From Nitrospira sp. (GTDB lineage: Bacteria; Nitrospirota; Nitrospiria; Nitrospirales; Nitrospiraceae): a stretch of 64,000 bases of DNA. The notes under the pieces are model-generated. The model was given only the letters and a program-made list of their open reading frames with translations, did not search any database and was not told where the DNA came from. Below, piece by piece: positions 1 to 64,000 of the stretch. A program made the position numbers and the translations under genes. Position 1 is the first letter of the stretch. Each line of letters begins with the position of its first letter. Where the stretch lies: positions 3,798,036 through 3,862,035 of the forward strand of contig CP060501.1 of assembly GCA_024760545.1 (NCBI GenBank). Direction: 5' to 3'.

Positions 1-15
1 CAACTGTTTGAGACC

Positions 16-1050
16 TTACAAAACAGTTCTTATCTCGGAGACGGCTACAGTGACGTTAGTGACCGAGTATTCAACGACAGCACCGGGTTTGGCTTTCGCT
101 GGGTAAAAAAGGGCCAAATTCATTCCATCGCTCACCGAGCTGCGATAAATGACTCCATCGTAGCTACACCGCTTAACGAACTCACACAAAAATTGGCTAG
201 GAGTATAGTCAACAGCCGCTGCCTGAGGAAGGACGGGCGTGGTCAATTCTAAGCCTAGCCGCTCAAGAAATGGCAAATCGTTTCTCATTCTTTGGATATC
301 AAGCGCATCGGCTAGCAGAAATGGGGACACCGTCCTCCGTGGTGCACGTAGATCAACGAGCTTAAGGTCAGAAGGAGTTCTAAAATCGGCCACGCAAGCT
401 CTTTCGCCTGTGTGAGGCCTAATTTCAGATACGGCAGTTTTTGGATTCGAACCCAAATATAAGTAGGGGATTCCTGCGGGATTCGCACGTCCGTGCGTGG
501 CAATCCTTCTATCTGGCGCACCCATCTTTTCAATCGGAAATGGAACATCTTCAGTTGATATTCTCGCTCTATACCACACGTCGGGAACTTCTCCCACTGT
601 GACGCTTAGATGAGCAAGAAGGTTTTTCAACCGCTCTTCGTCGAGTTCCACATCGGGGAAAAAACGGTTTCGATACATCAATTCTTCCCGAAGTTTTTCC
701 CACTCGCTCAATCTATCTTTGTCAACCATTTCGGAAGGCAGAAAGGATTTCCTTACAATATCACCGTCATCTAACACCTCACTCAGGAGCTCCTTAGCTT
801 TTGAATCATTCATAGGCGAGTTCGCAAACAAACCCCAATCCTCCCGAAACCAATGGACAAGTAACTTGCCAGTTGCATCCGAGCGGTACGCACTTACCAA
901 TAGCTCAAAATATTCTTGCAACTGCGTTGGGTTTAGGAGCGGCTGGCTCTCTGCTGCGCAGAACGAACATTTGCCTTTCGCTGGCAAGAAAAGGGGGAAG
1001 ATGTTGTGGCGAAGACCGCGATCACCGAAGCATTCCGGACAACACTTCAT
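16..1050 (-). CDS. RES-domain protein with N-terminal zinc ribbon
   Basis: A 344-residue protein. Residues 4-31 carry two Cys-x2-Cys knuckles (C4/C7 and C28/C31), a likely zinc ribbon. The C-terminal half has the RES signature: R161 in a YRAR motif, E209 in AVSEIR and S304/S305 in IYRSS, with a conserved-looking NPKTA segment between. RES proteins are known as NAD+-degrading toxins and as effector domains in larger proteins. The extra N-terminal ~150 residues make this the longer, defence-associated form rather than a compact Xre-RES toxin, and no Xre antitoxin lies beside it. It is the last gene of a tight operon, starting 6 bases after sce7725 stops. The start has no strong ribosome-binding site, which suggests translational coupling. 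Family call is good; NAD-directed activity is inferred. Confidence 0.8.
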   Translation of the reverse strand: MKCCPECFGDRGLRHNIFPLFLPAKGKCSFCAAESQPLLNPTQLQEYFELLVSAYRSDATGKLLVHWFREDWGLFANSPMNDSKAKELLSEVLDDGDIVRKSFLPSEMVDKDRLSEWEKLREELMYRNRFFPDVELDEERLKNLLAHLSVTVGEVPDVWYRARISTEDVPFPIEKMGAPDRRIATHGRANPAGIPYLYLGSNPKTAVSEIRPHTGERACVADFRTPSDLKLVDLRAPRRTVSPFLLADALDIQRMRNDLPFLERLGLELTTPVLPQAAAVDYTPSQFLCEFVKRCSYDGVIYRSSVSDGMNLALFYPAKAKPGAVVEYSVTNVTVAVSEIRTVL

Positions 1051-1056
1051 GGCGAG

Positions 1057-2001
1057 CTAAGTCGCCGGATTGAAGTAGAGGGCAAGCGTCTCGATGTGAT
1101 GATTCATCGAAAGTTTCTTGATATATCCCAAACCAGGAAAATGCCCTCGCCGGTGAAGCTCGCGAAACTCTTGGACTGCCGATGTCTCCTCTATCTTGGA
1201 GTGCTTTTTCTTCAGAATCGAGATCATCTTTTCCAGCGCCTCAGCAAATTTCCCTGCGGGGTCTTGGGGCGTATCCTGTCGATCCGAAACGAAATGATAA
1301 ATCTGCATTGCATCATCTTTCTCTGAGTCTATGAATGTAAGATGGATTGCGACTGCATAGGCTGGTCCCCCAGTTTCGCTGTAATCATCACCAACGATTA
1401 GAAAATCGCCGAATCCATCCATGCCTTCATCCGTGTAGGTAACGTGAAGGTCGGAAAAAAACTCAAGTTCTTCATAATCTCGATTTCGCTTTTTTTGAAA
1501 GCCATCTCTTAAGAGCACTCTGTGTGCTTGTTTGAAATGTTTTTGGTAAAGTTTTCCGCAAAAGCGATCAACAAAGATATGGCATTGGTCTTTCATCGAC
1601 TGGCCTAACTTGGCCGACAAAGTTTTGGCATCGGTAAAGCCCGCATGTATGAAACAAGGTGAGTGGTCAGAGTGATCTTCGAAACATTCAAGCGCTTCGG
1701 CAACTGACATGTTGGGCTTGAGAAGAATTCCCGCTGATATTCCAGGTAAGTTAAGAAATTCCTCCTGTAAGAGTTCTGTCAATGGTTCCCCTGATTCTGA
1801 CAGATCACCATGGTGTGGATTTACAATGACGATTGCACGTCCCTCGACCTCTGCAACAGCTTTTAACGTTCTGTTAAGCCCATTCAAGGTTTCCTTGACT
1901 GGTTCAATTATCGGACAAAACTCCGCCTCCTGAAAAATAGCGGCCATTTCTCTTATCGTTATCAGTTCATACTGTTTTCCGCGAAAGTAAGGATGATACA
2001 T
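1057..2001 (-). CDS. sce7725 family protein (phage Beta-protein-like)
   Basis: A 314-residue protein whose opening (MYHPYFRGKQYEL) and overall layout match the sce7725 family, named from Sorangium cellulosum and nearly always found beside sce7726. The family resembles the phage Beta-protein group. I see no signal peptide, membrane segment or recognisable catalytic motif. It starts 4 bases after the sce7726 stop and ends 6 bases before the RES gene, so the three are almost certainly co-transcribed and coupled. The function is not established; the context suggests a defence or addiction role. Confidence 0.8.
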   Translation of the reverse strand: MYHPYFRGKQYELITIREMAAIFQEAEFCPIIEPVKETLNGLNRTLKAVAEVEGRAIVIVNPHHGDLSESGEPLTELLQEEFLNLPGISAGILLKPNMSVAEALECFEDHSDHSPCFIHAGFTDAKTLSAKLGQSMKDQCHIFVDRFCGKLYQKHFKQAHRVLLRDGFQKKRNRDYEELEFFSDLHVTYTDEGMDGFGDFLIVGDDYSETGGPAYAVAIHLTFIDSEKDDAMQIYHFVSDRQDTPQDPAGKFAEALEKMISILKKKHSKIEETSAVQEFRELHRRGHFPGLGYIKKLSMNHHIETLALYFNPAT

Positions 2002-2005
2002 GCGC

Positions 2006-2902
2006 TTATGCCCAGACCAATGAGTCTTTCAAAGGCGTGTTCACTGCCGAAACGAGTCTTGCATGGTCTAGCTTTCGAAGAGGTACGGAGAGGGCTGCCG
2101 TCTTCAGTGAGTACGGAAGTTGAGCAACCAGACCCGAGAGCGGAAGCAGATTGCGTGTTGTCCTGAGGACTCTCACCATGCCTTCGTGTGCCTCACGCGG
2201 TTTCAACGTAATGAATAATTCTCGAAGCGCTCCGTTTAGTTCAGTATTGGGTACCAACGGAATTTGCACACCTAGAGCATGTAAAATTGAGCGTGCTTCT
2301 TGCGTCCGTATCGACTCGAAGATTACCTCAGGTTCTGTTCGCTCTGGTTGATCTAATGCTTCTCTTAACCGTGAAATCTGATAGCGCTTGCTAAGGCGCA
2401 TCACGCCTACGTACGAAGGTACTGAGCCGAGAACCGAACAAACGTGATCTTCAGCGGCAACAACATACACTTTGGCGAATACTTTGGAATATGCAGCCAC
2501 TTGGCGCTCCAGCCGGCTGAGAGAATCACGTTCGGACTTAATTTCGTAAACTGTCGATGTGCCATTGAGAATCGCAACGTCAGCCTTACATTCACGTATG
2601 CGAAATTCAGTTAGCATCGAAGCATTTTTTAACCCATGTATGCCGAGCAATATATTATGAGTGAGCGCTGTCTTATAAATATATTCATGTCGATAACCTT
2701 CGCGCTTTAGTAGTGCGAACGCTGTATCGAACAGGTCCCTCACACAATCGGATCCAGGCAATGATCGACAGAGTCCAGACTGAGCTGCCAATCTCGCAAA
2801 GATAGGCGATCTGCCTTTTCTCGCCATTTCCCGGACTACTCCTGAGGAAAAGAGCCGAGAAAGTGCAGCTAATTGTTCTGACGCAATGTTGATCATAATC
2901 AT
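2006..2902 (-). CDS. sce7726 family protein, PD-(D/E)XK nuclease-like
   Basis: A 298-residue protein of the sce7726 family, first gene of the sce7726-sce7725-RES operon. The middle contains a restriction-endonuclease-like core: E100, then D108 in KADVAI, and E120/K122 in a YEIKSE motif followed by a helix rich in charged residues. This spacing (D-x11-E-x-K) is the PD-(D/E)XK arrangement. The start is ATG at 2902, with a second in-frame ATG two codons later. The family and its partnership with sce7725 are known; nuclease activity is inferred from the motif. Confidence 0.8.
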   Translation of the reverse strand: MIMINIASEQLAALSRLFSSGVVREMARKGRSPIFARLAAQSGLCRSLPGSDCVRDLFDTAFALLKREGYRHEYIYKTALTHNILLGIHGLKNASMLTEFRIRECKADVAILNGTSTVYEIKSERDSLSRLERQVAAYSKVFAKVYVVAAEDHVCSVLGSVPSYVGVMRLSKRYQISRLREALDQPERTEPEVIFESIRTQEARSILHALGVQIPLVPNTELNGALRELFITLKPREAHEGMVRVLRTTRNLLPLSGLVAQLPYSLKTAALSVPLRKLDHARLVSAVNTPLKDSLVWA

Positions 2903-3218
2903 AATAGTGCGCCCTCAGTGTGGCGCCTTCAGAAGAACTTTAACGCAACATACCGCAAACTCGCACTTGCTTATATCATATTGTCATTATTTTTCATAGC
3001 GTTACCAAAGCTACACGTGCAGGACTATCCTTATGTTATTGCGTTTCACAAACCGATTTCGGCTTCGAAATTGACGAGCGACGCAAAACTACGTCACTGC
3101 TCGGCATGAGGGAAGATCGGACGCATAGCAACACAGCCAACAGGTGATCATTCTAATTGCGAGCCACAATCACTTGTTGCGGAGGAACTTTGGAAATCGC
3201 TGCTGCATGGGATATCAC
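2903..3218. other. AT-rich intergenic region
   Basis: About 316 bases between the starts of the sce7726 operon (leftward) and the end of the ImmA gene. It is visibly richer in A and T than the conjugation region and should hold the promoter of the sce7726 operon. A 63-codon plus-strand reading frame crosses it (2918-3109) but has no ribosome-binding site or recognisable domain, so I do not call it. Confidence 0.5.
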
Positions 3219-3836
3219 TCATGAAGCGAATCTATGGCGCAAGTGGTATGGCAGGCCAAAGATTTGATACTCCAGCTTTTGAAATTGAATGTCCTTGAAT
3301 TGATTGCGTGATATTAACCCAAGACGTTCTAGGCGCTTGCATACAAACTGGTAGCTAACTTTGGCCTTACAGTGCTTTTTAAACATAACGACCGCATCTG
3401 GAGTCCAAGTGGAAATTTTTGAAGATTGTATATCCTGAGAAAATTCAATCTCTGGATAGAGAAATTCCGCCGCAAATACTTCAGCCCCGATCTCTATCAA
3501 TTCATTTTGATTGTAATCGCCGCAATTAATTTTACCTTTGTTTATATCGTCTTGGTCGCAGTAGTGGTGCTTGAGTTCGTGAATCAAGGCAAAAAGTTTA
3601 GGTTCTTCAGGTAAGTTCTTCTGAATTGCTACGGAATAGTCTGCATCGGAGCACATATATAAGGCTTTAATCTTATAAGGTAAACGGTAATAATCTATGC
3701 GGATGCTTTCCGCAGAATAAATCTTTCGCACTTCCCTCAACCCCAATGTAGCCGTAGGTATGTTGTAAAGTTCTCGTTTATGACGGGCCAAGGCCTTCAT
3801 TTTTTCAAAGTATATATGGCGCTCAGACATTGGCAT
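3219..3836 (-). CDS. ImmA/IrrE-type metallopeptidase
   Basis: A 205-residue soluble protein with the zinc-protease motif HELKH (H86, E87, H90) and a downstream acidic helix (EIGAEVFAAEFLYP) that would give the third zinc ligand. ImmA-type proteases cleave partner XRE repressors and so relieve repression. The gene follows the XRE repressor gene with a 6-base gap, the usual repressor/protease pairing. A second possible start lies two codons in (3830). It probably acts on the protein encoded at 3843-4205, whose promoter also faces the ubiquitin-like operon. Confidence 0.85.
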   Translation of the reverse strand: MPMSERHIYFEKMKALARHKRELYNIPTATLGLREVRKIYSAESIRIDYYRLPYKIKALYMCSDADYSVAIQKNLPEEPKLFALIHELKHHYCDQDDINKGKINCGDYNQNELIEIGAEVFAAEFLYPEIEFSQDIQSSKISTWTPDAVVMFKKHCKAKVSYQFVCKRLERLGLISRNQFKDIQFQKLEYQIFGLPYHLRHRFAS

Positions 3837-3842
3837 TACACT

Positions 3843-4205
3843 CTATTTATTTTTAGGGGATTTTGTAAGCCTTAGGGCGCTACGAACTTTTCGAAATTCA
3901 GCATATCGTAAAACTTCCTCAAAATCTTTCTCATTCAGACCTCCGGTAGCCGATGTTAGAGCGGCAATTCGGGCGTCATCTATTTTCTGATTGGGGAAGA
4001 AAATGGTAATCGGGACTTCAAAAAACCGGGCTAGTTGATCCAAATTCTCGGCGGTTGGCTTATAAGTCCCCGTTTCCCATCTGGATAATGTATTGGGTGG
4101 AATTTTTAGTTGGGCGGCCAAAGCTTCTTGACTTAGAGAACCTTTAGGGTATTGCTGCCTTAGCTCTCTGATTTTCCGACCAATATCCTCGTAGATATCT
4201 CCCAC
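3843..4205 (-). CDS. XRE-family transcriptional repressor
   Basis: A 120-residue protein with an XRE helix-turn-helix over residues ~8-65, including SQEALAAQLKIPPNTLSRWE. The start is GTG at 4205, chosen because AGGAGG lies 7-8 bases upstream and the HTH follows immediately. It is first in a two-gene operon with the ImmA-type protease. Palindromic sites overlapping its own -10 box suggest autoregulation, and the same region carries a divergent promoter for DUF2188 and the ubiquitin-like genes, so it may control both directions. Confidence 0.88.
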   Translation of the reverse strand: MGDIYEDIGRKIRELRQQYPKGSLSQEALAAQLKIPPNTLSRWETGTYKPTAENLDQLARFFEVPITIFFPNQKIDDARIAALTSATGGLNEKDFEEVLRYAEFRKVRSALRLTKSPKNK

Positions 4206-4215
4206 AATAAAATCC

Positions 4216-4255
4216 TCCTAAATTAGGATTATACCATCCTAATGTAGCTTGACAA
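4216..4255 (-). promoter_or_regulatory. XRE/ImmA promoter with palindromic operator
   Basis: Reading leftward, TTGTCA (4250-4255) is followed after 16 bases by a perfect TATAAT (4228-4233). A 6-1-6 palindrome TCCTAA-A-TTAGGA (4216-4228) touches the -10 box, and a second AGGAT/ATCCT dyad (4225-4240) spans it. This is the expected geometry for an autoregulated XRE repressor. Confidence 0.7.
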
Positions 4256-4277
4256 TGAAAAAGTTTAGTATTACTGT
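4249..4277 (+). promoter_or_regulatory. Divergent promoter for the DUF2188/Ubl operon
   Basis: A consensus TTGACA at 4249-4254 is followed after 17 bases by TACTGT (4272-4277), a weak -10 box. The -35 hexamer overlaps that of the leftward XRE promoter base for base (offset by one), so the two polymerases would compete and one repressor could control both. The -10 match is poor, so activity may depend on derepression or another factor. Confidence 0.45.
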
Positions 4278-4339
4278 TACGGGACGATGAGTTCCTAAAA
4301 CAGGAGTGCACTTATTTCGGACAAAAAAGGAGGGATGAA

Positions 4340-4576
4340 ATGTCAAAACGAGGACCCGAAACTCATCATGTAGTGCATAACCCTGAAGGCGGATGGGATG
4401 TGAAGCGAGGTGGAGCCGAACGCGCCAGTAGTCACCACGACACAAAGCGTCAAGCTATCGACGAGGGCCGAGAGGTCAGCCGCAATCAGGGCACAGAGCT
4501 TCGAGTTCATAATCTCAACGGTCGAATCGGCAGCAGTGACAGCCACGGTGGTGATCCAAATCCGCCTCGCGGGTAA
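4340..4576 (+). CDS. DUF2188 domain protein
   Basis: A 78-residue protein matching the small DUF2188 family: THHVVHNPEGGWDVKRGGAERAS followed by a helix (TKRQAIDEGREVSRNQGTEL) and a basic/Gly tail. A good ribosome-binding site (AAAGGAGG) precedes the ATG. DUF2188 proteins are small alpha/beta proteins of unknown role. It is the first gene of a run continuing into the ubiquitin-like gene 38 bases later and is probably in the same transcript. Confidence 0.78.
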   Translation: MSKRGPETHHVVHNPEGGWDVKRGGAERASSHHDTKRQAIDEGREVSRNQGTELRVHNLNGRIGSSDSHGGDPNPPRG

Positions 4577-4614
4577 AAGACTTGTTCAAAATCTTTTGAG
4601 AAAGGTAATCGCAA

Positions 4615-4893
4615 ATGCTCCAGGAAAAAGTAAGCCATCAAGCAGACGCACCCGGCCACCAAAAGTCCTTTACGATCATCGTCAACGGACGCCGCCGAAC
4701 TATCACAGATCATAAGCTCACCTACATCGAGGCTGTGCATCTGGCATACCCCTGCGAGCAGCCATCCGAAACGGTTTCATTCACGGTCACCTATTCTAAT
4801 CCGCACGGCAAGGACGGCTCTCTTGTTGAGGGTCAGGAAATCAAGGTTCAGGATGGGATGGTGTTAAATGTCCGTAAAACTGATCGCTCGTAG
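4615..4893 (+). CDS. Ubiquitin-like protein (multiubiquitin-type beta-grasp domain)
   Basis: A 92-residue protein with one beta-grasp domain of the prokaryotic multiubiquitin type: a first strand pair KSFTIIVNGRRRTI, then a helix and TVSFTVTYSN, ending MVLNVRKTDRS. There is no terminal Gly-Gly, so if conjugated it would use another C-terminal end, be processed, or act as a non-conjugated partner. The following E1 gene starts inside it (26-base overlap), which indicates coupled translation and a matched pair. The family call rests on the fold pattern and the diagnostic neighbours. Confidence 0.8.
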   Translation: MLQEKVSHQADAPGHQKSFTIIVNGRRRTITDHKLTYIEAVHLAYPCEQPSETVSFTVTYSNPHGKDGSLVEGQEIKVQDGMVLNVRKTDRS

Positions 4894-6049
4894 CCCCGAC
4901 CTGAAGCGGCTGCAAGATGAGGGGTACGAGATTGAGGTTCGGAGCGGGTTTCTGATCGTCCGCTCCGTTCCTTACGTCACGTCAGGGAGGATGGTGGCCT
5001 TTGGCACCGTCGTCACCGACCTCGCGCTAAACGATGATATTACACAGAAGCCGCGAGATCATCAGGTGTGGTTTGCAGGTGAACAGCCATGCCACGCCAC
5101 TGGCGCACCGATTACGGCGCTTGGGCCACAGCAGTGCAGACAGACTCTGTGCGATGGCGTGGTGGTGGACTTTCGCTTCTCGGCAAAGGCCGACTATCCC
5201 GATTACTACGCCAAGATTACGCAGTACGACGAAATCCTTTCCAATCCGGCGAGATCGCTGAAGCCCGCCGTGACGGCGCGGACTTTTCGTCCCATTGAAG
5301 CGTGCGAGGAAGATTCAATTTTTCTGTATGCTGATTCTGCAACCAGTCGCGCAGGCATCGTACCTGCGTCCATCAAACTCGCTATGAAGAGGATTGCCGT
5401 AGTCGGACTCGGCGGGACCGGCGCATATGTGCTGGACCTTGTCGCCAAGACGCCCGTGCATGAAATCCATCTATTCGACGGCGACCGATTCCTTCAGCAC
5501 AATGCCTTCCGATCACCAGGCGCAGCGTCGCTGGATGACCTGCGACAGAACCTTTCGAAGGTTGAGTATTACACGGCGCTATACAGTCGTCTGCGTCGCG
5601 GGGTGATTCCACACCAAGAATTCATCAGCGATGAGACCATTGGCCATCTTGCCAACTTCGATTTTGTTTTCGTATGCATAGATCGTCCTACCGCTCGCAG
5701 GATGATTTCGGAGTTTCTGAAATTAAACAATATGCCGTTTATTGATGTCGGTATGGAGCTTGAGCTGATCGAAGATCAGGCAAGCCTTGTTGGAGCATGC
5801 CGGATTACACTCAGCACTCCCGGAAAGCGTGATCACTTCGCGCGCCACGTGTCGCTCGAAGGCGCAGTTGCTGAGGAGCTATATGGCACGAACATTCAGG
5901 TTGCCGATCTGAATGCACTGAACGGCGCGTTCGCCGTCTTAAAATGGAAGAAGTTCTGCGGCTTTTATCAGGATTGTTACCAGGAACACCAGTCGGTTTA
6001 CGCGATTAATGCGCATCAGCTTACACGCGACGAAACGGTCACGATGTGA
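4868..6049 (+). CDS. ThiF-family E1-like adenylyltransferase with N-terminal DUF6791/E2-like region
   Basis: A 393-residue protein. The C-terminal part is a ThiF/E1 domain: nucleotide-binding GLGGTG at 180-185, then D204, N212 and R215 in the DGDRF...HNAFR motif and K231, giving the ATP-binding set. FIDVG at 291-295 fits the E1 core. The N-terminal ~165 residues match the DUF6791 type found only in front of such E1 domains; a Cys/His cluster there (C75-H76, C90, C95) could include a thioester site, making this an E2-E1 fusion, but I cannot show that. Candidate E1 cysteines include C270 and C311. It overlaps both neighbours, and its stop shares bases with the DUF6527 GTG start. Confidence 0.85.
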   Translation: MSVKLIARSPDLKRLQDEGYEIEVRSGFLIVRSVPYVTSGRMVAFGTVVTDLALNDDITQKPRDHQVWFAGEQPCHATGAPITALGPQQCRQTLCDGVVVDFRFSAKADYPDYYAKITQYDEILSNPARSLKPAVTARTFRPIEACEEDSIFLYADSATSRAGIVPASIKLAMKRIAVVGLGGTGAYVLDLVAKTPVHEIHLFDGDRFLQHNAFRSPGAASLDDLRQNLSKVEYYTALYSRLRRGVIPHQEFISDETIGHLANFDFVFVCIDRPTARRMISEFLKLNNMPFIDVGMELELIEDQASLVGACRITLSTPGKRDHFARHVSLEGAVAEELYGTNIQVADLNALNGAFAVLKWKKFCGFYQDCYQEHQSVYAINAHQLTRDETVTM

Positions 6050-6507
6050 GACAGACTTTTCTCCGGTTGCAATTGGTAAAGTATATACCTGAGCATTTGG
6101 AAGACGGTGTTATCTATGTGTCGCAGCGATACCGAACCGCCACACATCGCTGCTGTTGTGGCTGTGGTGAGGAAGTTGTTACACCTTTTGGCCCGACCGA
6201 TTGGTCATTGCAGATCGCCCATGGGGCCATAACGCTTTATCCCTCTATTGGAAATTGGAGCTTTAGGTGCCGGTCGCATTACTGGATTCGCAATAGCAAG
6301 GTGGTGTGGGCCGGGTCGATGACCAAAAGGCAGATCGAATATGGTCGTGCGCTGGACCAGCGGATGCGAGATGCATACTTCGCTAGGGCAAATAGTCAGA
6401 TAGGTGGACTATTGGCAGCGCCTCCGTCACAACACAAAGGACTGGTACAGCAATCCAACTGGACCGACACATTGTCGAGAGCCTTCAAGAAATTGTTGGG
6501 CCTCTGA
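6046..6507 (+). CDS. DUF6527 zinc-binding protein
   Basis: A 153-residue protein starting at GTG (6046), four bases overlapping the E1 stop (GTGA). A Cys-rich cluster (C36, C37, C38, C40) and a later C75-x2-H78 suggest a zinc site, and the sequence between them follows the DUF6527 pattern (WSLQIAHGAITLYPSIGNW). DUF6527 genes are repeatedly found next to the DUF6791-ThiF genes. In this operon it could be a ligase-like, deconjugating or target-recognition component; no protease motif is obvious. The function is inferred from context only. Confidence 0.78.
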   Translation: MRQTFLRLQLVKYIPEHLEDGVIYVSQRYRTATHRCCCGCGEEVVTPFGPTDWSLQIAHGAITLYPSIGNWSFRCRSHYWIRNSKVVWAGSMTKRQIEYGRALDQRMRDAYFARANSQIGGLLAAPPSQHKGLVQQSNWTDTLSRAFKKLLGL

Positions 6508-6612
6508 AACAAGTGAAGTACGTGTAAAGCCAGTCGTGGTTTACCCTCTTGGCCATACCAAGATAGGGAAAGAGCATTGAAGACTGCGTTTGATTTTTTT
6601 CTCTTCCTTCAA

Positions 6613-6640
6613 GGGCCATGATTCATTCGGATCATGGCCC
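6613..6640 (+). terminator. Candidate terminator hairpin after the Ubl operon
   Basis: A perfect 10-base stem GGGCCATGAT / ATCATGGCCC (6613-6622 and 6631-6640) with an 8-base loop lies between the DUF6527 stop and the convergent gene ending at 6662. On the plus strand it is followed by only CCTTTC, a weak U-tract, so it may be a partial or bidirectional terminator. Confidence 0.45.
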
Positions 6641-6661
6641 CTTTCACTTCCTTGTTCTCGC

Positions 6662-7294
6662 TCACACGCCGGCCAACGCGACGATCTTCATGACATCCGT
6701 CTCGGTGTGCGCACAGCAGGGGCAATAGATGGCCCGCTGTCGGATTTCGGGAAAGACAATCTCCACGCCGAGAATCCGTAGACAACGGCGAACCGAAAGC
6801 CGGACATTCATCACCGGCTTGCCGGGTGCTAAGCGCTTCGGCGATAGCCATTCATAGGCATGAAGCAGGAGGTCGCCGATCGTGTCGACGCCTCGTTGTT
6901 TCAAATCCTGATGTGCGCGGGGGCAAAGGAGCAGACTAGCGATCGGTTGCGACGCAAAGCGGCGCACCGCGTCAGGAGGGATGCGTCGTCCCGTCCTCCG
7001 GTCCAGCATCCGTTTAGTCATGAAGCAATAGGTTGCGTCGAGGACGACACAAGTCCGTCCATCGAGAGCTGCAAAGATGTGTTGAATCAGGCTCTCGTCG
7101 CAGCGACGTTGTTCCCGAATCGAGTGACCGAGGTGGGCCGCTCGTTCCATGATGGATACACCATTGCGCGCACGGTCCCACTCGGCCTGTGCCCAGGGAC
7201 TGAGCCTCGAATGGACCGAGTCAAGGGCCGCGCGCTTGGTCGGATGGTTAACAACAATATCCATGGTGAGCGTCGCCAATCGATCTTTCTGCAT
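6662..7294 (-). CDS. Hypothetical protein with a helix-hairpin-helix-like segment
   Basis: A 210-residue protein I do not recognise as a named family. I chose ATG at 7294 because GGAAGGA sits about 9 bases upstream; an in-frame start further out (7345) has no such site. Residues ~130-170 (LKQRGVDTIGDLLLHAYEWL...SVRRCLRILGVEI) look like the helix-hairpin-helix pattern of the RNA polymerase alpha C-terminal domain, a possible DNA or protein contact. A CPCC motif near the C-terminus may bind metal. It lies alone between the convergent ubiquitin-like operon and the conjugation region. Confidence 0.6.
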   Translation of the reverse strand: MQKDRLATLTMDIVVNHPTKRAALDSVHSRLSPWAQAEWDRARNGVSIMERAAHLGHSIREQRRCDESLIQHIFAALDGRTCVVLDATYCFMTKRMLDRRTGRRIPPDAVRRFASQPIASLLLCPRAHQDLKQRGVDTIGDLLLHAYEWLSPKRLAPGKPVMNVRLSVRRCLRILGVEIVFPEIRQRAIYCPCCAHTETDVMKIVALAGV

Positions 7295-7711
7295 AATAGT
7301 GCGTCCTTCCTTCCCTTTGATATGTGGTGACTCGCGAATCCGCACGCCTCACGAACGCCCTGTACTTCATGTCGTTGCCCAGACAGCAGACGGAGGAGGC
7401 GCGTGGCGCCGTGTTGTTATGAGGAAGGACAGGTTTTGGGACCATTCCCTTGAGGTAGGATAAATTCTACACAAGAGGGAGAGTTGAAATACGTAGCACT
7501 AACGAGGGATAAATCATACATTAATTAAAATTAGTTTTTAATTAATGTGGAGCTCAAACGCGGGCATCTTGGTAGAGAAGCTTGATCTTGGCGGGGGCTA
7601 CTCCCAGCCACCGCGTCTGCAGGTGTTGTGCAACGGCGAACCTGGCACCGTAGCTCGGTCTTGTGACGCGGCCACCGTGCGGGCCCTTCAGCCCAACATG
7701 CTCTGGTGAGC
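7295..7711. other. Intergenic region holding an AT-rich palindrome
   Basis: About 417 bases between the end of the conjugation operon and the start of the hypothetical gene at 7294. It contains a large AT-rich palindrome (7518-7548). Other reading frames here lack ribosome-binding sites or domains. It is a possible boundary between the defence block and the conjugation module, since base composition shifts across it. Confidence 0.5.
7518..7548. repeat. 13-bp perfect AT-rich inverted repeat
   Basis: ACATTAATTAAAA (7518-7530) and its exact reverse complement (7536-7548) flank a 5-base loop. It is too AT-rich for a normal terminator and looks like a protein-binding palindrome; an operator or a nick-region hairpin are both possible. 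Confidence 0.6.
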
Positions 7712-7990
7712 TTATTTCTTCGGGCAGAGCTGTAAAAAGTTGCGCCGCTTCACCAGGGTTTGGAACGGACTCGTTCCCTGGATCAAGTTGTATTTCATCA
7801 ATGCGCTCTCGCATTCTTTCGGAGCCTGGGTGCCTGCTGATAAGCACAGGAGACATTCACAGGCCAGCCTGGCATCACCCTCCAAGAAGGAGGGTTTAGG
7901 CGTCGCTTGTGCCAGCGCATCATGGGCCATGATGAGGAAGCCCACTCCCACAAGGACCTCGATCCATTCGCGACTCTTCCACCAATTCAT
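7712..7990 (-). CDS. trbM: TrbM/KikA-like conjugal transfer protein
   Basis: A 92-residue exported protein: a signal peptide of about 28 residues ending in AHDALAQA, then the TrbM core with paired cysteines (ACECLLCLSAGTQAPKEC) and the terminal RRNFLQLCP motif. I chose ATG at 7990, with GGAGGTGA directly upstream, over a longer frame from 8152 that overlaps the LPD7 gene. TrbM proteins are periplasmic accessory factors of P-type conjugation. It is the last gene of the transfer operon. The cysteines suggest a disulphide-bonded fold. Confidence 0.8.
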   Translation of the reverse strand: MNWWKSREWIEVLVGVGFLIMAHDALAQATPKPSFLEGDARLACECLLCLSAGTQAPKECESALMKYNLIQGTSPFQTLVKRRNFLQLCPKK

Positions 7991-8036
7991 GGGCTCACCT
8001 CCGTACGACCCGGGGATATGTTCTCGACGACATGAG

Positions 8037-9140
8037 TCACCGGCTACCTCGTGTCCGCTCCAAGGCAGGGCTCCGTGTGACATTTGGCGCGTGATCGGTC
8101 CGGGGCGCTGTGTGATCGAACCGAGGCACGACTGGGTCCTGTGTGCCGACACGCACAGCCTCGTTCAGTTGATGCTGTTCAACGACCCCGCGAGAGTCCA
8201 GCTTGATGATCTCCCACCGATTGCGAGTCGCTGGTTGTGAAGCCGCGCCGAACAACGCGCCAGACTGATCTCGTAGCGGAACCGTCTCAGGCACGCGCTC
8301 ATGTGCCTGTTGCACCAGCGCCACTGCATCACCTGGTTGCACGTTTCCCTGTTCACGGGCGCGCGCCAGATCGATGCCCCAGATCTCTCGTTCACCACGA
8401 TCGGTCAGTATCTTCACGAAATAACTCTTGTCCTTCTGGACATCGTGTTCATAGTGGTCTATGCCGTAGTCCACAACGGTACCCACCACTACTCGGTCAC
8501 CCTGCAATCGCGTCTTCATTTCCTGAAGGGCCGCAGCGATCATGGTGGGGGAATCCCCCCGTGCCGTCAGAATTGCTTCAAGCGTGGCCATCGCGACCTG
8601 TTGGCCGGCGCTCAGAGTCTCTTCTAGTCTTCTGACATGATCATCCGTCGCCCGATGAGGAGACGCTTCGCGTTCGACAGGCTGCTGTGCTGTCTTACGA
8701 CGGACCGGGCGCGGCTCCCTGCGGTCCTCTGCTCGCGCCAAGTCGATTGCACGCGGCGTATAGCGTTCTACATCAAGTCCGGCGATTGTCGCTTGCACCC
8801 ATGCTTCTGTTTTGAACTCAGGGGTGCCGTTCACCCGGACGGTGGTCCAGCCCTTCGCTTTGGCCCGGAGCACCATCCCCTGAATCACGCTTGGGTCGTC
8901 ATGTTCCGTGACTAGTCTTTTCCCGTGATCAGTAAACGCAATCTTCGTGGGCTCGCCGATCGCCGTGCGGTAGTAAAATTGCTCGCCGGCTTCGATGAAC
9001 CGCTTCCGCAAGGATTCGGCGGCGTCACGACGGTGATTCAGTGGTTGTTGTTCAGGATTCTCGTCCTGCATTCTGTCCGCAGGCTTCCGCTCGTCCTTCC
9101 CTTTGGTTGCTTGCTGCTCGCCCAGCCCTAGTTCATTCAT
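8037..9140 (-). CDS. LPD7-domain protein of the transfer region
   Basis: A 367-residue soluble protein. Residues ~45-135 match the LPD7 domain found on relaxases and large mobile-element proteins: FYYRTAIGEPTKIAFTDHG, then RLVTEHDDPSVIQGMV and AKAKGWTTVRVNGTPEFKTEAWV. A second domain (~residues 235-290) reads like a small beta-rich nucleic-acid module (GTVVDYGIDHYEH). The relaxase catalytic region is absent, so this is a stand-alone LPD7 protein, as some conjugative elements encode. It lies between the OmpA-like lipoprotein and trbM. DNA processing is a reasonable but unproven role. Confidence 0.78.
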   Translation of the reverse strand: MNELGLGEQQATKGKDERKPADRMQDENPEQQPLNHRRDAAESLRKRFIEAGEQFYYRTAIGEPTKIAFTDHGKRLVTEHDDPSVIQGMVLRAKAKGWTTVRVNGTPEFKTEAWVQATIAGLDVERYTPRAIDLARAEDRREPRPVRRKTAQQPVEREASPHRATDDHVRRLEETLSAGQQVAMATLEAILTARGDSPTMIAAALQEMKTRLQGDRVVVGTVVDYGIDHYEHDVQKDKSYFVKILTDRGEREIWGIDLARAREQGNVQPGDAVALVQQAHERVPETVPLRDQSGALFGAASQPATRNRWEIIKLDSRGVVEQHQLNEAVRVGTQDPVVPRFDHTAPRTDHAPNVTRSPALERTRGSR

Positions 9141-9158
9141 CCTGTCCCTTCCTCTCTT

Positions 9159-10136
9159 CTATCCGTACCACTGCGGCCATATGGACGCCGGATTGTGCTC
9201 CTTCACTTCAATCTCCACCCGTCGATTCTTCGCTCGACCTTTCTTCGTCGCATTGTCGGCTACATGTTCTCCGATCGGAACGACGGTGATCTCGATTTGG
9301 TTCGGGGCATAGCCCTGGGCGATGAGATAGGCACGCGCCTTGTAGGCCCGCTGCTTGGCCGTCTCACGTTCGATCCACTGATCCTTGTCGCCGTCCGTAT
9401 ACCCACGCACGTGCAGACAAGGCCCACGCCTCAAGACCTGTTTCAGGTGAGCTTGCAGAGGCTTGCTGGGAAGAAACTCAGAACGCCCTGTCCGTTCAGA
9501 AACCCGGAAGATGACACTATGGCGATGCAACTCGATCTGTTCCAGTTTACTCAATTCAATGACTCGTGGCCTCCACGAGTCGATCGGCTCTTCGGATATC
9601 AAAGGTGGAGGGGAGGGCGATGGCGCTGCTGATAAGGCGATACTGCAGGTGGGGCCACCCGATGTCGAACGCTCTTCTGCACTCTGGGCCGTCTCGGTGT
9701 GTGTCAGGCTCAGATCAGGCACAGTCGGAGAGGCACCACCTTCGCGCGGTGGCGCAGCGCTCGTCGGGGGACCCTTCCACTCTGGTGAAAGGGGATTGAT
9801 TTTGAGTGCTGTTTTCGTGATCGTGAGGCCAGACCGGGTTTTGCCCTTGATCATCTCCTGCTGGTGGAGTTGCACAATGGTTAGCGCGGTACTCAACTCC
9901 TGGACCTGTTGTGTCAGCGATTCCAGCTGCCGTGTGAGGAGACTCCGCTCCTGCTTTTCACGCTGGTCGCTCTTCACCCCTTCGCGGTACTGATGGATCC
10001 TCTCGTCACTATTGATGGGCACGCGAGCCGCACCGGATGGCACCACTGGCTTCTGAGCACAAGACAGCGTCGCGGTGCAGGCGAAGAGGATTACAAGATC
10101 TTGAAGCCGAGTCCGTCTTCTGATGAATATAGTCAT
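9159..10136 (-). CDS. OmpA-family lipoprotein of the T4SS operon
   Basis: A 325-residue lipoprotein: the N-terminal signal ends in a lipobox (TLSC, C26), followed by a coiled-coil-like stretch (residues ~45-90), a Ser/Pro-rich linker and a C-terminal OmpA-like peptidoglycan-binding domain (VRGYTDGDKDQW, then KNRRVEIEV). I chose ATG at 10136, with GAGAGGGA upstream, over an earlier in-frame start. It begins right at the virD4 stop. No small VirB7 lipoprotein is present in this operon, so this protein may take its place in anchoring the outer-membrane ring; that is inference. Confidence 0.8.
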   Translation of the reverse strand: MTIFIRRRTRLQDLVILFACTATLSCAQKPVVPSGAARVPINSDERIHQYREGVKSDQREKQERSLLTRQLESLTQQVQELSTALTIVQLHQQEMIKGKTRSGLTITKTALKINPLSPEWKGPPTSAAPPREGGASPTVPDLSLTHTETAQSAEERSTSGGPTCSIALSAAPSPSPPPLISEEPIDSWRPRVIELSKLEQIELHRHSVIFRVSERTGRSEFLPSKPLQAHLKQVLRRGPCLHVRGYTDGDKDQWIERETAKQRAYKARAYLIAQGYAPNQIEITVVPIGEHVADNATKKGRAKNRRVEIEVKEHNPASIWPQWYG

Positions 10137-10150
10137 ACGTCCCTCTCTTC

Positions 10151-12268
10151 TCACTCTCGATCCACCAAGGACCGATCAATCTTCCCCTCTGTTCTCTGGA
10201 TTCTTGCTCGTTCGGTCACGAGACTCATCTTCTCCGTCGGTCCGCTCGAGGCTCCGTGTGGCACCCCCTGCTCGATACTCACTCCGCCGTTTTCTCGTTC
10301 CACAGCAGTGACTCCTGTCTCAACCTTGTCGGTCCATTGCAGTTGGGCAACAAAGGCATCGACCAAATCGTTCACTTCTTCGAACGTCGGTGGGTCGCGC
10401 GGAACGACCGGCGGCAGGGTGGTCAGATCTATCGCCAGCTTCGACACGTCGATCGGCTCATCAGGTTGTACTGGACGTACCCGTCGTTCGGCTTTGGCGC
10501 GATGGAGTTCCAGGTCGAGCCTGGGAATCTCCACGGACAGCTCCCGACTCACGAAGGCCGCCTCTTCGAGTTCAGCTTGGGTTGGCATCCGCTTCCCGAC
10601 CGAGGCGAGGGATGGACTGATGCGCTTCAACCGATCGACGAAGATCAGATCGGCATAGAACCGTGCCTTGTCGCAGAGGATCGGCTTCGTATGCATCAGG
10701 TTGATAATCGCCCGCTGGTCTCCGAGTTCCTTCACTTCCTGTGGCAGCAACAGAGGCCGAGCCTGTTCCGAGCGAGTGGAACTGGACGAGGCCTGTTTGC
10801 CGTTGCCCCAGGCGAGTGGTCGGCTCGTGCCGGTCGAGATCGCGTCGGCCGTGTACGTGCCGAGCATCTGGGAATAGTACTGTGCGTCTCGTTGTTCGCG
10901 AGGCGCAAAGAGGATCTGGCAGGCGTGGTTCGTGACGAAGGTGCGGGCATCCTTTTCACCATAGACCGATTCGAGCTGGGAGAGGCTCTGAATGATCGGC
11001 AGCAGACGCAGATTGTAGCCGGCTATGAAGCCGACGGCCTTTGCGAGAATGTTAACCCGCCCAATGGCGGGGAACTCATCGAGGATCACGAGGCACTGGT
11101 ACTTCAAGCGGGGATTCGTCGCGGGCAAGTCGACGGTGTTGTAATGAATCAATTGGGAGAAGAACAGGTTGACCAGCAACGCCGCATCGCTGAGCCGATT
11201 GGCCGGAATGCCGACATAGATCGACATCCGCTGCGCGCGCACCTGTTTCAGGTCGAAGTCCGTTGCACTCGTTGCCGCATCGACGATGGGATTACTAAAG
11301 ATTGTGAGTGGAGCGGTCAGGGTGGCGAGGATCCCCGCCATGGTATTTTCGCTGGTGGCACAGAACCGGTGCAGGGCCGCCCTACAGTCGTCGCTCAGGG
11401 GGGCGTCACTCTTGGCCCGGGTGCCGATGAGATCTTGCAGATAGTCCTTAATGGGCTGCCCCTTGCCGGAAGCCTGCCGGAGCACTTCCCCGAGACTGCA
11501 CTGTAAAGACGGTGTTTCCATCACGTAGAGAGTCAGTCCGAGAAAGAGGTTGCGAGCGGACTCGTTCCAGAAGGCATCCTTGATCTGCTCCGTCGGATAG
11601 AGCACTTGCCCGATGGCTTGGATCTCGCCCACTCGCCGATTCGGGTCGCGATCGACAGCATCCAATGGATTCCAGCGATGGGTCTGGCCGTCCGCGCCAA
11701 AGGGATTGAACAGGAATACTTGATGTCCATGCGCCTGTCGGAACTTCGACGTGTAGGCGAAGTTTTCCATTTTGATGTCCAAGACCACGACCGAATCATC
11801 GTAGTTGAGCAGGTTCGGCAATACGATGCTCACGCCTTTTCCCGATCTGGTCGGCGCGGCCAGCAACACGAATTCCTGGCCTCCATAGACCAAGTACCGC
11901 CGCCCGACTTTTCCGATGATCAAGCCACGCTCTCCATAGAGCCCGGCGTGCTGAATCTCACCATGAGACGCAAAGCGCGCCTCGCCATGGAGCGGCTTAC
12001 GCCTATTCGTGAAGGACACCACGAGCAGCGCCGGGAGGCCGAATACGGCGAATCCTCCGAGTGCGGCGGAAAATTGCAGCCGCTTGCGTTGAATCGGATC
12101 CTCTCCATAGGCTCGCCAGGAGTCCGGCCAGCGGCTCAGGGAAAGGTCGTCGGGCATCTGCTTGTTGGTAAGCGAGAAGACAGCGCCGGCGAGGGCATCT
12201 GCTCCGCAGAGCCCAAGCGGGAGATAGAGCAAAAAGGCCACCGCGATCCGCATGCTTTTGCGTGACAT
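10151..12268 (-). CDS. virD4: VirD4/TraG type IV coupling protein
   Basis: A 705-residue inner-membrane ATPase that brings the relaxosome to the secretion channel. Two membrane segments lie near the N-terminus (residues ~8-30 and ~68-87). Walker A is APTRSGKG (138-145), and Walker B is VILDEFPAIG around residue 390. A GAGGAA site precedes the ATG. It follows virB11 by 8 bases. The presence of a coupling protein argues for a true conjugation system rather than an effector-only T4SS. Confidence 0.95.
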   Translation of the reverse strand: MSRKSMRIAVAFLLYLPLGLCGADALAGAVFSLTNKQMPDDLSLSRWPDSWRAYGEDPIQRKRLQFSAALGGFAVFGLPALLVVSFTNRRKPLHGEARFASHGEIQHAGLYGERGLIIGKVGRRYLVYGGQEFVLLAAPTRSGKGVSIVLPNLLNYDDSVVVLDIKMENFAYTSKFRQAHGHQVFLFNPFGADGQTHRWNPLDAVDRDPNRRVGEIQAIGQVLYPTEQIKDAFWNESARNLFLGLTLYVMETPSLQCSLGEVLRQASGKGQPIKDYLQDLIGTRAKSDAPLSDDCRAALHRFCATSENTMAGILATLTAPLTIFSNPIVDAATSATDFDLKQVRAQRMSIYVGIPANRLSDAALLVNLFFSQLIHYNTVDLPATNPRLKYQCLVILDEFPAIGRVNILAKAVGFIAGYNLRLLPIIQSLSQLESVYGEKDARTFVTNHACQILFAPREQRDAQYYSQMLGTYTADAISTGTSRPLAWGNGKQASSSSTRSEQARPLLLPQEVKELGDQRAIINLMHTKPILCDKARFYADLIFVDRLKRISPSLASVGKRMPTQAELEEAAFVSRELSVEIPRLDLELHRAKAERRVRPVQPDEPIDVSKLAIDLTTLPPVVPRDPPTFEEVNDLVDAFVAQLQWTDKVETGVTAVERENGGVSIEQGVPHGASSGPTEKMSLVTERARIQRTEGKIDRSLVDRE

Positions 12269-12276
12269 CGGTTCCT

Positions 12277-13386
12277 CTATGCCCTCAACAAGGTTGCTTC
12301 TCCGAATCGCGCCACAAGTTTCGCGATCGGGTCATAATGGACTTCCTCCACGTAGCGCTCCTTCTTGGTTGGCCGTCCTTCCTCGTCGTAGTGATTCTGC
12401 GCGACCACATGGAGAATCACGTCGATGGTTAAGGCCACCAGACGCTTAAGGGCTGGCACATCATACGTTGCCGCCTGTTCATGTTCTTTGCACATGAAGA
12501 CATAGCGTTCGGCCGCCAGAGCACAGGACTCTGCATGGTAGGAAGTGATCGAGCCACTGTGGCCGGTGGTGAGGAGTTTGAGGAAGTCGAACGCCTCTCC
12601 TCCGCGCAACTCGGCGAGGAACACCCGGTCCGGCTTCATGCGGAGCGTGGAAGCAATCAACTCCGATGGTGTGATCGTGGCCGCCCCTTGCCCTCCTTTG
12701 GTGTACAAGAGATGCACCCGGTTGCCGTGCTGGGGGAGCAACAGTTCGCGCACATCTTCGATCGTGATCAGCCGTTCCTGCTCCGGGACCACCTGACAGA
12801 TCGATTTCATGAGCGTAGTTTTTCCGGAGCCTGTGTCCCCCACGACGGCAATATTCTTTTTCGCCAGCACAGCCGCACGAATGAACAGACCCAATTGACG
12901 AGTGGCGAGATAGTCCACCAACTGACGTTCGCCTGGGTCGAGCTCGGCGGCGCGACAGTCCAGGGTCGCCGCCTTGGCCCAGACATAGCGGTTGAAAGCT
13001 CCTTCCGTTTCATATTCACCCAATGTCTTGATCCAGGCGCTGGGGCGGCGGATCGAGATCGACAGGGTTCCCACTTCCACCGCGGGTGGCAGCACGATTT
13101 GCACCCGTTCCCCATCCGGCAACATGGCGGAGAGAATCGGGTGGTGTGGTCCGATCTCTTGCTCGGTCGCAGTCGCGATGGCCGTGGCGAGCGCGGTTAA
13201 TCGATCGAGGGTTAGGTCCGGTGAGTGGTGATGCTGCCAGGCTGCGCCGACCTCGATATAGACTTCCTGTGGACGATTGACGACGATCTCGGTCGCGCCG
13301 GGCAGCGCGAAGTACCGCAGCAACGGTCGTAGCAACTCGCGCACCATCGTGTCGTGCGCGAGCAGGTCAGTGGGGATGCAGTTCAT
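12277..13386 (-). CDS. virB11: VirB11 hexameric traffic ATPase
   Basis: A 369-residue cytoplasmic ATPase energising pilus assembly and substrate transfer. Walker A is GDTGSGKT (183-190), followed by the TIEDVREL Asp-box region and a His-box-like GHSGSITSYHAES. The start is set at 13386, which overlaps virB10 by 20 bases; ATG at 13347 is an alternative, as neither has a clear ribosome-binding site. The long upstream extension in this frame is antisense-like coding noise inside virB10. Confidence 0.93.
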   Translation of the reverse strand: MNCIPTDLLAHDTMVRELLRPLLRYFALPGATEIVVNRPQEVYIEVGAAWQHHHSPDLTLDRLTALATAIATATEQEIGPHHPILSAMLPDGERVQIVLPPAVEVGTLSISIRRPSAWIKTLGEYETEGAFNRYVWAKAATLDCRAAELDPGERQLVDYLATRQLGLFIRAAVLAKKNIAVVGDTGSGKTTLMKSICQVVPEQERLITIEDVRELLLPQHGNRVHLLYTKGGQGAATITPSELIASTLRMKPDRVFLAELRGGEAFDFLKLLTTGHSGSITSYHAESCALAAERYVFMCKEHEQAATYDVPALKRLVALTIDVILHVVAQNHYDEEGRPTKKERYVEEVHYDPIAKLVARFGEATLLRA

Positions 13387-14767
13387 AGACGGTGCTGAAA
13401 TCCATATCCCGCGCGACGAAGATGGTCCCGCGGTCGCCCTGATTCTTGTAGAGCGTGGGTTTGATGTTGATGGTGGATTGGAGGATGAGTTCCGCCATGC
13501 GGTTCCCGGTCGTGGCAGAATGTTGATAGATCCCGAGGCTCTGTGCACCGCTGGTGTTCGCCTGCGCCGCCGTGGCCAAACCGATCCCATCCTGTACGAG
13601 CGAGAGAAGAAAGGCCGCGCCGAGCCGGTCCCACCAATGGTTGTCCACGATGCCGACCAACCCTGAGGTGCCGAGCGCGTCGGCGGCGGGCGAATTCAAA
13701 TTGATCACGACGCCCGTCGGCGTTTTGACTCTCGTCCAGAGGAGGAAGAGACGGCGCTGGCCCTGCGCCATCGTCGCGGCATATTCGCCGACTGCTTCCG
13801 ATCCTCGTTCCAAGAGGACGACGCGGCCGTTGTCACTATAGACATCGCTGTTCAAGACACAGCTCGCCATGCCGGCGACTTCATTGATCATCCGGACGGT
13901 CAAGGCACAGTCGATAGTCCGTCCTTTGGGAAGGATCAGGTTGCGATCACCCAAGAGACCGGCTTGGACTTTTGGTGTGTCCGATGGCGTCAGGAGCCCA
14001 CCGATGGGACCGGCTCCGCTGGCCGCGGGACCGGGTGGCGCCGCGAGACCGACGCTCGTCACTCCAATCGAAGGGCCGCTGGCTCCGCCCATGTACCCAA
14101 TCGACGCTGGCGTCGAACTTCCTGTGTCTGTCGCCGTGCTGACAGGCATCGCTGGGCCACCCAACAGGCTCTCGGAGCCCGCGTCCGGCTGTCTCGCACC
14201 GTTGAGAAGCTCGCGCACTAAGGAGATGGCCGCGTCTGGTCCGGTTCCCGCGTGTTGAGTCCGGGGAATGTCTGAAGCAGGGGAGTTCGTCACAATGATT
14301 TCCCCACCGAAGCGACTGGAAGAGCGACTGCCAAGTGAGGGGTTGCCTTGTGCCGTGTCAGGAGCAAGTGTTATTGCTTGGCTTTCGTCACCCATTGCTC
14401 TGCCGCGGGTCGAGCGCGTCACATGATCTGCGGACGCAACAAGCGACGTGATGGTCGGTTGCAGGAGTGCGGTGGTGTGTTGAGGTGGCAGGGGATCGGT
14501 GTCGAAGACCCGCTTCAGTCCGACCTGGGCGGGTTTGTTCTCCACCTTCGCTGCCCGTTCTTCCTCTGTGGCCTCCGCCTTGCGTTTCGCGCTCCAGGTA
14601 TTGGCTGCGAAGACGAGCCCCACCACGACCGTGATGGCCATCACGACAAGAAACGCCACGCGCGCCGCTGTCTCGTTCCTGCCACCGGCGTGATGGTTGA
14701 CCGACACAATTCCATCGACGATGTGAGGCTTCTCAGCTTGCTCTCTTGACTCGTGTGGTTGTTCCAT
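13367..14767 (-). CDS. virB10: VirB10/TrbI inner-to-outer membrane scaffold
   Basis: A 466-residue protein. A short cytoplasmic head is followed by one membrane helix (residues ~35-55, VAFLVVMAITVVVGLVFAA), a Pro/Ser/Gly-rich periplasmic linker and a C-terminal beta-barrel domain with the family pattern (ILPKGRTIDCALTVRMINEVAGMASCVLNSDVYSDNGRV). I start at 14767, with AAGGAACGAGG upstream, rather than at the longer frame to 15037. VirB10 spans both membranes and senses ATPase state. Confidence 0.93.
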   Translation of the reverse strand: MEQPHESREQAEKPHIVDGIVSVNHHAGGRNETAARVAFLVVMAITVVVGLVFAANTWSAKRKAEATEEERAAKVENKPAQVGLKRVFDTDPLPPQHTTALLQPTITSLVASADHVTRSTRGRAMGDESQAITLAPDTAQGNPSLGSRSSSRFGGEIIVTNSPASDIPRTQHAGTGPDAAISLVRELLNGARQPDAGSESLLGGPAMPVSTATDTGSSTPASIGYMGGASGPSIGVTSVGLAAPPGPAASGAGPIGGLLTPSDTPKVQAGLLGDRNLILPKGRTIDCALTVRMINEVAGMASCVLNSDVYSDNGRVVLLERGSEAVGEYAATMAQGQRRLFLLWTRVKTPTGVVINLNSPAADALGTSGLVGIVDNHWWDRLGAAFLLSLVQDGIGLATAAQANTSGAQSLGIYQHSATTGNRMAELILQSTINIKPTLYKNQGDRGTIFVARDMDFSTVYELHPH

Positions 14768-14777
14768 CCTCGTTCCT

Positions 14778-15704
14778 TCAGCGCAGCGTCCTGGTGATTC
14801 CAGAGACAGTGGTTCCCTCGATGGCGGGCACCCCGGTCTTGTCGTAGGCGTCATTCCAAATGCCGACCACGGCGTCGCCCAAGCGCAACACAAACCGCCG
14901 CCCCATCCGCTGCACGACGGCGAGGTCTTTCTCCATGTGGAAATTGATGCGGGTTTCTTCACCCAACGGCGAGAAGTAGAAGATGGCGGGGATCTCGCGA
15001 TTGGGAGGAAAGAGAAAATAGGTGAAGCGGCCGTCATCGAATACGAGCGCCGGCGCGATATCGTCGCCTCCCGGGAGCACCTCCATCGAATAGGACCAAT
15101 TGCGCGGTTCAGGCGTGAAGGCGTCCAACCGCTCGGCGAGGACGTCGGCCTTGTCGCGAGCTTGTTTTGCGCGATGGGCCGAGGCTTGCATCGCCGACAT
15201 GGCGGCAGGGTGTGACGAAGTCAGCGGATACCGGAAAATGACGCGGTACATCGGCTCATCTTTTCCACGCTGCCCCTGCCCGGTGTTCTGCTTCCGTCCG
15301 ATACGCTGGTCTCCCACGACGGTGAACTCTAGGCTGTAGTCCCGCTTGTCTGTACGGATTTCCAGATTGTTGTGCGTCGCATGGTCTTTGGGCTTGATCC
15401 AGACCTGATTGGTCCCGATATCGGCCCTGATGCACCATTCTGCTTCCGGCTTCGCACAGTCCGCGAGAAAGCCGCTGCCGGCGATGACGATGCGTTCGTC
15501 GACTCCCAGTACAATGCGCGTGACGACACCACGGCGCACCGTGACGCGGGTCACTTCATCACGTTGATAGGTCACGTAACGCACGCGCTGATCTCCGTCG
15601 CCAGGCTCCGGGACCTCCGCCGCGTCCGGTGAGGCTCCTGAACAGAGAAGGACGACGGCGAGCCATACCGTGATCGACCCTGTGTGTTTGTTCATGACGT
15701 GCAT
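14778..15704 (-). CDS. virB9: VirB9/TrbG outer-membrane core component
   Basis: A 308-residue exported protein with a signal peptide (hydrophobic SITVWLAVVLLCSGA) and the VirB9/CagX C-terminal region (FDDGRFTYFLFPPNREIPAIF). It forms the T4SS outer ring with VirB10. GGGAGAG sits 7 bases ahead of ATG 15704; a second start at 15695 is possible. The stop is 10 bases ahead of virB10. Confidence 0.92.
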   Translation of the reverse strand: MHVMNKHTGSITVWLAVVLLCSGASPDAAEVPEPGDGDQRVRYVTYQRDEVTRVTVRRGVVTRIVLGVDERIVIAGSGFLADCAKPEAEWCIRADIGTNQVWIKPKDHATHNNLEIRTDKRDYSLEFTVVGDQRIGRKQNTGQGQRGKDEPMYRVIFRYPLTSSHPAAMSAMQASAHRAKQARDKADVLAERLDAFTPEPRNWSYSMEVLPGGDDIAPALVFDDGRFTYFLFPPNREIPAIFYFSPLGEETRINFHMEKDLAVVQRMGRRFVLRLGDAVVGIWNDAYDKTGVPAIEGTTVSGITRTLR

Positions 15705-15717
15705 GACCAGACTCTCC

Positions 15718-16482
15718 CTATTTCTTCTCCGCCATCGACAGGACCGACATCGTCGGCGTGATCGTCCCGATTTCCGCGTCCACACGATAGCCCGTCACTT
15801 TGTAGCCCAGCGGGTTCTGGATCAGATCCTTTTCCTGTCCCTTCATCGTGTGGCGGTACTCGAAGGAGACCGTCGCGATGAAATACTGTGGGGGCTCAAG
15901 GCTCTGAGCGTCGAGCCGCTTCACCGTCTTTTCAAATCGCACCGTGGCCTTCGGTCCAATCGAATCGCTCTGAACGGTCACGCTCAAGACATTCACGCGC
16001 CATTCGATGCCGGTCCCTAGCTGTTTATCGCGGGCGTGGACACCGTCAAAGAGGCTCGCATAGTCGCGACCGATTTCATCCGTACTCATTGCCAAGACCT
16101 GGTCGTAGTCGGCTTGGAGTAGCCGGTACGAGTAGGATTCTCGGGCGATCACGTATTTTTGCGTCCAATGTTTATCGAGCAATTCCTGATACCCCAGCAC
16201 GGTCCGATCATCCGCCGCGCTCACCAGCTCCACGTTGCCGGTGGCGCGATCGATTGCGAAGACATAGGGCACGGTGGTTTTGAACGGAGCCAGACAGGCG
16301 ATGCCTATTCCCAGGAGCAAAGCCATGGCGCAGGAGGTGCCCGCGACCCACCAGGCCTTTCGTTCGGACGCCTCTAGCCTCAGTCGCCAGTCGGTATCCC
16401 AGTCGCGACCCTGATCATAGAATTGCGGTTCGTCCGCTACATTCACGAGTGAGGAATCCGTCTTGTTTGTCATCTCAGCCAC
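15718..16482 (-). CDS. virB8: VirB8/TrbF assembly factor
   Basis: A 254-residue bitopic inner-membrane protein: a cytoplasmic N-terminus, one membrane helix at ~residues 45-66 (VAGTSCAMALLLGIGIACL) and a periplasmic NTF2-like domain (TVPYVFAIDRATGNVEL ... FEYRHTMKGQEKDLIQNPLGYKVTGYRV). The start is GTG 16482 with GAGGAC 6 bases upstream; ATG at 16473 is the alternative. Confidence 0.92.
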   Translation of the reverse strand: MAEMTNKTDSSLVNVADEPQFYDQGRDWDTDWRLRLEASERKAWWVAGTSCAMALLLGIGIACLAPFKTTVPYVFAIDRATGNVELVSAADDRTVLGYQELLDKHWTQKYVIARESYSYRLLQADYDQVLAMSTDEIGRDYASLFDGVHARDKQLGTGIEWRVNVLSVTVQSDSIGPKATVRFEKTVKRLDAQSLEPPQYFIATVSFEYRHTMKGQEKDLIQNPLGYKVTGYRVDAEIGTITPTMSVLSMAEKK

Positions 16483-16510
16483 TTTCTTGTCCTCTGTCTG
16501 ATGGGCAGGA

Positions 16511-17236
16511 CTAGGGCGTCCAGGGAGCCATGTGGTCGAAGGTCCGGGACGTGCCGGGGGCCAACATCTTAAGCACTCGTTCTTGCTGTTCCTGTTGCGC
16601 GGCTTTTTCTTCTGCCTCGATCATGGATTTCATCGTCAGGATGCGGTTCGTGTCGTTGCTCACCTGGGCCTGCTCCGCTGCGATCCGGCCATTGAGTTCC
16701 AGAATCCCTTTTTCGTCCTCGGTCTGATTGATGCGAGTCGTCAAAGCCCGGATCTGCTGCATACGGCCGAGCAGCATCTGATAGGTGTTCGCGTAATAGG
16801 CCTGACTTTGGGGCGTCTGGTTAAGCATGTTTTGACAGATGCGCAGGGCATCACCGGTCTTGCCTTCGCAGTTATAGATCATGCGATTGTGACGGATGAT
16901 CTGCGCCGCCGCGGTAAGGCCCTGAACCCCACCAAACCGAATCGCATGGTAGACAGCGTTGACGTCGGAGGGGACGACTCCGGCCAAGGTCAGATTGTTC
17001 AAGAGACTCCCCATGTTGCGGGAACCCATAATCGCGTGAATTTGCTGGTCGGCTTGGAGGATCTGTTGCTGCATTTGCTGAAACTGTTGTATCCACGCGA
17101 GGGCTTGCACGATGGATTGCACGAGATTTGCCGTGTCGATGACGGGAATTCCCGTGGTGTGGGCTTTCGACGTTGGACTCACGACGATCATCAGGGCAAT
17201 GCCGATCGCTATCACTGTGCGTTTCATGCGGGACAT
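16511..17236 (-). CDS. virB5: VirB5/TrbJ-like pilus-tip protein
   Basis: A 241-residue exported helical protein: signal peptide (KRTVIAIGIALMIVVSPTSKA), then long Gln-rich coiled-coil segments (ALAWIQQFQQMQQQILQADQQ) and a C-terminal helical bundle. This is the P-type VirB5/TrbJ architecture, placed as expected between virB6 and virB8. AAGGAG precedes the ATG. VirB5 family members sit at the pilus tip and help contact recipients. Confidence 0.85.
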   Translation of the reverse strand: MSRMKRTVIAIGIALMIVVSPTSKAHTTGIPVIDTANLVQSIVQALAWIQQFQQMQQQILQADQQIHAIMGSRNMGSLLNNLTLAGVVPSDVNAVYHAIRFGGVQGLTAAAQIIRHNRMIYNCEGKTGDALRICQNMLNQTPQSQAYYANTYQMLLGRMQQIRALTTRINQTEDEKGILELNGRIAAEQAQVSNDTNRILTMKSMIEAEEKAAQQEQQERVLKMLAPGTSRTFDHMAPWTP

Positions 17237-17239
17237 GGT

Positions 17240-18286
17240 TTACTCCTTAGGCGAGACGCTGTTGCGTAACCGCTCCAACGAGGCCCGTTGATAGAGGTCA
17301 CTCCCTGGCTGGTTCCTCACGGCAGGCAGTGCGCTCAGCAGGGCGCGAGCCACCGCGGTTCGCGGTCCACTTAAGGAACCCCCGGTGGAGGCCATGGCTG
17401 ATGGGATCAACCGACTCAGACCGGATGTGACGCCGTGCAGTAGAACCATTCCACTCCTGGTGGCATCACCGGCTGGGTTTCCCAACGAGAGGCCTCCGGC
17501 CAAACTCGCCCCCAGCGACGCGACGTGCAGCAAGACATAGGCGGCGGTGATGGAGAGAAACAGCAGGCCGACGACATCCGCCAGAATGGAGGAGACAGAA
17601 TAGGCCTGCAGCACATGCAGACAGGCATTTCGCAGAAGGCTCGCGAGAAAGGTGATGACCGCCATGATGAGGATATTCGTAAAGACCGCGACCAGCGAGC
17701 TGGACAGCCAGTTCTCCGCATAGCGCTGCGTGACCGGAAACATCGCGCAGAAGATGAAGGCGGGTCCGACCGAGAGCAGCAGGGCGAGGCTCACTTTCGC
17801 GACGAGAAAGAGCCCCATCGCGACAAAGGCCATTACGATCGAAGCCGTGGCGCAGATTGCGCCCGCGATAAACAGTGAGAATTGCGGCATCAGTCCAGAA
17901 CTTGCTTCTGTGAACAGGGTTTCCATGAGCGTCGTAAAAGGGTCCGCCATCTGATCAATGGTCCCTCCCATCGACAGGACTCCACCAAAGGCGGAGGCAA
18001 AGGCCTCTTGAATCCCGTCTAACCCTTCTTTCACGAGGCTCCGATACTGCGGGCCGTTCACCGTGAGCCCGGTGATGAGCGCTACGCGAAACCACCGCCA
18101 CACAAGCGCGGTAACCGGTTCATGCACGTCGCCGCGCAACACCTGGAAGCCGGTCCACATCACATAGAGCGTCACCGCCGTCACTGCGATCGGTGTGAGC
18201 ACTCCGATGACGGCATCGCTGGAGGTCACGACGTAGCGGTCCAGCGCGTTGTTGACCGACTGCTCGATGTAGGTCGCCATCCCCAT
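17240..18286 (-). CDS. virB6: VirB6/TrbL polytopic channel protein
   Basis: A 348-residue inner-membrane protein with at least six hydrophobic segments, among them VIGVLTPIAVTAVTLYVMW, a run near residue 145-190 and SSILADVVGLLFLSITAAYV. VirB6 forms the inner-membrane channel of the T4SS. GAGGAC lies just before the ATG, and the gene follows virB4 by 9 bases. Confidence 0.9.
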   Translation of the reverse strand: MGMATYIEQSVNNALDRYVVTSSDAVIGVLTPIAVTAVTLYVMWTGFQVLRGDVHEPVTALVWRWFRVALITGLTVNGPQYRSLVKEGLDGIQEAFASAFGGVLSMGGTIDQMADPFTTLMETLFTEASSGLMPQFSLFIAGAICATASIVMAFVAMGLFLVAKVSLALLLSVGPAFIFCAMFPVTQRYAENWLSSSLVAVFTNILIMAVITFLASLLRNACLHVLQAYSVSSILADVVGLLFLSITAAYVLLHVASLGASLAGGLSLGNPAGDATRSGMVLLHGVTSGLSRLIPSAMASTGGSLSGPRTAVARALLSALPAVRNQPGSDLYQRASLERLRNSVSPKE

Positions 18287-18295
18287 AAGTGTCCT

Positions 18296-20809
18296 CTACG
18301 TAGCTTTTCTCCCGTTCTCACGCCGGAGGCGTTTCCGTTCCGTGATACGCTCATGGAACAGGGGCAGCCAGACTGTGGGATCATCACCCACTTCGGCTCG
18401 GATCTGGTCCAACAACGCCACGTTGTCCGTCGTGCCGGATAGGACATTCAATAGATCCGGCATGCTGCCCAGGTCGAATTGCACGATCGCGGAGCTGTGG
18501 CCCTGCTTCACGAGAAACAGGCGGCTCGCTTCCCCGAGATTCTTAATGATGTGAAATTCCGCCTCCGTGACTTTGAACCCCTCCACATAGTCCTCCCGGT
18601 CGGCGCGAGGATTGGGCAAGAAGATCTGCGTCACGCTCTGTTCGACCATTGTTTTCCCGATCGGATGTCCCAGCACGTCCGAAGGCGATTGCGTCACGAA
18701 GACGCCGAGGCCGGATTGTTTTCGAATGGTCTTCTGTTTGTTGAAGGCGAAGTCCGCGAACACCGGATCTTGCAACGGCTTCCAGAATTCCTCCATGACA
18801 TAGATGAAGGGCTCGCCCGTGATCAGCCGTTCGGTCAGATGGAGCAGATAGGCCATGATCGGGGTTCGAACTTCGGGATCATCCAGAAAGTCTGTATAGT
18901 CGTATCCGAATAATCGTGCATGGCTGGTATTGTGAGTCTCCTGCGGATTGTCGAATGCCCAACCCAGCGAGTGACCGCGGGTCCAACGCTTCAACCTCGC
19001 CCGCACACTCTGGTCGCCAGTCGCCGATAGGTTCTGGCGGAGGAGGGACAGACAACGCAGGTCCGGTGAGACTGCCTCACTCATCACCGTCTGCACGGCA
19101 TGGCTGATCTCGGTTTGCTCCTTCGCGGTGAGCCGTGGAATCTCGTCACCAGCCTGTTTGACAAGTTGCGCCACCAGCTGTTCGCAGAATTGCCAATTCT
19201 GAGGGTTGGGTTTGAGCTGAAAGGGATTGAAGCCGGTCGGTCTTCCGCGTTTCAGGGACTCATACTTCCCGCCCATCGCCCGAATGCCGATCTCCGCGCC
19301 GCGATCTTTGTCGAAGACCACGCAGCGGAGGCCCTGGTACTTGGTGGCGAAGGCCAGGAGGGACAATTCAAGCGCGGTCTTGCCCACACCCGTGCTGCCG
19401 CAGATAAATGTATTGCCGGGATACTTTTCATCGCGTGAATCCCGATCTTCCGGTGACACGTGGAAGTTGAAATAGTAGGGCTGTCCGCTCGGAGTCTTGA
19501 ACAGGGCCAAGGCTTCGCCCCAGGGATTGCCGGCTCGTTTGCCACGCGCAAAGTTGTGAAAGGGACTGAGGCAGACAAAGTTGCGGCTCGTGATCACAGC
19601 CTCGCGTGGCCGCAGACTCCAGTTGCCAGGGATCTGTGCAAACCAGGCACATTCGGGGATCACGTCGACCCGCGCCATCTTGAAACCCGGCCCATCCTGA
19701 AATGTGGCCCGGGCATCGGCGAGAGCGGTGCTCACCGATTCCAGCGTGTTGCCGAAGATCGCCAGGCTGTAATGGTACTGGCCTAGATCGATGAGCCCAC
19801 TCTGCAGATCATCCGCGGCCTGGTCCATCTGTTCGATCTCGCGCGTCGCCGCGTCTTCCGACGCGATCAAATGCCCTTTCTGGGTGGCGAGCGACTTCAG
19901 AGCCGCGCGTTTGTTAAGGCATGAGAAGCTCTGGGTTTCGATGTACTCGGCATCGCTATAGAGGAGGCCGTTATTCATGCCCGGCTCGGAGAACGGCGGG
20001 TATTCCTGCATGTCGAGAAACCCGGCGAATTTCCGCTCGCGTGGGTGCCAGATTTCCATCATGCCCGTCCGGTCGCCGAAGTGCAGGCGTGAAGTGGGAA
20101 GATACGAGGCCAGCGGTGCCCGGCGCAGGGCGATTTCCTCCCAGACTCCATTGATGAGGTAGCTGAGAAAGGCCAGCTGGTCAGAGTACACGATGTCCTG
20201 TTTCGTATAGGTTCCCAAGCGTGTGGGCCCATAGCGACTCAGACTCGCTTCGAGCTGTTTGCCCATGTCTTCCAGGATGGTCAGCTGTGCGGTTTCCTGC
20301 TCTCGTCGTTGCGCCAGGGTGCGCGTGGACATCCGAGTGAAGAAGCTCGTGATCTTGGAAGGAAACGGTCGGTACAGCAGGGACAGGTACAACTCCGTCG
20401 CCATTTGCCGATGCTGAGTGAAGGACTGATAATAACGGTCTGTCAGGCTTTGGCAGAACGGATTGGGCGAGGTGCCATGCAACCGCTCAGTGACGACTCG
20501 TCGAATTTTATGAGACCAGACGGCAAAGGATCCGCCGCCCAAGGATCGGAGAAACTGGTGCAGCGCTTCTTTGCGTAGCAGGACTTCTGAACGGTCCGCT
20601 GTTTCGAACGTGATCCCTTCCAGTTTCCAACAGGCCAGGTATTCCCCACCGGTCAATGTGATGACGGTGGGCGTGATCGCCGTCCCCAGCGGGATATAGT
20701 CACTCGCGGGAATCTGCGCGGACGCGGCTTTCGTGAGGGCGGCTCTGGTTCTCATCAACATAGGTCTATTGACACTCAACTCTTCCACTGTGATCGTCTG
20801 GTCTTCCAT
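18296..20809 (-). CDS. virB4: VirB4/TrbE secretion ATPase
   Basis: An 837-residue ATPase, the largest T4SS component. Walker A is ICGSTGVGKT in the middle of the protein, with FIYVMEEFWKPL as the Walker B region and the C-terminal family pattern (FVTQSPSDVLGHPIGKTMVEQ). The start is uncertain: ATG 20809 overlaps virB3 by 34 bases and begins close to the family's usual N-terminus; GTG 20839 is an alternative. Confidence 0.93.
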   Translation of the reverse strand: MEDQTITVEELSVNRPMLMRTRAALTKAASAQIPASDYIPLGTAITPTVITLTGGEYLACWKLEGITFETADRSEVLLRKEALHQFLRSLGGGSFAVWSHKIRRVVTERLHGTSPNPFCQSLTDRYYQSFTQHRQMATELYLSLLYRPFPSKITSFFTRMSTRTLAQRREQETAQLTILEDMGKQLEASLSRYGPTRLGTYTKQDIVYSDQLAFLSYLINGVWEEIALRRAPLASYLPTSRLHFGDRTGMMEIWHPRERKFAGFLDMQEYPPFSEPGMNNGLLYSDAEYIETQSFSCLNKRAALKSLATQKGHLIASEDAATREIEQMDQAADDLQSGLIDLGQYHYSLAIFGNTLESVSTALADARATFQDGPGFKMARVDVIPECAWFAQIPGNWSLRPREAVITSRNFVCLSPFHNFARGKRAGNPWGEALALFKTPSGQPYYFNFHVSPEDRDSRDEKYPGNTFICGSTGVGKTALELSLLAFATKYQGLRCVVFDKDRGAEIGIRAMGGKYESLKRGRPTGFNPFQLKPNPQNWQFCEQLVAQLVKQAGDEIPRLTAKEQTEISHAVQTVMSEAVSPDLRCLSLLRQNLSATGDQSVRARLKRWTRGHSLGWAFDNPQETHNTSHARLFGYDYTDFLDDPEVRTPIMAYLLHLTERLITGEPFIYVMEEFWKPLQDPVFADFAFNKQKTIRKQSGLGVFVTQSPSDVLGHPIGKTMVEQSVTQIFLPNPRADREDYVEGFKVTEAEFHIIKNLGEASRLFLVKQGHSSAIVQFDLGSMPDLLNVLSGTTDNVALLDQIRAEVGDDPTVWLPLFHERITERKRLRRENGRKAT

Positions 20810-21117
20810 GACAGGGGGCCATAGGAAATAGCGCCCCACGTCGCTCGACTCGGTCCGTGACGGAGTCGCATCCGCGCCCGCATCATCACTTGGCGCAAGC
20901 GCTGATCGTCCGTCTTCGTCGTCTGGCGCATCCAGAGCACGAGGGGAATCGCGATCAAAACGAGACCCAACGAGAGGTAGCCGCTCACGAGGTAGTACAG
21001 CCAGACCGCCAACAGAAGGGTCAGGCCACCGATCAGAATCAGCGGCATGATCGGCACGCCGCCCAACATCGCGGGCCTCGTGCAGCCGGTGAAGATGGGA
21101 TCGCGAAACTGGTCCAT
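20776..21117 (-). CDS. virB3: VirB3/TrbD inner-membrane protein
   Basis: A 113-residue protein with the VirB3 opening (FRDPIFTGCTRPAMLGGVP) and two adjacent membrane helices (residues ~24-62). VirB3 works with VirB4 in pilin handling. Its start follows the virB2 stop by one base and its end overlaps virB4. Confidence 0.88.
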   Translation of the reverse strand: MDQFRDPIFTGCTRPAMLGGVPIMPLILIGGLTLLLAVWLYYLVSGYLSLGLVLIAIPLVLWMRQTTKTDDQRLRQVMMRARMRLRHGPSRATWGAISYGPLSWKTRRSQWKS

Positions 21118-21118
21118 G

Positions 21119-21478
21119 CTAGTTGATCAACCAGGCCGCGATCCCCGCAGCGCCGCCTACCAAGATTCCGCCAATCACGACGTTACTCACGTCGGACCAT
21201 TGGGCATGACTGAAGGCCATCTTGAATCCAGCCCACATGATGGCGACGGTAAAGAGTGTCACCGCCACACTCGTCAGGACCGTTTGCACATTCTGCATCA
21301 CCGTATTGACCTTGGTGATCTGAGCCCAGGCAGGGTCCGATTCCAACAGGAGGGCCACACCGAGTAGCCACGAGGCGGTGGCGATCAAACGCCCATTCCC
21401 TTGGCTGATCCCTCTCAAGCTCCCTATCCCTGACGTCCTGTCCTTTGACTCATCCGCTCCCGTCTTCACGTCTTCCAT
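21119..21478 (-). CDS. virB2: VirB2/TrbC pilin
   Basis: A 119-residue prepilin: a long signal region ending in DPAWAQ, then two hydrophobic helices (TVLTSVAVTLFTVAIMWAGF and VVIGGILVGGAAGIAAWLIN) with a short loop, the TrbC/VirB2 pattern. I chose ATG 21478, with AAGGAAA upstream. It is the first gene of the transfer operon, so the operon promoter lies in 21479-21756. Confidence 0.88.
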   Translation of the reverse strand: MEDVKTGADESKDRTSGIGSLRGISQGNGRLIATASWLLGVALLLESDPAWAQITKVNTVMQNVQTVLTSVAVTLFTVAIMWAGFKMAFSHAQWSDVSNVVIGGILVGGAAGIAAWLIN

Positions 21479-21697
21479 CTTTTCCTTCCTTTCTATGAAG
21501 TGACATCCGTGGCGAACATGCATACCTTTCTGTGCTCGCTCTAATCGCCAAACGGGGGTGACATGTAGTGAGGTTCACATTTTGGGTCAAGCCTGTGGTC
21601 ACTACGTAGCCTCGGCGATCACATGATTGAATTGTGCCGGCGACAACAGAGGGAAGAGTGACGTACGCTAGGCATTCTTACGTGAGAGGACACACGG

Positions 21698-21731
21698 TAT
21701 TACACTTGTGGAATATGTTCTGTATGTAATA
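21698..21731 (+). promoter_or_regulatory. Candidate HigBA operator
   Basis: TATTACA (21698-21704) and its inverse TGTAATA (21725-21731) flank an AT-rich spacer just ahead of the higB ribosome-binding site GGAGG. The region also contains plausible -10 sequences. Toxin-antitoxin operons are usually autoregulated at such palindromes. The region 21479-21697 should also carry the divergent T4SS promoter, which I cannot place. Confidence 0.4.
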
Positions 21732-21756
21732 TGATTGGCGGAGGAATGTTGAGAAG

Positions 21757-22143
21757 ATGAAAGAGTGGACCGTTATTTATCGCCCGCGATTCTCAGCGTG
21801 GCTCGACCAATGTACGATGGCCCTACAAACAGAAGTTCTTGCACATGTAGAGGTGCTCAGCAGGTTAGGTCCGAATCTCGGACGGCCCCGCGTGGATCAC
21901 ATCAAAGCTTCCACGCATCCGAACATGAAAGAGCTTCGTGTTCAGTTCAAAGGTGACCCCGTGCGCATCTTGTTCGCATTCGATCCAGCGCGCCGCGCAG
22001 TCTTGCTTCTGGGAGGTACCAAGACGGGCGATAAGCAGTGGTACCGCCGCAATATTCCGCTCGCGGACAGGGAATTCAGTGACCATGTGCGGACCATGCA
22101 GATGGAACAGCGGTCAACGCACCGCAAGGAGGACTCACGATGA
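21757..22143 (+). CDS. higB: HigB-like RelE/ParE-superfamily toxin
   Basis: A 128-residue protein of the phage Gp49-like/HigB type: the N-terminal helix pair is followed by the family core MKELRVQFKGDPVRILFAFDPARRAVLLLGGTKTG and basic WYRRNIP. Such toxins are ribosome-dependent mRNA endonucleases. The conserved Arg, Lys and Tyr residues of the core are present. The 3' end overlaps the antitoxin gene by 4 bases (ATGA), toxin first, as in HigBA pairs. Confidence 0.88.
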   Translation: MKEWTVIYRPRFSAWLDQCTMALQTEVLAHVEVLSRLGPNLGRPRVDHIKASTHPNMKELRVQFKGDPVRILFAFDPARRAVLLLGGTKTGDKQWYRRNIPLADREFSDHVRTMQMEQRSTHRKEDSR

Positions 22144-22475
22144 TCACGCATCGAGATATGATGAACACGCTCCCAAAGAAACGCCGTCGTGCCATTGAGG
22201 CGCGAGCGGCGCAAATCCTCGCCGAGGAAATGACGCTCCAGGAGTTGCGTCGCGCCCTCAAGCGATCACAAGTTGCCATAGCGAAGACGCTAGGGCTTCA
22301 ACAAGCAGCTGTGTCACGGCTTGAGAATCGGAACGACTGGCGCCTCTCGACCCTTCAGGACTACGTCCAGGCGATGGACTGTGAGCTTGAAATTTATGCC
22401 CGCGAAAAGAAGCGCGGCCAACGCCGCCTGATCCGCATTCTTCCGAGACCACGGTACCGCCGTTCAGCCGCGTAA
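22140..22475 (+). CDS. higA: HigA-like XRE antitoxin
   Basis: A 111-residue protein with a central helix-turn-helix (QVAIAKTLGLQQAAVSRLENR) of the HigA2 type and an N-terminal helical segment rich in Arg and Glu. It starts on the overlapping ATGA of higB. It should neutralise HigB and repress the operon. The basic C-terminal tail (RLIRILPRPRYRR) is unusual in length but may aid DNA binding. Confidence 0.88.
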   Translation: MITHRDMMNTLPKKRRRAIEARAAQILAEEMTLQELRRALKRSQVAIAKTLGLQQAAVSRLENRNDWRLSTLQDYVQAMDCELEIYAREKKRGQRRLIRILPRPRYRRSAA

Positions 22476-22856
22476 AAGCGAACGGCCGTGAGGATCGGCA
22501 GACCGCTGTCATGGAGGCAACCCTTGCAGAGGCGTTGTCCCAGCCGTACCGCAGCATCGAGACGCCTGTCTGCCGCTGTCCCGGTGCGAATGTGTGTGTG
22601 TGCTTGCTTGCTCTTCCTCCATCACCCGCCAGCCCTGGAGCTGTCCTCGGCTCGGCGTGCTCGTTCGTGGCCTGGCCGGTTTCCGCTTGTCCTGGCTCGG
22701 CTGCATCGTTTTGGCCCACCTCCACCCGCGGGCATGTCCGCTTGCCTATCGCCGAGCCAGCCGCTCAACGGCCCCACTCCATCCCTCCTGTCGTGTGTCT
22801 GGGGTCTCCCCCGCCTATGAGAGAGCCACATTCACACTCATACAGGAGGTTTTCAC
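22476..22856. other. Intergenic region without a clear gene
   Basis: About 381 bases between higA and the next small gene. The reading frames on both strands are open because the region is pyrimidine-rich, but none has a ribosome-binding site or recognisable domain. It includes a short TG repeat (around 22592). The 3' end supplies a strong AGGAGG site for the gene at 22857. Confidence 0.5.
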
Positions 22857-23090
22857 ATGGCCACTCAAATATCACGCCCCGTTCACTCGTTTCAGTGCGC
22901 CACCGTGCGTGCGTCGATCTGGAGGAATGAGGGCGAGCGCGGCGCGTTTCACGCGATCACGCTGTCCCGCACCTTCATGGATGCCGAGGGGCATCCAAAA
23001 AGCTCCGGATCATTTGGAAAGAACGACCTCTCCGCTGTCGCGACTGTGGTCGCGCAGGCTGAGCAGTGGGTTCATGAGCACGCGGTGTAA
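22857..23090 (+). CDS. Small conserved-type hypothetical protein
   Basis: A 77-residue protein with a strong AGGAGG site 7 bases before its ATG. The sequence (FQCATVRASIWRNEGERGAFHAITLSRTFMD ... FGKNDLSAVATVVAQAEQWV) resembles a family of small plasmid- and ICE-borne proteins with a two-strand/helix pattern, but I cannot name a function. It has the same leader style (CATACAGGAGGT) as the RadC-like gene at 23582, suggesting shared translation control. Confidence 0.6.
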   Translation: MATQISRPVHSFQCATVRASIWRNEGERGAFHAITLSRTFMDAEGHPKSSGSFGKNDLSAVATVVAQAEQWVHEHAV

Positions 23091-23581
23091 TCGCATCACG
23101 GCCGCCTCTGGTCGTCGGGCCAGGGGCAGCACCCTTGCTGCCTGAAGGGAAAGATGAGACGCGCATTGGCATATGACGGTGCAGTAAGCCGCTCAGAGCT
23201 TCTAGCGTTCAGGAATCAATCCCTCCAATAGTCCCCATCACTTTCTTCATTCTCGGTTCCACATCAACGTACCCTCTCGTTCTAATCTTCTTCGCTTTGC
23301 CAGTTGCGGCATTTCTTTCAAGTCTCATCGCTCTGAAGCAGGCGCGTTTAGCTATTGTCATCGGTCGATCGGACTTGTTCGGCCATGTCAGGCCGGTGGC
23401 CTGCCGAGCACTGATCGCCTGACGCAGCGCCCGCACCAGCACAGATCTGTCACGGCCGCCGCTAAGTCCTCATCCGCTCGTGCTTATTCGGCAGTCCTCG
23501 CCCCGTCACCTCCGTTGTCCTGCACTGGCGCTTCGGCCTCTGCGAAAGCGCCAGTTCGTTCAACATACAGGAGGTGCCACC
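23091..23581. other. Intergenic region upstream of the RadC-like gene
   Basis: About 491 bases with no convincing gene. A 77-codon minus-strand frame (23209-23442) is rich in Arg/Lys but lacks a ribosome-binding site. A strong hairpin at 23524-23555 sits in the leader of the RadC-like gene. Confidence 0.45.
23524..23555 (+). promoter_or_regulatory. Leader hairpin ahead of the RadC-like gene
   Basis: A 10-base perfect stem ACTGGCGCTT / AAGCGCCAGT with a 12-base loop ends about 13 bases before the AGGAGG site at 23570. There is no U-tract, so it is more likely a leader structure than a terminator. Confidence 0.45.
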
Positions 23582-24055
23582 ATGGCCAAACAATCCGTCA
23601 ACCGACTTCCCGTTCCACAGTTCATTCCGCGCTACCGCGTCACGCTGGTTTCTGAGGGAGGTCACACCGCTCCCTGCGGTCTTCTTCGCGATTCCGCTGC
23701 CGCGGTCGCAGCGTTGCGCCCATGCTTTGCTGGTCTCGATCGCGAGCAGTTCCTCGTCTGTTGTCTTGATGCCAAGAACGCCAGCATTGGCGTGAACGTC
23801 GTCTCGATCGGCACACTCACCCTGAGCATTGTGCATCCACGTGAGGTGTTCAAGCCCGCGATCCTGCTCAACGCTTGTGCGATCATTGCCGTGCACAACC
23901 ATCCGTCAGGAGATCCCACACCCAGCCCGGAGGATCGGAAGCTCACCACACGACTGCGGGAAGCTGGAGACCTACTGGGCATCAGGCTGCTCGACCATCT
24001 CATTCTCGGTGACGACAGTCTCTATAGTTTTGCAGATCAAGGCTGGCCACTGTGA
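23582..24055 (+). CDS. RadC-like JAB/MPN-domain protein
   Basis: A 157-residue protein of the RadC family found on mobile elements. The JAB motif is complete: an upstream Glu-containing strand, then HNHPSGDPTPSPED with both His and the Asp. I start at ATG 23582 with AGGAGG upstream; a longer frame has no support. Chromosomal RadC is longer with an N-terminal HhH region, absent here. Mobile-element RadC proteins are accessory genes of unclear role. A JAB fold can also act as a ubiquitin-like isopeptidase, notable given the Ubl operon 17 kb away, but nothing links them directly. Confidence 0.85.
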   Translation: MAKQSVNRLPVPQFIPRYRVTLVSEGGHTAPCGLLRDSAAAVAALRPCFAGLDREQFLVCCLDAKNASIGVNVVSIGTLTLSIVHPREVFKPAILLNACAIIAVHNHPSGDPTPSPEDRKLTTRLREAGDLLGIRLLDHLILGDDSLYSFADQGWPL

Positions 24056-24384
24056 GGCGACAACGAAATTCTGTCGCTCTTTTCGTCGATTATTCTTCTG
24101 AGCAGCTTGCGCATGTCGACACATTAAGAAGATTCCAAGTTCCTACCACCACTGGTGGTCTGCTTCTGATACAGCGGAGGCCTAAAAAATGGGCAATATG
24201 CTGAATGGACCATGATGTGCTGTCACTCATGCGCCCAACGCGGCTTGTTTACAAAGTTATCCCCAGAAAGTGGGGACGACGGGCTGAGCGTGATGGCCTC
24301 GCTCTCGTGCTACTGGGTGCCGCATAGGCGAGTGGTGGCGGGGCTGGACGGCTACATCGAAAGAGTTTCAGTGGGCGGATCTTA
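24056..24384. other. Intergenic region before a cusA remnant
   Basis: About 329 bases with no supported gene. It contains a 7-1-7 palindrome ACCACCA-C-TGGTGGT around 24145. A plus-strand frame crosses it into the cusA remnant, but its N-terminal part has no similarity to RND proteins. Confidence 0.4.
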
Positions 24385-24705
24385 CAGTTACTTATTAGAT
24401 CTGCGCAAGCAAGGGCGCTCGGCGGAAGACGCAGCCTATGAAGGGGCATTGATTCGCATGCGGCCGGTTCTGATGACCGCGATGGTAACCAGCTTGGGAT
24501 TCGTGCCAATGGCGCTCTCAATCTCCGCTGGGCGGAGGCACAACGGCCGCTCGCGACCGTGGTAATTGGGGGACTTGTGACCTGGACTGCGCTCACGCTT
24601 CTCGTCCTTCCCACTCTGTATGTTTGGGAAGAGCGTCTCCGAGAAGCATGGACCCAAAGAAAGGAAGAAAAAGAGGTGCCAGTGCCTCATAAAACGGATT
24701 GGTAG
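24385..24705 (+). pseudogene. CusA/CzcA C-terminal remnant with a frameshift
   Basis: The frame from about 24385 reads SYLLDLRKQGRSAEDAA and then LIRMRPVLMTAMVTSLGFVP, the conserved end of a heavy-metal RND pump. Around 24531 the frame breaks: a one-base loss is needed to continue into AEAQRPLATVVIGGLVTWTA and LLVLPTLYVWEE, ending at TAG 24703-24705. No N-terminal part of the pump exists upstream. It is a dead fragment, from a different cusA lineage than the intact gene at 28646. Confidence 0.8.
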
Positions 24706-25013
24706 TGGAGAAGAACTTCACGCGTGCCGGCCATTGCAGATCGACCAAAAAAGAACGGAAATAAGCAAGCCAATAGCCCTATCTGGCCAGGAGAATTAGG
24801 CAGGTAGAAAACGAAAGGGTGTCGCTTATACAAATTATTGCGATTGCCCATCAATCAGTGATCACGAACCCCCTGACAGGCTGGATGAGGTTATTTCGAA
24901 CTCATGTGGTCACACGTCGACACTTAAGCTTGCAAGCCATCCGGCATCAGCAATCGAAGGGCAGCTGCATTAATAGAAAGACCGTTGACGATGATGTTAT
25001 GGAAGAATACACT
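24706..25013. other. Intergenic region upstream of the cus genes
   Basis: About 308 bases between the cusA remnant and the small secreted protein. It should hold the promoter for the cus run. I see no named operator such as a CusR box. The upstream in-frame extension of the next gene (from 24819) lacks a ribosome-binding site. Confidence 0.4.
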
Positions 25014-25388
25014 ATGCGTATGAGGACTAGCCGATCTCAATCTTTTCTGGCGGGCACTATCGCGGTATTCCTCTTGGCATTCAGCTTCAATGCGTACGCC
25101 TGTGTTCTGCCGTTGTCAGACATCAGCGATGCCTCGATGGCGAACGGCTGCTCGACGCCTGTCGAACAACCTAGCCGGCAATTATGTGACGCCTTCAAGA
25201 TCTTGGGAGTCGAATCCCACGCTCAGTCGGCATCGTTGCTCATGGACCATCATTGGTCGGCAGACCATACGTTGCCTACGCTTTCCACGGTGAGCCCTCG
25301 GCTCGTACAGATTTCCAGCCTATATTGCCATCTCGAATCAAGTTCTCCTCCACATCAGTCTCTTGCGAGCACAGTGCTTCGAATCTGA
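25014..25388 (+). CDS. Small secreted protein leading the cus operon
   Basis: A 124-residue protein with a signal peptide (SFLAGTIAVFLLAFSFNAYA) and a mature part containing a few Cys and many Ser/His residues, ending STVLRI. Small exported proteins with such an -LRI end often precede cus-type genes; I do not know their role. The protein at 44407-44757 has the same layout and ends SSVLRI. The start is ATG 25014; the ribosome-binding site is weak (GGAAG) and ATG 24999 is possible. Periplasmic copper handling is inference. Confidence 0.6.
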   Translation: MRMRTSRSQSFLAGTIAVFLLAFSFNAYACVLPLSDISDASMANGCSTPVEQPSRQLCDAFKILGVESHAQSASLLMDHHWSADHTLPTLSTVSPRLVQISSLYCHLESSSPPHQSLASTVLRI

Positions 25389-25532
25389 GCTTTCCGGTTC
25401 TTCCTTATATCGTTTCATCATTATTGCGTAATCTGCCCGGCGCTCTGTCCCAGCTCATGCAATCGCTTCTTCTGTAGCAGGACGAGGCCAGCGACAGTCG
25501 TGGGCAGGAAAGCTCTTGGGGAGGACCATTAC

Positions 25533-26822
25533 ATGACTCTTTCAATTCGTTTTCTGTTGGTCGCCATAACGGTCGTGAGCATGAGTTTTTGGGCAGGCGA
25601 ACGCCATGTCGCCCATGCCGCCGATCACACCGACCAACCGGTCTTGGTGTTACCAGAGTTGATTCAGGAAGTTTTGGCGAAAAATCCTGAGCTTCTGGCA
25701 GCGCGCAAGCAATGGGAAGCAGCCACGAATCGGATTGTCCAGGCTCGATCGCTGGATGACCCGACCCTGTTCGTCGACTTGTTTAATATCCCTCAGACCT
25801 TCAATGTTACGCAGACGCAGAACAGCATCTTCGGTCTCTCTCAGAATCTCCCATTCCCCGGCAAGCTGGCCCTGAAAAGTGAGATGGCGGGCAAGTCAGC
25901 TGAGATGACCGAGCAGGCGCTGCGCGCGAAGGAACGTGAACTCATCGCCCGTCTTAAGCAAGTCTACTACGACCTGTTTCTTGCAGATAAGGCGATCCAG
26001 ATTCATCATGAGCAGATTAATCTGCTCAAACAATTTTTTGAAATAGCCAATGCGAGGTTCCGTGCGGGCAAGGGAGGTCAGGTCGATGTCCTCAAAGCCC
26101 AGGTGGAACTTTCAGTGCTTCACGAGAAACTTCCCGTCCTGGAACAGCGTCGGCAGACTGCCCAAGCAATGCTGAACACCCTCGTGGATCGGGATCCGCG
26201 CTTTCCACTCGCATCTCCGCAGCCTCCGCATGAGGGACGGTTTGATCTGGACCTTGAAGAGCTCTATCGCGCGGCGGCGACGGCCAGACCGGAGTTGAAA
26301 GCCGCCGAGCTGGCCCTGCAGCGGAACGAACAGTCTCACGCGCTGGCCCAGCGTCAGTACTACCCGGACTTTAATGTGTCATTTCGGCGCTTCCAGAACT
26401 TTCAAGCCCAGGACGGATTCGGCGCCTACGTGGCGATGACCATCCCCTTCTCGTTCTGGACCAAACCGAAGTATGACGCAGGCGTGCAAGAAGCCATGGC
26501 GTCCGTCGCGGCTGCACGAGCACAACGGCACCAGCTGGAAAACATGACTCGCTTTCAGATTCGCGATCTGCTGGCCAAGATCCGAGCCAATTGGGAAGTG
26601 GCCGTGCTGTATCGGACCACCGTGTTGCCGCAAGCTGAACTAGGCTTGGAGGCTGCGCGGGTCGGATATCAGGTGGGGAAGTCCACCTTTCTGGACCTCT
26701 TGGATGCCGATAGGGCCTGGCGGGGGTTTCAACTTGAATACTACCGAGCGCTGGTTGAGCGGGAGTATCGTCTCGCCGAACTCGAACAGGTGATCGGAAC
26801 CGATCTGAATGGAAACAGCTAA
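25533..26822 (+). CDS. cusC: CusC-like TolC-family outer-membrane factor
   Basis: A 429-residue exported protein with a signal peptide ending near HVAHA, then two repeated outer-membrane efflux domains with long helices (IQEVLAKNPELLAARKQWEAA and the matching second half from ~residue 235). It forms the outer channel of the RND pump encoded next. The start at 25533 has GGGGAGG upstream. It overlaps no neighbour; cusB begins 17 bases later, so the three pump genes form one operon. Confidence 0.9.
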   Translation: MTLSIRFLLVAITVVSMSFWAGERHVAHAADHTDQPVLVLPELIQEVLAKNPELLAARKQWEAATNRIVQARSLDDPTLFVDLFNIPQTFNVTQTQNSIFGLSQNLPFPGKLALKSEMAGKSAEMTEQALRAKERELIARLKQVYYDLFLADKAIQIHHEQINLLKQFFEIANARFRAGKGGQVDVLKAQVELSVLHEKLPVLEQRRQTAQAMLNTLVDRDPRFPLASPQPPHEGRFDLDLEELYRAAATARPELKAAELALQRNEQSHALAQRQYYPDFNVSFRRFQNFQAQDGFGAYVAMTIPFSFWTKPKYDAGVQEAMASVAAARAQRHQLENMTRFQIRDLLAKIRANWEVAVLYRTTVLPQAELGLEAARVGYQVGKSTFLDLLDADRAWRGFQLEYYRALVEREYRLAELEQVIGTDLNGNS

Positions 26823-26838
26823 AAAAGGAGGAATGGCC

Positions 26839-28596
26839 ATGAATCGGGACATGCGTACAAAAAGCCTTGTTGTCGGTATCGCAGTCGTCAGCTTGTTCGT
26901 CGGAATCACCGCCGGATTCTTCGCTGCCCATGGGGTGATGGGTGACATGTCAGGAATGAAGAGCAGTGGGGGGATGAAGGGCCATGGGATGGACGGTATG
27001 AAAGGCATGGAACCAATGCCAGGCATGTCCGACGCTTCATCCGGGGCAGTCGTTGTGCCGGCCGTGGCGAGACAGTTGATCGGTGTTCGTAGTGCTTCGG
27101 CAGCCCATGCAACTTTGGAGGAAGAGATCCGTACGGTCGGCACGGTCGGTTATGACGAACGGGGATTCACGCAAGTCACGCTGAAGATCTCCGGGTGGGT
27201 TCGAAAGGTCTTCATCGATTCGAGCGGTCGACCGGTTCGCAAAGGTGAACCGCTCTTCACCTTCTACTCGCCGGATCTCTTGGCCACGCAAGACGAGTAT
27301 CTCCTTGCCATGAAGACGCGTGCGCAACTGACCGAAAGCCCGATCGACGAGGCGAAAGTCAACGCCGATGCGCTCGTGGCGAGCGCGCGGGCACGCTTGC
27401 GACTCTGGGATGTGACCGATTCGCAGATTGCGGCCCTGGAACGTCGTGGCCAAGCCGACCCGGTGCTCACGGTCTACGCGCCTTCCTCCGGCATCGTCAT
27501 GAAACGTGACGCCTTACCCGGGAAGTATGTGGAGCCGGGCACGACGCTGTATGAGATCGCGGATCTTTCCACAGTCTGGATCTCCGCTGATATCTATGAA
27601 TCAGAAGTGGCGGCCACGAAAGTCGGCCAGCCGGCAACGGTCACGTTTGCGGCTTATCCGGGGAAAACGTTCCCCGGCAAGGTGGCCTATGTGTACCCGA
27701 CCTTGAATACCGAAGCCCGCACAGTACGGGTGCGATTGGAGTTTCCAAATCCTGGGCTGAGATTGAAGCCCGGCATGTACGGAAACGTGACTTTGCAAAC
27801 GAATGCGGTCAGAACCCTGGTCGTGCCAAAGGAAGCCGTGATGGAGACCGGGCTTCGTCAACTCGTGTTCATGGATCGGGGGCAAGGCCGGTATGAGCCT
27901 GCTGCGGTCAAGTTGGGTCGCAGGGGTCAGGATGCAGTGGAAGTGATGGAGGGACTCAAAGAAGGAGACCGCATCGTGACCTCGGCCAATTTCTTGTTGG
28001 ACGCGGAAAGTAAATTGGCATCGGCGTCGAGCATGCAGGGCATGATGGGCCGGATCGGCATGGGCGACTGGCAAATGCGCGGCGCCTATGAAGCCAAGAT
28101 GGAGGGGATGGAAGGTATGTCCGGCATGCACGGGATGGAGGGCATGAAGAGCATGGGAGGAATGGCCGGCAGGGGAGTGGAGGGTATGAAAGGCATGGAT
28201 GAAATGCCGGGCATGAAGGACATGAGCGGCATGCCGGGTATGGATCCTGGTTCAGCTAGGGCTATCTCAGGAACTCGCAAGGTAGCAGGATACACCCTGA
28301 CCTTCACGACTCTGCCTGAAACGCCCAAGGCGGGTGAGGTGCTCCTCAGACTCAGGGTGGCGGATCAGAGCGGCAAGCCAGTGACCAATGCGCAAGTCCT
28401 GTTCGTCTACACCATGCCGATGCCAGGCATGACTGATTCAAAGGCCGCAGCTTCGCATATTAAAGACGGGCTCTATGAAGGCAAGGGGATGTTTGGGATG
28501 AGTGGTACTTGGGTTGTCACTGCCAATCTGACGATACCGGGCCAACCTCCAATAGTTGAAAAGTTTCAATTCCTGGTCGTAGGGGGAGGCATGTAA
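26839..28596 (+). CDS. cusB: CusB-like adaptor with Met-rich loops and a C-terminal YtkA-like domain
   Basis: A 585-residue periplasmic adaptor of HME-RND pumps. After one N-terminal membrane anchor comes a Met/Gly-rich stretch (MSGMKSSGGMKGHGMDGMKG), then barrel-sandwich and beta-barrel domains (VTLKISGWVRKVFIDSSGRPV, YAPSSGIVMK, KPGMYGNVTL). A second Met-rich linker (~residues 420-470, GMEGMSGMHGMEGMKSMGG) leads to a YtkA/FixH-like immunoglobulin domain (KPVTNAQVLFVYTMPMPGM). Met clusters bind Cu(I)/Ag(I), so this points to copper or silver. I chose ATG 26839; AAGGAGG is too close to the ATG at 26833. Confidence 0.9.
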   Translation: MNRDMRTKSLVVGIAVVSLFVGITAGFFAAHGVMGDMSGMKSSGGMKGHGMDGMKGMEPMPGMSDASSGAVVVPAVARQLIGVRSASAAHATLEEEIRTVGTVGYDERGFTQVTLKISGWVRKVFIDSSGRPVRKGEPLFTFYSPDLLATQDEYLLAMKTRAQLTESPIDEAKVNADALVASARARLRLWDVTDSQIAALERRGQADPVLTVYAPSSGIVMKRDALPGKYVEPGTTLYEIADLSTVWISADIYESEVAATKVGQPATVTFAAYPGKTFPGKVAYVYPTLNTEARTVRVRLEFPNPGLRLKPGMYGNVTLQTNAVRTLVVPKEAVMETGLRQLVFMDRGQGRYEPAAVKLGRRGQDAVEVMEGLKEGDRIVTSANFLLDAESKLASASSMQGMMGRIGMGDWQMRGAYEAKMEGMEGMSGMHGMEGMKSMGGMAGRGVEGMKGMDEMPGMKDMSGMPGMDPGSARAISGTRKVAGYTLTFTTLPETPKAGEVLLRLRVADQSGKPVTNAQVLFVYTMPMPGMTDSKAAASHIKDGLYEGKGMFGMSGTWVVTANLTIPGQPPIVEKFQFLVVGGGM

Positions 28597-28645
28597 TCAG
28601 AGAACGGGAGTTGCAGCGCGCCGTGTAGTTGGAAGGCGGAGAGAC

Positions 28646-31600
28646 ATGATTTATCGACTAATCGAAGTGAGTTCTAGGAATCCGGTGCTGGTGATTTTGT
28701 GTGTACTCTTGTTGACCGTCTGGGGTGGCTGGGCCGTGCTTGACGTTCCTCTGGATGCCATTCCCGATCTTTCGGATGTTCAGGTCATCGTCTATACCGA
28801 GTGGCAGGGGCGCAGTCCCACGCTTATTGAGGATCAAATCACCTACCCGGTCGTGACCTCTCTGCTCGCTGGACCTAAAGTCAAACGGGTCCGAGGTGTT
28901 TCGGAATACGGTGTCTCCTATGTCTATGTGATTTTTGAAGACCGAACCGATCTCTACTGGGCACGAAGTCGTGTCCTCGAATATCTTCAGAAGCTCACCG
29001 GCAAGTTGCCGTCAGGCGTGACGCCGACACTGGGGCCGGATGCGACCGGTGTCGGATGGGTCTATCAGTATGCGTTGGTGGACGAGTCGGGGGCTCACGA
29101 TCTTGCACAGCTTAGGAGTCTTCAGGATTGGTATCTACGGTACCAACTGGAGAGTGTGCCTGGCGTGGCGGAAGTGTCGGCGATCGGCGGATTCGTCAAA
29201 CAATACCAAATCGAAGTGGACCCCAATACGTTAGCGGCTTATCGGCTCCCGATTCAGAAGGTCATCGAAGCCGTCCGCAACAGCAACGCGGAGGTAAGCG
29301 GCCGGGTGTTGGAGATGGCCGGCACTGAATACGTCATTCGAGGCCGAGGGTATCTGCGGTCGGTTGATGAAATCGAGCTGATTCCCGTCGGCACGGATGG
29401 ACGAGGCACGCCGATCCTGGTGCGTGACATCGGGAATGTCCAACTCGGGCCGGATCAGCGGCGGGGCATTGCCGAATTGGACGGCAAGGGCCAGACGGTC
29501 GGCGGCATCGTGATCATGCGGGCCGGAGAGAACGCGCTCGCCGTGATCGAGCGGATCAAATCCAGGCTGAAAGAAATTACCCCCGCTTTGCCAGAAGGCA
29601 TACGCATTGTTCCCACTTATGATCGGTCCGATCTTATTCATCGTGCGATCGCCGTCCTCCGCGAGAAACTGGTTGAAGAAAGTGTGATCGTGAGCCTGAT
29701 CGCACTGGTCTTTCTGTTTCACGTTCGAAGCGCCCTGGTGGCCATCCTCATTCTCCCAGTGGCAGTGCTGCTCGCTTTTATTCCGATGGCTTACTTGAAG
29801 ATTACGTCCAACATCATGTCATTGGGCGGGATCGCCATCGCCATCGGAGCCATGGTCGATGCCGCGATCGTGATGGTTGAGAATGCCCATAAACGGTTGG
29901 AGCAATCTCCCTCAGGCAACCGGACGGAAATCATCATCGCTGCCGCAAAAGCGGTCGGGCGGCCTCTGTTCTTTTCACTGCTGGTGATCGCGGTGTCGTT
30001 CCTGCCGATCTTTGCCCTGGAAGCGCAGGAAGGTCGGCTGTTCACGCCCCTGGCCTACACCAAGACCTTTTCGATGCTCTTTGCCACCGCGCTCTCGGTG
30101 ACATTGGCGCCCGTGCTGATGGTACTGTTGATTCGTGGGAAGGTTCGCCCTGAAGCCAAGAATCCTCTGAACCGGTGGCTCATTGCCCTGTATCGCCCCA
30201 TCCTCTCAGGCGCCCTGCGAGTCCGGTGGCTGACCGTGGGCGTCGCCGTCGCGGCAGTGGCCGTTACGGTGCCGGTGTTCTCCCAACTCGGCGCGGAATT
30301 CATGCCGCCGCTGAACGAGGGCACTATTCTTTACATGCCTACGACCGTTCCAGGTCTTTCGATTCCCGAAGCGACGAAAGTCTTACAGGTCCAGGATCAG
30401 TTGCTCACAACCTTCCCCGAAGTTGAGCGGGTATTCGGCAAAATGGGAAAGGCACCGACCGCGACCGACCCAGCCTTTGTAGGAATGGCTGAGATTACCG
30501 TCACGCTCAAGCCGGAATCGCAGTGGCGGCCAGGCATGAACTGGGACCGATTACTGGATGAGATGGATGCCAAGCTGCGCATCCCTGGCTTTCCGAACAT
30601 CTGGTGGATGCCGATTCAGACTCGCACGGAAATGATCACGACCGGTGTCCGAAGTCCGGTGGGAATCAAAGTGCTGGGGCCGGATTTGAAGACAATCGAG
30701 CGAATCGGTCTAGAGATCGAGCAGGCCTTGGCGACTGTTCCGGGTACTAAGAGCGCGTTCGCCGAGCGGCTTAATGAGGGCTACTACTTGGATCTGATCG
30801 TCAATCGGCGTGAAGCGGCCCGCTATGGCCTGACGGTGGGAGACGTGCAAGCGGTGATTACCTCGGCCATTGGAGGGGAAACTGTGACGACCACGGTCGA
30901 AGGTCGGGAACGGTACTCAGTCAATGTTCGATACAAGCGCGAGCTGCGCGACGATCCGGACCGGCTCAAACGGGTGCTGATTCCCACGCCGACCGGCGCG
31001 CAGATCCCCCTTAGTCAAATCGCGGAGATGGTGATCACACAGGGGCCCCCGTCGATCGCGGATGAGGCGGGATCGCTCGCCGGCCTAGTCTCGGTGTCGG
31101 TCAGCGGACGAGACCTGCGCGGCTATGTCGAAGATGCTCAACGAGCAGTCCGAGAGCTAGTGACCTCGCCGTCTGGGTACCGGCTGATCTGGACCGGGCA
31201 ATACGAACATCTGGTGCGGGCGGAAGAGCGGCTGAAGCTGGTAGTGCCCGTGACACTGGCCGTGATTCTGTTGCTCCTGTATCTCAATTTCCGCTCGCTT
31301 GCGAAATCGCTGATCGTCCTCTTGTCCGTCCCCTTCGCCGTGATCGGAGCGATCTGGTATCTCCATTACCTTGGCTACAACCTCAGCGTGGCGGTCTGGG
31401 TGGGTATCATTGCGCTGGCTGGCGTGGCAGCGGAGACGGGTGTGGTGATGCTCGTCTATCTCGATGAAGTGTATGAGCGGCGTGTGCGAGAAGGCCGGAT
31501 GACGACGGAGCAGGATCTACGCGAATCCATCATGGAGGGAGCCGTTCAGCGCGTGCGGCCAAAGATAATGACGGTGGCGGCGATCATGGGCGGCTTACTC

Positions 31601-31819
31601 CCCATCATGTGGACCACCGGAGCTGGCGCCGACGTGATGAAACGGATTGCCGCACCAATGATCGGGGGCATGATGTCGTCCACGGTGCTAACGTTGCTGG
31701 TCATTCCGGTGTTGTATGCCATGTGGCGGGGTTGGTCTGGGACCTTCGGAGCTCCCTCGCCACTCACCAGTACCGACCCTTTCCAAGAGAAGAAAGCACC
31801 AGTGTTGCCGAGAGGTTAA
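28646..31819 (+). CDS. cusA: CusA-like heavy-metal RND pump
   Basis: A 1057-residue inner-membrane proton antiporter of the CusA/CzcA class. It has the family layout: an N-terminal helix (NPVLVILCVLLLTVWGG), a porter domain, membrane helices with GAMVDAAIVMVENAHKRLE, a second porter domain and a second helix bundle (GVAAETGVVMLVYLDEV). The C-terminal RPKIMTVAAIMGGLLP motif is complete, unlike in the two remnants nearby. GGCGGAGAGAC precedes the ATG. With the Met-rich CusB it most likely exports Cu(I)/Ag(I). Confidence 0.93.
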   Translation: MIYRLIEVSSRNPVLVILCVLLLTVWGGWAVLDVPLDAIPDLSDVQVIVYTEWQGRSPTLIEDQITYPVVTSLLAGPKVKRVRGVSEYGVSYVYVIFEDRTDLYWARSRVLEYLQKLTGKLPSGVTPTLGPDATGVGWVYQYALVDESGAHDLAQLRSLQDWYLRYQLESVPGVAEVSAIGGFVKQYQIEVDPNTLAAYRLPIQKVIEAVRNSNAEVSGRVLEMAGTEYVIRGRGYLRSVDEIELIPVGTDGRGTPILVRDIGNVQLGPDQRRGIAELDGKGQTVGGIVIMRAGENALAVIERIKSRLKEITPALPEGIRIVPTYDRSDLIHRAIAVLREKLVEESVIVSLIALVFLFHVRSALVAILILPVAVLLAFIPMAYLKITSNIMSLGGIAIAIGAMVDAAIVMVENAHKRLEQSPSGNRTEIIIAAAKAVGRPLFFSLLVIAVSFLPIFALEAQEGRLFTPLAYTKTFSMLFATALSVTLAPVLMVLLIRGKVRPEAKNPLNRWLIALYRPILSGALRVRWLTVGVAVAAVAVTVPVFSQLGAEFMPPLNEGTILYMPTTVPGLSIPEATKVLQVQDQLLTTFPEVERVFGKMGKAPTATDPAFVGMAEITVTLKPESQWRPGMNWDRLLDEMDAKLRIPGFPNIWWMPIQTRTEMITTGVRSPVGIKVLGPDLKTIERIGLEIEQALATVPGTKSAFAERLNEGYYLDLIVNRREAARYGLTVGDVQAVITSAIGGETVTTTVEGRERYSVNVRYKRELRDDPDRLKRVLIPTPTGAQIPLSQIAEMVITQGPPSIADEAGSLAGLVSVSVSGRDLRGYVEDAQRAVRELVTSPSGYRLIWTGQYEHLVRAEERLKLVVPVTLAVILLLLYLNFRSLAKSLIVLLSVPFAVIGAIWYLHYLGYNLSVAVWVGIIALAGVAAETGVVMLVYLDEVYERRVREGRMTTEQDLRESIMEGAVQRVRPKIMTVAAIMGGLLPIMWTTGAGADVMKRIAAPMIGGMMSSTVLTLLVIPVLYAMWRGWSGTFGAPSPLTSTDPFQEKKAPVLPRG

Positions 31820-31953
31820 CACATGAAACGCGGTGAGCAGGATAAGGATACGTTGAATCAGCTGTCAACGTGATGAGGCCATATGCTGTAAATGCATCAT
31901 AAGATGACGAGACATTATTGTATTGATCGTGCTCTCGCGGATGAATCGGAAAA

Positions 31954-32352
31954 CTAATCCTGTTCGAGCACCTGAATAATCGGACATCCCTTCGCAGGTT
32001 GCTTCCTATCGCATTGCCGAACCAGCCCAGCTAATGCTTTCCGCATTGCCTCGAGGCCCATGAGCTTCTGGTCAATCAGTCGCATCTTGTGGGCGGCCAG
32101 GGCACGGGTCTCCGCACAGGCACCAGCTTCCTCCAGCCGTAGCAGTTCAGCGATTTCCTCCAACGTGAATCCAAGGGCCTGCGCCCGCTTAATAAAGCGG
32201 ATATGTTTCACGATATCCGCCGGATACCGCCGATACCCCATATGCGGCTTGTCCGGCTCGGCCAGCAGTCTCCGTCTCTGGTAATAACGGACCGTCTCGA
32301 CATTCACCCCGGCCAGCTTCGCCACTCGACCTATCGTCAATTCTGAAGCCAT
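31954..32352 (-). CDS. merR: MerR mercury-responsive regulator
   Basis: A 132-residue MerR-family regulator with an N-terminal winged helix (TIGRVAKLAGVNVETVRYYQRRRLL) and a coiled-coil dimer region. The three cysteines that bind Hg(II) are present: ACAETR, RQCDRK and the terminal KGCPII. It diverges from merTPFA across an 78-base region with a canonical MerR operator. It represses and, with Hg(II), activates both directions. Confidence 0.93.
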   Translation of the reverse strand: MASELTIGRVAKLAGVNVETVRYYQRRRLLAEPDKPHMGYRRYPADIVKHIRFIKRAQALGFTLEEIAELLRLEEAGACAETRALAAHKMRLIDQKLMGLEAMRKALAGLVRQCDRKQPAKGCPIIQVLEQD

Positions 32353-32363
32353 TAAGATTTCCC

Positions 32364-32395
32364 TTGATTCCGTACCGTAGTACGGAGTTTATACT
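32364..32395 (+). promoter_or_regulatory. mer operator/promoter
   Basis: A perfect 7-4-7 dyad TCCGTAC-CGTA-GTACGGA (32369-32386) lies between TTGATT (32364-32369) and TATACT (32390-32395). The spacing is 19-20 bases depending on the -10 register (TTATAC gives 19), the long spacer that MerR untwists. It serves merTPFA rightward and probably merR leftward. Confidence 0.85.
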
Positions 32396-32430
32396 GGTAT
32401 CAATAGGTAAGTTTGGAAAATAGGTGATGT

Positions 32431-32817
32431 ATGGAGAGGTTGTCCAGGTCGGAGCAAGAGAACCCGTGGTCTAAACCGCCAAATGGTCGCGGCGCGTTGG
32501 GTCTCGGCGGCGTCGCGGCGGTCCTCGCCTCGATCTGTTGTGTCGGCCCGCTCGTGTTGGTGGCGATTGGCGTCAGCGGCGCGTGGATCGGCAATCTGAC
32601 GGTGCTCGAACCGTATCGTCCGATCTTTATTGGCGCAGCACTCGTGGCGCTCTTCTTTGCCTACCGGCGCATCTTCCGACCCGCCGAAGCCTGCAAGACG
32701 GAGGAGGGCTGTGCCGTGCCGCAGGTCAAGACGGCGCAGACGATCATGTTTGTAATCGTGGCCGCCCTGACGGGGCTCGCGCTGGCATTCCCCTATATTC
32801 TGCCGCTGTTGTACTAA
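32431..32817 (+). CDS. merT: MerT mercuric ion transporter
   Basis: A 128-residue inner-membrane protein with three hydrophobic segments. The first holds the Hg-binding pair SICCVGPL, and a cytoplasmic loop holds a second Cys pair (EACKTEEGCAVP). MerT passes Hg(II) from MerP to the cytoplasm. AGGTGATGT precedes the ATG. It is first in merTPFA. Confidence 0.92.
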   Translation: MERLSRSEQENPWSKPPNGRGALGLGGVAAVLASICCVGPLVLVAIGVSGAWIGNLTVLEPYRPIFIGAALVALFFAYRRIFRPAEACKTEEGCAVPQVKTAQTIMFVIVAALTGLALAFPYILPLLY

Positions 32818-32828
32818 AGGACCACCTC

Positions 32829-33107
32829 ATGAAAACGCTGATCGCTCTACTGGCCCTCTTGGTCGCCTTGAGCGCGCCCGCCTGGGCCGCCACGCAAACG
32901 GTCACCCTGTCGGTGCCCGGCATGAAATGCGCGACCTGCCCGATCACGGTCAAGAAAGCGCTGAACAAGGTCGAAGGCGTCAAGAACATCGAGGTGAACT
33001 TGGAGAAGAAGGAAGCCCTGATCACCTTCGATGACGCCAAGACCACGGTCGAGGCACTGCTGGAGGCCACGAAGAACGCGGGTTATCCCTCCACCGTTCA
33101 TCCGTAG
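32829..33107 (+). CDS. merP: MerP periplasmic mercury-binding protein
   Basis: A 92-residue protein: signal peptide ending APAWAA, then a heavy-metal-associated domain with the GMKCATCP metal loop (CxxC). It binds Hg(II) in the periplasm for MerT. ATG 32829 is 11 bases after merT; the longer open frame before it lies inside merT. Confidence 0.92.
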   Translation: MKTLIALLALLVALSAPAWAATQTVTLSVPGMKCATCPITVKKALNKVEGVKNIEVNLEKKEALITFDDAKTTVEALLEATKNAGYPSTVHP

Positions 33108-33115
33108 GAGCCGCA

Positions 33116-33355
33116 ATGGACGCGAAAGCCAACGAGACGCCGTCCTGGTTGGGCCGAACGCTCATGGCGGTCGGCATCAGCGGCGCCGCGTTTGCCGCAC
33201 TCTGCTGCCTGGCGCCGTTTCTTGTGGCCGGTCTGGTCACCGCTCTTGGCCTTGGGTTCATGCTCAACGACACCCTATTGATCGGTCTTCTTGTGATGTT
33301 CATCGGAGTGGCCGCGCTAGGGTACTACTTCCGTGCCCGGCAGACGTGCGCATGA
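33116..33355 (+). CDS. merF: MerF small mercury transporter
   Basis: A 79-residue protein with two membrane helices, a Cys pair in the first (FAALCCLAPF) and a C-terminal RQTCA. This fits MerF, a two-helix Hg(II) importer. It starts 8 bases after merP. Confidence 0.88.
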   Translation: MDAKANETPSWLGRTLMAVGISGAAFAALCCLAPFLVAGLVTALGLGFMLNDTLLIGLLVMFIGVAALGYYFRARQTCA

Positions 33356-33394
33356 CCTGCAGGACATGCCCGGACAACCAACCCAGGAGGGGAC

Positions 33395-34831
33395 ATGATG
33401 GCGCAGGAATTTGATCTGGTGATTCTCGGATCCGGCTCGACGGCGTTTGCGGCGGCGCTTCGCGCGGCAGCAACCGGACACACGGCAGCCATGACCGAAG
33501 TGCGCACGCTCGGGGGCACGTGCGCCAATCGTGGCTGCTTGCCCTCAAAGAACCTCATTGAAGCCGCGAAAATCCTCTACGATGCGAAGAATCCGCGCTA
33601 CCCAGGGATTTCTCCTACCTCAATGAGCCTGGACTTCCGCGCGCTAATCGAGCAGAAGGATGCCGTGATTGAAGACTACCGGAGAAAGAAGTATCAGAGC
33701 ATTATCTCCAACTCTCAAAGCATCCGCGTGTTTGAAGGAGCCGCCCGCTTCAGCGGCCCCCACGAAGTGACCGTGAACGGGCAGGTGCTCTCAGCGGCTC
33801 GATTCCTCGTCGCGACGGGAACGGCGCCCACTGTGCCAGAGGTTCCTGGGCTTCGTGACACGCCGTATCTCACCAGCGACCTGCTCACGAGCCACGAAGA
33901 CCTCGAGCTCACAGCGCTTCCGGCCTCGCTCATCATCCTCGGTGGCGGCTACATCGCGCTGGAGCTCGGCCAGATGTTTGCGCGCTTCGGCACCAGCGTC
34001 ACGATTCTGGCACGCGGAGCGCGAATTCTTTCGGCCTACGAGCCGGAGATTGCACAATCAGTGGCAGAGGTATTTCGTGAGGAGGGCATTGCCATCCATA
34101 CCAAAGCCGCGGTGAGCCGGGTACAGGGCGATGAACGCCACGTCCTCGTCACGCTCCAGGTGGACGGGAGGAAGAAGGAACTGAAAGCGGCGAAGCTGCT
34201 TGTTGCCACGGGGCGCAAACCGAATACGGCACACCTGGGGCTTGACCTTCCAGGAGTCGATCTGGATGAACGTGGCTTCGTGAAGGTCAACGACGAGCTT
34301 CGCACGTCTGCCGCGCACGTGTATGCCGCCGGAGACGTGATTGGTTCCTACACCGGAAGCCAGATGGCAACTCCTGTGGGGGCGCAGGACGGCGGGATTG
34401 CCGCCGAGAATGCGCTCAACGGCAAAGGAGGCCATAAGGTAACCCACGCCGTGATTCCGCGCGCGATTTTTACCGACCCGCAGGTGGGCGTCGTCGGACT
34501 GTCGGACGCGGAAGCCAATGCGCGCGGGTACGCGTGCGATTGTCGGGTTATTCCTATGTCCCTCGTTCCCAGAGCTGGGGCGGTCCGGGAGACCAGAGGG
34601 GTCCTGAAGATGGTTGCGGACCGGAACACGAAGAAGGTGCTGGGGGTGTCCATGCACGGAATGAACGCGGCAGAGGTGATTCATGAGGCGGCCATGGGGC
34701 TTCATTTTGGTGCGAGTATCGACGACTTCGCCCATATGCTGCACGTCTATCCAACCATGTCCGAGGCGCTTAAAATAGCCGCCCTGTCTTACACAAAAGA
34801 CGTGTCGAAAATGAGCTGCTGTGCGGACTAG
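33395..34831 (+). CDS. merA: MerA mercuric reductase without NmerA domain
   Basis: A 478-residue flavoprotein that reduces Hg(II) to Hg(0) with NADPH. The FAD motif [10 protein letters not shown] is near the N-terminus. The redox pair is [11 protein letters not shown] (C43, C48), the NAD(P) motif is LGGGYIALE and the C-terminal Cys pair SCCAD (475-476) delivers Hg to the active site. There is no N-terminal NmerA metallochaperone domain. GGAGGGGAC precedes the ATG; a second ATG follows at once (33398). Confidence 0.94.
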
Positions 34832-34861
34832 AGTTGCACCTATTCCGCTCTCAATATTTTT

Positions 34862-34972
34862 CAGCCGATGGCTGGCGGTATGGTGAGATCGACCCTACTC
34901 ACGCTGGTCGTCATTCCAGTCCTCTATTCTTTTTGGCGACGCGTTCAGCTCCGCTCCACGATTGAATCTTAG
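34862..34972 (+). pseudogene. CusA/CzcA extreme C-terminal remnant
   Basis: Reading from 34862, the frame gives PMAGGMVRSTLLTLVVIPVL and then YSFWRRVQL, stopping at TAG 34970-34972. This is the last transmembrane segment of a heavy-metal RND pump with nothing before it. It lies directly after merA and before a plus-strand terminator. It is distinct from the 24385-24705 remnant. Confidence 0.78.
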
Positions 34973-35044
34973 AGAATGTTGCAGAAGGAGACTATGAAGG
35001 AGAACATGTTCAGGAGGTTCTCTTGATAATGCTGGGAAATCCCA

Positions 35045-35082
35045 GAAGGGTGGCACATTGCGAAGCTACCCTTCCGTTTTCT
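35045..35082 (+). terminator. Rho-independent terminator
   Basis: GAAGGGTGGC (35045-35054) pairs with GCTACCCTTC (35065-35074, one G-U pair) around a 10-base loop, followed by CGTTTTCT. It would end transcription from the mer operon or the cusA remnant. Confidence 0.65.
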
Positions 35083-35088
35083 CAGTTA

Positions 35089-35175
35089 TCAGCTGAAGAG
35101 GTTGTGCATCCACTGCCACACCTTGGATGCGGCCTCATATGGACAAAATCCCAAGTATTCTACCCAAGGGCACAT
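35089..35175 (-). CDS. 28-residue small protein behind a MerR-type promoter
   Basis: An open frame from ATG 35175 to TGA 35089-35091 encodes 28 residues, opening MCPWVEYLGFCPYEAASKVW and ending MHNLFS, with two Cys and four Trp. A strong GGGAGGTGATGACT precedes the ATG, and a MerR-type promoter (35200-35231) lies upstream on the same strand. I know no match. The Cys pair could bind metal, or this could be a leader peptide. Confidence is limited by the short length. Confidence 0.5.
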   Translation of the reverse strand: MCPWVEYLGFCPYEAASKVWQWMHNLFS

Positions 35176-35199
35176 AGTCATCACCTCCCTTTCAACGCC

Positions 35200-35231
35200 A
35201 TCCTACGGTCTGTACCATAGTATCGAGTCAA
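35200..35231 (-). promoter_or_regulatory. Leftward MerR-type promoter
   Basis: Reading leftward, TTGACT (35226-35231) is followed after 20 bases by TAGGAT (35200-35205), the long spacer typical of MerR-controlled promoters. Its spacer begins CGATACTATGGTAC, close to that of the divergent promoter at 35257. Confidence 0.6.
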
Positions 35232-35256
35232 GAGGTGCGAATTTCTGTAGAGGCGC

Positions 35257-35288
35257 TTGACTCTATACTGTAGTGCAAGGACTAGATT
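35257..35288 (+). promoter_or_regulatory. Rightward MerR-type promoter
   Basis: TTGACT (35257-35262) is followed after 20 bases by TAGATT (35283-35288), 17 bases before the ATG of the interrupted merR gene. Its spacer begins CTATACTGTAGTGC, matching the divergent promoter at most positions, so one MerR protein probably controls both. Confidence 0.6.
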
Positions 35289-35580
35289 CTTTTACGGTGA
35301 TGATATGGCAGTTCAACTAACTATTAGTCAGTTTGCCAGAATTGTCGGAGTGAATGTCCAGACCGTCCGCTATTACGAGCGCTTAAATCTTCTTGACCCA
35401 TCAACGAGAAGACCTTCAGGGTACAGGGTCTATGGTCAGGAACAAGTACAACGCCTGCGGTTTATCAAGAAGGCCCAAGCATTGGGCTTCACCTTGCGCG
35501 AGATTGCCGAATTAATTGCTCTACGGATTTGACCTAGCCCCCTTAAACCGGTCCACCCACTCTGTTAGGGTCGGGCCGAA

Positions 35581-35730
35581 TGACCCGCCCCGCGAATGTA
35601 GGCCGAACCAGATCTGAGGAGTTGGCCTGCTGACCCGCCCCGCGAATATAGACCGCCCGAGACCTGAGGATTTGGCCTGCTGACCCGCCCCGCGAATATA
35701 GACCGCCCGAGACCTGAGGATTTGGCCTGC
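35581..35730. repeat. Three 50-bp tandem repeats inside the IS left end
   Basis: Units at 35581-35630, 35631-35680 and 35681-35730 each begin TGACCCGCCCCGCGAAT and end GGCCTGC. The second and third look identical; the first differs at several bases. They lie between the orfB stop and the left terminus, whose first bases are also TGACC. Confidence 0.85.
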
Positions 35731-35778
35731 GCGTGATCGGTTTGAGCCGCTGATGCGGCGATGGGAACCTAGCATAGC

Positions 35779-36657
35779 TCACGTGAGTGTCTCCAGCAAT
35801 TCGGGTGTGGCAGGTTCTCTCTGGGTCATCGCTGACCAATCTGCGGCGAAGGCAGCTGGTGTCTCGTCCTGCAGCGAGCTGTGGGGCCGTTGATGGTTGT
35901 AATCCTCCCGCCACCGCGTCAATTTTTCATGTACATCCTCAAGCGTGAAGAAGACTTCCACGTTCAAACACTCATCGCGGAGCCGCCCATTGAAGCTCTC
36001 GATGAAGCCATTCTCGACCGGCTTGCCGGGCCGAATAAAGTCCAACTGAATCCCGTGGCGATAGGCCCACGCGTCCATGACGCGACTGGCGAATTCACTC
36101 CCATTGTCCACCGTGATTGAGCGAGGCGCCCCGCGCTGGGTGACGATGGGTTCCAACGCCTGCGCTACCTTCTCTCCTGTGAGGGACTGATCGGCCAGCA
36201 GGCACAGGCATTCACGGGTGAACTGGTCCACCACCGTCAGGATGCGGAACCACCGCCCATCCGCGACCCGCTCACTCATGAAGTCCATGCTCCATCGTTG
36301 GTTCGGTCCCCTCGCCAGAGCCGGTGGCACCCGGCTTCTCCGGGCCGCTCGCACACGGATTTTGGTCCGCACCCGTAATCCTTCTTCGGTGTAGAGCCGA
36401 TAGATCCGCTTCGCGTTCACCCGCCATCCGTCCCGTCGCAATAACACTGTGAGTCGTCGATAGCCGAAGCGCACCCGGCTCGCTGCCAACTCGCGCAAGC
36501 GTATCCGCAACGCCTCTTGCGGATCCCGCCGACTCCGATACTGTAGCGAGGCCCGGGCGATCGGCAACAGCCTCGAGACCCGGCGCTCGCTGACCTGATA
36601 GGTCACCTGCGCCCAGCGGGCGAGGGCCCGCCGGTCCCGAGGCCTTAGAGCTTTTTT
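35779..36657 (-). CDS. IS3-family transposase OrfB (DDE integrase core)
   Basis: The catalytic half of the transposase: an HTH_21-like N-terminal region, then the rve integrase core with [14 protein letters not shown] (first D), TVDNGSEF (second D) and [15 protein letters not shown] (E), followed by [11 protein letters not shown]. It has no start codon of its own with a good site; it is read by -1 slippage from orfA at an A6G run (36651-36657). Coordinates begin at that site. Confidence 0.9.
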
Positions 36658-36914
36658 CGCACGATCTCCTGCAGCATATGCCGATCCAGCGAGAGATCGG
36701 CGACCAGGCGTTTCAGCTTCGTGTTTTCCTCCCGCAGTTGCCGGAGCTCTCGCAATTCGCTCAGACCGAGCCCCGCATATTTCCGTTTCCATGTGTAGAA
36801 CGTCTGCTCGGTGATGCCCACCTGCCGACAGACCTCCACCACGGTCGTCCCACCTTCCGCTTGCCGCAAGGCGGCCAGGATCTGTTCCTCCGTATGTCCT
36901 CCTCGTCGTGCCAT
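36645..36914 (-). CDS. IS3-family transposase OrfA
   Basis: An 89-residue DNA-binding protein with a helix-turn-helix ([20 protein letters not shown], then [14 protein letters not shown]) and a C-terminal leucine-zipper-like helix. AAGGAGGACC precedes ATG 36914. It ends IVRKKL just after the A-AAA-AAG slippery run that yields the OrfAB fusion. Confidence 0.9.
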
Positions 36915-37295
36915 CGTCGGGTCCTCCTTGTGAATCCAGAAGACCACGCCGCACGCCACGTCCTCAAGCTGCCACTGGCCTACTTTTCGGGTTTTGGGTC
37001 AATTGCCTCAACGGCCTGCTGTGATGATGTGCAAAAACGAGCACAGGCGAAACTCGTGCAGGTGGAAATTAAGGTTCAAGACTTACGGTTACTGGCTCGC
37101 GCGCTGAAAAAATTAATCCAAACTTGTGAAGCTGGTCAGTCCACTGACCGTTGTCCGATCTGATGAGCCTAGAAAAAGAAGCATAAGCCGGGGTAAAGTA
37201 AGAGAGACCGCCACCTGAAAAACAGCCGAAAGAAAAGTGGTGACCCAGCGAGAACCAGCTTGACTTCGATGATCGCTTGGTCATAGAAGAGTTCC

Positions 37296-37568
37296 ATGTT
37301 CAAGACTCTGCTCATAATAGCTCTCAGTCTACTGCTATTGTGCATACTCCCACTTATGGGGAGCATGCCTCACTATTCTGGTCACCTTCATCACCATGAC
37401 AACACTGCGTCTTGTGCCTCCTGTATGGCTTCAGTCGACTTGTCAACGATCTTCCTACTGCTAACCCTTCTAGGTCTTGCCACTTCGTTTGCCCCTGTGC
37501 TTCCAAATCTAATTGCTCTCCGCTCACCGTTTCATCCTCCGCGGTTCCCAATCCTAGCCATTCCATAA
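37296..37568 (+). CDS. Small membrane/secreted protein with a His/Cys segment
   Basis: A 90-residue protein: a hydrophobic N-terminal segment (FKTLLIIALSLLLLCILPL), a His-rich stretch with a Cys pair (HYSGHLHHHDNTASCASCM), a second hydrophobic segment and a Pro-rich tail. The His/Cys part could bind metal. It is a plausible gene, but its ribosome-binding site is weak (AAGAG) and I do not recognise a family. Confidence 0.5.
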   Translation: MFKTLLIIALSLLLLCILPLMGSMPHYSGHLHHHDNTASCASCMASVDLSTIFLLLTLLGLATSFAPVLPNLIALRSPFHPPRFPILAIP

Positions 37569-37997
37569 CAGCCATTAATCAATGGCCATCTTGAGCAACG
37601 TGTAGCTGTCATTTCGTACACTCACCAAGCGTGATGTGTATCGGCGTCATTACACGTTTAGTTTCGGCTGTAGGACTAGGTCATGTCCTCTATATCTTTC
37701 ATCGCCGGCATCAAGGAGGCCTCAAAGCCACTTGCGACTAGTGCGACATTTTTTCGGTTATTGATCGCCGGGTGTGAGACTCGAGACGTGGAAGGAGAGC
37801 TCTTCATTGCCTCAGAGGGCGTGCGCTTGAGTATGGACGTATGGAAAATGTCTAGGAAGAAAAATCGGTAAAAATCCAAAACGGAATCCATCGAACATGG
37901 CGAAGGAAACTTTCTAATCGTGCGACTGAGAAGGACAACAGAGATCCACTCTCCAGAGTCAGCATCCTATGCCGAAATAACAGAAGGAGGATATCTA
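37569..37997. other. Intergenic region without a supported gene
   Basis: About 429 bases. Short open frames on each strand (37683-37871 plus, 37676-37891 minus) overlap one another and have neither ribosome-binding sites nor recognisable domains. The 3' end supplies AAGGAGG for the TPR lipoprotein. Confidence 0.45.
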
Positions 37998-38414
37998 ATG
38001 AGGATTGGACCCGCAACTATCATGACCCTGTTTATAGCCACGGCAGCGACCGGTGGATGTCAGCTATGGCAAGGTCCGCTGTTATCTGCTCCGTACGGGA
38101 CCAGTGACCTCGCAGCGCGCCACAACAAAGCAGGAATTCAAGCGTACAAGCAAGAGCAGTGGAACCGAGCGAAGGAACAATTTGAGGTTGCAGTCACGAT
38201 TGCTCCGTCGCTCGCGGAAGGGCATTACAACCTGGGCATGGTTTTATATCGGCAAGGCAAAGATGCGGAGGCCGAGACGCATTTTCTGAAAGCGGCCGCG
38301 TTGGCCCCTGAGAATGAGATGATCCAAAGCGCACCTCCGTTCACGAAAGCGGAGGCGCCATCCAGGTCCGGTGGATATCAGGGTATGTCCGATGGACACA
38401 GCCATAGTCATTAA
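37998..38414 (+). CDS. TPR lipoprotein preceding copAB
   Basis: A 138-residue lipoprotein: the signal ends at a lipobox-like TGGC, followed by two tetratricopeptide repeats (KAGIQAYKQEQWNRAKEQFE and HYNLGMVLYRQGKDAEAET) and a His-rich end (DGHSHSH). AAGGAGG lies 8 bases ahead of ATG 37998. TPR lipoproteins mediate protein contacts in the periplasm or at the outer membrane; its place 180 bases before copA and the His tail suggest a copper role, as inference. Confidence 0.75.
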   Translation: MRIGPATIMTLFIATAATGGCQLWQGPLLSAPYGTSDLAARHNKAGIQAYKQEQWNRAKEQFEVAVTIAPSLAEGHYNLGMVLYRQGKDAEAETHFLKAAALAPENEMIQSAPPFTKAEAPSRSGGYQGMSDGHSHSH

Positions 38415-38593
38415 TGGGGTAGGGGGGATTTCTTAATTTGGTGGAGTGAGGTCAGTTCGCGGAGTCAGTTCGTTTTTTGAACGAGGTGACGAATGAGAAA
38501 GTAGAAGCGACTAAAGGTGTCATCGGATAACGCGCATATTGCAAGCGACCGGGCTCGATATGCCAAGAGGCCGCGTGAAAGAGGGAACGGATC

Positions 38594-40564
38594 ATGATGC
38601 GATCAAAAAGGAATGTATCAACTCACGAAGTGGACTTTATTTCGAGGCGCCTGTTCCTACAGTGGGCCGGGGTGCTCTGGCTGGGGGCCACAGCACCCCA
38701 ACTCTTTCTTGCCTGTGCCTGGATGGATAACGCCACTATCCAGGGCCGTGCAGGGGTAGGATCACCCCCCATGCTGAATGGAAAGGTGATTGATCTGACT
38801 ATAGACGAAACTGCCTTTACAGTGAACGAACGAACCGCGACCGCGATCACCGTCAATGGAACGATTCCAGGCCCTGTGATTCGCCTGCGAGAGGGCCAAG
38901 AGGTGACCCTGCGGGTCACAAACCGCTTGGGGGAAATTACGTCGATTCATTGGCATGGCATTCTGCTCCCGCCCGTGGTGGACGGCGTGCCGGGGGTGAG
39001 TTTCGCCGGCATCAAGCCCGGTACGACTTTCACCTACCGCTTTCCGGTCACACAGAGCGGCACCTACTGGTATCACAGTCACTCCGGGGGGCAGGAGATG
39101 CTAGGCGTCTATGCGCCGATGATCCTCGATCCACTCCAACCCGAGCCATTTCACTACGACCGAGACTATGTCGTGATGCTCTCGGATTGGACCTTCGAGT
39201 CGCCGGAGTCCGTGCTCGCTAATCTCAAAAAGCAGCCAGCCTACTATAACTTCCAAGAACGTACCGCGGGTGAGTTCTTCTCGAATATCGCAAACTGGGG
39301 CTTGCGGGCGACGCTGAAGAACTACCTCATGTGGGATCAGATGCGGATGAATCCGACGGACTTCGCGGATGTCACCGGCTACACCTTCACCTATCTCATG
39401 AACGGCATGTCTCCGGGTGCTAATTGGACCGGCCTGTTTCGCCCTGGAGAAAAAGTCCGCCTTCGCTTCATCAATGCGGCGTCTATGACCTTTTATGACG
39501 TGCGTATTCCTGGCCTCACGATGACAGTTGTGCAAGCCGATGGGCAGAATATCCAGCCCGTCGCGGTGGAAGAGCTTCGTATGGGAGTGGCGGAGACCTA
39601 CGACGTGATCGTCGAGCCCACGGACGATCGTGCGTATACCATCTTTGCCGAGACGCTGGATCGTAGCGGGTACGCGCGCGGAACGCTTGCCCCTCGGCCT
39701 GGGATGGAAGGAGAGATTCCAGAACGTCGTCCTCGTCCGCTTCGGACGATGGAAGACATGGGGATGAGCATGAAAGGCATGGAGATGGATGGCATGGATA
39801 TGCCGGGGATGAAGATGCCACATGGCAGCGAAATGGCGATGCGAGGCATGGAGATAAGGGGGGATCAGCCGAGTATGGAGCCGTCCGACCCTAAGCCAAA
39901 TACGGAACATACGCAGCATGATTCGGAAATGCCGTCTACACAGAAAGGGCAGCATCCACAGGACATGTCCAAAATGCCAGGAATGGAAGAATACGATCAA
40001 CGCCGCTCAAGGATTCCTGGCTCAGAACCCGTCAAGCATGCCCCCGATGATCATGGCACCGGCAACCAAACGGTGGCCGAGTATTCGCAGAACCGGTTTG
40101 GGGAACCAGGTAGAGGGCTGGAGAACAGCCCCTGGCGGGTGTTGCGTTACACCGATTTGAAAAGCCTGACCCCCTACCCTGACCAACGGGAACCGGATCG
40201 GGAAATCGAACTGCACGTCACGGGCAATATGGCGGATCGGTATATGTGGTCGTTCAATGGGAAAAAATATTCCGATGCGCCGGAGCCGATTCGTTTTCAC
40301 TACGGAGAACGGCTACGTCTTACGTTCGTCAACGACACGATGATGGAGCATCCGCTTCATTTGCACGGCATGTGGATGCACTTGGAAAACGGCGCGGGCA
40401 AGTATCTGCCCCGCAAGCACACCGTCATCGTCAAGCCCGCGGAGCGGGTATCCGTCGCGGTCACCGCGGACGCCCCCGGACCCTGGGCGTTCCATTGCCA
40501 TTTACTCCTTCACATGGAGGCGGGCATGTTCCGGGTCGTCGAGGTGTCCGATAAGGCGCCGTAG
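38594..40564 (+). CDS. copA: CopA multicopper oxidase, copy 1
   Basis: A 656-residue periplasmic multicopper oxidase of the CopA copper-resistance type. A Tat-like motif (SRRLFLQWAGVL) precedes the mature part. Copper ligands are visible: IHWHG, YWYHSHSGG, HPLHLHGMWM and FHCHLLLHMEAGMF. A Met-rich loop (MKGMEMDGMDMPGMKMPHG) binds extra copper. It is followed after 8 bases by copB. About 1.6 kb of the gene (38814-40476) is repeated, inverted, in the second copA at 53458-55401; only the ends differ, which points to recent duplication or gene conversion. Confidence 0.93.
   Translation: MMRSKRNVSTHEVDFISRRLFLQWAGVLWLGATAPQLFLACAWMDNATIQGRAGVGSPPMLNGKVIDLTIDETAFTVNERTATAITVNGTIPGPVIRLREGQEVTLRVTNRLGEITSIHWHGILLPPVVDGVPGVSFAGIKPGTTFTYRFPVTQSGTYWYHSHSGGQEMLGVYAPMILDPLQPEPFHYDRDYVVMLSDWTFESPESVLANLKKQPAYYNFQERTAGEFFSNIANWGLRATLKNYLMWDQMRMNPTDFADVTGYTFTYLMNGMSPGANWTGLFRPGEKVRLRFINAASMTFYDVRIPGLTMTVVQADGQNIQPVAVEELRMGVAETYDVIVEPTDDRAYTIFAETLDRSGYARGTLAPRPGMEGEIPERRPRPLRTMEDMGMSMKGMEMDGMDMPGMKMPHGSEMAMRGMEIRGDQPSMEPSDPKPNTEHTQHDSEMPSTQKGQHPQDMSKMPGMEEYDQRRSRIPGSEPVKHAPDDHGTGNQTVAEYSQNRFGEPGRGLENSPWRVLRYTDLKSLTPYPDQREPDREIELHVTGNMADRYMWSFNGKKYSDAPEPIRFHYGERLRLTFVNDTMMEHPLHLHGMWMHLENGAGKYLPRKHTVIVKPAERVSVAVTADAPGPWAFHCHLLLHMEAGMFRVVEVSDKAP
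38814..40476 (+). repeat. Inverted near-identical repeat within copA, arm 1
   Basis: This stretch equals the reverse complement of 53546-55208 without indels (paired positions sum to 94022). I saw no difference from 38814 to about 40395; two differences follow near 40396 and 40405. The open frames on the opposite strand are also identical between the arms, which independently supports identity. Confidence 0.9.
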
Positions 40565-40572
40565 GAGCGATC

Positions 40573-41496
40573 ATGTCATTTCACGCGCTTCATCCAATTG
40601 CCTTGGCCGGTGTCCTGAGCGTTATCATCTGGGTTCTAGTTGCCTCAGCTGAAACCTTTGGGAACGCATCGAATACGGGCACTGTGTTGGGTCCGTCCAA
40701 TTCCGCCGGCCCGCTCAGTCACGCAGTGAAAACGGTTCAAGCGCCGTTGGAAGGAGCGTCAGGAATCCTCGGAGAATCTGTCCGCACCTTGCCGAACCTC
40801 TCGCCACAACAGGACTGGGCTCCCCCCGTCAACGATCAAGAGAACCACCTGTTTACACTAATAGACGCCCTCGAGTATCGCCCCAAAACCGGTGGAGGCG
40901 AAAGTACGAGCGGCTACCGGTGGGACCTCGAAGGGTGGTATGGCGGAGACTACAATCGACTCTGGTTCAAGAATGAAGGCCAGCAGGACACCGCCTTCAA
41001 AGCGGGCTATGATTTGGATTTTCAACTCTTGTATGGACGCTTTATCCGGAAATATTATGATTTTCAGATCGGTCCGCGCCTCGAAACGCAAACATTTCGC
41101 GGACGGAATGTGACCCGTGGATTCGCGGCAATCGGAATCGAGGGGATCGTGCCCTACAATTACACGATGGAAGCCACCTTGTTCATTGCCCAGAATGGCG
41201 CAGTGTCCGGGCGTCTGACGTTGACGAAGGATCTGCTGCTGACCCAGCGGCTAATCCTCCAGAGTCGCCTTGAAACGAATGCCGCCATACAAAAGGTTGA
41301 GGAATTCACAACCGGTTCAGGTTTCAACAATCTCGAATTCGGCATGCGCCTGCGCTACGAGATTCGGCGCGAATTTGCGCCCTATGTCGGCGTATCGCTC
41401 GATAGAAGTTTCGGAGAGACGGCCACGCTGGTGCGCCAGGAGGGGGGGAATCCGAGTCAGATCCGATTCGTAACCGGCCTGCGGATGTGGTTCTAG
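40573..41496 (+). CDS. copB: CopB outer-membrane copper-resistance protein, copy 1
   Basis: A 307-residue outer-membrane protein of the CopB family: a signal region, the segment LSPQQDWAPPVNDQENHLFT, then beta strands with alternating pattern (YRWDLEGWYGGDYNRLWFK ... FAPYVGVSLDRSFGETATL) ending in aromatic MWF. It starts 8 bases after copA. It works with CopA in periplasmic copper sequestration. The C-terminal ~150 residues closely match copy 2, the N-terminal part much less. Confidence 0.9.
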   Translation: MSFHALHPIALAGVLSVIIWVLVASAETFGNASNTGTVLGPSNSAGPLSHAVKTVQAPLEGASGILGESVRTLPNLSPQQDWAPPVNDQENHLFTLIDALEYRPKTGGGESTSGYRWDLEGWYGGDYNRLWFKNEGQQDTAFKAGYDLDFQLLYGRFIRKYYDFQIGPRLETQTFRGRNVTRGFAAIGIEGIVPYNYTMEATLFIAQNGAVSGRLTLTKDLLLTQRLILQSRLETNAAIQKVEEFTTGSGFNNLEFGMRLRYEIRREFAPYVGVSLDRSFGETATLVRQEGGNPSQIRFVTGLRMWF

Positions 41497-41791
41497 TATG
41501 CTGGATTGGATCGAAGAGGCAGCTGGACGACTGCCCGGAGAAATGACTTCTTACAACGCTAAGCCAGCTATCGTCATGCGCCGACATATCTTCTCATAAC
41601 TTCACCACCACATAGTGAACAACACAGGGGATTATTTCTCCGAAGGAAATGACGGAGTTCTTTCTATGCTCTTCGGCACTGCCAGATTTATGTAGCTCCG
41701 ACAAATCAAATCGCATCGATCCATGTATGTCGAGCAATCTCGCATTGGACTGCCCGGCATCGTGAGGCTGGTTTTCAGGTACCACTCTTAC

Positions 41792-43954
41792 CTAGTAATC
41801 GACACCCATCCGATATGTTCTTACCGTACCTCTTGCAGCGGTGACTTTGTACGGACGCATCATGTCATTGTCCTCATGATCGAGGATATGACAGTGCCAT
41901 ACGAATCCATGCCCCCCGGCATCTGGTTCAAAAGAGTAGTTCCCGGCCACGCCGGATGGCGTGTCTGTCGGCGCGAAGCGCACAGCGATGCGAGTAACTT
42001 GGCCCGGATACGCGATGAACGTATCTTTCCATCCCGCTTCATTGGATTCAGGAGGATGTACGGGGCCATGCAGATAGGGCTGGATATTCGGACTCCCTCC
42101 GTATTTCAAGCCAGAAGCAACGGAGGGTTCATACTTCAACGGGGGACCGTCGCCAAATATAGAGGCGCCTCCCGGGAAAGCCCCTGCATAGGCTTTAGCG
42201 TAGCGGTTCAGATGAAACTTCTGCCGATTCATCAACTGAACCTCCGTCAAGTGTATGTGGATCGGATGGGCGTCGGCTGTCAGGTTGACGATTTCCCAGA
42301 TTTCGGTCTCGCCTTCAGCCGGCAACTCGGACACATATTCCGTCATGCCTCCCACCGTGACAGCCGTGAAATCCGTTCGGATCGTTCCATCGGCACGTTT
42401 GCCGGACACCTTCGTATTGTTAAGCAGCAATTCGACCATTCCCATTCCGCCGGCACCCATCATGTCGTTCAGGGTGAGTTGGCGCGTTTTCGAAGGAGCG
42501 ACCGCCAGCGTCCCCGTGGCCGGGTTCACTAACCGACGCATCGGAGAGCGAAGCCCACCGCCATGAGCCGGATTGTAGCTTGCGTCCGCCCCTGCCAACG
42601 TGGATGATCCCACCCGGAACTGGAGAATGCGTCCCACCGTCGCCCCATCGGGTGGTGCCCCATCGGGGAATGGTGTGCGGCCGTGGTTCTTCAAAATCAG
42701 CGTGCGGCCCTCTAATCCTGAAAAGTCGATAATGATGTCGGCTCGCTCAGCAGGCATCAGGGTTAACTTATGTAGCCGGACCGGCACATCGAGATACCCT
42801 CCGTCGGTTGCGATCTGCCACATATGTTGTCCGGGCAAGGAGAGTTCGTACGTGCGCGCGTTCGATGCGTTGAGGATGAGGAACCGATAACGTCTGGCCT
42901 CCACATTCAGATACGGCCAGACCTTGCCGTTCACCACATTCGTGTCGCCGAAGAACTCCATCATCCAGAACGGGTGCTCCGGGTTGGGCCCCATGTTGGG
43001 GAAATAGAGCTGCCCGTTCGTATCGAACATGCGGTCCTGGATTACGAGCGGAATGATATAGTCTACGGAGCCTGCGGCGCCCTGTTGCAATCCGGTCGGA
43101 TGCAGACCGGCCGGCAATGTGAGTGCCGGATCAACGATCAGATACCCTCCTGCCAACCCTGCATAGATGTTCAAACGTGTGATTCCCAAGGTATGGTCAT
43201 GAAACCAGAGTGGAGCGGCTTCCTGTTTGTTTGGGTAGCGGTAAATCGCTCCATTCGAAGCCGCACCCGCTTTGCTGTAGTACGAATGACCTCGGTAGAC
43301 GCCATCACTAGTGAACCAGGCATCAGGATTTCCGTCCAGCACCGGCGGCACCTCTCCTCCGTGCAGATGGGGTACGGTTGGGACTGGACCGGCATAATTG
43401 AAAGCGCAGGTCCCTAGCGGCGGTTGGTTTTCAGTGACAGCGTCTGCGCACCTGTTGGCTTCACCGTTCAGCGGGTCAGCCCAGTGAAGAGTCTGATCGG
43501 TCGAAGTCTTCCAAGCAGATAGTTGGCTCGCCGCTGTGTTGGGTAGACTGTTGATGTACTGAACCGCGGTCGGAGTTCCACGCGTCGCGACGAACACCGG
43601 CCCAAAATAAGTTGGGATTGACATTGCCGATCCTGGGCATGTTGAACCGTTGCGGTAGCCCCAGACATAGGTTCCCGAGTAGGCGGCAGTGGAAGACGCC
43701 GGAACGAATGTCGAAGGCATGACATGAGCCTTGAACTCGCACATCGAGAGCGTCGCTGATGACGCGGCAATTGTCTCGATGGTACCGCCCGCGACAGCGA
43801 GCAGAGGCAACTGGTCCACGAACTGCGGAATCTCACTTCCCGGTAACGGCACTGGCTGGGCAATGGCTGGAGTGTATGAGAGCATCGTTAGTGCAAGTAA
43901 GAGATATTGTGCCGAAGTCCAATTCTTTATTATCTTTTCACGAAGGTATCTCAT
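41792..43954 (-). CDS. CotA/bilirubin-oxidase-type multicopper oxidase
   Basis: A 720-residue exported oxidase (signal ends AIAQ). Four copper clusters are intact: PHLHGG, WFHDHTLG, HPIHIHLTEVQ and FVWHCHILDHEDNDMM. This layout matches CotA/phenoxazinone-synthase-like enzymes rather than CopA. It could oxidise Cu(I), Mn(II) or phenolics. I start at ATG 43954, with GGAGGG upstream. It faces copB convergently. It is a separate type of oxidase next to two CopA copies. Confidence 0.88.
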   Translation of the reverse strand: MRYLREKIIKNWTSAQYLLLALTMLSYTPAIAQPVPLPGSEIPQFVDQLPLLAVAGGTIETIAASSATLSMCEFKAHVMPSTFVPASSTAAYSGTYVWGYRNGSTCPGSAMSIPTYFGPVFVATRGTPTAVQYINSLPNTAASQLSAWKTSTDQTLHWADPLNGEANRCADAVTENQPPLGTCAFNYAGPVPTVPHLHGGEVPPVLDGNPDAWFTSDGVYRGHSYYSKAGAASNGAIYRYPNKQEAAPLWFHDHTLGITRLNIYAGLAGGYLIVDPALTLPAGLHPTGLQQGAAGSVDYIIPLVIQDRMFDTNGQLYFPNMGPNPEHPFWMMEFFGDTNVVNGKVWPYLNVEARRYRFLILNASNARTYELSLPGQHMWQIATDGGYLDVPVRLHKLTLMPAERADIIIDFSGLEGRTLILKNHGRTPFPDGAPPDGATVGRILQFRVGSSTLAGADASYNPAHGGGLRSPMRRLVNPATGTLAVAPSKTRQLTLNDMMGAGGMGMVELLLNNTKVSGKRADGTIRTDFTAVTVGGMTEYVSELPAEGETEIWEIVNLTADAHPIHIHLTEVQLMNRQKFHLNRYAKAYAGAFPGGASIFGDGPPLKYEPSVASGLKYGGSPNIQPYLHGPVHPPESNEAGWKDTFIAYPGQVTRIAVRFAPTDTPSGVAGNYSFEPDAGGHGFVWHCHILDHEDNDMMRPYKVTAARGTVRTYRMGVDY

Positions 43955-44013
43955 GTTACCCTCCAAATAGGAATAGAGATAGAAGCACCACGTTCCCTAA
44001 TCACACGAGACGA

Positions 44014-44235
44014 TCACGATTCGTCGCGTTCTGAGCCTCCCCGTATTATCAACACCGCCGCAACGATAACGTAGGCGATGACCGGAATCGCCCACAGGAT
44101 CTTCGTGCTGTCAAACTCCATGCTGTCAGACGCCGTGGTGCCAAACCCCAGGAGCAGCCATATCGGCTCATGAATCAAAAGGAAGAACGCCATCATTGCC
44201 AAACCAAGCCAATTGGTCCAACGCATGCCCATCAT
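44014..44235 (-). CDS. Small two-helix membrane protein
   Basis: A 73-residue protein with two hydrophobic segments (WLGLAMMAFFLLIHEPIWLLL and ILWAIPVIAYVIVAAVLII). AAAGGAG precedes ATG 44235. It lies upstream of the multicopper oxidase on the same strand and may be co-transcribed. I do not recognise a family. Confidence 0.6.
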   Translation of the reverse strand: MMGMRWTNWLGLAMMAFFLLIHEPIWLLLGFGTTASDSMEFDSTKILWAIPVIAYVIVAAVLIIRGGSERDES

Positions 44236-44406
44236 GAGATGTTCTCCTTTCATGTGATGATCAGCCTCTCTTCGGAATTTGTGACACCGGGTGGGATGGC
44301 ATCGGGGCCAATTGCGTAATGACACCTCCAGGCTAAGCCGAACGGATGAATCATTCCCATCCCCGGCCACAAAACCGGAGTGACAGTGGATGACTGAAGT
44401 TTTGAA

Positions 44407-44757
44407 TTAAATTCGAAGGACCGATGACGAGGCTATCGAGATGGGAAAGAACTCCGAGGCAGAGCTCCAGGACAAGGAATCTAGGATTGGAGAAGCGGTG
44501 AAGTTTGCGACAGTGCTGAACAGTACTGGCGTGTGATCCAGGTCAATGGTTGCTGCATGCTTAAGTTGCCGCTCTGGTGATGATACGGCCGATGGCGGGC
44601 ACATAATGGTCCCGTCCATTGGACAGGCCATATGATTCATCTCTTCAGCCATCCGTGCCGTATCGTCGGCCAACGACAGGTCCGGCACCGTACACATCGT
44701 CCCGACGATCTGACAGAGGGCGAAGAATAAAACCAGGCTGAAGAACTGAACTCTCAT
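44407..44757 (-). CDS. Small secreted protein with -LRI end
   Basis: A 116-residue protein with a signal-like N-terminus (FFSLVLFFALCQIVGTMC), a Met/Cys-rich segment (EEMNHMACPMDGTIMCPPSA) that could bind copper, and the end SSVLRI. The layout parallels the secreted protein at 25014-25388. I chose ATG 44757; ATG 44781 is also possible, and neither has a strong ribosome-binding site. Confidence 0.6.
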   Translation of the reverse strand: MRVQFFSLVLFFALCQIVGTMCTVPDLSLADDTARMAEEMNHMACPMDGTIMCPPSAVSSPERQLKHAATIDLDHTPVLFSTVANFTASPILDSLSWSSASEFFPISIASSSVLRI

Positions 44758-44990
44758 CTTAGCAACTAGCCTACCGTTCATGGTGTGATAGCTTGCCTCA
44801 ATGCCGAGAGACCCGTCAAGCCCCAACATAAGACATATACCGACCTGTCGTCCGACCGAAGCTTCGGTGAAACGGCCAACTCTGGAGCGTCAGCAGAGTG
44901 GAGATTCGAGCCAGGTAAACACTATCCCGGTATTCGCAATGAATGGCCGCCTGTTCAGCCGCTACCGTAGAGGGCGATTGATGGGCAGCA

Positions 44991-47726
44991 CTAATAGCCC
45001 TCGGGATCCGGTGGGGACGAAGAGATGCGCCTTTTCGCCAGACCAGCTTTCCAGATCTCCATCGCCACCAGTGGCAAAATCCCGATGCCGAGAACGAGAA
45101 GCCAATGCTCCATGTCAAAGGGCACGACGTCGAAAATTGGATGGATCTGCGGCGTCAGCACGATGACGGCTTGCAGCACAGCGGAAAGCGCTACGGCCCC
45201 AAGTAGCGGCTTGTTCGTGAGCAGTCCGATCTCGAAGAGCGACCGGCAATCGTTGCGATTATTGAAGGCATGGAAGAGCTGGGCCATGACAAGGATCGTG
45301 AAGGTCAGCGTGCGAGCCCGGTCCAGGTTCAAGTCCATGCCGTACAGGCAGTACACAAACGCTCCGAGCGTAATCAGTGCCAAAAATGAGCCCTGAGCGA
45401 ACAACAGGAGAAACCGCTCTTTCGTCAGAAATCGTTCCGCACGTGGTCGGGGTGGCCGTCGCATCAGGTCGGGATCCTTGGGATCAGCGGCGAGCGCCAA
45501 CGCAGGGAGCCCATCCGTCACCAGATTGATCCAGAGGATCTGCACCGGCAATAATGGCAGCGGGAGGGCAAACAGCGTGGCGAGCAGCATGAGCAGAATC
45601 TCACCGATGTTGCAGGAAAGGAGATAGAAGACCGCCTTTCGGATATTGTCGAAGACGGCTCGTCCCTCTTCTACGGCCGCCGCAATCGACGCGAAGTTAT
45701 CGTCAGTGACGACCATGTCAGATGCTTCTTTCGTGACATCCGTGCCGGTGATGCCCATGGCCACACCGATATCGGCCGCTTTCAACGCCGGCGCGTCATT
45801 GACTCCATCGCCAGTCATGGCGACCACTGCCCCTCGCCGCTTCCACGCCTTCACGACCCGGAGCTTGTGCTCAGCCGACACCCGGGCGTAGACCGCGGTG
45901 CCGGCGACTCGCGTCTCCAACTCATCATCCGAGAGCTGGTCCAACTCCGTGCCGGAGATTGCTTGCACACCCGTTTCCAAAATCCCCAGATCGTGCGCAA
46001 TGGCAATCGCCGTGTCCTTATGATCCCCTGTAATCATAACCGTCCGAATGCCAGCAGCCCGACAGGTTTCCACGGCCGCCTTGGCTTCCGGCCTGATCGG
46101 ATCCTTCATGCCGACCAACCCTAAAAAGGTTAAGTCGTGCTCCAAGCTGGTGGATGTATACGCGTCCGGCAGGAAGTCCAATGGACGCATAGCCACGCCG
46201 AGGACCCGCAAGGCTTGCGAAGCAAATTGCCGATTGGTGGAGAGGATTTGTTGACGGATCTCCTGGGTCAGCGCTGTGATCTTCCCGTCACAGGTCATCC
46301 AGGCAGTGCAATCGCGCAGCAGTACATCAGGTGCGCCTTTCACATAGGCGACGGGACCGGAGGCAGCGCGACGGACCATGGTCATCTTTTTGCGGTCCGA
46401 ATCGAACGGCACCTCACCAAGCATTGGATTATCACGATCCAGATCGGCTTTCGAGAGTCCGGTCTTCGCCGCTGCGACGAGTAGGGCACCCTCTGTCGGG
46501 TCGCCCAGCACCTGCCAAGCGAACGCTTCTAGACGCAGTTCGGCTCCATTACACAACACGACTGCCTGCAGGAGGGATGGGAGCCCCGGATCCGGAGTTC
46601 CGTTGGTCGGTCGTCCGTTCACACGGATCTCACCAACCGGCGCATAGCCTTCGCCCGAGACAGTAAAAACCTCACCGCCGAGGTACAGTTGAGTCACGGT
46701 CATCTCGTTCTTCGTGAGGGTACCCGTCTTGTCCGAGCAGATCACGGTGGTGGACCCTAAGGTCTCCACTGCCGGCAGACGCCGGATCAAAGCATGGCGC
46801 TGCACCATGCGGGTGACGCCCAGCGCCAGTGTGATGGTGACCACCGCGGGCAAGCCCTCTGGAATGGCCGCAACAGCTAAACTCACCGATGTGAGAAACA
46901 TCATGATCAGTGGTACACCGCGGAGCATTCCCAGAAGGAACACCACAGCCACGATTGCCAATGAGAGCCACAGTAATGTGTGGCCGAGCTGTTCGAGTCG
47001 GCGCTGGAGGGGCGTCTCCTCCTGCTCCGCCTGCGCCTCGCGATGAATCATCGCCGCGATCTTTCCCAGCTCCGTCTGGGGTCCGGTGGATGTCACCAAC
47101 GCCCGGCCTTTCCCGGAGACGACAACGGTGCTCATAAAGAGCATGTTGCGACGATCCCCCAAAGGCACCTCAATTTGAGGAATGAGCTCGGCGGACTTGC
47201 TGACCGGCGTGGACTCGCCAGTCAGAGAGGCTTCTTGTGTCTGGAGGCTCGTTGCATAAATCAACCGGCTGTCGGCTGGGATCCGATCTCCGGCTTCCAC
47301 TTGGATGAGATCGCCGGGAACCAGTTCGCGGGCCGGAATCGACCGCGCGACTCCCGCTCGGATCACCCGCGCCATTGCGACCGACAGTTTGCGGAGTGCT
47401 GCCAAGGATCGTTCGGCGCGGAACTCCTGGACGAAACCTAAGATGGCATTCAAGACCACAATCGCCACAATCGCGGCCGCGTCGATCCATTCTTGCAGCA
47501 AGCCAGATACAAGCGCCGCGCCAATAAGAACCCAAACGATCAAACTCGAGAATTGCGCGAGGAGGATTTTGAGAGGGGAGGGTGGAGAAGCTTCAGGCAA
47601 TTCATTCGGCCCCACCGTCGCGAGACGATGCTCCGCCTCACGTTCAGTCAATCCATCATTGATGTCGGAGCTTAGTTCACGTTTCAGCGATTCGAACGTG
47701 AGCGTGTGCCAGCCGTTGGATTTCAT
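44991..47726 (-). CDS. P2-type cation-transporting ATPase
   Basis: A 911-residue P-type ATPase of the P2 (Ca/Na/K-type) class: an N-terminal cation ATPase domain (ERELSSDINDGLTEREAEHR-like), TGES actuator motif, DKTGTLTKNEM phosphorylation site, MITGDHKDTA and GDGVNDAPALKAADIGVAMG, and a C-terminal ten-helix bundle. There is no heavy-metal-binding domain or CPx motif, so it is not a copper pump. Calcium or monovalent cations are the family's usual substrates; which one is not visible here. Confidence 0.9.
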   Translation of the reverse strand: MKSNGWHTLTFESLKRELSSDINDGLTEREAEHRLATVGPNELPEASPPSPLKILLAQFSSLIVWVLIGAALVSGLLQEWIDAAAIVAIVVLNAILGFVQEFRAERSLAALRKLSVAMARVIRAGVARSIPARELVPGDLIQVEAGDRIPADSRLIYATSLQTQEASLTGESTPVSKSAELIPQIEVPLGDRRNMLFMSTVVVSGKGRALVTSTGPQTELGKIAAMIHREAQAEQEETPLQRRLEQLGHTLLWLSLAIVAVVFLLGMLRGVPLIMMFLTSVSLAVAAIPEGLPAVVTITLALGVTRMVQRHALIRRLPAVETLGSTTVICSDKTGTLTKNEMTVTQLYLGGEVFTVSGEGYAPVGEIRVNGRPTNGTPDPGLPSLLQAVVLCNGAELRLEAFAWQVLGDPTEGALLVAAAKTGLSKADLDRDNPMLGEVPFDSDRKKMTMVRRAASGPVAYVKGAPDVLLRDCTAWMTCDGKITALTQEIRQQILSTNRQFASQALRVLGVAMRPLDFLPDAYTSTSLEHDLTFLGLVGMKDPIRPEAKAAVETCRAAGIRTVMITGDHKDTAIAIAHDLGILETGVQAISGTELDQLSDDELETRVAGTAVYARVSAEHKLRVVKAWKRRGAVVAMTGDGVNDAPALKAADIGVAMGITGTDVTKEASDMVVTDDNFASIAAAVEEGRAVFDNIRKAVFYLLSCNIGEILLMLLATLFALPLPLLPVQILWINLVTDGLPALALAADPKDPDLMRRPPRPRAERFLTKERFLLLFAQGSFLALITLGAFVYCLYGMDLNLDRARTLTFTILVMAQLFHAFNNRNDCRSLFEIGLLTNKPLLGAVALSAVLQAVIVLTPQIHPIFDVVPFDMEHWLLVLGIGILPLVAMEIWKAGLAKRRISSSPPDPEGY

Positions 47727-47946
47727 GTTGCCTCATGAGAGATAGGCTGGCCCCACTCGCTCGGGGGAGTCCTCAGCCTCTTTAATTTGGGACCCTGACC
47801 CACCATATCTCGTGCCTCCCATCAAAGATCAACCGGCTTGGTTACGTTGCGAAAACGAGAGCTTCCTACGATCCAACACCAGAACTGGAACCTGACTGGC
47901 GCACAATCTTGTCCTTATGCACGCCCTCACCTATAATCATCTTGTG

Positions 47947-48777
47947 ATGACAATCCGGTTTAGCCCCTTTACATGGAGGGGGTGCAACGCCTCTGGCGTT
48001 GCCGCCATCTTCCTCCTCACTGGATGTGTGAACTCACCCATCGTTTCCCGGACCGTGTACGAAGATCCAATCCTCCTTGTGCGATTGGATAGTCCTCCAC
48101 CTCTGAAGGAGGTTGCCGGAGGATCCGATCAGCGCGTTGCCGAGTTGACCTCCACGGATCTTATTAGCCTCCTGCGATCTATTAAGATCCAGCGGGAGAC
48201 AAGCTTCCTCAGCTACTGGGTTCTGAGACGAGTACCGCAACCGGAACAGGCTTTTCCCAGTGACGATGCTCAACTCCTTGCCCCTCATTTGCTGGCCGCA
48301 TTGGTCAAAGCCCGACCCGATGAAACAGCCGTCTTTGTTCTGCGACGAACCCGTGAGGATGGCATTCCCCTCGTTACGACAGGCGGTATACTCATCCATG
48401 GTGATCAGCTCATTGTCTTGCTCGCGAATGCCCGCAGACCGACCACTACGTCACGAAAGCGTGAAACCTCCGAGGAGGCTCCTCTTCAGCCAATCGGAGA
48501 AATGGAGTTTCATTTCGTGCCTGAACCTCACCAGACAACCTTGGCCAGGGGCGATCTCTCAAGGACTCTCATCAAGGACTCTGTCCAAACGCTTTCTCTC
48601 GACTACAAAGCATGGCTCACTGAACCTAGCCCGGCTTCTCCGCCCAAGAAAGAATCGGAGCTGTCAATGGCGACAATCGAAGATAAACTACGCCGCTTGA
48701 AGATCTGGCGTGAACAGGGCCTGATCACCGACGACGACTATCAAAACAAGCGCCAGAAGATCCTCGAACATTTTTAA
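47947..48777 (+). CDS. SHOCT-domain lipoprotein
   Basis: A 276-residue protein. A lipobox-like LLTGC lies near the N-terminus, followed by a region of no recognised fold, a linker rich in Pro and Ser, and a C-terminal SHOCT domain (IEDKLRRLKIWREQGLITDD...). The start is ATG 47947 or ATG 47917, and neither has a clear ribosome-binding site. Its stop overlaps that of the nuclease-like gene on the other strand. The function is unknown. Confidence 0.65.
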   Translation: MTIRFSPFTWRGCNASGVAAIFLLTGCVNSPIVSRTVYEDPILLVRLDSPPPLKEVAGGSDQRVAELTSTDLISLLRSIKIQRETSFLSYWVLRRVPQPEQAFPSDDAQLLAPHLLAALVKARPDETAVFVLRRTREDGIPLVTTGGILIHGDQLIVLLANARRPTTTSRKRETSEEAPLQPIGEMEFHFVPEPHQTTLARGDLSRTLIKDSVQTLSLDYKAWLTEPSPASPPKKESELSMATIEDKLRRLKIWREQGLITDDDYQNKRQKILEHF

Positions 48778-50087
48778 ACCGCGTCCCGCACAGTCCCCGA
48801 ATTTGGAAGTTTATTTGCCCATCTCTTATCAATGGCAGTCGTCGTGCGAGCAATCTTGCTTAGGATCGAATGATTTTCCCCGAATTTACAAAGCGCATCA
48901 CAGTGCTCACAGAGGGCACCGAATGGAATGAAGGCCAGAGAAATATCGGCAAGATCACCACGGAAAGCTGGGCGGGCTAACTGCGCCATCACTTCTTTCT
49001 CGCGTTCATCTGGTGCCACCAGATAGACCTGGCAGGTGCAGCCGGGAATCGAGCGTACCAAATCCTCCAGCCGGAGAATGCCGGAGTAGATGGATGTGCT
49101 TTTCTCTACCTCAAAGGCGCTGACGAATTCCCCTGTCTCCGGTTTCAACCAGATCACGTCGATCAAACTCACCGTTTCCATCACTTCGGGTGGCCAGCCC
49201 ATCGGGGGCAATTCCGGCACCGTCAACAGTGCAAATGCCTGACCGTCATACGACCGATGGCGGTCGTTGCGGGCCACGTATACCGCGTACTTCAGTGCGC
49301 GCCCCACTTTGATCAGCAAGTATTGAATCCGTGTGTGCTCGCTCTCTTCAGCCTGTTCCGATACTACGTCCGCATGCCGGGCGCGGGCGGTCTTCTCTGC
49401 CTTGACCTTTTCCGCCGCCAGGACCGCGTCGACATTGCCGCCGACGAGTAACCGCCCAGAACCGACCTCAAAGAGCAGGCCTGCGAATGCGCCAAGATCT
49501 TTGGAAAGACGATCACGCACGTCGGCGTTCGTGCGCACAATGACCTCGCGCATGGCCAGATAACTCTCCCAGGAGCCGAGTTGCTTCTTATCACCGAACA
49601 AGGCGTTGAAACCCTTGACCATCGCGGTGTTGAAAGGCGGGACCAATGTCGGGTGCAGGAAATAGATGATATTCGCGACCGCCGGGCCAAGGCCTTTGAT
49701 TTGTGCGGCAGCAAGCCGGCTCATCTGGGCCAATACCTGCTCCTCACGCGTAGCTGTCAGACAGGCCTCAAGAAAGGCCGCAAACGTTCGCTTGTTGGCA
49801 TCATTTTCATAAATGTCAGGGATGCGGAGTTTGGGCTTCCAGAAAAATGCATGAGCGGCGCCCTGAAAGACTTGCTTCTGTTCAGTAATGGCCGTCAACA
49901 CAACTTCGAGCGGCGAGCCTTTGAAATCAGTCCCGAAAGTTCCAGCGGCAATGCTCTCCACCGTATCGCGGACGCCGCGTCGAATGGCACGGAAGGCTTT
50001 CATACGGTCTTCGCTGCTCACGAACCACGTATTGTACACGGATTCCGGGTCGGACTTGTAGCTATTGATGAGTTCGGTCAAGATCAT
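48774..50087 (-). CDS. Nuclease-like protein with HhH and PD-(D/E)XK-type motifs
   Basis: A 437-residue soluble protein. Residues ~125-155 contain a helix-hairpin-helix-like IKGLGPAVANIIYFLHP. The C-terminal half carries DVIWLKPETGEFVSAFEVEKS, a PD-(D/E)XK-like D...E-x-E/K core, then YLVAPDEREKEVMAQL. This resembles uncharacterised restriction-like proteins. I chose ATG 50087 because AGGAGG lies upstream; the TTG-started frame at 50120 has no support. It is alone among copper genes and may be a passenger defence gene. Nuclease activity is inferred; the usual Lys is partly replaced (EVEK). Confidence 0.6.
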   Translation of the reverse strand: MILTELINSYKSDPESVYNTWFVSSEDRMKAFRAIRRGVRDTVESIAAGTFGTDFKGSPLEVVLTAITEQKQVFQGAAHAFFWKPKLRIPDIYENDANKRTFAAFLEACLTATREEQVLAQMSRLAAAQIKGLGPAVANIIYFLHPTLVPPFNTAMVKGFNALFGDKKQLGSWESYLAMREVIVRTNADVRDRLSKDLGAFAGLLFEVGSGRLLVGGNVDAVLAAEKVKAEKTARARHADVVSEQAEESEHTRIQYLLIKVGRALKYAVYVARNDRHRSYDGQAFALLTVPELPPMGWPPEVMETVSLIDVIWLKPETGEFVSAFEVEKSTSIYSGILRLEDLVRSIPGCTCQVYLVAPDEREKEVMAQLARPAFRGDLADISLAFIPFGALCEHCDALCKFGENHSILSKIARTTTAIDKRWANKLPNSGTVRDAV

Positions 50088-50218
50088 CAAATCCCTGTCC
50101 TCCTTCCGAGCCTTGGGCAACGGCTTGCTAATTTGATCCGATTGGCCTATCTCCCTCTTCTCACTTCAGAACCACCGTCGCCAAACGAACGGCCGTTCCG
50201 AGGGAATCCGCCCGCAGT

Positions 50219-52282
50219 TCATCGAAAGCCCTCACGTCTGAGCTTTAGGTGTCGAAGCAACTGCGCATTGATGGCCACAATGATGGTGGACGCGCTCATC
50301 GCGACGGCGCCCACGCTCATCGGGAGATCGAATCCCCAGCGGACGAACAGTCCCCCGGCGACCGGGATCGCGACTAGGTTATAGGCGGTCGCCCACACAA
50401 GATTTTGAATCATTTTTCGATAGGTCGCACGAGAGAGCTCGATGGCTCCGACCACGTCACGGGGATCGCTATGCACCAGCACGATGCCCGCGGATTCGAT
50501 GGCGACGTCCGTACCCGCGCCGATCGCAATGCCGACATCGGCGGTAGCCAATGCCGGGGCATCGTTCACTCCATCTCCTACCATGGCGACCTGCTTACCG
50601 CCCGCTTGAAACCGCTTGACGGCTGCAGCTTTGTCGCCGGGAAGCACCTCCGCCGCGACCTCATCGATCCCGAGGCGTCGGGCGACGGACTCCGCCACGG
50701 TTTTCGCATCTCCCGTGATCATCGCGACTCGGATACCCAGCCGATGCAGGTCGGTGACGGCTTCACGGGACTCGGGCCGGATCTCGTCTTCTACAGCAAG
50801 CGCACCAAGCAATTGTCCATCGGCGATGACGGCCAGCACCGTCCTTCCGTCCGACGCCCAGGCGCTCATCACCTTCTCCACCTCTGGAGGCACCGTGGCC
50901 AGGACCTCGGCCAACAGACGCGGTCCACCGACGGCAATGCTCTTGCCATCGACCATGGCCCGAGCCCCTCTGCCCGCCAGTGCCTCGAAGCTGGCCGCTT
51001 GTAATTGGCGCACGCCTCGGCGTGTGGCTTCTTCGACGATGGCCATTGCCAGCGGATGCTCCGAGTTGGCCTCGACCGCAGCGGCTACCGCAAGCAATTC
51101 GAACTCCGACGTCCCAGGCGCAGCTGCGATTCCGGTGACGGCAGGAGCACCACGAGTGAGTGTGCCGGTTTTATCGAAAATCACCATGTCCAACAGGCGA
51201 GCCCGTTCAAGCGCCAACCTGTCCTTCACAAGAAGACCATTCCGCGCGCCAAGTGATGTGGAGATGGCGATCACCAGCGGGATCGCCAGCCCTAAGGCGT
51301 GGGGGCAGGCAATGATGAGGACGGTGGCCGTCCGGATGAGGGCGTGTTGAGTGTCCCCCGACACCCACCAGTAGAGGAACGTCACTGCGCCGGAGGCAAC
51401 GGCCACATAGAACAGCATGGCGGCGGCCTGGTCGGCCAAGGCTTGCGTGCGAGAACTCGACGCTTGGGCGGCGGCCACCAGTCGCATGATACCGGAGAGA
51501 GCGGTCTGCTCACCGACTGCGGTCACGCGGACTCGCAGGCTTCCACCGCCGGCGACCGTTCCCGCGATCACGGTCGCCCCTGCTTCCTTCGAGACTGCTT
51601 TCGACTCGCCCGTGATCATCGACTCATCGACCTCGGCGGCGCCTTCGACGACGGCGCCATCCGCCGGAACGCGCCCTCCGGGCCGGACAAGGACCACGTC
51701 ACCCACGTGGAGTTCCGATAATGGCACCGTGCGAACGTCCGCGCCAGTAACCCGCTCCGCCGTGTCCGGAAGCAGTGCCGCGAGCGCATGGAGCGCGCCT
51801 TGAGCCTGGGAAATGGCGCGCATTTCGAGCCAGTGGCCCAACACCATGATCGTAATCAAGGAGGCAAGTTCCCACCAGACTTCAACTTGGAAGAGACCGA
51901 CTGTCGCTGCCAGTGACGTCCCAAACGCGACGATGATGGCCAAGCTGATGAGCGTCATCATGCCTGGCTTACGGTCGGCAAGCTCACTCTGCGCCCCCCG
52001 CAAGAACACGAGCCCACCGTACAGGAAGACGGTTGTTCCGAGAATTGCGGGAATCAATGCGGAGCCAGGGAAGGAGGGCGCCCTGTAACCAAGCCAGTGT
52101 TGGACTTCGGGCGACCAGAAGACCGTGGGAAGTGTGAGGGCGAAACTCAACCAAAACTTATCGCGAAACATCGCCACGGAATGGCCCGCGTGACGATCGT
52201 AGCCCTGGGGGCCGTGCGACACCGTGTGACCAGCATGTGGGTCAGACGTCTGTCCGGGATTTGTGTGTGTCATAGGGTCCAT
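50219..52282 (-). CDS. P1B-type copper/silver ATPase with CPH motif
   Basis: A 687-residue heavy-metal P-type ATPase. The N-terminal ~40 residues are His-rich (DPHAGHTVSHGPQGYDRHAGH) instead of carrying a CxxC domain. The translocation motif is CPH (326-328), the P1B-3 (CopB-type) form, with TGES, DKTGTLT (D370) and GDGVNDAPAL. CPH pumps export Cu(II) or Ag(I), which fits the nearby oxidases. GGAGCGCAAC precedes the ATG. Operon with copAB copy 2 is possible (243-base gap). Confidence 0.9.
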   Translation of the reverse strand: MDPMTHTNPGQTSDPHAGHTVSHGPQGYDRHAGHSVAMFRDKFWLSFALTLPTVFWSPEVQHWLGYRAPSFPGSALIPAILGTTVFLYGGLVFLRGAQSELADRKPGMMTLISLAIIVAFGTSLAATVGLFQVEVWWELASLITIMVLGHWLEMRAISQAQGALHALAALLPDTAERVTGADVRTVPLSELHVGDVVLVRPGGRVPADGAVVEGAAEVDESMITGESKAVSKEAGATVIAGTVAGGGSLRVRVTAVGEQTALSGIMRLVAAAQASSSRTQALADQAAAMLFYVAVASGAVTFLYWWVSGDTQHALIRTATVLIIACPHALGLAIPLVIAISTSLGARNGLLVKDRLALERARLLDMVIFDKTGTLTRGAPAVTGIAAAPGTSEFELLAVAAAVEANSEHPLAMAIVEEATRRGVRQLQAASFEALAGRGARAMVDGKSIAVGGPRLLAEVLATVPPEVEKVMSAWASDGRTVLAVIADGQLLGALAVEDEIRPESREAVTDLHRLGIRVAMITGDAKTVAESVARRLGIDEVAAEVLPGDKAAAVKRFQAGGKQVAMVGDGVNDAPALATADVGIAIGAGTDVAIESAGIVLVHSDPRDVVGAIELSRATYRKMIQNLVWATAYNLVAIPVAGGLFVRWGFDLPMSVGAVAMSASTIIVAINAQLLRHLKLRREGFR

Positions 52283-52525
52283 GTTGCGCTCCGATCGTTC
52301 CCAATGGCGGTTCCTTTTACCACGATCCCAGTGACGGGCCCGCAGTAGGGCGGAGAGCAGGTTTCATGCAACCTGAGCACCCCTCCAGACGCTGCTCTTC
52401 CTTCAGTCAGACAGTTGGATCGAGTGGCAGAGGGCGTGAGTCAGGATTCCCATTTTGCCTTCCGGTTCCCGGCCATAGGCTTTCCATCCCATCCGTTGTC
52501 CACATTACAGTGCGCTCAGCATTGG

Positions 52526-53449
52526 TCAAAACCACGCCCGCACACCCACAACAAATCGAATCTGACTCGGGTTTCCCCCTTCTTGGCGCACGAGCGTGGC
52601 GGTCTCGCCGAAGCTTCTCTCCAGCGAGATACCAATGTAGGGCGCAAACTCGCGCCGAATCTCGTAGCGCAGGCGCATGCCGAATTCGAGATTGTTGAAA
52701 CCTGAACCGGTTGTGAATTCCTCAACCTTTTGTATGGCGGCATTCGTTTCAAGGCGACTCTGGAGGATTAGCCGCTGGGTCAGCAACAGATCCTTCGTTA
52801 ACGTCAGGCGCCCGGACACCGCGCCATTCTGGTCGATGAACAAGGTGGCTTCCATCGTGTAATCGTAGGGCACGATCCCCTCGATTCCGATCGCCGCGAA
52901 TCCACGGGTCACATTCCGCCCGCGAAACGTTTGCGTTTCGAGGCGCGGGCCGATCTGAAAATCGTAATATTTCTGAATGAACCGGCCATACAACAGTTGA
53001 AAGTCCACGTCATAGTCTGCTTTGAAAGCCGTATCCCGTTGGCCCTCGCTTTTGAACCAGAGTCGGTTGTAATCGCCGCCGTAGTAGCCTTCGATATCCC
53101 ACCGATAGTCATCCTTTGCTCCTGTCTTTCCCAGACTTGGGCGGTATTCGAGCACGTCGAACAGGGTCCAGAGGTGGTTCTCCTGATCGTTGACGGGCGG
53201 AGCCCAGTCCTGTTGTGGCGAGAGGTTCGGCAAGGTGCGGACCGGTCCGAGTGGAACGTTCGATGGGTTGCCCAACACGGTCTGTGAGGATTGCTCGGCC
53301 CTCTTCGGCGGAGTGACTGTATCGGATGTCGGAAACGGGCTCGGCCTGTTGGATGGTCCTAGCACGGTCTGAGCAGAGACGGCTGAAGCGCAGAAGACGG
53401 CGCTCAGAAGACCGACTATAGCTATCGGCTGAAAGGTTTGAAGAGGCAT
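52526..53449 (-). CDS. copB: CopB outer-membrane copper-resistance protein, copy 2
   Basis: A 307-residue outer-membrane protein. The core (LSPQQDWAPPVNDQENHLWT ... IGPRLETQTFRGRNVTRG) matches copy 1, and the C-terminal part is close to identical at protein level; the N-terminal leader differs. The start is ATG 53449, 8 bases after copA copy 2, in the opposite orientation to copy 1. The longer frame extending to 53776 is antisense noise inside copA. Confidence 0.9.
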   Translation of the reverse strand: MPLQTFQPIAIVGLLSAVFCASAVSAQTVLGPSNRPSPFPTSDTVTPPKRAEQSSQTVLGNPSNVPLGPVRTLPNLSPQQDWAPPVNDQENHLWTLFDVLEYRPSLGKTGAKDDYRWDIEGYYGGDYNRLWFKSEGQRDTAFKADYDVDFQLLYGRFIQKYYDFQIGPRLETQTFRGRNVTRGFAAIGIEGIVPYDYTMEATLFIDQNGAVSGRLTLTKDLLLTQRLILQSRLETNAAIQKVEEFTTGSGFNNLEFGMRLRYEIRREFAPYIGISLERSFGETATLVRQEGGNPSQIRFVVGVRAWF

Positions 53450-53457
53450 GGACGCAC

Positions 53458-55401
53458 CTACGACTCCTTGTCGGACACCTCGACGACGCGGAACATCCCG
53501 GCTTCCATATGAAGCAGCAGGTGGCAATGAAAGGCCCAGCGTCCCGGGGCGTCCGCGGTGACCGCGACGGATACCCGCTCCGCGGGCTTGACGATGACGG
53601 TGTGCTTGCGGGGCAGGTACTTGCCTGCGCCGTTTTCCAAGTGCATCCACATGCCGTGCAAATGAAGCGGATGCTCCATCATCGTGTCGTTGACGAACGT
53701 AAGACGTAGCCGTTCTCCGTAGTGAAAACGAATCGGCTCCGGCGCATCGGAATATTTTTTCCCATTGAACGACCACATATACCGATCCGCCATATTGCCC
53801 GTGACGTGCAGTTCGATTTCCCGATCCGGTTCCCGTTGGTCAGGGTAGGGGGTCAGGCTTTTCAAATCGGTGTAACGCAACACCCGCCAGGGGCTGTTCT
53901 CCAGCCCTCTACCTGGTTCCCCAAACCGGTTCTGCGAATACTCGGCCACCGTTTGGTTGCCGGTGCCATGATCATCGGGGGCATGCTTGACGGGTTCTGA
54001 GCCAGGAATCCTTGAGCGGCGTTGATCGTATTCTTCCATTCCTGGCATTTTGGACATGTCCTGTGGATGCTGCCCTTTCTGTGTAGACGGCATTTCCGAA
54101 TCATGCTGCGTATGTTCCGTATTTGGCTTAGGGTCGGACGGCTCCATACTCGGCTGATCCCCCCTTATCTCCATGCCTCGCATCGCCATTTCGCTGCCAT
54201 GTGGCATCTTCATCCCCGGCATATCCATGCCATCCATCTCCATGCCTTTCATGCTCATCCCCATGTCTTCCATCGTCCGAAGCGGACGAGGACGACGTTC
54301 TGGAATCTCTCCTTCCATCCCAGGCCGAGGGGCAAGCGTTCCGCGCGCGTACCCGCTACGATCCAGCGTCTCGGCAAAGATGGTATACGCACGATCGTCC
54401 GTGGGCTCGACGATCACGTCGTAGGTCTCCGCCACTCCCATACGAAGCTCTTCCACCGCGACGGGCTGGATATTCTGCCCATCGGCTTGCACAACTGTCA
54501 TCGTGAGGCCAGGAATACGCACGTCATAAAAGGTCATAGACGCCGCATTGATGAAGCGAAGGCGGACTTTTTCTCCAGGGCGAAACAGGCCGGTCCAATT
54601 AGCACCCGGAGACATGCCGTTCATGAGATAGGTGAAGGTGTAGCCGGTGACATCCGCGAAGTCCGTCGGATTCATCCGCATCTGATCCCACATGAGGTAG
54701 TTCTTCAGCGTCGCCCGCAAGCCCCAGTTTGCGATATTCGAGAAGAACTCACCCGCGGTACGTTCTTGGAAGTTATAGTAGGCTGGCTGCTTTTTGAGAT
54801 TAGCGAGCACGGACTCCGGCGACTCGAAGGTCCAATCCGAGAGCATCACGACATAGTCTCGGTCGTAGTGAAATGGCTCGGGTTGGAGTGGATCGAGGAT
54901 CATCGGCGCATAGACGCCTAGCATCTCCTGCCCCCCGGAGTGACTGTGATACCAGTAGGTGCCGCTCTGTGTGACCGGAAAGCGGTAGGTGAAAGTCGTA
55001 CCGGGCTTGATGCCGGCGAAACTCACCCCCGGCACGCCGTCCACCACGGGCGGGAGCAGAATGCCATGCCAATGAATCGACGTAATTTCCCCCAAGCGGT
55101 TTGTGACCCGCAGGGTCACCTCTTGGCCCTCTCGCAGGCGAATCACAGGGCCTGGAATCGTTCCATTGACGGTGATCGCGGTCGCGGTTCGTTCGTTCAC
55201 TGTAAAGGGCGTTTCACCGATGGTCAGATCGATGACCTCTCCCCTCAGCGGCGTTTGTGACCATACAGATGAATGAATGTTGGTAGCAGCGTTCGTCCAG
55301 GCACAAGCGGGAAGGAGTTGTTGTGCCGCGGCCAACAGCCCCAGCGCCCCAGTGCGTTGCAGGAACAGGCGGCGTGTCATACGGGTACCCTGAATGTCCA
55401 T
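53458..55401 (-). CDS. copA: CopA multicopper oxidase, copy 2
   Basis: A 647-residue CopA, inverted relative to copy 1. A Tat-like start (TRRLFLQRTGALGLLAAAQQ) and the first ~65 residues differ from copy 1; from FTVNERTATA to about VAVTADAPG the two proteins are identical, and the ends differ again (SDKES versus SDKAP). All four copper clusters and the Met-rich loop are present. Copy 2 is followed by its own copB. Confidence 0.93.
   Translation of the reverse strand: MDIQGTRMTRRLFLQRTGALGLLAAAQQLLPACAWTNAATNIHSSVWSQTPLRGEVIDLTIGETPFTVNERTATAITVNGTIPGPVIRLREGQEVTLRVTNRLGEITSIHWHGILLPPVVDGVPGVSFAGIKPGTTFTYRFPVTQSGTYWYHSHSGGQEMLGVYAPMILDPLQPEPFHYDRDYVVMLSDWTFESPESVLANLKKQPAYYNFQERTAGEFFSNIANWGLRATLKNYLMWDQMRMNPTDFADVTGYTFTYLMNGMSPGANWTGLFRPGEKVRLRFINAASMTFYDVRIPGLTMTVVQADGQNIQPVAVEELRMGVAETYDVIVEPTDDRAYTIFAETLDRSGYARGTLAPRPGMEGEIPERRPRPLRTMEDMGMSMKGMEMDGMDMPGMKMPHGSEMAMRGMEIRGDQPSMEPSDPKPNTEHTQHDSEMPSTQKGQHPQDMSKMPGMEEYDQRRSRIPGSEPVKHAPDDHGTGNQTVAEYSQNRFGEPGRGLENSPWRVLRYTDLKSLTPYPDQREPDREIELHVTGNMADRYMWSFNGKKYSDAPEPIRFHYGERLRLTFVNDTMMEHPLHLHGMWMHLENGAGKYLPRKHTVIVKPAERVSVAVTADAPGRWAFHCHLLLHMEAGMFRVVEVSDKES
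53546..55208 (-). repeat. Inverted near-identical repeat within copA, arm 2
   Basis: Reverse complement of arm 1 (38814-40476). The arms face each other about 13 kb apart, so recombination between them would invert the segment that carries the CotA-like oxidase, both ATPases and both copB genes. Confidence 0.9.
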
Positions 55402-55436
55402 GACGATGTTTCCTTATTCCTATTCTCGAGCGGCTC

Positions 55437-55802
55437 TCACGCTTGCTCCGTACGGCCCGCCCCTCTCACGCGCTCTTCTTTCATTTCGCGCATGAGAAAA
55501 TAGTTGAGTCCGGTGCGGATCACCACGATGGCGCCCAACTTGCCGATTTGGTCCCAGCTCGGTGCAATCGCCGTCGAGAGGATGTCCGCGGCCAGTTCAA
55601 ACTCAATCGCGAGTGCCAGATAACGCGCCAAGGTCAGCCGGACCTCGACGTAATGTTCGGGCCGTTGCAAAGCAAGCGCGCGTCCAAAACCGTAGATCGC
55701 CACAATGACGCCGATCGCAATCACGAGCGCGCCCATCGTTTCTACGGCGAGCCGCAGCCACTGCACGAGAGTGATAATGGTGGCTTCGACGGCTTCCATC
55801 AT
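55437..55802 (-). CDS. DUF1622 membrane protein
   Basis: A 121-residue membrane protein with about three hydrophobic segments (LAVETMGALVIAIGVIVAIY and others) and the DUF1622 pattern (RLTLARYLALAIEFELAADI). It sits just upstream of copA copy 2 on the same strand. GGAAAGG precedes the start. The function is unknown. Confidence 0.78.
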   Translation of the reverse strand: MMEAVEATIITLVQWLRLAVETMGALVIAIGVIVAIYGFGRALALQRPEHYVEVRLTLARYLALAIEFELAADILSTAIAPSWDQIGKLGAIVVIRTGLNYFLMREMKEERVRGAGRTEQA

Positions 55803-55856
55803 CGACTTTGCCTTTCCGAATGCACCACTCCATCATGGTTCCATCCCGACCCTGCA

Positions 55857-56657
55857 TCAATGATGCTTGTAGTACCCCACCCCACGCAGATCGTTCCACG
55901 ATGTCGTCTGATGGCACCGGTAACATTGGTTGACTTGCACGTTGTCGCAGCACCGACTGCCGAGCGTCCCTCGGGCGACAACGTTCTTAGACACCATGGC
56001 AAAGTGTTCCATGTAGTGGCTCGGCGGCGCCTGATGGCACTGTGCGCAGTCCATCGAGCGCGGGGAGGGATGCCGGTAGTCGGCGATCGTCCACTGCTCC
56101 GTCCCATGGCAGTCGCTGCAATTTGTACCGAATAGGCCCACATGGCGGTCTTTCGTCGCGTGGCACGTGATGCAGTCCAGCGCCGTTGCCGGTCGAGCGG
56201 CCCCGGACTGATCACGAAGCCAATATCGAATCAGGTCGGTTCTCGAAAGGGTTTCGGTCTCCGGATCGGATATCCGTAACTCGCTCCAGCCAATCCACGC
56301 GAGGGCCGCGTGGTCCATCGCGACCGGACGCACATTCACGCCCCGGTGCTCGATATGGCACTCAGCACAGCGGCTGATGTCCGCATGAAAGGCAGTGGGT
56401 TGCCGCTGGAGCAGGATGTAATTGTTCGTATGGCAGACGATGCAGTTGGCCGCCTCAACGCCGTGAATCGAGGTGTGACAGGTACTGCATTTCTGTTCAA
56501 GGAACGCATGGGCGTTCGAGAGTGGCCCTGGACTGATAAAGCCTTGCAACTGTTCAGCGTTGGCCGGCATATGAACGCGCACTACTCCGAGGGCGAGGGC
56601 CGCGAGAGCCAGACCGAGCACGACCACAATGATCCACTTTTTCATGGACGGAACCAT
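55857..56657 (-). CDS. Heptahaem c-type cytochrome
   Basis: A 266-residue exported protein with an N-terminal anchor or signal (KKWIIVVVLGLALAALALGV) and seven CxxCH haem motifs (CSTCH, CIVCH, CAECH, CITCH, CSDCH, CAQCH, CYRCH). It is a periplasmic electron carrier. ATG 56657 overlaps the end of the cytochrome b-like gene; ATG 56645 is an alternative. It should accept electrons from the membrane partner encoded just upstream. Confidence 0.85.
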   Translation of the reverse strand: MVPSMKKWIIVVVLGLALAALALGVVRVHMPANAEQLQGFISPGPLSNAHAFLEQKCSTCHTSIHGVEAANCIVCHTNNYILLQRQPTAFHADISRCAECHIEHRGVNVRPVAMDHAALAWIGWSELRISDPETETLSRTDLIRYWLRDQSGAARPATALDCITCHATKDRHVGLFGTNCSDCHGTEQWTIADYRHPSPRSMDCAQCHQAPPSHYMEHFAMVSKNVVARGTLGSRCCDNVQVNQCYRCHQTTSWNDLRGVGYYKHH

Positions 56658-57388
56658 CTTAATCCATAATAGAGGGCAGCCCAGACATGAATGCCGAGAA
56701 GGACCATGAGAACGGCGGACAATACGATGTGCGCGGTGAGCCATCTCGAGAAGGCCCGCTTCAAGGTTTCGTGCATCTTGACGGCATAATCGACATCAGC
56801 AATGGACTCTGCGAGCCGGATGGCTCGCGCGGCTGCCTGCATCCCGTTCTCGGCCCTCGGTCCCGACAGAAGCCATCGCGACCACCGGGCTTGCAATGCT
56901 GTCATGAGTGCCGGCTGGGGCGCGCTGCGGAGCTCCATCGCCACCCAGTCGTAGGCCGTCTGTAATCCGGATAGCGTGGCTCTCTTTTCACGCACCTCCT
57001 GGGACGTCTGATTGAGCAGATAGCGCCCGATGAACCCGCTCACCACCACCACCAACATCGCCGCGGTCAGCAGCATGCCAAGCATACTGTCGAATTTATG
57101 TCCCGTATGCAGAAGGCCAAGCATGGAACCGACGAGGCCCGCATAGACATGCCAGGCGAGTAGCGTGCGAAGCGAGACCCACTTTGTGACGAGATTCTTG
57201 ATCGCGGGGATCCGTTTCACCGGGGCATACAGGATACAAAACACCATCAGCAGCGCGCCCGAGACTCCCAGCACGCCCCCCGTCAGTGACCCTGCAAAGC
57301 GCGGGGAACGGTGCACCGCAAAGCCGAGCCAGAGCGCGAGCATGAGAAGCAGCATTCCGGTCACGACGAGCCGTTCGCGTTCCTGCAT
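56642..57388 (-). CDS. Cytochrome b-like integral membrane protein
   Basis: A 248-residue protein with five hydrophobic helices. Pairs of His lie in helices 3 and 5 (AWHVYAGLVGSMLGLLHTGH and AHIVLSAVLMVLLGIHVW), spaced as for two b-haems, a ferric-reductase-like arrangement. Its start shares a base with the stop of the ferredoxin reductase gene and its end overlaps the cytochrome c gene, so the three are translationally coupled. Role: moving electrons across the membrane from the reductase to the cytochrome. Confidence 0.75.
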   Translation of the reverse strand: MQERERLVVTGMLLLMLALWLGFAVHRSPRFAGSLTGGVLGVSGALLMVFCILYAPVKRIPAIKNLVTKWVSLRTLLAWHVYAGLVGSMLGLLHTGHKFDSMLGMLLTAAMLVVVVSGFIGRYLLNQTSQEVREKRATLSGLQTAYDWVAMELRSAPQPALMTALQARWSRWLLSGPRAENGMQAAARAIRLAESIADVDYAVKMHETLKRAFSRWLTAHIVLSAVLMVLLGIHVWAALYYGLRWFRP

Positions 57389-59250
57389 TACGCCTCCACC
57401 TCCACGTTGGCTGTGGACCTGGCCTGGCAGGCGAGAATGATGTTCGCCGCTTTGTCTTGTGGGGTTAGCGCCTCTTCGACCGCCATCGTGACCAGCCCGG
57501 AGAGGAGTTTGACCTTGCAGACCCCGCAGTAGCCTTGCCGGCAGGAGTAGTCGATGTTCACCCCGACATCCTCAGACGCTTCCAGCAGGGTCTGGTCCTT
57601 CGCCAACGGCGCAGTCTTCCCCGAGCGAACGAATCGGCACGTGGTCGTGACTGCGGCCTGCCCCAGTTCCACAGGAGTGGGTGCGCCGGGGGGCTTGGTC
57701 GGCCGCGGCTCCGCCCCGAGAAAGTTTTCGCTTTTGACCTGGTCCGGAGGGACTCCCATGTCGGCGAGGATGCCTTTGACGGCCTCCATCATCGCGGGCG
57801 GCCCGCAGAGGTGGATGCGCCGCGTCGTGAGATTCGGGACGGCCTTCGTCAACAAGTCTCGGGTGACATGGCCCCGTGGTCCGGTCCATGCGGATGAGGT
57901 TTCCCTGCTGAGCGTGATCGTCAGCTGGAAGTTCTCGTAGCGTCGGACGAGATACTCCAATTCCTCGTGGTAAATGAGATCCTGCATGGTGTTGCAGGCA
58001 TAGATCATGAAGATCTCCCCGGTCCAAGCTTGGTCCGTCAGGCAACGGATCGCGCTCATCAACGGCGTGATCCCGACGCCGCCGGCAATCAGCACGACGC
58101 TCGGGGCCTCGTGGCCGCGAAAGGTAAATTTTCCGAACGGCCCGCTCACGCTGATGAGGTCTCCGACCTGGATACGCTCATGTAGATAATTCGAGACCAG
58201 TCCGGCTGGCGTCTGCTTGACCGTCAGCTCGCAGAATGTGCGCCGGCATGGCGAAGAGGCGATGGAATAGGATCGCTTCGTCTCCTTGCCGTCGATATTG
58301 ACGGTGACCGTCAAAAACTGGCCGGGTTCGAACACGAAAGGGAGGACGGGAAGGTCTCCCCCGGACGGATGCACCAGGCGAAATGTTTTTACGTCGGCCG
58401 TCTCCTGAAAAATCTTGGCCACCCGAAGTTGTCCAGACCAGCGGCCGGCGGGGACTGTCACGAGGGACGTGGCGGCGTCCGACGCTGCAGGTGTTCTGGC
58501 TACCATGATAGGAGCGGCGCTCGCGGCCGGTGGTGTCGCACTCGGCCTCAGCAGCGCCGCGGAGAACTCCTGTCTTTCTCCCGCCAGGCTTGCCAGCAAG
58601 GCGTCCGCCCGTCGCAGGCGGTGGTAGTACATCCACACCATAGAGGCGGTGGAAACGAGCAGCAGGGCCATGACGAAGTAATGAAACCAGGACAGCCCGA
58701 AGATGCCGTGCGGGGGCGGGCCGGACGAGGCCGGCAAGAGGTGCATCTCTCGCTTGAACCATTGCAATGCGATCTCGCGCGGCGCCCTAGCGTCGGCAAG
58801 CGCCCGGTGCGCCGCGAGCCCGCTTTCAAACTGCGCCAAGCCCTCCCGCATCTGCTCCGTGGCCTGCTGCATCAAGACGTAATCGTCGCGCACCGCACTC
58901 GACGAGAGCGCCGAGAGGCCTTCCGACATCAGCTCCGCGCCCTTCGTCATTCGCTCGTGGGCCTGGCGTTCGACCTCCGCGCGCGTCTCGAGGGCGAGGC
59001 CCGGAAGGCTCATCAAGGAGGGATAGAGTTCTTTGGGGGGTGAAGTCCCCATTCCCATCCCTCCCATCTCCCCCATGCCACCGCCCATCCCCTCGCCCGA
59101 AGCTATACCCGACGCGTTGCTCGAACCAGCCGAATCACCTGGACCCGGATGGTGCTCCGCATGTTGCCCCTGTGCCGTGTGGTCGAGAGACGGCACAGCC
59201 CATCCCAGAGCGCTTGCTAAAATTGCAGCCGACCAACGATTGCAATGCAT
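57388..59250 (-). CDS. Membrane-anchored flavin/2Fe-2S oxidoreductase with a Met-rich periplasmic domain
   Basis: A 620-residue fusion. An N-terminal signal is followed by a His/Gly/Met-rich segment (EGMGGGMGEMGGMGMG) and a helical periplasmic domain. One membrane helix at ~residues 180-205 (WFHYFVMALLLVSTASMVWM) leads to a cytoplasmic FNR module: FAD motif RSYSIASSP, NAD(P) site GGVGITPLMSAIR and CGPPAMM. The C-terminal 2Fe-2S domain has CRQGYCGVCKVKLLSG plus a last Cys (ILACQ). I chose ATG 59250, with GAGG upstream. The joining of a metal-type periplasmic domain to a reductase is unusual. Confidence 0.85.
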   Translation of the reverse strand: MHCNRWSAAILASALGWAVPSLDHTAQGQHAEHHPGPGDSAGSSNASGIASGEGMGGGMGEMGGMGMGTSPPKELYPSLMSLPGLALETRAEVERQAHERMTKGAELMSEGLSALSSSAVRDDYVLMQQATEQMREGLAQFESGLAAHRALADARAPREIALQWFKREMHLLPASSGPPPHGIFGLSWFHYFVMALLLVSTASMVWMYYHRLRRADALLASLAGERQEFSAALLRPSATPPAASAAPIMVARTPAASDAATSLVTVPAGRWSGQLRVAKIFQETADVKTFRLVHPSGGDLPVLPFVFEPGQFLTVTVNIDGKETKRSYSIASSPCRRTFCELTVKQTPAGLVSNYLHERIQVGDLISVSGPFGKFTFRGHEAPSVVLIAGGVGITPLMSAIRCLTDQAWTGEIFMIYACNTMQDLIYHEELEYLVRRYENFQLTITLSRETSSAWTGPRGHVTRDLLTKAVPNLTTRRIHLCGPPAMMEAVKGILADMGVPPDQVKSENFLGAEPRPTKPPGAPTPVELGQAAVTTTCRFVRSGKTAPLAKDQTLLEASEDVGVNIDYSCRQGYCGVCKVKLLSGLVTMAVEEALTPQDKAANIILACQARSTANVEVEA

Positions 59251-59273
59251 CTTCATCGCCTCACGCATCTTTG

Positions 59274-59612
59274 CTAGCGCATCTCATGAGGGCCAGACAG
59301 GGGATCTTTCCCCTCGGAGTGGGAGCCACGGCCACCTCGCCTCTGTCCCATTCCCATATGCCCCATCCCCTCTTGAATGGGACACTGACCGGTCTTTGAA
59401 AGAACGGCACAATCCTTTGCGATATCCCGCTGGCAGTCATCGGCGGACTTCCCCATTCTTAGACAGTCCGCCATCTTCTGCTACATATCCGCCATATTTT
59501 TTCGCAACTCCAGCGACGCCTGGCTCGACTTGTCTTCTCCGAAACTCAAGGAAGAGAGACTCAACACAAAACAAACAAGAACGACTGGAAGGATGTGTCT
59601 TGGTGTTCGCAT
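59274..59612 (-). pseudogene. Small exported Cys/Met-rich protein broken by an amber codon
   Basis: From ATG 59612, with AAAGGAG upstream, the frame gives a signal peptide (LPVVLVCFVLSLSSLSF), then a mature part that hits TAG at 59481-59483 (after NMADM). It resumes in frame as QKMADCLRMGKSADDCQRDI and on to GQCPIQEGMGHMGMG, with four Cys. Both halves look like one protein of about 112 residues. The cause could be a nonsense mutation, a sequencing error or amber suppression. Confidence 0.75.
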
Positions 59613-59642
59613 GGCACTTACTCCTTTCATGGTTCGGTCTTT

Positions 59643-60566
59643 TTACTTTGGAGTGGATGTCATCGTCCCCAGCAGGGCCCGATGTTGATCATGTGTGAGC
59701 ACATTGGTGGCCTCCCCCACCGCTCGGATGAAATTCATGCGCTGATCGGCCCGCAGCTTCTCGATCTCGGCTACTTTGGCTTGGATTTTGGCAGCATCCG
59801 GCTGGTCGGCGCCCGTCAACAGGTACAGATCCTGCTCGGCTTGATCGATGCGGCGTTGCTGCGTCGCGCGGTCGAGAAGGGCCTTCTCCTTCAACCGATT
59901 CAACGTCGTCTTTTGTTCAGGGGTGAGGACAATATGCTGTGCATGGTCAAGGAAAAACCCGGTGGACCCGATGTGATACAAGTGGGAGGCGCCCGGCTGT
60001 CCCGGCATGGTGGATGGCGATCCTTTCATGCCGCCCATACTGGAACTCTTCATGCCACCCATCATCCCTCCCATTTCGCCCATACAACACATCTTCATGT
60101 TGCCGCCTGAGGTCATCCCGCCCATCTCGCCTTCCATCATGCCCATGCCGCCGCCTCCGCCGGAAGACATCCCGCCAGAAGACATGCCGGCCATCTCTCC
60201 TTCGTCGTCCATCATGCTCATGCCCATACCGGGGCTACCCCCGGACGACATGCCGCCCATCTCACCTTGATCGTCCATCATGGGCATGGCGCCCCCGCCG
60301 CGCATCTTTCCGCCACTTCCCATCCCGCGGTTGCGCTGCTGGGTGTGCTGCTTCTCAATAACGGCCTGCAAAGTTGCGACCTGTTGCTGCAATTGCTGAA
60401 TCTGTTCGGCCAAGGCTCGAGTCTCGGGAGCCTGAGCTCCCGCATGTTGCACGGATGACTTCTGGGCCTGCGCCTCTAGCACCCCCACTGCCAGACCTCC
60501 GGAAAGCAGGAGCAGTCCTGCAGCTCCGAGCACCGTCCACCGCCTTTGCTTGCTCATGACATTCAT
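59643..60566 (-). CDS. Met-rich Spy/CpxP-like periplasmic protein
   Basis: A 307-residue exported protein: signal peptide, a Gln-rich coiled coil (EQIQQLQQQVATLQAVIEK), a long Met/Gly/Ser-rich region of repeated units such as GEMGGMSSGG, with a CC pair (KMCCMGEM), then a C-terminal Spy/CpxP-like helical domain (LTPEQKTTLNRLKEKALLDR). It probably binds copper and buffers or senses it. ATG 60566 is preceded by AAAGGAG. Same strand as its neighbours and likely in their operon. Confidence 0.75.
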   Translation of the reverse strand: MNVMSKQRRWTVLGAAGLLLLSGGLAVGVLEAQAQKSSVQHAGAQAPETRALAEQIQQLQQQVATLQAVIEKQHTQQRNRGMGSGGKMRGGGAMPMMDDQGEMGGMSSGGSPGMGMSMMDDEGEMAGMSSGGMSSGGGGGMGMMEGEMGGMTSGGNMKMCCMGEMGGMMGGMKSSSMGGMKGSPSTMPGQPGASHLYHIGSTGFFLDHAQHIVLTPEQKTTLNRLKEKALLDRATQQRRIDQAEQDLYLLTGADQPDAAKIQAKVAEIEKLRADQRMNFIRAVGEATNVLTHDQHRALLGTMTSTPK

Positions 60567-60591
60567 AAAGTTGACTCCTTTCATTGTGATG

Positions 60592-61803
60592 CTAAAAGGC
60601 GAAGTGAATCCCGATCAGGTAGCGTTCCTGACTACCGGCCGCGATAGCATTCGATTCGCCGATCCGCTGTACGTCCAGCCCTTCACCTTTCACTTTGGTA
60701 AATTCCACCACGGCTCGCACATTCTCTGTGACGTAATAGGAGGCATGCGCGGTGACGAGAGTGCCGTTAGCCCTCATTGGATTGTTGGGACTGCCGGGCG
60801 CCAGCCCCGTATCCTGTATCTCGTAGCGGGCATCCAGGAACAGTTTCTCGGGCAGCGCTTCGAGGATGCCCTCCACCAAATAATTCCTCCGATCCTGTCC
60901 ATTCACGCCTCCGATATCCCAGTTATGAAAATAGCCGAGCAAGATCTGGCCGCGAGCAAAGCGGAGATTCAGCGTGGCATCCAATTGCTGCCTGGTTCGG
61001 CCGTCAATGATCGGCGAAGGCTGATCGGAATTCGCCTTCGTGTTGATGTACCTGATGCCAATGATGTGGTTCCACCGTGTGTAGGTTCCCCAGGCGTAGA
61101 AACCCTGAAATTTCTTGTCCAGGTTAACCGTCGGAGGGTTGATTCCTTCCTCGCGCTCGTCGTTGACGACTCCGGCTGCGTACCGAAGTCCAGACCAGAA
61201 TCCGTTGAGTTCGACGCCGGTCACATTGAATGTCACCGGCGCCAGGTACCGCTGGAAGGTCAGTCGCCGTTTCTGTGAAAGGTAGTACTGTTCGTTCAGC
61301 ATGCGTCCGGCCCGGAGGTTGAGCACACTGGCCGGTATCAGGTCGCTAAACTGCATCCAAATCTGTTCGTTTCCAAACGAGCCACCCGCCGCTACCTCTT
61401 GGGCGAACTCCGCGAGAAATCCCACCTTCGGGGCGACTGTGCCCGCGGCCATGATCTCGATCTCGTCGATTTCGGCTTTGCTGGACGAAGATAGCCGGGC
61501 TCTAATTACGGGATCGTCTTCATGCGCGTTGAGGTACTGCATGATACCTATCACGGAGACGGGCAGACTCTTCAGATCCCAGGGATACTTACCGTCCTCG
61601 TCGGGCAGCCGAAACCCTCGTTGCTTGAACTCCATCCCGAACTCATTCAGCAGGGGGAATCCCGCATGGCAGTCGCTACATTTGAGACCATGTTCCCGGG
61701 AAAATGACGGAACGGCCGAGGCTCGCCGCGCGGACAAGAGGACCAGGGCTACCAATACTACGAGCATCAGCACGGCGGTCATGGGGATAAACGATTTCTT
61801 CAC
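60592..61803 (-). CDS. Outer-membrane porin with a c-type haem motif
   Basis: A 403-residue protein with a signal peptide, a CxxCH motif close to the N-terminus (GLKCSDCHAGFPLLNEFG) and then a beta-barrel (many alternating strands, final Phe). A porin with an attached haem suggests an electron path across the outer membrane. It starts 13-20 bases after the neighbour upstream. Family members are often annotated as hypothetical or phosphate-selective porins. Confidence 0.78.
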   Translation of the reverse strand: MKKSFIPMTAVLMLVVLVALVLLSARRASAVPSFSREHGLKCSDCHAGFPLLNEFGMEFKQRGFRLPDEDGKYPWDLKSLPVSVIGIMQYLNAHEDDPVIRARLSSSSKAEIDEIEIMAAGTVAPKVGFLAEFAQEVAAGGSFGNEQIWMQFSDLIPASVLNLRAGRMLNEQYYLSQKRRLTFQRYLAPVTFNVTGVELNGFWSGLRYAAGVVNDEREEGINPPTVNLDKKFQGFYAWGTYTRWNHIIGIRYINTKANSDQPSPIIDGRTRQQLDATLNLRFARGQILLGYFHNWDIGGVNGQDRRNYLVEGILEALPEKLFLDARYEIQDTGLAPGSPNNPMRANGTLVTAHASYYVTENVRAVVEFTKVKGEGLDVQRIGESNAIAAGSQERYLIGIHFAF

Positions 61804-61823
61804 AGCGACCCCCTTCCGGCGGT

Positions 61824-62291
61824 CTACTTACCGGATGATGCCAGGGTCCGCAGATACACGATCACTTGCCAACGCTGCTCTTCGGTCAGTTTGTCTTTAT
61901 ACGACGGCATCGTGGTTCCCGCTTTCTTTTCCGAGATACGCCAGAACCAATGTGTATCCGAATGCTTCTTGCTGATCGCTGGATCTGAAAGATCCGGAGC
62001 TCCCTTTCCCAACTTGGTTGGTTTGCCATCGCTCCCATGACATCGAGCGCAATTGACTGCTGGATTACTTTTGCCTTCGTAAATCTCCTTCCCCACCACT
62101 TGTGCTTTGGGGTCGTTGGGCATTCCGGTCGCCATAATTTTCCCAGCATACTCGATGGGAATAGCTTCCTCAGGTGCATCCTCCGCCGAAGCGGCGGTTC
62201 CTGCCAAGGCAACCAGGAATCCGATGACCGCCCACATCTTGATCGCCACATTGCTTCTCCCCGTTACCAATCGACGATCTGCGTTTCCCAT
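61824..62291 (-). CDS. Class I cytochrome c
   Basis: A 155-residue exported cytochrome: signal, then one CARCH haem site and a C-terminal Met ligand region (TTMPSYKDKL). AGGAG lies 8 bases ahead of ATG 62291. It is a periplasmic shuttle likely linking the membrane haem protein and the haem porin. Confidence 0.85.
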   Translation of the reverse strand: MGNADRRLVTGRSNVAIKMWAVIGFLVALAGTAASAEDAPEEAIPIEYAGKIMATGMPNDPKAQVVGKEIYEGKSNPAVNCARCHGSDGKPTKLGKGAPDLSDPAISKKHSDTHWFWRISEKKAGTTMPSYKDKLTEEQRWQVIVYLRTLASSGK

Positions 62292-62324
62292 TTGTCCGTT
62301 CTCCTGTATGTGAACAGCAGCGCA

Positions 62325-63035
62325 TCAATGCATTGTCCGAGCAAACCACATCTCGTAAAGCGAAATCCCAATCTGCAACGCCAGAGACAGTCCCATCAGC
62401 ACCCCTCCACCGATCACGATGTAGGCAAAGAGAGGAGCGTGTTTGGTAAACCACCAGGACCCGATGTCCAGCCAGATGGCGAGGAAAGGAATCGCCACCA
62501 GAACGGCCCGAATGGAAGCGGGGATTTCACTGAAGACGAAGATGAGGCTCGTGAGCATAAAGATGAAACTCATGCCGAACAGATGAATATGAGAGACTCG
62601 AACCAGTGACTGGATGGATTGGCCAAGGTCTAGTTCGGTATAGCGAACGACCTCAGTATAGGAAGAAAGCGACGGCAAGCCCGTCCCCGAGGACGCACTG
62701 TGGCAGTCCCCGCAAGCCTGCTTGAGGATCGGCTGGACCTTCACGAAGTCGGTTTCGGCCGCGCCCGCTCGTATCCACTGGATCATCTGTGTTCGCTGCG
62801 CGTCAGTAACATATTCTGTCATAGGTCCTCGGAGGGCCGCTTCAAGCTTTGTCGTGTCCCGTTGACCGTAATATTTCATGATCACGCCGGCGGTGAGTCC
62901 CATGCCGTGTTTGGTGTGTGGCTCCACATCAATCAGGTAAAGGTACGCCAAGGCGAAAAGATAGGCCACGCCGATCGTGAGCAGAAAGACGCTCGCAAGT
63001 ACCTTGAGAGGCAAGGTCAATGATCGGAGAGTCAT
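62325..63035 (-). CDS. Membrane haem protein with a CxxCH site
   Basis: A 236-residue protein with about five hydrophobic segments and one haem motif (ACGDCHSASS) in a periplasmic loop. The His in helices (VSHIHLFGMSF) could bind b-haem. It precedes the cytochrome c gene by 33 bases. It fits an inner-membrane quinol oxidising step, as inference. Confidence 0.72.
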   Translation of the reverse strand: MTLRSLTLPLKVLASVFLLTIGVAYLFALAYLYLIDVEPHTKHGMGLTAGVIMKYYGQRDTTKLEAALRGPMTEYVTDAQRTQMIQWIRAGAAETDFVKVQPILKQACGDCHSASSGTGLPSLSSYTEVVRYTELDLGQSIQSLVRVSHIHLFGMSFIFMLTSLIFVFSEIPASIRAVLVAIPFLAIWLDIGSWWFTKHAPLFAYIVIGGGVLMGLSLALQIGISLYEMWFARTMH

Positions 63036-63074
63036 GCTATTTTCCCGCAGGCAACATCCGACAGGCCGATCGCT

Positions 63075-63251
63075 TCAAGGTTTGCGACCCTCAAATCCTT
63101 TCATGTACCGCACGGGATCCTCGTCAAACTGCTCTTTGCAGGGCTTCGAGCAGAAATAATAGGTCTGTCCTTGCCAGGTGCTGCGAAAGGGAGCCGTTTC
63201 CTTGTCGATCCACATCCCGCACACGCGATCCATGGCTTTTTGGTGTGTCAT
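63075..63251 (-). CDS. YHS-domain protein
   Basis: A 58-residue protein: DRVCGMWIDKETAPF, then GQTYYFCSKPCKEQFDEDP, the YHS pattern with its three Cys. GGAGGGAGAG precedes ATG 63251. YHS domains bind metals and occur with copper ATPases and redox genes. It probably belongs to the same operon as the haem proteins downstream. Confidence 0.88.
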   Translation of the reverse strand: MTHQKAMDRVCGMWIDKETAPFRSTWQGQTYYFCSKPCKEQFDEDPVRYMKGFEGRKP

Positions 63252-63328
63252 GGCTCTCCCTCCTTATCTCGTTTATCCCCGACCTGCGACCGGCACAGAG
63301 TCGCGCTCTAAAGAACCACCTACTTTCT

Positions 63329-63814
63329 CTATGTCTCTTCCCAGTTCTCATACCGGGTGCCGATCTCTTTCAGCCTACTTTGCATTTCGTGGAGGCAAAA
63401 AACTTCGCAGGCGTTCACGGGAACGTCCAGTTGCGCTCGATCCAGAATCTTGATCGTGACAGTCACCTCCGACCGATTGCATCGGATGGGGTCATAGAGA
63501 ATGACATTGTCCGAGACAGCTATCTCATACCGAGAGGGCCGCTCCGCTTTCGGCAGGATCCACTCTGCGATCTCGCGCAGATGGCCCAGAATGGTTCCAC
63601 ATCGCTCGCAGCCTGGTCTTGGCGGGTCGGTTCCGTGCGCATGGGCGCCGTAGAGTGCCAGATTGAAGCCGATCTGCAGCGGCTGCTCATCCGGGACAGG
63701 CAGTAGTACTGGTAATACCTCCCAGCACACGCGGTGTTCACGCCCGAACGCGCTCAACCGCACCATGGCGTAGGTGCTGGCTGTTTGTTTTCCTCGCTGC
63801 TCGTCTTGCGACAC
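63329..63814 (-). CDS. Hypothetical protein with a CxxC motif
   Basis: A 161-residue soluble protein that I do not recognise. A C-x-x-C pair (PGCERCG) may bind zinc or iron. The GTG start at 63814 has AGAGAGGTG upstream. It lies before the YHS gene on the same strand and may be co-transcribed. Confidence 0.6.
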   Translation of the reverse strand: MSQDEQRGKQTASTYAMVRLSAFGREHRVCWEVLPVLLPVPDEQPLQIGFNLALYGAHAHGTDPPRPGCERCGTILGHLREIAEWILPKAERPSRYEIAVSDNVILYDPIRCNRSEVTVTIKILDRAQLDVPVNACEVFCLHEMQSRLKEIGTRYENWEET

Positions 63815-63905
63815 TGATCACCTCTCTCGGTTTTCTCCAAGCTCTGAACCTCAGTCTATCCCGCAGTAGACGCAGGCTTACGAGAGCCTCCACCAGACCT
63901 TCCCT

Positions 63906-64000
63906 AGCGCCGTCCCTGCGCCTGCTTCCCGGTGACCTCGATCCGCCGAAGTTCGAATCGGCAGCACGGATCGGTCCCGCAGCAAGCCGGATGCGCACAT
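63906..64000 (-). CDS. Partial Cys-rich protein at the window edge
   Basis: Reading in from 63999, the frame gives CAHPACCGTDPCCRFELRRI, then VTGKQAQGRR and stops at TAG 63906-63908. Seen are five Cys in 13 residues. It looks like the C-terminus of a real gene whose start lies outside the window. Confidence 0.4.

Follow-up and report, generated by a model that had tools for sequence, protein, structure and literature searches.

A ubiquitin-like operon with a serine-ended modifier and a divergent XRE-ImmA regulator pair in Nitrospira

Introduction

Ubiquitin-type systems that rely on an E1 enzyme usually activate a C-terminal glycine of the modifier and then relay it through cysteines. An operon of Nitrospira sp. 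(contig CP060501.1) raises the question of how such a system may operate with a modifier that ends otherwise, and of what switches it on. The operon lies in a 64,000-nucleotide stretch of DNA (the window), in which an initial annotation, made from the sequence, had recognized a ubiquitin-like conjugation operon facing an XRE-ImmA pair. The best explanation of the whole, to which we assign a probability of roughly 0.6, is a mobile, stress-inducible and probably thioester-free cassette that tags targets with a ubiquitin-like protein (Ubl).

Operons of this kind are not new. They were described as type 6e by Iyer, Burroughs and Aravind in 2006 (PMC1779556), and the available text of that work reports a "domain X" instead of JAB in some members. 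Two further systems serve here for comparison. Bil (BilABCD) has an E2 with a catalytic cysteine, a JAB protease and a two-lobed E1, according to the available part of PMC11354881, and Bub operons, known from Citrobacter and Enterobacter, adjoin either CapW or CapH+CapP in 219 of 544 instances and have not been demonstrated to protect against phage, according to the available part of PMC13373217.

Methods

The survey comprised 48 non-redundant DUF6791 loci, the window counted in, after L020, L064, L070, L079 and L080 had been dropped as carrying E1s more than 90% identical. Regulators and Ubls were counted over these 48 loci, with the Bub locus L077 left out, and E1 conservation was computed over 47 of 49 non-redundant sequences, leaving out L077 and L024, which is without an E1 domain. 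The DUF6527 alignment has 50 rows, with L077 entered twice and the transposon-split L063 left out. In the ImmA density counts, same-strand upstream matches, mostly UvrD fusions, were left out of both classes.

Results and discussion

Pfam families bear out the ubiquitin-like operon of the initial annotation together with its genes and coordinates. On the plus strand, the operon starts with a small DUF2188 protein (4340-4576; PF09954, 1.6e-21; PADLOC PDC-S16, 2e-32) and continues with a Multi_ubiq Ubl (4615-4893; PF14452, 5e-12), an E1 (4868-6049; PF20590, 2e-51; ThiF PF00899, 1e-12; NF004805, 1.8e-154) in which an N-terminal DUF6791 domain (residues 10-157) precedes an adenylation domain that begins at about residue 165, and a DUF6527 protein (6046-6507; PF20137, 9e-24). 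These genes nearly touch or overlap, as had been noted: a gap of 38 nt separates DUF2188 from the Ubl, whose end overlaps the start of the E1 by 26 nt (4868-4893), and the E1 overlaps DUF6527 by 4 nt. On the minus strand lie an XRE-family helix-turn-helix repressor with a GTG start (3843-4205; PF01381, 3e-14) and an ImmA/IrrE-type (M78) metallopeptidase (3219-3836; PF06114, 4e-12) with HELKH at residue 86. A plus-strand terminator-like hairpin of 12 pairs follows the operon (6613-6640) and has the longest stem of the six such sites that a sequence scan found in the region, against a shuffle mean of 2.9. The initial annotation saw no separate JAB or E2 gene, and neither profile has a convincing match among the window ORFs (best E 0.003, at 23.4 kb, for JAB and 0.43 for Prok-E2_E); the claim needs amending to the extent that DUF6527 is itself a plausible protease.

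Across the surveyed loci both the gene set and the gene order are conserved. A Ubl adjoins the DUF6791-E1 in 48/48 non-redundant loci, DUF6527 is present in 45/48 and a start codon stands at the register of the 26-nt Ubl/E1 overlap in 47/48, while the exact six-gene arrangement of the window was found again in three distinct relatives. No tblastn match was obtained in 50,697 phage records, and no viral contig carrying the operon was found among close relatives.

The window operon fits the "domain X" branch of type 6e as laid out in the available text of PMC1779556, and we infer that domain X is DUF6791 and protein Y is DUF6527. DUF6791 operons and type 6e alike have one to three Ubl domains beside an E1, an E1 with a non-JAB N-terminal domain and a small Cys/His protein, and both are patchy and mobile in distribution. 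The Cys/His pattern differs slightly in order and spacing, being C-x3-C-x(35-38)-H-x2-C in the 6e metal-binding protein and C36-x3-C40-x34-C75-x2-H78 in DUF6527. An inactive E2/RWD-like domain is also given for 6e; the window ORFs are without a Prok-E2_E match, and the likeness of DUF6791 to an E2 is weak. A serine end, an XRE-ImmA pair and a small first gene are not mentioned for 6e in the same available text. Bil shares with the window a bacterial Ubl and an E1, but its E2 and JAB families are not among the window operon proteins. Bub operons are alike in their related E1 adenylation domain, in DUF6527, although it is absent from the stretch examined of the Bub-like locus L090, and in the same kinds of regulators. 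They differ in that JAB is fused to the E1 (Prok-JAB and ThiF in L077, against DUF6791 and ThiF in the window) and in having a Prok-E2_E protein or fusion, of which the window operon has none.

The initial annotation had expected an unusual chemistry, in part on account of a Ubl without terminal Gly-Gly, and on both counts it is supported. The window Ubl ends in -KTDRS, its last residue being Ser92 (codon 4888-4890), and a C-terminal serine is encoded in 48/48 non-redundant loci. In the overlapping E1 frame the residue over the serine codon varies (R in 17, H in 14, L in 13 and P in 3). The window Ubl is related to the solved multi-ubiquitin protein 9cd2 (1.9e-10) in an alignment that runs to the last residue. 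The related Bub Ubls carry glycine at or near the C terminus; the Citrobacter BubA construct ends in glycine, from which we infer a glycine end for the active Bub Ubl, against serine in the DUF6791 loci. We know of no conjugating E1 that takes a C-terminal serine as substrate, and a literature search on a serine C terminus returned no paper. Judged from the encoded termini, the serine-ended Ubl appears to be a new point relative to known systems.

Of the E1 adenylation residues, G180, G182, G185, D204, D206, R215 and K231 are present in 47/47 E1s, G183 and D272 in 46/47 and N212 in 43/47. At the level of aligned sequences these residues are intact and no cysteine is invariant, which bears on the classical alternative of thioester conjugation, in which C75 would be an E2-like cysteine acting with another cysteine of the E1 and the lineages lacking these cysteines would be degenerate. 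Of the 47 E1s, 38 keep C75, which the DUF6791 model places in the loop following its four strands, at roughly the position of an E2 active site. However, C75 is replaced by H, Y, S or R in the other 9/47 while the Ubl serine and most adenylation residues stay fixed, and the next best cysteine, C270, is found in only 28/47, so that we regard thioester chemistry as unlikely.

The initial annotation had looked to an E2-like fold with a conserved cysteine for support, and this part is not supported: even the best-conserved cysteine of DUF6791, C75, is in 38/47 E1s, and the match of DUF6791 to an E2 profile is weak. In hhalign against seven Prok-E2_E domains the match had P 0.0077 and a probability of 5% over 25 columns; five unrelated controls gave P of at least 0.11 and the reversed E2 P 0.14, but in global mode the E2 (P 0.35) fared worse than a Ubl control (0.062). 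The AlphaFold model of DUF6791 is confident at residues 21-130, with block means of 74-93 to residue 140, mostly 81-93, and shows helices, four strands, a hairpin and a helix. When the whole E1 model was searched with Foldseek and VIA, the matches listed all came from the E1 domain. The name DUF6791 was absent from the literature searched, including the matches listed for Bub searches, a scope outside which the key Bub papers lie.

A thioester-free route could pass through a hydroxyl, for which the best candidate is Y339 (codon 5882-5884, plus strand), kept in 46/47 E1s and close to the position of Y370 of Bub E1, which is invariant in 7/7 Bub E1s. MAFFT and hhalign both pair Y339 with Bub Y362, and pairing with Y370 takes a shifted gap. 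PDB entry 9eav is titled BubCD(D104A/Y370F)-BubB-BubA. The 2026 Bub paper of Ye reportedly describes oxyester intermediates. Y339 could also have a role in adenylation instead of acting as a nucleophile.

The window E1 is related to the Bub E1 adenylation domain in sequence (9ea4 and others, 1.1e-6; profile-profile probability 99.4%), and its model matches BubCD along the E1 portion. A further alternative takes after MccB, an E1-like enzyme whose substrate is a peptide with a terminal asparagine. Here the E1 would adenylate the non-glycine end of the Ubl and yield a Ubl modified with a nucleotide or small molecule, with no protein conjugate. The non-glycine terminus speaks for it, as do structural matches to MccB, with a Foldseek E of 1.4e-7 at best and a VIA Z of at most 13.9. 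Both programs nevertheless rank the Bub E1s higher (E 8e-10, Z up to 15.0), Foldseek also prefers UBA5 entries and VIA also prefers ThiF, and the Ubl co-occurs with a DUF6527 shared with Bub conjugation operons; we hold an MccB-like outcome to be quite unlikely. Least probable of all is a non-covalent arrangement in which multi-Ubl proteins form filaments or scaffolds, with the E1-like protein as an ATP-driven regulator. Some members do have three Ubl domains per protein, and a 2025 paper by Gong, going by its title, reportedly finds that bacterial Ubls oligomerize, but the window Ubl has a single domain and the invariant last residue points to C-terminal chemistry.

For a tagging cassette, removal of the tag would probably fall to DUF6527. 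S67 and H78 occur in all 50 aligned rows, L077 being counted twice, and NCBI annotates an E. coli relative as a serine protease; together these make DUF6527 a plausible candidate for a deconjugating serine hydrolase. Cys 40 and Cys 75, candidate zinc ligands, are missing in two Bub members, which weakens a zinc-finger reading. The DUF6527 model had no significant match among solved folds, reaching at best E 0.29 in Foldseek and Z 3.0 in VIA, and the name DUF6527 was absent from the literature searched. The serine-ended Ubl, the E1 lacking an invariant cysteine, the nearly invariant Y339 and the conserved S67 and H78 appear, from these alignments, to be new here.

The linkage to XRE-ImmA proposed by the initial annotation recurs in the homologues, with a divergent pair in 21/48 non-redundant loci and a divergent ImmA alone in four more. 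Divergent ImmA matches just upstream of the Ubl number 25 in 94,531 bp, whereas the remaining 515,174 bp of these loci hold 3 matches to the ImmA profile; the entire window genome has three PF06114 matches. A regulator linked in this way suggests that DUF6791 operons are induced by stress or infection. The regulator itself is an exchangeable module, because a recognised pair is absent from 27/48 loci and the closest relative operon (E1 84% identical) has its own XRE-ImmA pair without a blastp match to that of the window at 1e-6. A divergent HTH repressor and an ImmA-type (M78) protease with HExxH, facing an immune-type operon, resemble CapH+CapP and CapW. In CapH+CapP, single-stranded DNA activates cleavage of the repressor, and induction follows. 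The window proteins differ in that their PADLOC matches to capH (1e-6) and capP (6e-9) are weak and other families score equally or better (HTH_VI, 1e-10, and RmrA, 7e-10, for XRE; PDC-M69B, 3e-10, and RmrA, 6e-9, for ImmA). The pair might instead be an ICE-like regulator of a surrounding integrated element, next to the operon by chance; window genes that resemble conjugation genes, judged by eye from their translations, point that way, as does the precedent of a cI-like repressor module controlling ICE TnSmu1 in the available text of PMC10233336. Such an accident is very unlikely given the divergent position repeated in 21 loci and the rarity of ImmA elsewhere in them.

Between the two transcription units, both -35 boxes of the initial annotation are there, TTGACA (4249-4254) for the rightward and the overlapping TTGTCA (4250-4255) for the leftward promoter. 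The minus-strand XRE promoter, TTGTCA-16-TATAAT (4228-4255), is strong, with 11/12 matches in the promoter scan. The rightward candidate (4249-4277, plus strand) has a perfect -35 but a weak -10, TACTGT (4272-4277, spacing 17, 3/6 consensus matches), and is absent from the scan output, which leaves the plus-strand promoter half supported; promoter-like sites over the whole region number 2 against a shuffle mean of 3.2, with no excess. Palindromes do cover the XRE -10, as had been proposed, and the candidate XRE operator is ATTAGGAT-N6-ATCCTAAT (4222-4243), with more half-sites at 4217 and 4294. Arms of at least 7 were reached by 214/2000 shuffles, so that this palindrome alone is not beyond chance; a count of four CCTAA/TTAGG half-sites is rarer, at 2/2000 shuffles, for a motif picked post hoc. 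The best palindromes were not the same across the 14 other loci that have a divergent XRE, and in four of them (L074, L048, L078 and L054) the arms were reached by at most 12/300 shuffles.

In the proposed tagging cassette, XRE would repress its own promoter and the operon, and ImmA, once stress, for instance DNA damage, is signalled (cf. CapH+CapP), would remove XRE and turn the operon on. The E1 would then adenylate the Ubl at the carboxylate of its C-terminal serine, and transfer would take a non-cysteine route, either straight from Ubl-AMP or via a hydroxyl such as that of Y339. DUF6791 would replace the separate E2 and JAB of Bub operons and position the acceptor, and DUF6527 would take the tag off. 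A branch that is widespread in bacteria, invariably ends its Ubl in serine and has no invariant cysteine would test which parts of the usual E1 chemistry are essential, and with its two or three small proteins it lends itself to reconstitution.

Many single-Ubl operons also encode a tiny protein, in the window DUF2188, which may be a target or cofactor. Such tiny proteins of DUF6791 operons comprise DUF2188, DUF1508, DUF3892 and YjzC-like proteins. We tentatively raise the possibility, doubtful as it is, that these loci form a separate ubiquitin-like branch with a serine-ended modifier and one cysteine-independent DUF6791-E1, working by tyrosine or direct transfer without separate E2 or JAB, for which the tiny protein, as a swappable component, would be the dedicated target. 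In the whole window genome, the single PF09954 match is the DUF2188 gene of the operon.

Operon organization and genomic context

Two divergent gene groups occupy positions 3219-6507 of the window. Gene calls and profile searches place XRE (3843-4205) and ImmA (3219-3836) leftward, and DUF2188 (4340-4576), the ubiquitin-like protein Ubl (4615-4893) and DUF6527 (6046-6507) rightward; between the last two lies the 393-residue DUF6791-E1 gene (4868-6049, rightward), whose product matches NCBIfam NF004805 above the model cut-off (1.8e-154). A hairpin scan locates a terminator-like hairpin of 12 pairs at 6613-6640, 3′ of the operon. DUF6791, Multi_ubiq and DUF2188 each have one match in this genome, all in this operon. 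Because DUF6791 was not found in the same-species genome G320, and translations judged by eye reveal conjugation-like ORFs to the right of the operon, we take the region to be accessory, mobile DNA. Adjoining the ImmA gene, window 16-2902 (-) encodes a RES-domain protein (PF08808) and a sce7725/sce7726 family pair (NF033831, NF033832), perhaps further defence or toxin-antitoxin genes. A weak JAB-profile match (E 0.003) lies distant from the operon at 23423-24052 (+); we guess its product to be RadC-like.

This Ubl cassette is real and conserved, and it fits the non-JAB branch of the type 6e class (Iyer 2006, PMC1779556). It is related to the bacterial ubiquitination-like (Bub) operons, yet fails to show three of their features. 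In the literature searched, whose coverage excludes key Bub papers, we found no description of this cassette's terminal Ser, E1 free of an invariant Cys, or E2/JAB replacement; the three are new as far as the accessible literature shows, and part may be in print.

Distribution and synteny

Among 395 genomes from the window's phylum (window counted), 10 carry DUF6791; counting the centre genome each time, so do 5/369 genomes of the class of a Polaromonas relative, 3/296 of the phylum of a Streptomyces relative and 6/296 of the phylum of a Christiangramia relative. A tblastn search of 72,556 plasmid records found 157 that match E1; in 108 the match spans 80% or more of the protein, and the weak matches confined to the E1 domain include the Bub operon L077. 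Phage records gave no E1 match. A search in near mode with the Klebsiella version as query found close relatives in 3 of 5,426 E. coli genomes.

Reducing 54 assembled loci at 90% E1 identity left 49, comprising L077 as outgroup and 48 non-redundant DUF6791 loci. The initial annotation had named conserved linkage of DUF2188, Ubl, DUF6791-ThiF and DUF6527 with XRE-ImmA as a check, and conserved linkage is seen: Ubl directly precedes E1 in 48/48 loci, DUF6527 is found in 45/48, and divergent XRE and ImmA genes, separate or fused, in 21/48. The loci without DUF6527 are L007 (contig edge), L024 (rearranged) and L022 (none found). The layout ImmA-XRE / DUF2188-Ubl-E1-DUF6527 is identical on five alphaproteobacterial plasmids (Tritonibacter, Pontibrevibacter, Pacificitalea and two Sulfitobacter), which amount to two independent cases after three were dropped as >90% identical; L025 is the third distinct case of this six-gene layout. 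In the DUF6791 operon of a Methylomonas plasmid (L063:5197-7050), DUF6527 lies in two pieces around an IS256 transposase. At L024:7848-9200, a DUF6791 N-terminus is joined to an M48-type metallopeptidase look-alike (by eye) in place of the E1 domain, either an assembly chimera or a true fusion.

Regulatory genes

Within 2 kb upstream of Ubl in the 48 DUF6791 loci, we also recorded divergent ImmA without a recognised XRE (4 loci), WYL proteins (2), CapK/CapS relatives (3) and UvrD helicases (5). XRE and ImmA accompany 12 of 28 genome-derived loci (window counted) and 9 of 20 hand-picked plasmids; divergent ImmA genes number 25 in the 94,531 bp just upstream of Ubl, against 3 profile matches in 515,174 bp elsewhere in the same loci. 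The UvrD helicase of L047 (2792-6187), upstream of a multi-Ubl operon, bears an N-terminal M78 (ImmA-type) domain and a PD-(D/E)XK domain, and local profiles match both families in L049, L061 and L068.

L025, the closest operon, keeps the window's gene order and an 84% identical E1, but blastp at 1e-6 found no match to the window XRE or ImmA there; operon and switch therefore seem to have been exchanged separately, the regulator behaving as a module. According to PMC13373217, Bub operons adjoin CapW or CapH+CapP in 219/544 cases, and the regulators of L077 match its CapK and CapS by accession. ImmA and HTH genes are likewise divergent from a Pseudanabaena Bub-type operon.

Ubl, E1 and DUF6527

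The last Ubl residue is Ser in all 53 loci (48/48 non-redundant), always encoded by TCN; AGY codons are absent because they are distant from TCN. Bub Ubls differ: the last residue of a Citrobacter construct is Gly, and three Ubls that stand alone terminate in -GQN, -FG and -GRA. A start codon for E1 lies 26 nt upstream of the Ubl stop in 47/48 loci (L027 and L074 have an additional Met one codon before the common start), a register in which the Ser codon supplies parts of E1 residues 7 and 8. Residue 8 (R 17, H 14, L 13, P 3) simply varies with the wobble base of that codon; judged by this variation, E1 would need no particular residue there, and the constraint more likely stems from the Ubl frame, with a contribution from the E1 frame still conceivable.

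Among 47 aligned E1s, the adenylation residues are invariant or almost invariant. An E2-like fold with a conserved Cys in the E1 N-terminal region, which the initial annotation would have counted as support, is not supported: the best DUF6791 Cys, C75, occurs in only 38/47, the next best Cys of the E1, C270, in 28/47, and no Cys is invariant. Seven Bub-type E1s share an invariant Tyr, Y370, and an invariant Cys, C284. The latter pairs by sequence (FCCVD vs FVCID) with the window's unconserved C270; Y370F is carried by an experimental structure that also contains E2 and Ubl (9eav title). Y339, found in 46/47 E1s, starts YGTNIQ, against YITGLQ at Bub Y370; MAFFT and hhalign align it with Bub Y362, 8 residues before Y370, and in our reading of an ambiguous gap it would pair with Y370.

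The AlphaFold model of E1 is confident over residues 21-130 and poor beyond 295, and its top Foldseek matches are BubCD structures (E 8e-10). The modelled DUF6791 order (helices, four strands, a loop bearing C75, hairpin, helix) suggests that this domain could be an E2/RWD variant; profile-profile comparison with E2 gave a weak match, not upheld in global mode.

DUF6527 retains C36, P66, S67 and H78 in 50/50 aligned rows, with four Bub members among them and L077 entered twice; other Cys vary. S67 and H78 are likely a catalytic pair, a reading for which fold searches gave no support. NCBI labels the E. coli ES2 relative 'ubiquitination-like system serine protease family protein'.

The small gene at the operon start

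At the head of single-Ubl operons there is often a gene for a tiny protein: DUF2188, DUF1508 (presumably the family of the YegP relatives), DUF3892, a YjzC-like protein or one of two further types recurring by eye. On a list drawn by hand and post hoc, such genes occur in 13/30 single-Ubl and 0/18 longer-Ubl operons (Fisher p 7e-4); XRE and ImmA are also commoner with single-Ubl operons (18/30 vs 3/18, p 0.006). PMC13373217 locates YegP relatives after capK/capS in 57 cases. In L019, L024 and L027 a basic protein of 57-60 residues (GAVRDRSQ...GRF), whose L019 copy has no Pfam match, takes the place of DUF2188 upstream of Ubl. DUF2188 itself matches the PADLOC candidate PDC-S16.
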